A DNA stretch of 18,050 nt from Bacteroidota bacterium (lineage in GTDB: Bacteria > Bacteroidota > Bacteroidia > Chitinophagales > Chitinophagaceae). Position numbers and translations under genes: made by a program. The stretch covers positions 1-18,050 of the forward strand of contig JAEWJV010000422.1 of NCBI GenBank assembly GCA_023386395.1, written 5' to 3'. Below are positions 1 to 18,050 of this stretch, piece after piece. Position 1 is the stretch's first letter. Each line of letters begins with the position of its first letter. The notes beneath the pieces are model-generated. The model did no database searches and was not told where the DNA came from. It saw nothing but the letters and a program-made list of their open reading frames with translations.

Positions 1-1
1 G

Positions 2-568
2 GCCAATGTTATTCATACAAAAAAGATTGATAAAAAAGAAAACCGGAAATTAATCAACATCTTAGGCATTAGCGTCTTAGTGTTTGTGGGCATACTTGCA
101 GTTACAGTGTATTCCCATAACCGGTTAAAGAGTGAACTTGATATAGCAAAGAGTGCTGCAGTAAACGATTCAATTGAAAAGAAAGAACTGGCCATAACCA
201 ACGATTCCCTGCAAACAGATAAGGATTCTTTAGAAAAAAGATTTCAAAACACCATACAGGCAATAAATAAAGAATACCGGGGCACTATTTACTTCCAGGT
301 TAGCTCAGCTTATAAATCGAAGGCGCTTACAGAATGCATGGATGCTTTGAAAAGCAGCAGGTTTGTAGTGCCTGCCGCTGAAACCATAAAAGGCAAGTCG
401 TTTAAAAACATGGTAAAATATTTTCATGCAGAAGATGAGGAAATGGCAAAGGAGGTGCTTGATATTTGCAACAAATATTACCCGGAGGATTCGCTTATAC
501 TGCAACGCATCCGGCTTAAAAATAATAATGTAGCTGCCGCAACTATTGAAATCTGGATCAACAAATAA
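2..568 (+). CDS. Membrane-anchored coiled-coil protein, N-terminus cut by window edge
   Basis: The reading frame is open to the left edge, so the gene starts outside the window; the GTG at 80 lies inside the membrane helix and is not a credible start. The visible 188 residues show a short Lys/Asn/Asp-rich stretch, one membrane helix at about residues 17-37, a polar Ser/Asp/Lys/Leu-rich heptad-like stretch at about 42-90 (probable coiled coil, outside the inner membrane by the positive-inside rule), and a globular C-terminal part. That part contains VKYFHAEDEEMAKEV and ends in a strand-rich IEIWINK. The pattern 'V+YFH.ED...A' recalls SPOR/LytR_C-like small domains, but I cannot assign a family. 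It is followed by 288 bases without a gene, so it probably ends its transcription unit. Function unknown. Confidence 0.7.
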   Translation, partial: ANVIHTKKIDKKENRKLINILGISVLVFVGILAVTVYSHNRLKSELDIAKSAAVNDSIEKKELAITNDSLQTDKDSLEKRFQNTIQAINKEYRGTIYFQVSSAYKSKALTECMDALKSSRFVVPAAETIKGKSFKNMVKYFHAEDEEMAKEVLDICNKYYPEDSLILQRIRLKNNNVAAATIEIWINK

Positions 569-686
569 ATACTTTCTCCGCTTCATCATACAATTCTTAA
601 ATAAAGGGCAATATTAATTGCCGGTGTATCGCTATCAATACATCTGTTGTTTCAAAAGCGAACAGTTTTTATGATAATAAAAAACA

Positions 687-721
687 GCATTAAGTAATGC
701 CGCATCATTGATCATTTTTTT
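687..721 (+). other. Gene-free stretch with short hairpin and T-run
   Basis: The gap between the first two genes (569-856) holds no convincing ORF. It contains a perfect 6-bp inverted repeat (GCATTA / TAATGC, 2-base loop, 687-700) and, 14 bases later, a run of seven T (715-721). The distance makes it a poor intrinsic terminator, though it could help end transcription of the upstream gene. I saw no clear Bacteroidota-type promoter in the rest of the gap. Confidence 0.25.
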
Positions 722-856
722 CAACCGGTCAATTAAATGTTCTGCCATTCATCACCAGATTAACAAGTTTTAACCGAAATGGATACATGATTTGAAATAT
801 ACCTGGCAAAACAATTATTTTATAACATCCGCATAAACGGAACAAAATTTAAAACA

Positions 857-1297
857 ATGAGAAGCACAATTTTAACAGCCACATTATTATTTGCCATGAG
901 CATTTCATCTTTTGCCAGCGAAAAAGTTGCAGACACAAGGTTATTACATGATTTATCAAACGCCTTTAAGAAAACAAACGAAGTAAGCTGGATAAGTAAA
1001 TCAAATTACAGGCAGGCCAATTTTAATTTTAATAACCAGCAGGCTACAGCATTTTATGGCATTGACAAGGAACTGATTGGATACAGCATCCAGATTTCCA
1101 AAACTGAATTGCCCACAATTGTTACAGATGCAATGAAAGATAATTACAGCGACTGGGCAGTAACTGATGCTATTATGTTTATAAACAATGATGGTTATGT
1201 TAGCTATTTTATACAGGCCGTTACAAAAAATAAGGGCCAGATACTTGAAATAAGTACTGATGGCGATTTGAGTGTTTATAAATCAATAAAGAAATAA
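857..1297 (+). CDS. Small secreted PepSY-like protein
   Basis: A 146-residue protein with a clear Sec signal peptide (MRS then a hydrophobic stretch to SSFAS, about residues 1-20). The mature part consists of short amphipathic units, including LSNAFKKTNEVSWISKSNYRQANFNFNNQQATAFY and the later YSDWAVTDAIMFINNDGYVSYFIQA. This alternation of a helix, a 'W' turn and aromatic strands is typical of the PepSY-like / BLIP-like (DUF2874-type) periplasmic proteins that are abundant in Chitinophagaceae and Sphingobacteria. No catalytic motif is visible and the role is unknown. It stands alone, with 288 bases upstream and its own strong terminator 20 bases after the stop. Family assignment is by pattern and moderately sure; secretion is well supported. 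Confidence 0.75.
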   Translation: MRSTILTATLLFAMSISSFASEKVADTRLLHDLSNAFKKTNEVSWISKSNYRQANFNFNNQQATAFYGIDKELIGYSIQISKTELPTIVTDAMKDNYSDWAVTDAIMFINNDGYVSYFIQAVTKNKGQILEISTDGDLSVYKSIKK

Positions 1298-1316
1298 ATG
1301 CTCCGAAATTTTATAT

Positions 1317-1353
1317 AATGTGGAAGCAAATTGATTTTGCTTCCACATTTTTT
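1317..1353 (+). terminator. Intrinsic terminator after the PepSY-like gene
   Basis: A perfect 14-bp stem (1317-1330 with 1336-1349) with a 5-base TTGAT loop runs directly into a T-run (six T in all at 1348-1353). It lies 20 bases after the stop at 1297. The same hairpin could also slow transcription of the convergent dehydrogenase gene that ends at 1387, but on the minus strand the following tail (ATATAAAATTT) is a weaker U-tract. Confidence 0.9.
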
Positions 1354-1386
1354 ATGCAGTTATTAACCAGGCTGTTTATAATGCAT

Positions 1387-4206
1387 TCAAATGCATTCAT
1401 CCACGAGGTATAAGATAGATTCATAATTTTTCTTCACCGCTTCACTCATGGCTATTTCGCAGGTTTTGGTGGAGGAATAATAACCATCATATTCATGGCT
1501 GCACACTTCTTTTGCTTCAAGGGCTGTTGCAGCAGCAGTAAGTTCCGGAAAAAGAAAACCACGGTCGCCGGCCATACCACAACAACCTGCATGCACAGGC
1601 ACAGTTACTTCTTTAGCATACGCTTTTGCAATGTTTACAAATTTGTATTCTATACCCAGCTTTTCCAATGCACAAACCGGATGCAGCACCACTTTATTCT
1701 TTTTATTGACAGATGACTGAACAGTCATTACATAATCATGCAGGTAATCAACACTGTCTATAATCGTAAGCTTATCATAACACTGCTGATTTTCTTTTGT
1801 AAGCACACCGCGGATATGATGCAGCGTATAGGTGCAGGAGCTTACATCCATTACAACGGCATGTTTTCCCTTTTCACTATCTCTCCATAAATGTTCAACA
1901 ATTTTGTTGGCTGTATATTGATAGGCCGTATAAAAGCCTTTTGAAGAAAATATCTGCCCACAGCAACTGCCTGTAACATTGTTCAATACGATTACATTAA
2001 TTCCGGCCTTCGCCGAAACACTTAAAAATGTTTCCATTAAACTTTTCTTTCCATCTTCACCATTGCCTAACACCCTCGATATACAGGCAGGAAAATATAC
2101 AATTGTTTTTTTTGCACTGCCCTGCAGGTTGTTTTCAGATAACGGTTTTAAAGATGGTGGCTTTTTCAAATGATCTAACCATAACGGAACAACCGGCATA
2201 AACTTTCTCAGCATTTTTGTAATGCGATGCATGGAATGTTTACCGCCAATGTTATTAATGTTTTTACCGGTTTGCAATGCAAACCGCACCGATTTTTCAA
2301 CAAAGCCAAAATGCTTTGCCACCCATAAGGCTGCTTTATTTTCAGCAGCAGAATGATTTTCTCTTCTTAATCTTTTTACAAGATCGCCGGTATTGATATC
2401 AACGGGGCAGGCCGTTGCGCATAAGCCATCAACTGCACAGGTTTCAAGGCCATCATACTTATATTCCTTAATAAGCTGCTTATATGCAGGCTGATCCTGT
2501 GCTTTCAATTGTTGCAATGCACGCCTTGCAACAATGCGCCTTCTTGGTGTCATAGTTAAATCGCGACTCGGGCATTTATGTTCGCAATAACCACACTCAA
2601 TGCATTTATCCACTTCTTCTTCCACTGAAGGCAAAGGCTTGAGGTTTTTTATATGTGCATCTTTATCTGCATTAATTATAACACCTGGATTTAATAAGTT
2701 TTTTGGATCGGCAATTGTTTTAATGCGTTTCATTATGGCATAAGCTTCCCCGCCCCACTCCGTTTCAACAAAAGGCGCCATATTTCTGCCGGTGCCATGT
2801 TCAGCTTTTAATGCACCGTTATATTTTTTTACTACCAGTTCAACCACATCATTGATAAAACGATGATAGCGCTCCACTTCATCTTTTGCATTAAAAGCCT
2901 GCGTTACCACAAAATGGATATTGCCATCTTTTGCATGGCCGAAAATGATGGCATTATCATAATGATGTTGTTTAAACAATACCTGGAGATCTAGAATTGC
3001 ATCACCTAATAAATGCAATGGAAAAGCAACGTCTTCTAAAATAACAGTAGTACCGCTAGCTCTCACTGCACCTACAGCGGGAAATAATCCTTTGCGTATT
3101 TTCCAGTAAAATTCCCTTTGCGAAGCATCTTTTGTAAATACAGGTTTATTTAAAAGTGATAGTTTTTCAGCAGTATTTAAAAAAGCATCAACCTTTGCAT
3201 TTAATAAGGTTTCATTGATGTCCTGAAATTCAACCAGCAACGCCGCCACAGGCTCCGGAAGTGTTTTAATAACGGGGTCAATACCTTTTATATTTTCAAC
3301 AGAACGCAGCGATGCCCTATCCATCAATTCCACCATTTCTGCGCCGGAAGCTATAAGCGGTTCAATAGCTTTGCAGGCTGCATAGATATTGGTAAAATAT
3401 AAAAGTGCTGTTGATTTATAAGGCAGGTCGGGAATGGTTTGCATCACCGCTTCGGCAATAAATGCCAGCGTGCCTTCTGCGCCGATCAACAAATGCGCAA
3501 AAATATCAAGCGGATGCTCGTAATCAACCAATGCATTCAGTGAGTAACCGACTGTATTTTTTGTTTGATACTTGAACCTTATTTTATCTGATAAAGCACT
3601 ATTATTTAAAACAATATTGCGCAGGTTTATCAGCTCATCTGCAAGCGTTTTATTATTCGTGGCAAAACGGTCATAATCCGTTTTAACTTCAGTTGAATAC
3701 ATTTCACCGGATGGCAATATGAAGCGTAAATATTTTGCTGTATGATAGGAATTATATTTTACGCCGCAGCACATACCACTGGCGTTATTTGATAAAATAC
3801 CACCCATCATTGCCGCCGATATACTGGAAGGGTCGGGGCCTATTTTGCAGGCATATTTTTTAAGATAAGTGTTAACCATCGCACCGGTTATGCCCGGCTG
3901 AACCCTTACAAATGCCGCATTGTTTTCAATCGAAATTTTGTTCCAGAATTTGCTTAAATCAATTAAAATGCCATCTGTAATACACTGGCCTGAAAGGCTT
4001 GTGCCACCGGCACGAAAAACCAGCGGAATATTTTGCTGATGAGATAATACAAAAAGCTGTTTTACCTCATCTTCATTTACAGGTTGAACAATAGCTTTCG
4101 GTATAAGCTGATAAAAACCTGCATCGGAAGCATAGGTTATAACATCAATCAACCTGCTTTTAATCCGTTCAGCAGGCAAAATTTTGTGCAGTAATTCTAA
4201 TAGCAC
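1387..4206 (-). CDS. FAD/4Fe-4S D-lactate dehydrogenase-type oxidoreductase (Dld-II / YdiJ-like)
   Basis: A 939-residue fusion of the parts that GlcD- and GlcF-like enzymes carry on two chains. An N-terminal PCMH-type FAD domain (about 35-220) has RAGGTSLSGQ (65-74), GPDPSS (123-128) and GGILSNNASG (135-144). A FAD-oxidase C domain (to about 515) has GHAKDGNIHF and EHGTGRNMAPFVE. A ferredoxin-like segment has C535/C538/C541/C545 and C590/C596/C600. Two CCG domains have C748-C749 and C875-C876. Length and order match the respiratory D-lactate dehydrogenase Dld-II of Shewanella (about 934 aa) and E. coli YdiJ, a D-2-hydroxyglutarate dehydrogenase; substrate cannot be told from sequence. Likely a membrane-associated enzyme feeding electrons to quinone. 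In the second cluster, Asp593 sits where a CxxCxxC motif would have its second Cys. The start is a GTG; no in-frame ATG lies close upstream. It is divergent from the gene at 4376. Confidence 0.88.
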   Translation of the reverse strand: MLLELLHKILPAERIKSRLIDVITYASDAGFYQLIPKAIVQPVNEDEVKQLFVLSHQQNIPLVFRAGGTSLSGQCITDGILIDLSKFWNKISIENNAAFVRVQPGITGAMVNTYLKKYACKIGPDPSSISAAMMGGILSNNASGMCCGVKYNSYHTAKYLRFILPSGEMYSTEVKTDYDRFATNNKTLADELINLRNIVLNNSALSDKIRFKYQTKNTVGYSLNALVDYEHPLDIFAHLLIGAEGTLAFIAEAVMQTIPDLPYKSTALLYFTNIYAACKAIEPLIASGAEMVELMDRASLRSVENIKGIDPVIKTLPEPVAALLVEFQDINETLLNAKVDAFLNTAEKLSLLNKPVFTKDASQREFYWKIRKGLFPAVGAVRASGTTVILEDVAFPLHLLGDAILDLQVLFKQHHYDNAIIFGHAKDGNIHFVVTQAFNAKDEVERYHRFINDVVELVVKKYNGALKAEHGTGRNMAPFVETEWGGEAYAIMKRIKTIADPKNLLNPGVIINADKDAHIKNLKPLPSVEEEVDKCIECGYCEHKCPSRDLTMTPRRRIVARRALQQLKAQDQPAYKQLIKEYKYDGLETCAVDGLCATACPVDINTGDLVKRLRRENHSAAENKAALWVAKHFGFVEKSVRFALQTGKNINNIGGKHSMHRITKMLRKFMPVVPLWLDHLKKPPSLKPLSENNLQGSAKKTIVYFPACISRVLGNGEDGKKSLMETFLSVSAKAGINVIVLNNVTGSCCGQIFSSKGFYTAYQYTANKIVEHLWRDSEKGKHAVVMDVSSCTYTLHHIRGVLTKENQQCYDKLTIIDSVDYLHDYVMTVQSSVNKKNKVVLHPVCALEKLGIEYKFVNIAKAYAKEVTVPVHAGCCGMAGDRGFLFPELTAAATALEAKEVCSHEYDGYYSSTKTCEIAMSEAVKKNYESILYLVDECI

Positions 4207-4248
4207 TTCGTTGTTATTTATTAAGAAATAGTTTTGTAAAAATATATC

Positions 4249-4263
4249 CTGGTTTGTTACCAG
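4249..4263. promoter_or_regulatory. Short inverted repeat in divergent intergenic region
   Basis: CTGGT / ACCAG with a 5-base TTGTT centre lies 43 bases upstream of the dehydrogenase start. FadR/LldR-type GntR operators have TGGT-N3-ACCA; here the spacer is N5, so the match is imperfect. It may be an operator of the dehydrogenase gene, but a 5-bp repeat can arise by chance. Confidence 0.2.
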
Positions 4264-4316
4264 CGTTCAACAACTATAAAGATCCCGGTTTCATTATTCA
4301 ATATATAAAACTGTTT

Positions 4317-4346
4317 TTTGAATTTTAAAATCTGCCCTTATCTTAC
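4317..4346 (+). promoter_or_regulatory. Candidate promoter of the ATE-like gene
   Basis: TTTG (4317-4320), an 18-base spacer, then TATCTTAC (4339-4346), compared with the Bacteroidota consensus TTTG and TAnnTTTG. The -33 part is perfect; the -7 part has two mismatches at its end. It lies 30 bases before the ATG at 4376. Confidence 0.35.
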
Positions 4347-4375
4347 GATGATTTATTGAGGCATTTTAATTAAGA

Positions 4376-5098
4376 ATGAGCAACGCTTTACATTACATAT
4401 CTGCACCAAAAGAAGGTTTTAAAAGTGAATTATTTGACAGGTTACTCGCTGCAGGCTATTACCGCATGCAGCACCTAATGTTTACCTGTAACGAAACCAT
4501 TATAAACAGTGATTATAAAACCATTCCTGTATTCTGGCTGCGCACTTTGGTGCAGGATGTTTTATTAGAAAAAGCTGCAAAGAATATTTTAAAAAAATGC
4601 GCCGGCTTTACAGTGCTTACTGAGCCTGCATATATAGATGATGAAATAGAAACATTATATGCCGCTTATAAAAAACATGTTCAATTCGAGGTCTCGCCTT
4701 CGTGCACCAGTTACCTGCACCAGCCTGAATTGCCGGAACCATTTGATTCGATGATGATAAAAGTGATTGACGGAAACAAATTGATTGCAGCAGGATATTT
4801 TGATAAAGGCAACGCATCTATTGCAGGCATCATGAATATTTACCACCCGCATTATCGCGCCTATAGCCCCGGAAAATTTCTAATACTGCAGAAACTGCAA
4901 TATGCCCTTTCGGAAAACATGCAGTATTATTATACCGGTTATATAAGCACAGAAAGCATACGGTTTGATTATAAAACTTTCCCGGATGCAGAAGCGGTAG
5001 AAGTATTATTGCCCGCTGAACAAACCTGGGCCTCTTACAGCAAGCTTGGAAAGCCTTTTCTTGAAGCATATTATATGCAGGTGCTGCATAATCTTTAA
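4376..5098 (+). CDS. Arginyl-tRNA-protein transferase (ATE/Bpt)-like protein
   Basis: 240 residues resembling bacterial N-degron aminoacyl-tRNA-protein transferases, which attach an amino acid to the N-terminus of proteins. The C-terminal half has the ATE_C (GNAT-fold) series in order: LYAAYKKHVQFE (94-105), PFDSMMIKVIDGNKLIAAGYFD (122-143), IMNIYHPHYRAYSPGKFLILQKL (152-174), YYYTGYISTESIRFDYKTF (184-202). The N-terminal part has GYYR at 27-30, where the family has G[FY]RR. The usual C-x2-C...C metal-binding cysteines are reduced to a single Cys38 in this stretch, so the metal site is missing. It is divergent from the dehydrogenase; the next gene starts about 150 bases downstream under its own promoter. 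The family call is quite sure; whether it is an active leucyl/arginyl transferase is open. Confidence 0.72.
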   Translation: MSNALHYISAPKEGFKSELFDRLLAAGYYRMQHLMFTCNETIINSDYKTIPVFWLRTLVQDVLLEKAAKNILKKCAGFTVLTEPAYIDDEIETLYAAYKKHVQFEVSPSCTSYLHQPELPEPFDSMMIKVIDGNKLIAAGYFDKGNASIAGIMNIYHPHYRAYSPGKFLILQKLQYALSENMQYYYTGYISTESIRFDYKTFPDAEAVEVLLPAEQTWASYSKLGKPFLEAYYMQVLHNL

Positions 5099-5176
5099 TA
5101 TCCATATTAAAATATTTTTAACAAATACCCACTATATAACATTTGCTGCCTGATGTCTTTATATAAACGTGAATCA

Positions 5177-5208
5177 TTAAAAAATTAAACACTTGTTTAA
5201 TTTTTTAA
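5177..5208. promoter_or_regulatory. Perfect 15-bp palindrome, probable operator
   Basis: Left arm 5177-5191 (core AATTAAACA) and right arm 5194-5208 (core TGTTTAATT) are exact inverted repeats separated only by CT. A 2-base centre and AT-only outer arms fit a dimeric repressor site, for example TetR-like (AAACA..TGTTT core), better than a terminator, which would need a larger loop and a GC stem. It covers the -33 element of the promoter at 5192-5223. No regulator gene is nearby. Confidence 0.55.
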
Positions 5209-5223
5209 AATTTGCGAACTTTG
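5192..5223 (+). promoter_or_regulatory. Candidate promoter of the DUF3108 gene
   Basis: CTTG at 5192-5195 (-33-like), a 20-base spacer, and GAACTTTG at 5216-5223 (one mismatch from TAnnTTTG). Transcription would begin near 5229-5232, about 20 bases before the ATG at 5252. It overlaps the palindrome at 5177-5208. Confidence 0.5.
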
Positions 5224-5251
5224 CATCGCATTTAAAAGAATGGAGGCAGTA

Positions 5252-6010
5252 ATGAGGAGATTAAGTTTCGTATTGATGTTTACGTGGTTAGCGCTTAACC
5301 TGAAGGCACAAAACCTTTCTTTCCAGGCTGGTGAGAAAATAAAGTTTACGGTTTATTATACTGTTGCAGGCATTTATTTTAATGCGGGCACAGCTTCTTT
5401 TTCAGTAAATGAAGCCAGCACTACTGATGCCAATATTTACCATTTGATAGGTGAAGGTTCAACCAATTCAAAATACGACTGGATTTTTAAAGTTCGGGAC
5501 CGCTATGAAAGTTACCTGAACACAAAGAATATGCAGCCTGTAAAATTTATACGCCATGTGAGCGAAGGCAAGTACAAAAAACATGAAGAGGTTGTTTTTA
5601 ACCGGCATAATAATACAGCAACCACTAAAAAAGGCACGTATAATGTTCCTGAAAATGTTCAGGATGTAATTAGTTCTGTTTACCTGGCAAGAAGTCTTGA
5701 TTACTCGAAATATAAGCCCGGCGATAAAATTACATTCAACATGTTTTTTGGGAACGACATTTACAACATGTATATAAAATACATGGGTAAAGAAATCATT
5801 AGCACGAAATATGGGAAATTTAATGCCATCAAACTGCAGCCTTTATTACTGAAAGGAAATGCTTTTAAAGGCGGCGAAGACATGACGGTATGGGTTACAG
5901 ATGACAATAATCATTTACCCGTAAGAATTCAATCTAAGCTTACGGTTGGCAGCATTAAGGTTGACTTATCACAATATGAAAATCTTAAATATCCGCTGGT
6001 TGTAAATTAA
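5252..6010 (+). CDS. Secreted DUF3108-family protein
   Basis: 252 residues with a Sec signal peptide (MRRLSF, hydrophobic core, LKAQ; about 1-19). The mature protein is strand-rich: FQAGEKIKFTVYYTVAGIYFNAGTASF near the start, then YESYLNTKNMQPVKFIR, HEEVVFNRHNNTATTK, VQDVISSVYLARSLDYSKYKPGDKI, and a final VWVTDDNNHLPVRIQSKLTVGSIKVDL. This order is characteristic of DUF3108, a family of periplasmic proteins of unknown role; some models compare the fold with lipoprotein or outer-membrane carriers. I chose ATG 5252 over 5240 because GGAGG (5242-5246) stands 5 bases before it and because it removes an acidic MEAV from the signal peptide. It ends convergent with the halogenase-like gene, 58 bases apart. 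Confidence 0.85.
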   Translation: MRRLSFVLMFTWLALNLKAQNLSFQAGEKIKFTVYYTVAGIYFNAGTASFSVNEASTTDANIYHLIGEGSTNSKYDWIFKVRDRYESYLNTKNMQPVKFIRHVSEGKYKKHEEVVFNRHNNTATTKKGTYNVPENVQDVISSVYLARSLDYSKYKPGDKITFNMFFGNDIYNMYIKYMGKEIISTKYGKFNAIKLQPLLLKGNAFKGGEDMTVWVTDDNNHLPVRIQSKLTVGSIKVDLSQYENLKYPLVVN

Positions 6011-6068
6011 AGAACTGTTGGGTTTTATTTGTCTTGGTTGTGATCCATAAACCCATAACATTAATATA

Positions 6069-7583
6069 TTATAAAACAGCCACCGTATGATGATACATAT
6101 TTTTAAAAGACGGTTCCATTAAACCTGCAATGTTGTAAGGTTTTATTTTCTCCCTTACCGAACCAGTAAATGTATCTATATCAGCCTGCGATATAGTTTC
6201 CTGCTGCGTCAATTTGAATAAATCTTTATAGGTTGAATGTGCCATTTCCTGCACCTCGGTTTTATCCGCTTCGAGAAAATATTTTACAGGAAGGTTTTTC
6301 AATCGCTTCTGTTCATACATAATCGTAAAAGTAAAATACAACATAGACCATGCACTAAACAATTGAAAATGCCTCATTGTTTTATAACAGCCTGCAACAA
6401 GCAGATCAATTAACTTCAATTCTTCAAAAACTATATTTTCGTATTCTTTAAGCTGATCATAAAGTGGCTGTTCAAAATTTCTGTTTTCAGTCAGCATCTT
6501 TACAATTCTTTCAATACCTGCCAGTGAATACGCAATGCCGGTGCTGAAAAGCGGGTCAACAAAGCCAATGGTATGTGGCATGGCTGCCCAACCATCACCA
6601 AAACAGGCTTGCAGTTTTCTTTGCAACCTTCCAGAACGGATAATGCCACCCGGCTGCGTAGAAAATTTTGCGTCTTTCAATATAAAATCTATATCAGGAT
6701 ATTTTTCCCGCATTACGTTCCAAATTTCCTGCGTTTGCATTTTTTGCAATGAAGAGTCATTGCCGTTTAATGCAAAGCCCCAGCTTGTGCGGTTATTATT
6801 AAAACGAAGTTGCCAAATCCAGCCCTCATCTAATACATGATGTAGAGCTGAGTTATCAGCGTTATAAGGGTAATCGGATATTGCAATATTTTTTTGATGG
6901 AGTATATCTGTCCAGTGTGGCAGGTTATCAAAATGAGAAAATACCGCAAATGAATCAGTAAGAAAATTTTCTGCGGATGACTTCACTGAAAACAGTTTAT
7001 CAGCCAGCGCTCCGCTGCCGGTTGCATCAATAAAAAAAGACGCATGAATGTTTTGACCATTACCATTGCAATTAACGGCAATTTCCCATTTACTATTTTT
7101 CCTTATGGCCAATGTAATTTCCGTCTCATCAAAATAATCAATACCCGTTTCTTTAACTTTTGATACAAGAAAGGCATCAATATCTGAACGCAGCCAGTTG
7201 GTGTCAGACAACTCATCGCTTATGCTAGCAGCAACCAGCAATTCGTTGATATGATTATCGTCTGTTGAAAATTCTTTGCCAGGATAATGTTTATAATAAC
7301 TAAAGCCTCTTTTAATTCCACAAACGATTTCAGGATGTGCTTTTTGCCAGCTTCCATATCTTGAAAAATCATATAGCCAGGGCAGGTTATACTTTGAAGA
7401 AAGTGAACGCAAAATCATGTCAACAATAGGTGTAGAAGACTCGCCGATTGCAAAACGCGGATGTTTGCCTTTTTCAATCAAGCAAATATTAAAGCCGCAA
7501 CTTTTTAGAATAAGCACAGTAAGTGCGCCGGCGAAGCCGGCGCCTGCAATTACAATATAATAATGTTTAGATCGATTCAACAT
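6069..7583 (-). CDS. Flavin-dependent halogenase-like FAD oxidoreductase
   Basis: 504 residues. It opens with a FAD-binding Rossmann motif GAGFAG (14-19), then GESSTP (47-52), the signature position of flavin-dependent halogenases and geranylgeranyl reductase-like enzymes. A KRGFSYY stretch (K91) lies where phenolic halogenases have the lysine thought to hold the hypohalous acid intermediate. IDATGSGALAD (about 185-195) and FVDPLFSTGIAYSLAG are the second FAD-contacting regions. The halogenase WxWxIP motif is present only in part: W255-I-W257-Q-L-R. Halogenase is the best guess, but a non-halogenating hydroxylase or desaturase is possible; no flavin reductase lies nearby. ATG 7583 is chosen over GTG 7601 as it gives a normal N-terminus. 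It overlaps the radical SAM gene by 17 bases, indicating translational coupling. Last gene of the operon. Confidence 0.72.
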   Translation of the reverse strand: MLNRSKHYYIVIAGAGFAGALTVLILKSCGFNICLIEKGKHPRFAIGESSTPIVDMILRSLSSKYNLPWLYDFSRYGSWQKAHPEIVCGIKRGFSYYKHYPGKEFSTDDNHINELLVAASISDELSDTNWLRSDIDAFLVSKVKETGIDYFDETEITLAIRKNSKWEIAVNCNGNGQNIHASFFIDATGSGALADKLFSVKSSAENFLTDSFAVFSHFDNLPHWTDILHQKNIAISDYPYNADNSALHHVLDEGWIWQLRFNNNRTSWGFALNGNDSSLQKMQTQEIWNVMREKYPDIDFILKDAKFSTQPGGIIRSGRLQRKLQACFGDGWAAMPHTIGFVDPLFSTGIAYSLAGIERIVKMLTENRNFEQPLYDQLKEYENIVFEELKLIDLLVAGCYKTMRHFQLFSAWSMLYFTFTIMYEQKRLKNLPVKYFLEADKTEVQEMAHSTYKDLFKLTQQETISQADIDTFTGSVREKIKPYNIAGLMEPSFKNMYHHTVAVL

Positions 7584-8523
7584 AACCAGTAGTACAACCA
7601 CATTCTATCTGTGGAAGTATTGTTTGAGTAAGGTTCATCTTTTCCAATCGTTTCTTTCTTGCTTCAAAACAAAGCGGACATTGAGACAAAAAACCAATAT
7701 CCCATGTATCAACAAACACTTGTCCCTGCTTTAACAGCAAAGCTTTTTCGAACACTTCTTCCAGCATGGCTAAAGAAGGCGGCGCATAATTACCTTCCTG
7801 CCACAAAACATCCATCACACCATTGCCCGGCCTTACCGGGATAACGGAACAACGGGCAACACCACATTCAAAAGCAAACTGTATGGATTTAAAAGTCCAT
7901 GCTATGCTTTCCTGCGGCTGCGTTATGTAAGGTGCATTTAATAAAACAAATGCACGAACATCAATGTCATGCTGATTTAAAAATATAGTTGCATTTCTGA
8001 AATCTTCCGTAGTAAGTTGTTTATTTAATCTTGGCAATACACCGGGATGAATAGTTTCCAAACCCATTGCCACTTCCAGCTTTGCATCAAGCATGCCATT
8101 GAATTCGATACAATGTTTGTTGCAAAGCTTTGGGTGATTCTCTACAACAACTCTTTTATATCCTTTAAGCAGTTTGATGATTGCAGGATATTCTTCCGGA
8201 GAGATAGCTTTTGTATCAAAAAAATTTCCGTTGTTGTAAAGCTTGATAACATCTGCCTGCGGCAATCTTTCCAATGCATGTTCAATCTGCTTAACTATTG
8301 CACCAAATGGTGAAGGGGCATCTAAAGTATTTTTCCACAGGTCGCACATCAAACATTTAAAAGCGCATTCTTTGCCTGTAAGAAAAATAGTGTTTACCGT
8401 TTCAATACCGCCTGATAAACCGGGTTCTTCTTCATGTAAAAAATGATATGGAATGAATGGGTTTAACCTGTTCTTCTCAGAACGGAGTTCAGTAATTGTA
8501 TCACTGCTATACTCATCATGCAT
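7567..8523 (-). CDS. Radical SAM enzyme with extra C-terminal Cys cluster
   Basis: 318 residues. C53-x3-C57-x2-C60 (ECAFKCLMC) is the radical SAM 4Fe-4S site. Later strands include KLYNNGNFFDTKAISPEEY (94-112), LEVAMGLETIHPGVLPRLNK (149-168) and DVRAFVLLNAP (188-198). The 'KLYN.G.FFD' and 'GLET..P.VL..LNK' stretches recall Elp3-like radical SAM proteins and the archaeosine synthase subunit RaSEA/TIGR01210, not the SPASM peptide-modifying group. The C-terminus has C282-x2-C285 and C308-x-C310, which could hold a second Fe-S cluster or zinc. It overlaps the asparagine synthetase-like gene upstream by 8 bases and the halogenase-like gene downstream by 17. Substrate unknown. The radical SAM assignment is sure; the subgroup is inference. 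Confidence 0.85.
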   Translation of the reverse strand: MHDEYSSDTITELRSEKNRLNPFIPYHFLHEEEPGLSGGIETVNTIFLTGKECAFKCLMCDLWKNTLDAPSPFGAIVKQIEHALERLPQADVIKLYNNGNFFDTKAISPEEYPAIIKLLKGYKRVVVENHPKLCNKHCIEFNGMLDAKLEVAMGLETIHPGVLPRLNKQLTTEDFRNATIFLNQHDIDVRAFVLLNAPYITQPQESIAWTFKSIQFAFECGVARCSVIPVRPGNGVMDVLWQEGNYAPPSLAMLEEVFEKALLLKQGQVFVDTWDIGFLSQCPLCFEARKKRLEKMNLTQTILPQIECGCTTGYVESI

Positions 8524-9835
8524 ACAACGAATGAAAGAATGTTCTGTATTCTATTTCACTGGCGCCAAAAACTTTCGAAAAAGCCTCTTCGGGCACTGCA
8601 CCTTCCTGGAATCTCCTCTTTTCAAATACGGGCATATCAAATCCTGTAACAGCTTTTACGCCGCGGCTTGCCACTTCTCCTTTTAATGCATATAATACAT
8701 CTTCTTTCCAGTCGGTAAGTGCTATAAACGGAATGCCTTCTGCCACTTCAATTACATTAGGTAAGGCATAAGGGCTAAAATCTTTGAATCCATATTTTTT
8801 TGAAGGCGCATAGGAACGAATATGTCCCCTGCTTTGGCCGCCGGAATAGGTTAATGAGTGTTTTATTTTATCAACGCCCCATCCTTCCTGGTATAGCATT
8901 AGGTTGTTTAAAACACTGCGTATAGTTAATTCAGGATTGGCCTTTATCGGATAATCTTTCAGGTTCTCATCACCGCCGTCACCATCGGCCATGTATTTCC
9001 AGTCGGGATATAATTCCCTTACTCTCCTGCAAAGTGCCAGCGCCATGGTAGCGGCCTCGAGATCAAGCGATTTATAATCTTCAGTCACCTTAATAGCTTC
9101 CTTGTAATTGACGTATGACAGGGGCACATCAACCACTTCAAGAAAAAGCGATAAGCCCAGTTTATCCATGAACTGGTGTGCCTGCGCTGCATCAGCGCCG
9201 CCATTTACAGATAAAGTAAAAGCTTTGAGCCTTTGCGGCGACATGCCGAGCTTCAGCATTAAATGATATAATACCAGGAATACAGAACCGCTGTCAATAC
9301 CGCCTGAAAACAAAACGCCTACCGGTTCGTTTTCAGGGATAGCCAACAACCACTTTTGACATTCATTCGCTAATGTTTCAATATATTTTTTTCCAATAGC
9401 ATCAAGGTCTGTTGGCAGCACATTTCTTTGCGGTTCAAAAAATCTCGTATATACCGGGTTGGGATCAGGACAGCCTATTACTTCAAGCTTTACCACATGA
9501 TGCGCCGGAACCATTCTTGTATAGGAAGGATGAAACTGGTGATGCAATTCACGTTGTTTCAAAAATTCATAAATCTCATCCATGCGTTCTGCTACAATAA
9601 GCAAAGGCCCTGATACCTGTTTGGCAAGAAAATAACGCATGGGCCTGCCAAGGGAACGTGCCATAAATACCTGGCGGTCTACTTTTTCAACTATAGCAAA
9701 CTGGCCATCGATTTTACGTACGGCAGCCGGGTTACCGGAGGCAACTGCAGCCGCAGCCTCCTCGTATGTCATATTGAAAATAATGTTACTGTTGTTATCA
9801 ATGAGGCTCACAAAATCCGTTACATACTGGTTCAT
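8516..9835 (-). CDS. Asparagine synthetase-like enzyme lacking the glutaminase Cys
   Basis: 439 residues. The C-terminal half has the PP-loop SGGIDS (177-182) and ADGDGGDEN (283-291) of the AsnB superfamily, which adenylates a carboxylate and joins it to an amine. The first 140 residues resemble a shortened Ntn glutaminase domain (IDGQFAIVEKVDRQVFMARSLGRPMRYF, 42-69), but residue 2 is Asn, not the nucleophilic Cys, and the domain is about 60 residues shorter than in AsnB. It should therefore not hydrolyse glutamine; it may use ammonia or catalyse an internal or substrate amide bond, as beta-lactam synthetase, carbapenam synthetase and lasso-peptide cyclases do. First gene of the operon; TGA overlaps the radical SAM ATG by 8 bases. 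A TACATTTG -7 element lies 22 bases upstream. No precursor-like ORF lies in the 130 bases upstream. Confidence 0.82.
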   Translation of the reverse strand: MNQYVTDFVSLIDNNSNIIFNMTYEEAAAAVASGNPAAVRKIDGQFAIVEKVDRQVFMARSLGRPMRYFLAKQVSGPLLIVAERMDEIYEFLKQRELHHQFHPSYTRMVPAHHVVKLEVIGCPDPNPVYTRFFEPQRNVLPTDLDAIGKKYIETLANECQKWLLAIPENEPVGVLFSGGIDSGSVFLVLYHLMLKLGMSPQRLKAFTLSVNGGADAAQAHQFMDKLGLSLFLEVVDVPLSYVNYKEAIKVTEDYKSLDLEAATMALALCRRVRELYPDWKYMADGDGGDENLKDYPIKANPELTIRSVLNNLMLYQEGWGVDKIKHSLTYSGGQSRGHIRSYAPSKKYGFKDFSPYALPNVIEVAEGIPFIALTDWKEDVLYALKGEVASRGVKAVTGFDMPVFEKRRFQEGAVPEEAFSKVFGASEIEYRTFFHSLYA

Positions 9836-9857
9836 ATATCGTAGTTTACTATAGCAA

Positions 9858-9865
9858 CAAATGTA
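9858..9865 (-). promoter_or_regulatory. -7 element of the synthetase/radical SAM/halogenase operon
   Basis: Read on the minus strand it is TACATTTG, an exact match to TAnnTTTG, 22 bases before the ATG at 9835. I see no good TTTG about 19 bases further upstream, so the promoter is supported by one half only. The predicted 5' leader is about 15-18 bases. Confidence 0.45.
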
Positions 9866-9916
9866 GAGATGATTATCTGATTTATTTTAAAAGAAATCTA
9901 AATTAATATATAATCA

Positions 9917-9943
9917 AAATGGCGCATTCTTCATGCGCCATTT
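9917..9943 (-). terminator. Terminator of the sigma/anti-sigma/DUF4097 operon
   Basis: Perfect 11-bp stem (9917-9927 with 9933-9943, core TGGCGCAT) and 5-base loop, 22 bases downstream of the DUF4097 stop. The tail on the minus strand (TTTTGATTATAT) is U-rich but not a pure run. It separates this operon from the synthetase operon that starts at 9835. Confidence 0.7.
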
Positions 9944-9965
9944 ATCAAAAATCACAACACCTGTT

Positions 9966-10601
9966 TTACTCTTTTCTTAAATAAATATTACCGCTTATTG
10001 TTTCCAGGTTCACCGCTTCTCCGCCGCCGTTAAAAGCAGCCGTTACGTTGCTGCCACCGCTCGATTTTTCATTACCATTAATAGCCACATCTGTATAAAT
10101 CGTACCGCTGATAGTGCTCATTTTCAGGTCTGCTTTACGTGTGGCTGCAAGACCCATATCAATAAACCCGCTGATGGTATGTGCCTTTACATCTTTTGTA
10201 TTGCCTTCAATAATTATATCTCCATTAATGGTTTCTACTGCAAAAGATGATTGTTCAGGAATATAAATATCCCAGTAAATTTTGCTCCTGTAGTTGCTGC
10301 AATTGCAGGAATCCTTTCTTATTTTATTGTCTTCAAATTTTGCGTTGACTGTTATGGTGTTACCTGCATCGTCAAAATCCGTAAGATAAATATCATTGTC
10401 TTTATTATCGTTTATATCAACAGAAGCTTTAGCATATACTTCATTTTTATTCCATGTAATTATTCTTATGGAATCTGCTATCTGTATATTCAGCCTGATA
10501 GATTTACCAGGCGCAAAAGCCAGGTTCTTTTCTATTATTTTTTGCGCATGGGTAAAGCAGCTTAACATGCATAATATGAGCAAGCCGGTTAAGTGTTTCA
10601 T
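9966..10601 (-). CDS. Secreted DUF4097-type protein, second paralogue
   Basis: 211 residues with a signal peptide (MKHLTGLLILCMLSCFTHAQ). The C-terminal 90 residues are short repeated strands: FAVETINGDIIIEG, AHTISGFIDMG, MSTISGTIYTD, VNLETISGNIYLRKE, the '..T.SG.I' rungs of DUF4097/adhesin-like right-handed beta folds. A CNCSNY stretch in the middle is unusual. Role unknown; such proteins are often found beside ECF sigma/anti-sigma pairs in Bacteroidota. I use ATG 10601 and not the in-frame ATG at 10619, because the latter adds MLKNNT ahead of a normal signal peptide. It follows its paralogue by 44 bases (26 if ATG 10619 is used), so both are one transcript. It ends in the same GNIYLRK as that paralogue. 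Confidence 0.82.
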   Translation of the reverse strand: MKHLTGLLILCMLSCFTHAQKIIEKNLAFAPGKSIRLNIQIADSIRIITWNKNEVYAKASVDINDNKDNDIYLTDFDDAGNTITVNAKFEDNKIRKDSCNCSNYRSKIYWDIYIPEQSSFAVETINGDIIIEGNTKDVKAHTISGFIDMGLAATRKADLKMSTISGTIYTDVAINGNEKSSGGSNVTAAFNGGGEAVNLETISGNIYLRKE

Positions 10602-10645
10602 TGTATTGTTTTTAAGCAATTAAATAGTTTATTACATCATTATTA

Positions 10646-11416
10646 TTATCCTTTTCTCAGGTAGATGTTACCACTCACGTTGGTAATTTTAAGGCTGGCA
10701 CCGCCACCGTTCAGCTTACTTGAAACAGAATTACCGCCCACACGTTTAAGGCCTTTATCATCATTGGGAAAATTGAAATCAGAATAAATGCCGCCGGAAA
10801 TATTTTTCAATTCTACATCCATTGCAGTAGCTGCGGGCACAGTAACATCAATGTCGCCACTTACAGAAGCAAGAGAAACCGGCCTGTCTTTTGCGAGCGA
10901 GGCAAAACTTATATTGATATTGCCGCTTATGGTATAAAAAACAAGTGGCCCTGAAACATTCTTCACTTTTATATCCTGGCAATTTTTTATAGCCAGTTCC
11001 CCCTTCATATTAGATACCGTTACGTCGCCGGAATGACCGCAATCATTATCTATCTGGATATTGAAATTATCCGGCACTTTAATTTTATAATTAGCCCTTT
11101 TGGTTATAGGCAATAAACACTGCAGCACTACCTGGTTGCCGTTTTTATCAGCCGATACAGCTATGCCTGTATTATCTGTGCCGCCGGCGTAAACAGGCTT
11201 CAATCCCTTAGCTCTTTCAGGCACATTAGCGGGCAAATCAGAAGTAATAATTATCTCATTGCCGCTATAGCCTTCCACCGGCAAATCGCCGGGGAAATTA
11301 TTCAATACCAGCTTGCCATCTTTTGTATTCTGCACCGTTACTTTATATTCCTGTGCATGCAGGCAGAAAGACGGAAGGCAAACCATTAACACTAAAACAT
11401 AACATATCTGTTTCAT
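10646..11416 (-). CDS. Secreted DUF4097-type protein, first paralogue
   Basis: 256 residues with a signal peptide (MKQICYVLVLMVCLPSFCLHAQ). The N-terminal part has EYKVTVQNTKDGKLVLNNF and VEGYSGNEIIITSD, strands typical of DUF4097 proteins. The C-terminal part stacks 'SG' rungs: VKNVSGPLVFY, TISGNINISF, LASVSGDIDVTV, LKNISGGIYSDF, ITNVSGNIYLRKG. The very end matches the neighbouring paralogue, so the pair probably arose by tandem duplication and has diverged. A GGNSVSSKLNGGGASL loop here resembles GGSNVTAAFNGGGEAV in the paralogue. Function unknown, presumably cell surface or periplasm. The 171 bases between it and the anti-sigma gene hold no ORF and only a 4-bp hairpin. Confidence 0.83.
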   Translation of the reverse strand: MKQICYVLVLMVCLPSFCLHAQEYKVTVQNTKDGKLVLNNFPGDLPVEGYSGNEIIITSDLPANVPERAKGLKPVYAGGTDNTGIAVSADKNGNQVVLQCLLPITKRANYKIKVPDNFNIQIDNDCGHSGDVTVSNMKGELAIKNCQDIKVKNVSGPLVFYTISGNINISFASLAKDRPVSLASVSGDIDVTVPAATAMDVELKNISGGIYSDFNFPNDDKGLKRVGGNSVSSKLNGGGASLKITNVSGNIYLRKG

Positions 11417-11587
11417 TCTTATAAATTTTAAATAGTAATTTTTAAATGACCCTTTGGGTTTTATGGACTTTTATATTACCGGCAAATGAACTGCGATTAA
11501 GCACGATTGCGTCGCATTACCTTCATCTGCACAGCGCTATGCAGCTCCGGTTTCCTGTTCATAACCCGTTTTTATTGAAAACAAAAA

Positions 11588-12403
11588 TTATAAAACTTTA
11601 AGTCCCTTTTCCGCTATCTCTTTTACAGGTGGTAATGTGTTTTTATCTTTCAGTATATCCTGTATAGGCGCTTTGGCTTTGGTTTCCTTTTTCTCTGTAA
11701 GGATATTGATCAATGCAATCTGCATAAGCGGTTCTGTTTGTTTGCCTAGCGATGCCACCAATGCGTTGCTTACTTCATCATTATTGGAAAACTTTGCAAG
11801 CGCATACAGGGCAGCCAAACGCACATTTACATTATCATCTTCATTAAGAGTAGTAATAAGCGCCATAACAATTTTATTATCGGGGTTCGTTATTTCATCG
11901 GCATAACCTACCGCTTTAATACGCTCACTGGCTGATCCTTCATTCAGCAATTTCACTGTTAATGTTTCCTTCATTTCGTTCACTTCGTTTTTCAATTCAG
12001 CAACCTGCCCGTTTCCGGGTTTATTGTTTGTTATAGTTGTACCAATAAAGAAGCCTGATACGATAAGTATAATGCTGGCTGCGATCCTGTATAGCAAAGT
12101 ATAACGGTTAATAGGCTTAACCACAGCAGCCTTTTCTTCAGGCTTATTTACAATGTTTGCAGTAGCTTCTATGTTTAGCTCACTCTGCAGCATGCTTTCA
12201 AATTTTTCGCGCAGCGCCGGGCCTGGCTTTTTGATTTTATCATTCTGTATGCTCTCAAAAACCTGCCTGTATTCTTCCAGCGCCTGCCTGCATTTCGTGC
12301 ATTCATTCAAATGCTTTTCCAATGGCGCCTTATCATTCGGATGCAATTGCGCATCCAGGTAATCTATCAGCAACGATTCGGCTTCATAACACTGCATAAT
12401 CAA
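11588..12403 (-). CDS. Zinc-finger anti-sigma factor with HEAT-like periplasmic domain
   Basis: 271 residues. The N-terminal cytoplasmic zf-HC2 finger has C5 and H31-x3-C35-x2-C38 (HLNECTKC), the usual ligands of anti-ECF-sigma factors. One membrane helix follows at about 105-125. The periplasmic C-terminus (about 155-271) is helical with VRLAALYALAKFSNNDEVSNALVASL and LMQIALINILTEK, the pattern of HEAT/ARM-like repeats. Its role would be to bind the sigma factor and release it on an envelope signal, perhaps through a protein partner of the repeats. It starts 5 bases after the sigma stop (12409), so it is translationally linked. ATG 12403 is used; ATG 12397 (MQCYEAE) is equally possible. Confidence 0.85.
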   Translation of the reverse strand: MIMQCYEAESLLIDYLDAQLHPNDKAPLEKHLNECTKCRQALEEYRQVFESIQNDKIKKPGPALREKFESMLQSELNIEATANIVNKPEEKAAVVKPINRYTLLYRIAASIILIVSGFFIGTTITNNKPGNGQVAELKNEVNEMKETLTVKLLNEGSASERIKAVGYADEITNPDNKIVMALITTLNEDDNVNVRLAALYALAKFSNNDEVSNALVASLGKQTEPLMQIALINILTEKKETKAKAPIQDILKDKNTLPPVKEIAEKGLKVL

Positions 12404-12408
12404 ATCTC

Positions 12409-12948
12409 TTATTGTTTAAAATAAAGTAACCTTAGTTCTTTTAATGCCCGATGTATCTGTACTTTAACAGCGCTTAACGACATGCTTTTCATCTTTGCTA
12501 TTTCTGCATATTTCAAACCTTCGTAGCGGCTTAAAACAATCAGTTCCCTGTCAACCGGCCCCAGGCCCGCCATAGCCTTTTTCAATCGTTCAAAATCATG
12601 TTCTTTAAACCCATCCTCTTTTTCCAAAACATCTTCCGGATATTCAGGCACATTTTTAATCACTTCGCTTAATCGCAGCTTTTCCCTGCAATGATCGGCA
12701 TGCAGGTTTCTTGCCATCTGGTACATCCATGATTTAAAGCTCCCGGCTGCAGCATTAAAGCTGTTGCGGTAACGTAATATGCGATAGAACAATGATTGTG
12801 TAAGATCTTCGCTTATCGCAGCTTCAGCCGTTAGCCGCAGGAAAAAATTATATACAGGCACATTATAACGATCGAACAACTGCGTTAGTTCGGCCAATTC
12901 ACCGTCCCTTACCTTGTACATTATTTTCTCATCTGTCAGTTCAGCCAC
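12409..12948 (-). CDS. ECF RNA polymerase sigma factor
   Basis: 179 residues with both ECF parts. Region 2 (about 22-90) has FDRYNVPVYNFFLRLT, EDLTQSLFYRILRYR and FKSWMYQMARNLHADHCR, the core-binding and -10 recognition helices. Region 4 (about 120-172) has GLGPVDRELIVLSRYEGLKYAEIAKMKSMSLSAVKVQIHRALKEL with the helix-turn-helix that reads the -35. The start is a GTG at 12948, giving the usual short N-terminus. The anti-sigma gene follows after 5 bases, then the two DUF4097 genes, which are the probable targets of the sigma. A possible weak -7 element (TATCTTTC) lies at 12987-12994, overlapping the upstream terminator. Confidence 0.92.
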   Translation of the reverse strand: MAELTDEKIMYKVRDGELAELTQLFDRYNVPVYNFFLRLTAEAAISEDLTQSLFYRILRYRNSFNAAAGSFKSWMYQMARNLHADHCREKLRLSEVIKNVPEYPEDVLEKEDGFKEHDFERLKKAMAGLGPVDRELIVLSRYEGLKYAEIAKMKSMSLSAVKVQIHRALKELRLLYFKQ

Positions 12949-12993
12949 GCTGTATGATTTGTGTTCGCTTTATATTGATTACTGCAGAAAGAT

Positions 12994-13025
12994 AAAAAGG
13001 TTACAAAAAATTGTAACCTTTTTTT
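12994..13025 (-). terminator. Terminator of the DUF5655-like gene
   Basis: Perfect 13-bp stem (AAAAAGGTTACAA / TTGTAACCTTTTT) with a 4-base AAAA loop and T-runs on both strands, so it can work either way. On the minus strand it lies 15 bases after the restored stop of the DUF5655-like gene at 13041 and just upstream of the sigma gene. On the plus strand nothing is transcribed into it. Confidence 0.85.
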
Positions 13026-13040
13026 GAAGAGAGGAATTTA

Positions 13041-13398
13041 TTATTGTTTGTAAGCCAGCTTCATATAATGCATCACTTCTTCATTGATATCTGAAGTATG
13101 CAGCATGCGGAAGTGATGCATTAAATTGTTTATTATCGCCTGGCACCTGCGCAATCTTAATAAAACAAAGGTTATCGTAATAAGGTTCTTTAAAAGGGAA
13201 AGCAATATGCATAAAGCTTTTGCCTAACTGCGTTATCCATGCAATACGTTTATGCCCGTTTGATATGCCAATCATGGTTTTAGCTACATGCAACTCTATC
13301 AATCCAATACTATTATATGCATCTGTAAAATGATTGAACAAGTCAATAGTGTGCGGCGTTTTTCCCGATAGAAAATCTGCAATTGTTTTATCTGCCAT
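13041..13398 (-). pseudogene. DUF5655-like protein, broken by a one-base frameshift
   Basis: The first frame runs from ATG 13398 to a TGA at 13081 (105 residues). It reads well up to QFN (N93, codon 13120-13122) and then turns into unconvincing sequence (ASLPHAAYFRYQ). Skipping one base at 13119 moves to the next frame, which gives HHFRMLHTSDINEEVMHYM and KLAYKQ and stops at 13041. That tail fits the end of DUF5655-type proteins. The repaired product would be 118 residues; the N-terminal part has TIADFLSGKTPHTIDLFNHF and ITQLGKSFMHIAFPFKEPYYDNLCFIKIAQVPG. DUF5655 proteins have no established function; some occur as small stand-alone proteins. The cause may be a mutation, a sequencing error or, less likely, programmed +1 shifting. 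A terminator follows the restored stop, which supports the longer gene. Confidence 0.6.
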
Positions 13399-13521
13399 GA
13401 GAAAAATATTATTACAAAGATTGATATTTTTATCAGCTTCTTATGGCTGTAAACCCGGATTCCCAAATTTCCGTAATGCAACGGCAGCAATGCTTACAAA
13501 ACAAATATGTATTTTTATTGT

Positions 13522-14136
13522 ATGGAAGTGAGAGAACCCGCTGTAGCTTACGGCAAGCAGAAAATTTCGATTGAGGAATATCTTGAAATGGAAGAAGCCT
13601 CAACGGAAAAACATGAATATTACCAGGGAGAAATTTTTGCTATGTCTGGCACAAAAGTGCCGCATAATATCATTGCTAAAAATTTATTAGGAAACCTGTT
13701 CATCAAGCTTAAAGGCAAAAAATGCCAGCCTTTTGGAAGCGATCAGCGCATACATATACAATCTAATACGCTTTTTACTTATCCGGATATTTCCATTGTT
13801 TGCGGCGAATTAATTACGCTGAATAATGATAACTGGAACGTTTTAAATCCCGCAGTAATAATTGAAGTGCTTTCTCCTTCAACCAAAAATTATGACCGCG
13901 GCGAAAAGTTCAAACTTTACCGCGATATACCAACACTGAAAGAATATTTGCTGGTTGATTCGGAAAGCATACATATTGAAGTATTCAGGCTTAATACAAA
14001 CCATCGCTGGGAGCTGGAAGAATATAATTTATCCGAATATTTAAACATAAAAGCAATTGATGAAACACTATTAATTGCCGACATTTATGATGGCATAACC
14101 ATGGATAATAAACGGCCTGGCCCATCCGGAACATAA
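13522..14136 (+). CDS. Uma2-family (DUF820) endonuclease-like protein
   Basis: 204 residues with the PD-(D/E)XK-type core of Uma2 proteins. It has [29 protein letters not shown] (15-43), YPDISIVCG (D89), [11 protein letters not shown] (E115) followed by [25 protein letters not shown] (122-146). These are the conserved acidic residues and the lysine-rich helix of the family. Uma2 genes are common in cyanobacteria and Bacteroidota and often multicopy; biological function is not settled. ATG 13522 gives the expected N-terminus ([11 protein letters not shown]); the in-frame ATG at 13507 would add MYFYC. It stands upstream of the MATE gene, which has its own promoter. Confidence 0.85.
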
Positions 14137-14160
14137 AAGTGTTAAGGCTTCTTATACTGC

Positions 14161-14191
14161 TTTGCCCATTCCTTATTACCGCTTAGCTTTG
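14161..14191 (+). promoter_or_regulatory. Promoter of the MATE gene
   Basis: TTTG at 14161-14164, a 19-base spacer, and TAGCTTTG at 14184-14191: an exact match to the Bacteroidota TTTG-N19-TAnnTTTG promoter. The ATG is at 14199, only 8 bases after the -7 element, so transcription should begin at or next to the start codon. Confidence 0.75.
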
Positions 14192-14198
14192 CGCCCCC

Positions 14199-15536
14199 AT
14201 GCAACTAACCGTAGAAATAACCAATAAGCAAATACTTCGTATTGCACTCCCTATTGCCCTTTCTATATTGGTTCCTAATATAAATTTCATAACTAATAAT
14301 ATTTTTCTTGGTCATTTAAGCGAAGAAGCATTGGCTGTAGCAGGCATTACAGGTGTTTATTATCTTGTTTTTGGCGTAATGGGTTTTGGATTAAGCAGCG
14401 GCCTGCAGGCTTTAATGAGCCGCCGGGCCGGTGAAAATAAAGCAGGCGAGATCGGGCTCCTATTTTTCCAGGCAGTACGCGTTGCATTGGCATTTGCTAT
14501 TGCCGGTATTTTAATTACATGGTTTATTGCTCCTGCTATCTTAAGATATTCGCTGCATAAGGAACAGGATATACAAATGGCTATTGATTTTTTACGCATC
14601 CGTATTTGGGGGTTGCCGTTTTTATATATTTACCAGTTACGCAATGCTTTACTCATCAGCATTAATAAAAGCAAATACCTGATAATAGGAACACTGGCAG
14701 AAACATTAGCCAATATCTTCTTTGACTATGCTTTTATTTTCGGGCATTTTGGTTTTCCTGAAATGGGTTTTAACGGTGCTGCTTATGCATCTATCATTGC
14801 AGAATTTACCGGCCTTGTAACTATTTTCAGCGTGATTCATTTTAAAGGTATTGGTGAAAGCATTAATCTTTTTAAGAATAAAAAGCTTAATCTTAACTCC
14901 ATAAAATTAATTCTCCACCAATCTTCCCCGCTCATATTACAGTTTGCTATTAGTTTGGCAAGTTGGGAATTTTTTTACATCCTTATTGAACATCATGGTA
15001 CACAGCCGCTTGCTATTTCAAATATTATGCGCAACATGTTTGGCATATTCGGATGTTTTGCCTGGGCGTTTGCTTCAGCGAGTAATAGCATGGTGAGTAA
15101 TATTATCGGGCAAAAATTGGATCATCGTGTAAAAGAGCTCATTTATAAAATAACCAAACTCGGTTTAATATTTTCTGTTTGCATAGCAATTCTTATAAAC
15201 CTGTTTACCAAATTCTTTTTAAGCGCTTATGGCCAAAGCGATAGTTTTATAGAAGCTGCTATTCCAGTTGCCCGCGTAATTTCTTTTGCACTTGTACTAC
15301 AATCTGTTTCAACAATATGGCTTAATGCAGTACTAGGTACAGGTAACAGCAGAAGAAACCTGGTAACAGAAACAATTGCTATTATCTTGTATTGCATATA
15401 TGTTTATACAGTGCTTGAATATTTGAATCTCTCTATTACTATTGGCTGGATGAGCGAATGGATATACTGGATAGCCTTATTCGTTCCCTCTTATTGGTAC
15501 ATACAAAGCAATAAATGGATGGGCAAAAAAATATAA
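14199..15536 (+). CDS. MATE-family multidrug/Na+ exporter
   Basis: 445 residues, normal length for MATE proteins, with about twelve hydrophobic helices in two similar halves. Typical stretches are LRIALPIALSILVPNINFITNNIFLGHLSEEALAVAG at the N-terminus (positions 12-48), MGFGLSSGLQALMSRRAGENK (61-81), and in the second half QSSPLILQFAISLASWEFFYI and FASASNSMVSNIIGQKLD, the MATE repeat. It should be an inner-membrane cation-coupled exporter; substrate unknown. It lies 62 bases after the Uma2 gene but has its own promoter ending 8 bases before the ATG, so a very short or absent leader is expected. It is convergent with the small membrane protein gene, 14 bases apart. Confidence 0.93.
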   Translation: MQLTVEITNKQILRIALPIALSILVPNINFITNNIFLGHLSEEALAVAGITGVYYLVFGVMGFGLSSGLQALMSRRAGENKAGEIGLLFFQAVRVALAFAIAGILITWFIAPAILRYSLHKEQDIQMAIDFLRIRIWGLPFLYIYQLRNALLISINKSKYLIIGTLAETLANIFFDYAFIFGHFGFPEMGFNGAAYASIIAEFTGLVTIFSVIHFKGIGESINLFKNKKLNLNSIKLILHQSSPLILQFAISLASWEFFYILIEHHGTQPLAISNIMRNMFGIFGCFAWAFASASNSMVSNIIGQKLDHRVKELIYKITKLGLIFSVCIAILINLFTKFFLSAYGQSDSFIEAAIPVARVISFALVLQSVSTIWLNAVLGTGNSRRNLVTETIAIILYCIYVYTVLEYLNLSITIGWMSEWIYWIALFVPSYWYIQSNKWMGKKI

Positions 15537-15550
15537 TACCCTTATTCGTT

Positions 15551-15790
15551 TTATGGGTTGTCGTGCAGGTTTTCAATAGGTTTTTTCCAAAGCTTTATAT
15601 AGAAAATAACAAGTGCAATAAAACTTAAAATGAGCCATACGTAAAATATAATATTACCAACACCGATACCATTGCTGAAAAGCGCATATTCATATTTAAT
15701 ACCAATCGTCATATTGATCGCTATCCATAAAATAAACACAGCCATACTTGCGGCTAAACGTTTAAAAAATTCTTTTATTCCGGGTTCCAT
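15551..15790 (-). CDS. Small two-helix membrane protein
   Basis: 79 residues with two hydrophobic helices, LAASMAVFILWIAINMTIG (about 12-30) and IIFYVWLILSFIALVIFYI (about 47-65). The N-terminus is MEPGIKEFFKR and the C-terminus is KLWKKPIENLHDNP. Charges at both ends suggest that both termini face the cytoplasm. Such short proteins are common in Bacteroidota and have no known role. It sits between the MATE gene and the M16-like gene and is read against both. No family can be named. Confidence 0.65.
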   Translation of the reverse strand: MEPGIKEFFKRLAASMAVFILWIAINMTIGIKYEYALFSNGIGVGNIIFYVWLILSFIALVIFYIKLWKKPIENLHDNP

Positions 15791-15823
15791 TTTTTAAGCT
15801 ATATACAAAATAAGAAAACAAAA

Positions 15824-15850
15824 TTGTAACCACGTATTGAAGTACATTTG
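15824..15850 (+). promoter_or_regulatory. Candidate promoter of the M16-like gene
   Basis: TTG at 15824-15826, a 16-base spacer (short for this class), and TACATTTG at 15843-15850, an exact TAnnTTTG. The ATG is at 15870, so the leader would be about 12-15 bases. Confidence 0.45.
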
Positions 15851-15869
15851 CCCTCCTTAAAAATAGTGT

Positions 15870-17147
15870 ATGCTGAACAGAAAGGAGCAACCTGGAATAG
15901 TAGATGCAACAGATTTTAATCTTCATTTAAAGGCGCTTGAACATTTTACACTTGATAATGGTTTAAGTGTTTATGCCTTGCGTGCCCCGGAACAGGAGGT
16001 GGCGTATGTAGAATGGGTTTTTTATGCGGGTAATGCTTATGAGCAAAATAATATGACAGCGGCCTGCGTGAACTATATGCTTAAAAACGGTACAAAAAAT
16101 AAAACTGCCTTTGAAATAAATGAACATTTTGAATTTTATGGCGCGTATTTAAACCGCAGTTGTTATAATGAAACAGCATCTGTAAAGCTGCATAGCTTAA
16201 GCAAGCATTTACCAGAACTTTTACCTGTAGTGAATGAGCTTTTTACAGAAAGCATTTTCCCCGAACAGGAACTTGCCATATACAAGCAAAATCAAAAACA
16301 AAGCCTTGAAGTAAACCTGAAGAAATGCGATTTTGTGGCCAACAGGTTAATAGATGAATACCTTTTTGGGTTTTCTCATCCTTATGGTAAATATGCATCA
16401 ATAAGCGACTATGACAAGCTTGAACGTGATGATCTTATCCAGTTTTATGATCAGCATTATATAAATGGCAAATGCATTCTGTTTATTGCAGGCAACCTTC
16501 CGCATAATATTGAAGCATTATTGAACAAAAACTTTGGCGCTTTGCTTTGCAATAATGAGCCATCAGTTATTAACTATAACAGTAGTCCTGAAAAAAATAA
16601 AGACCATTTTATTGTTAATGATGAGAACGGTTTACAGGGCGCTATACGCATAGCAAGAAGTTTTTTCAATCGCCACCATCCTGATTTTATAAAGGTGCAG
16701 GTATTAAATAATATTTTCGGCGGATATTTTGGCTCAAGGCTTATGAGCAATATTCGGGAAGATAAAGGATACACGTACGGTATCCACAGCTACCTGCAAA
16801 ATCATATTCATGAAAGTGCCTGGATGATTTCAACCGAAGCGGGCCGTGATGTTTGTGAGGCTACCATGGAAGAAGTTTTTAAAGAAATGAAGCGCCTAAG
16901 AGATGAGCCGGTTGGTGAAGAAGAACTGCATCTTGTACGCAATTATATGATTGGAAGTATTCTTGGAGATTTGGACGGGCCTTTTCAAATAATATCGAGA
17001 TGGAAGACTTATATTATAAATAATCTTACCGAAGATTATTTTAATAAAAGCATTCAAACTATCAAGAACATTACTTCCGCAGAATTACAGGAGCTTGCAA
17101 TAAAATACCTGCAGCCCGAATCGTTTTATAAACTCACCGTTATATAA
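15870..17147 (+). CDS. M16-family (insulinase-like) protein without the zinc motif
   Basis: 425 residues with the two-lobe layout of M16B peptidases. Lobe 1 has LDNGLSVYAL (28-37) and then NMTAACVNYMLKNGTKNKTAFEINEHFEFYGAYLN, where active enzymes have HFLEHM-F-GT: A65, N68 and Y69 replace His, Glu and His, so zinc is not bound. Lobe 2 keeps IFGGYFGSRLMSNIREDKGYTYG with R296 and Y303, the R/Y pair typical of the non-catalytic partner of M16B pairs. It has no signal peptide. In Bacteroidota the R/Y subunit is usually next to an HxxEH subunit; none is in this window. It is likely a substrate-binding partner working with a subunit encoded elsewhere. Confidence 0.82.
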   Translation: MLNRKEQPGIVDATDFNLHLKALEHFTLDNGLSVYALRAPEQEVAYVEWVFYAGNAYEQNNMTAACVNYMLKNGTKNKTAFEINEHFEFYGAYLNRSCYNETASVKLHSLSKHLPELLPVVNELFTESIFPEQELAIYKQNQKQSLEVNLKKCDFVANRLIDEYLFGFSHPYGKYASISDYDKLERDDLIQFYDQHYINGKCILFIAGNLPHNIEALLNKNFGALLCNNEPSVINYNSSPEKNKDHFIVNDENGLQGAIRIARSFFNRHHPDFIKVQVLNNIFGGYFGSRLMSNIREDKGYTYGIHSYLQNHIHESAWMISTEAGRDVCEATMEEVFKEMKRLRDEPVGEEELHLVRNYMIGSILGDLDGPFQIISRWKTYIINNLTEDYFNKSIQTIKNITSAELQELAIKYLQPESFYKLTVI

Positions 17148-17266
17148 AGATATCTTCTGAATTATTTGTATTGAACAAGCTAATTATAGCTCGTTACGAA
17201 GAAGACTATAAATTAGAATTTAAGAAAAACCTATAACTACTTTCTTCATTTAAGTAAGGTTAAAAA

Positions 17267-17902
17267 TTATATAGTCCATTGATTATGAACTATGCCGATC
17301 AGAAAAAATTTATTGTCCTGTTTTTTAAAAACCAGCTTTAGGCTTCGCCAGTCGATGCCTTCATATTTTTTTTCAAAGCCGGGAAAATAAAATTCTATAT
17401 AGGTGCAATGCTTATAAACCGAATCGATATTATTGAGCGAATTACCAGAGGAAATAGTTTTATTTAAACTTATGTTTGGCGCATTTAAAAAATCGACATC
17501 ATACACAAATTTTTTAAAGTATTCCTGCGCAGTTAAAAGAATAGGTTTTCCATTTTCATCATCCAGAATTCCCCAATCAATTCTTTCCAGTTTGTTTTTG
17601 GTTAAATAATTTACAAGTTGTTCAGCAGTAAGTTTTTTATCCTCAAGCGTGTCAATATATCCATAAGGAGAAAATCTTACTTCACTATTAATAAAGAAAT
17701 CAAGCTGCTGGTAATTATTATGTTTAAGTATGGAAAGTATCTGCTTTGATAAAGTAAGCGCAACGGAATCATTAGCTATAGATACAAATTTTTTGGCTGA
17801 TGAAGAATCAGCACTACGTAATTCCTTTTCCTGGGTATGATTACAGGACATAACAACGATAGGTACCAGGCATATTAAAAAGATTTTAAAAAGCAAATTC
17901 AT
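17267..17902 (-). CDS. Putative lipoprotein of unknown function
   Basis: 211 residues. The start at 17902 gives a signal peptide MNLLFKIFLICLVPIVVMSC with a lipobox-like VMSC ending at Cys20, so the protein should be lipid-anchored. The in-frame ATG at 17944 would lie inside the rRNA terminator and is not used. The mature part is Ser/Asp/Lys-rich at first (CNHTQEKELRSADSSSAKK) and then mixed helix and strand, with LDFFINSEVRFSPYGYIDT, RIDWGILDDENGKPILLTAQEYF and EGIDWRSLKLVFKKQDNKFFLIGIVHNQWTI. The last part could be a lipid- or cell-surface-associated NTF2-like fold, but I cannot name a family. It is read in the same direction as the rRNA operon upstream but is separated from it by a terminator. 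Confidence 0.75.
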   Translation of the reverse strand: MNLLFKIFLICLVPIVVMSCNHTQEKELRSADSSSAKKFVSIANDSVALTLSKQILSILKHNNYQQLDFFINSEVRFSPYGYIDTLEDKKLTAEQLVNYLTKNKLERIDWGILDDENGKPILLTAQEYFKKFVYDVDFLNAPNISLNKTISSGNSLNNIDSVYKHCTYIEFYFPGFEKKYEGIDWRSLKLVFKKQDNKFFLIGIVHNQWTI

Positions 17903-17930
17903 AATACAAAGAAATCGCAAAGCAATAAAA

Positions 17931-17962
17931 CAAAAAAGCCCCACATTGCTGTGAGGCTTTTT
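17931..17962 (-). terminator. Terminator of the rRNA operon
   Basis: A 12-bp stem (17933-17944 with 17951-17962, core GCCCCAC / GTGAGGC), 6-base loop. The one imperfect pair is G-U on the minus strand but a C-A mismatch on the plus strand, which shows that the minus strand is the one used. The minus-strand tail has six U, a G, then UUUU. It lies 8 bases after the 5S 3' region. Confidence 0.85.
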
Positions 17963-17969
17963 AATAAAT

Positions 17970-18050
17970 ACGGCAGCTACCTACTCTCCCGCATTGTTGT
18001 GCAGTACCATCGGCCATGAGGGGCTTAACTTCTCTGTTCGGTATGGGAAG
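17970..18050 (-). rRNA. rrf: 5S ribosomal RNA, 3' part
   Basis: Read on the minus strand, 18050 to 17970 contains CCGAACAGAGAAGTTAAGC (loop B/C region), GCCGATGGTACTGC (loop E and helix IV) and GGGAGAGTAGGT near the end: conserved 5S elements in the proper order. About 80 of the usual 110 or so bases are visible; the 5' part and the rest of the operon lie beyond the right edge. The exact 3' end is uncertain by a few bases. Confidence 0.95.

What the first reader, a model, noticed from the sequence alone, without database searches (positions are those of the whole stretch)
6069..9865. Three-gene overlapping operon: AsnB-like + radical SAM + halogenase-like flavoenzyme
The genes overlap by 8 and 17 bases and share one promoter-like element, so they are made together. 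Seen directly: PP-loop, CxxxCxxC with extra C-terminal cysteines, and FAD motifs. Known: AsnB relatives form amides, radical SAM enzymes make difficult C-H changes, and flavin halogenases chlorinate or oxidise aromatics. Inference: this is a compact modification or biosynthetic unit of a small molecule, a peptide or a nucleoside (the radical SAM part resembles the RaSEA/Elp3 group). There is no precursor peptide, PKS/NRPS, protease or transporter beside it, so it does not match a standard cluster type.
Basis: partly seen in the sequence, partly recalled or inferred. Interest (0 to 1): 0.72.

Follow-up and report, generated by a model that had tools for sequence, protein, structure and literature searches.

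The report
Conserved three-enzyme pathway tied to surface propellers
Three overlapping genes for an amide-forming enzyme, a radical enzyme and a halogenase-like flavoenzyme are found together in distantly related bacteria, and the sampled genomes that carry them also carry a distinctive family of predicted surface proteins, which points to an undescribed small molecule or cofactor that those proteins may use.

Summary
Three minus-strand genes overlap by 8 and 17 bases behind a promoter-like element kept in close relatives. This is no one-genome oddity: in a sample of 247 Bacteroidota genomes the AsnB-like, radical SAM and halogenase-like genes occur in exactly the same 17 genomes. The trio also occurs in Planctomycetota, sometimes on separate contigs. 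The AsnB-like enzyme has the beta-lactam-synthetase/AsnB fold but lacks the glutaminase start with its nucleophilic cysteine. The radical SAM protein is RaSEA-like but below the RaSEA cut-off. The flavoenzyme is nearest to PltM/CtcP halogenases and keeps their catalytic lysine. No conserved precursor peptide was found.

A ~1190-residue type lies beside the trio, or beside its AsnB-radical SAM pair, in 25 of 98 loci. Relatives of it occur in 17 of 17 trio genomes and 7 of 230 others. One lineage lacks the halogenase but keeps AsnB-radical SAM beside UnbV genes.

Best reading: a pathway making an amide-containing, possibly halogenated ligand or cofactor for this envelope system. One pathway is well supported; the product, and its use by UnbV proteins, are inferred.

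The parts
8516..9835 (-). AsnB-like amide/lactam-forming ATP-dependent ligase, first gene; lacks the first ~40 residues of the glutaminase domain including the nucleophilic Cys
7567..8523 (-). RaSEA-like radical SAM protein, second gene, overlaps the first by 8 bases
   Evidence: CxxxCxxC 43/43; C282, C285, C308 39/43 and C310 38/43; TIGR01210 95.9 bits, below cut-off; radical SAM barrel model pLDDT 94.8
6069..7583 (-). flavin-dependent halogenase-like protein (PltM/CtcP group), third gene, overlaps the second by 17 bases
   Evidence: PF04820 50.5 bits; PltM E 1e-42, CtcP E 1e-28; Lys91 30/30, aligned with PltM Lys87
9858..9865 (-). promoter-like element TACATTTG (TANNTTTG) upstream of the operon
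   Evidence: 30-32 bases before the AsnB start in 8 of 13 printed loci; 26 of 72 loci within 110 bases upstream, 0 of 72 inside the gene

Best explanation
The trio is one dedicated biosynthetic pathway. The AsnB-like enzyme spends ATP to adenylate a carboxylate and joins it to an amine supplied by the substrate, or to free ammonia; it lacks the site to draw ammonia from glutamine. The radical SAM enzyme then makes a radical C-H, C-C or C-N change on that conjugate. In most lineages seen the PltM-like flavoenzyme halogenates (or oxidises) an electron-rich aromatic ring of the product. The product is a small ligand or cofactor for an envelope system of FG-GAP/UnbV (CRTAC1-like) beta-propeller proteins and associated membrane or periplasmic electron carriers. 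Shown: gene unit, strict co-occurrence of the three in the sample, key residues, association with UnbV proteins. Inferred: order of steps, nature of substrate and product, surface location, and that UnbV proteins use the product.
For: Same 17 of 247 Bacteroidota genomes for rSAM (E<=1e-20), AsnB (E<=1e-60) and halogenase (E<=1e-40). Gene order AsnB-rSAM-HAL: AsnB within 3 kb upstream on the same strand in 78 of 89 loci, HAL downstream in 68 of 84. Non-adjacent cases mostly keep the set: AsnB elsewhere in the assembly in 11 of 12 genomes, a strong HAL elsewhere in 6 of 16. Pairwise distances of the three proteins correlate (r 0.87-0.94). UnbV link: the ~1190-aa type lies in 25 of 98 loci in different arrangements; its relatives (alignment A6, E<=1e-60) occur in 17 of 17 trio genomes and 7 of 230 others (P 5e-21, or about 2e-10 if collapsed to 9 lineages by my own grouping); in Planctomycetota 5 of 5 trio genomes are among the 41 of 149 at E<=1e-60 (P 0.001). 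All 10 halogenase-less loci carry UnbV genes. Neighbouring electron carriers: RnfD-like and multihaem-cytochrome-like proteins, hydrazine-synthase-like proteins. No small ORF conserved across lineages.
Against: In the window and its nearest relative (L001) no UnbV gene is adjacent. Of 42 loci with 8 kb or more on both sides, 23 have no UnbV hit within 6 kb; many Balneolaceae loci sit among sugar-catabolism genes, and among the Planctomycete loci only L080 shows one. Seven A6 genomes have no trio, so the trio is not needed for A6 to exist. In 15 of the 17 trio genomes the A6 match covers only the C-terminal ~500-815 of 1186 positions (full length in G001 and G012 only), so a broad family, not a strict orthologue, is meant; only 2 candidates per genome were scored. 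Within Chitinophagaceae the weaker test (any UnbV domain) does not separate: 5 of 5 trio genomes against 83 of 147 overall. A6 was built from proteins beside the trio (G012's own among them) and the two centre genomes were chosen for having it. The family's WxWxLR departs from the WxWxIP halogenase motif (motif recalled), so oxidation instead of halogenation stays open. No product is known.
Confidence: 0.5

Rival explanations
1. The trio is an ordinary, self-contained secondary-metabolite pathway (antibiotic, signal or pigment). Its co-occurrence with UnbV proteins reflects shared lifestyle and lineage, not function.
For: Patchy distribution: 17 of 247 Bacteroidota and 5 of 149 Planctomycetota genomes. 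UnbV domains are also common without the trio (118 of 247 genomes). A halogenase closest to natural-product enzymes PltM and CtcP. Neighbourhoods vary between lineages.
Against: Adjacency to UnbV in several different gene arrangements and in all 10 halogenase-less loci. 17 of 17 versus 7 of 230 for A6. No export gene or other cluster gene was seen to recur across lineages beside the trio.
Confidence: 0.27
2. The trio is a maturation system that modifies residues of UnbV/FG-GAP proteins before export, as QhpD and QhpG do for quinohaemoprotein amine dehydrogenase.
For: A radical SAM plus a flavoprotein of the halogenase/QhpG fold next to exported propeller proteins. NCBIfam's best match for the flavoenzyme is QhpG, though far below cut-off (67.7 of 240 bits). 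Same 17-of-17 association.
Against: No position kept in at least 93% of 43 large UnbV proteins from trio loci or trio genomes is missing from all 7 from non-trio genomes; a weak test, because the 43 include other long UnbV proteins. The unit lies away from UnbV genes in many genomes. The halogenase is nearer to PltM (E 1e-42) than to QhpG.
Confidence: 0.13
3. The trio modifies a tRNA or nucleoside: the AsnB-like enzyme attaches an amino acid and the RaSEA-like enzyme cleaves it, as ArcS and RaSEA do.
Against: Below RaSEA cut-off; acidic proteins (pI 5.5-6.3); patchy distribution; tied to a phenol-type halogenase and UnbV proteins; no nucleoside-modification gene was seen to recur beside it, though not every neighbour was annotated.
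Confidence: 0.06

Closest known systems
Archaeosine synthase pair ArcS-RaSEA (TIGR01210)
   Same: The radical SAM protein aligns along nearly the whole RaSEA model; both work next to an enzyme that joins an amine to another molecule
   Different: 95.9 bits against a cut-off of 212; partner is AsnB-like instead of ArcS; a halogenase is added; bacterial, patchy
Beta-lactam synthetase / carbapenam synthetase / asparagine synthetase B
   Different: First ~40 residues of the glutaminase domain missing, no conserved N-terminal Cys; 12-16% identity; family very conserved in itself (57% mean column identity over 38 rows from Bacteroidota and Planctomycetota)
Phenolic flavin-dependent halogenases PltM and CtcP
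   Same: E 1e-42 and 1e-28; GxGxxG; catalytic Lys (PltM K87, CtcP K98) at Lys91, 30 of 30
   Different: WxWxLR in place of WxWxIP; no PKS/NRPS cluster; in 247 genomes never found (E<=1e-40) without the AsnB-like and radical SAM genes
QHNDH maturation (QhpD radical SAM, QhpG flavoprotein)
   Same: Radical SAM and flavoprotein of related fold working for an exported multi-subunit enzyme
   Different: QhpG model at 67.7 of 240 bits; no QhpD model among the radical SAM protein's NCBIfam hits; the AsnB-like enzyme has no counterpart in QHNDH maturation (recalled)
Hydrazine-synthase-like clusters with CRTAC1-family FG-GAP proteins (PMC12758564)
   Same: Some halogenase-less loci (L068, L074, L016) carry HZS-alpha-like and propeller-cytochrome genes with FG-GAP/UnbV genes; L068 and L074 also ABC-type binding-protein genes
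   Different: Its main text holds no 'radical SAM', 'asparagine' or 'halogenase' (0 occurrences each; passages read only); only these few trio or pair loci have HZS-like genes

Membership tests
Glutamine-dependent asparagine synthetase B | PP-loop Asn_synthase domain | tested here: met
   PF00733 43.7 bits over cut-off 21; PP-loop residues invariant except G178 (30 Gly, 8 Ala of 38)
Glutamine-dependent asparagine synthetase B | N-terminal nucleophilic Cys of the glutaminase domain | tested here: not met
   No conserved Cys near the N-terminus in 38 rows; model starts at about residue 40 of AsnB; TIGR01536 43.4 of 267 bits
Archaeosine radical SAM RaSEA (TIGR01210) | Score over the curated cut-off | tested here: not met
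   95.9 of 212.15 bits
Archaeosine radical SAM RaSEA (TIGR01210) | Partner ArcS and ArcTGT in the genome | not tested
   Not searched
Radical SAM superfamily | CxxxCxxC cluster motif and barrel fold | tested here: met
Flavin-dependent halogenase (PltM/CtcP type) | PF04820 over cut-off and GxGxxG | tested here: met
   50.5 bits over cut-off 21; G14 30/30, G16 29/30, G19 invariant
Flavin-dependent halogenase (PltM/CtcP type) | Catalytic Lys (PltM K87; K87A inactive, PMC6424973) | tested here: met
   Lys91 30 of 30, aligned with PltM Lys at chain position 107, that is 87 after an apparent 20-residue tag
Flavin-dependent halogenase (PltM/CtcP type) | WxWxIP motif (recalled) | tested here: inconclusive
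   W255 30/30 and W257 29/30 kept, but followed by x-L-R in the consensus
Flavin-dependent halogenase (PltM/CtcP type) | Halogenating activity | not testable with these tools
   Needs enzyme assay
RiPP cluster | Conserved precursor peptide ORF near the enzymes | tested here: not met
   441 ATG-started intergenic ORFs of 20-100 aa within 1.5 kb clustered; none shared by more than 4 loci, each such set within one group of relatives. A precursor elsewhere in the genome was not searched for
QHNDH maturation system | QhpG over cut-off | tested here: not met
   67.7 of 240 bits
Known anti-phage defence | PADLOC model match | tested here: not met
   0 families for the three proteins at E<=0.01

The most novel reading that the evidence does not exclude
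The trio makes a new diffusible redox cofactor or metal ligand, built from free amino acids without a peptide precursor (amide ligation, radical cross-link or cleavage, halogenation or oxidation of a phenol ring). It serves a CRTAC1-like propeller/cytochrome enzyme system on the bacterial surface. Genomes with the propeller proteins but no trio would take it up from neighbours, as some bacteria do with PQQ (PQQ uptake is recalled).
Probability: 0.2. Interest if true: 0.9.

Novelty: new variant of a known kind. Interest (0 to 1): 0.66.

Why it matters
UnbV/ASPIC (CRTAC1-like) propeller proteins are common in the Bacteroidota sample (118 of 247 genomes), and the listings and passages seen here give the bacterial ones no biochemical role. 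A strictly co-inherited three-enzyme pathway that lies beside them in several lineages, and in every sampled Bacteroidota genome that has it is accompanied by one type of them, gives a concrete handle: delete or express three genes and look for the compound and what binds it. It also brings three enzyme families into a combination for which eight answered literature searches showed no description. It would add a biosynthetic unit without a conserved precursor peptide, PKS, NRPS or transporter beside it.

Tried and rejected
Rejected: single-genome curiosity (463 pattern matches, 277 relatives in genome contigs, the best 80 kept). RiPP with a nearby precursor. Glutamine-dependent amidation by AsnB itself. 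AsnB-rSAM fusion: ORFs of 670-685 aa in L066, L077 and L093 looked like fusions, but in G184 (L093, same locus as L066) the AsnB match lies in another reading frame than the radical SAM match (coordinates), so there it is a read-through ORF; L077's ORF was not checked (its genome has a separate AsnB match). Anti-phage defence. Plasmid carriage of the AsnB-like gene (no match at E<=1e-20). The window's other neighbours (arginyltransferase-like, DUF3108, GlcD/F-like) as part of the unit: among the 80 loci compared with the window only L001 shares this set. A residue of the large UnbV protein specific to trio genomes (none found, weak test). Fold search for the radical SAM protein does not separate it from other barrels. 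A tree against RaSEA, Elp3 and SPASM proteins was not built, because no RaSEA sequences were fetched. Within-family test with any UnbV domain was not significant. Relatives beyond the best 80 were not seen, so other phyla are not excluded. Genome samples are of unnamed species with no completeness given; each search scored a capped number of candidates per genome (2 for A6, 4, 6).

Papers: passages only of PMC12758564, PMC6424973, PMC7876137, PMC12400496, PMC11298593 and PMC13060819; search listings with abstract starts for all others. Searches found no paper.
Full report
OBSERVATION. The element TACATTTG occupies 9865-9858 on the minus strand, beginning 30 bases before the AsnB start. A TANNTTTG match begins 30-32 bases before the start in 8 of 13 loci printed, and lies within 110 bases upstream in 26 of 72 loci against 0 of 72 inside the gene. 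The sigma-70 scan is no richer than shuffles; that TANNTTTG is the Bacteroidota element is recalled.

WHERE THE WINDOW COMES FROM. The nearest relative fetched is Parafilimonas terrae (L001), with 95% identity for AsnB and 88% for the radical SAM protein, and the same flanking genes. The window is therefore probably from a Parafilimonas-like Chitinophagaceae bacterium (inference). No whole genome is held for it.

THE TRIO IS A REAL UNIT. A genome-contig scan with the radical SAM alignment gave 277 relatives, the best 80 kept. With 5 loci, 16 and the window there are 102 loci, 98 after removing 4 duplicates. AsnB lies within 3 kb upstream on the same strand in 78 of the 89 loci with at least 1.5 kb upstream, and HAL downstream in 68 of 84 with at least 1.7 kb downstream. 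In a sample of 247 Bacteroidota genomes the radical SAM protein (E<=1e-20) is in 17, AsnB (E<=1e-60) in 17 and HAL (E<=1e-40) in 17, and they are the same 17 genomes. One of these, G001, is the centre and was chosen for having the trio. Planctomycetota: the radical SAM protein in 5 of 149 genomes, one of them the centre. Where genes are not adjacent they are usually elsewhere in the assembly: AsnB in 11 of 12 genomes examined (some of these are contig breaks, and the genome of L055 has none); a strong HAL match in 6 of 16 genomes whose locus lacked it, a weak one in 1, none in 9. Distances correlate: radical SAM-AsnB r 0.87 (79 loci), radical SAM-HAL 0.90 (65), AsnB-HAL 0.94 (56).

NO PRECURSOR NEARBY. 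Of 441 small intergenic ORFs (20-100 aa, ATG start, within 1.5 kb) no family is shared by more than 4 loci, and each such set comes from one group of relatives. In the window 130 bases separate AsnB from the next gene.

THE PARTNER. Across loci the widest recurrent neighbour family is FG-GAP/UnbV_ASPIC proteins, in 35 of 98 non-duplicate loci by tblastn. Their solved relative is human CRTAC1 (9etn; E 4e-41 for A7, 1.5e-17 for A6). Two kinds recur: ~1190-aa proteins with TPR, FG-GAP, UnbV and a conserved C-terminal part (alignment A6), and ~600-aa proteins (A7), often with an RnfD-like membrane protein or a multihaem-cytochrome-like protein. That they are lipoproteins or membrane-anchored is read by eye from their N-termini. 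A full A6-type protein lies in 25 of 98 loci; of 42 loci with at least 8 kb on both sides, 19 have an UnbV hit within 6 kb and 23 have none. Arrangements differ: convergent after HAL in Chitinophagaceae and Mucilaginibacter; upstream and co-directional in Flavobacteriaceae; downstream after a cytochrome in Saprospiraceae; an UnbV gene with hydrazine-synthase-like genes in a Draconibacterium contig. So the link arose, or was kept through rearrangement, more than once.

CO-OCCURRENCE. In the same 247 genomes UnbV domains occur in 118; all 17 trio genomes have them, each with 5 or more copies. By my count of that table 42 of 247 genomes have 5 or more. Proteins matching A6 at E<=1e-60 are in 24 genomes: all 17 with the trio and 7 of 230 without (P 5e-21; about 2e-10 if the 17 are collapsed to 9 lineages, a grouping of my own from the tree). 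The match is full length only in G001 and G012; in the other 15 trio genomes and the 7 trio-less ones it covers the C-terminal ~500-815 positions at 428-618 bits, so the broad family is meant. Only 2 candidates per genome were scored. In Planctomycetota A6 is less specific (84 of 149 at E<=1e-20; the two best-scoring genomes lack the trio), but all 5 trio genomes are among the 41 at E<=1e-60 (counted; P 0.001). Caveats: A6 was built from trio-linked proteins (including G012's own); the genomes are related; within Chitinophagaceae the any-UnbV test gives 5 of 5 against 83 of 147, not significant.

THE HALOGENASE IS OPTIONAL. Ten loci belong to genomes with no convincing HAL: 9 with none and G407 with only a weak match. 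Nine of the ten form one clade (100/100); the tenth, L016, sits among halogenase-bearing relatives and may be a loss or an incomplete assembly. Direction of change is not settled, as the tree is midpoint-rooted. All ten carry UnbV genes in the locus. Three of them (L016, L068, L074) carry HZS-alpha-like and propeller-cytochrome genes, the kind of cluster that PMC12758564 (passages) describes beside CRTAC1-family genes in non-anammox bacteria; the words radical SAM, asparagine and halogenase do not occur in its main text.

READING. That the three enzymes act in one pathway is well supported. That its product serves the UnbV system is the simplest reason for both adjacency and co-occurrence. A covalent modification of the UnbV protein is less favoured: no position kept in 43 large UnbV proteins of trio loci or genomes is missing from all 7 of trio-less genomes (a weak test). 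A diffusible ligand or cofactor would let trio-less genomes scavenge it. Amide ligase plus radical SAM plus phenol-active flavoenzyme could build a redox cofactor from amino acids; this is inference. AsnB-like enzymes are chemically versatile (amides, lactams, nitriles; PMC13060819, passages).

VERDICT. The tRNA idea is weak. The combination and its UnbV link were not found in print in the searches named under Why it matters.

Noticed in passing
window 4376-5098 (+): Protein with the C-terminal half of arginyl/leucyl-tRNA-protein transferase (ATE_C, 59.7 bits) but no ATE_N match; an unusual short Bpt/ATE relative shared with Parafilimonas terrae.
   Followed up: no
window 1387-4206 (-): 939-aa fusion of a GlcD-like FAD oxidase with GlcF/GlpC-like Fe-S domains; relatives also lie about 6-7 kb upstream of the trio in L014, L021 and L022, probably by chance.
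   Followed up: no
window 9966-12948 (-): ECF-type sigma factor, zinc-finger/HEAT anti-sigma-like protein and two DUF4097 proteins in a row directly upstream of the trio; by eye a hairpin lies between that operon and the trio's promoter-like element.
   Followed up: partly
window 13507-15536 (+): Uma2 nuclease-like protein followed by a MatE transporter; neither was seen to recur beside the trio in other loci.
   Followed up: no
L068, L074, L016, L122: Hydrazine-synthase-alpha-like and beta-propeller cytochrome genes (named from one L068 and one L074 member) next to AsnB-radical SAM and/or UnbV genes in non-anammox Bacteroidota.
   Followed up: partly
L033, L035, L039, L046, L052 and other Balneolaceae loci: The trio sits amid xylose-isomerase, xylulokinase and PfkB-kinase-like genes (read by eye from sequences) and a GMC-oxidoreductase-like gene, a lineage-specific context not explained here.
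   Followed up: no
L123-L126: A recurrent UnbV cluster: SusC-like and SusD-like genes, an A6-type ~1150-aa UnbV protein, a ~600-aa UnbV protein, an RnfD-like protein and, in L123, L125 and L126, a further ~1110-1140-aa UnbV protein; possibly an uptake and electron-transfer system.
   Followed up: partly
G172, G176, G212, G220, G224, G232, G251: Seven genomes with an A6-type UnbV protein but no trio; candidates for cofactor scavenging or for independence of the two.
   Followed up: partly
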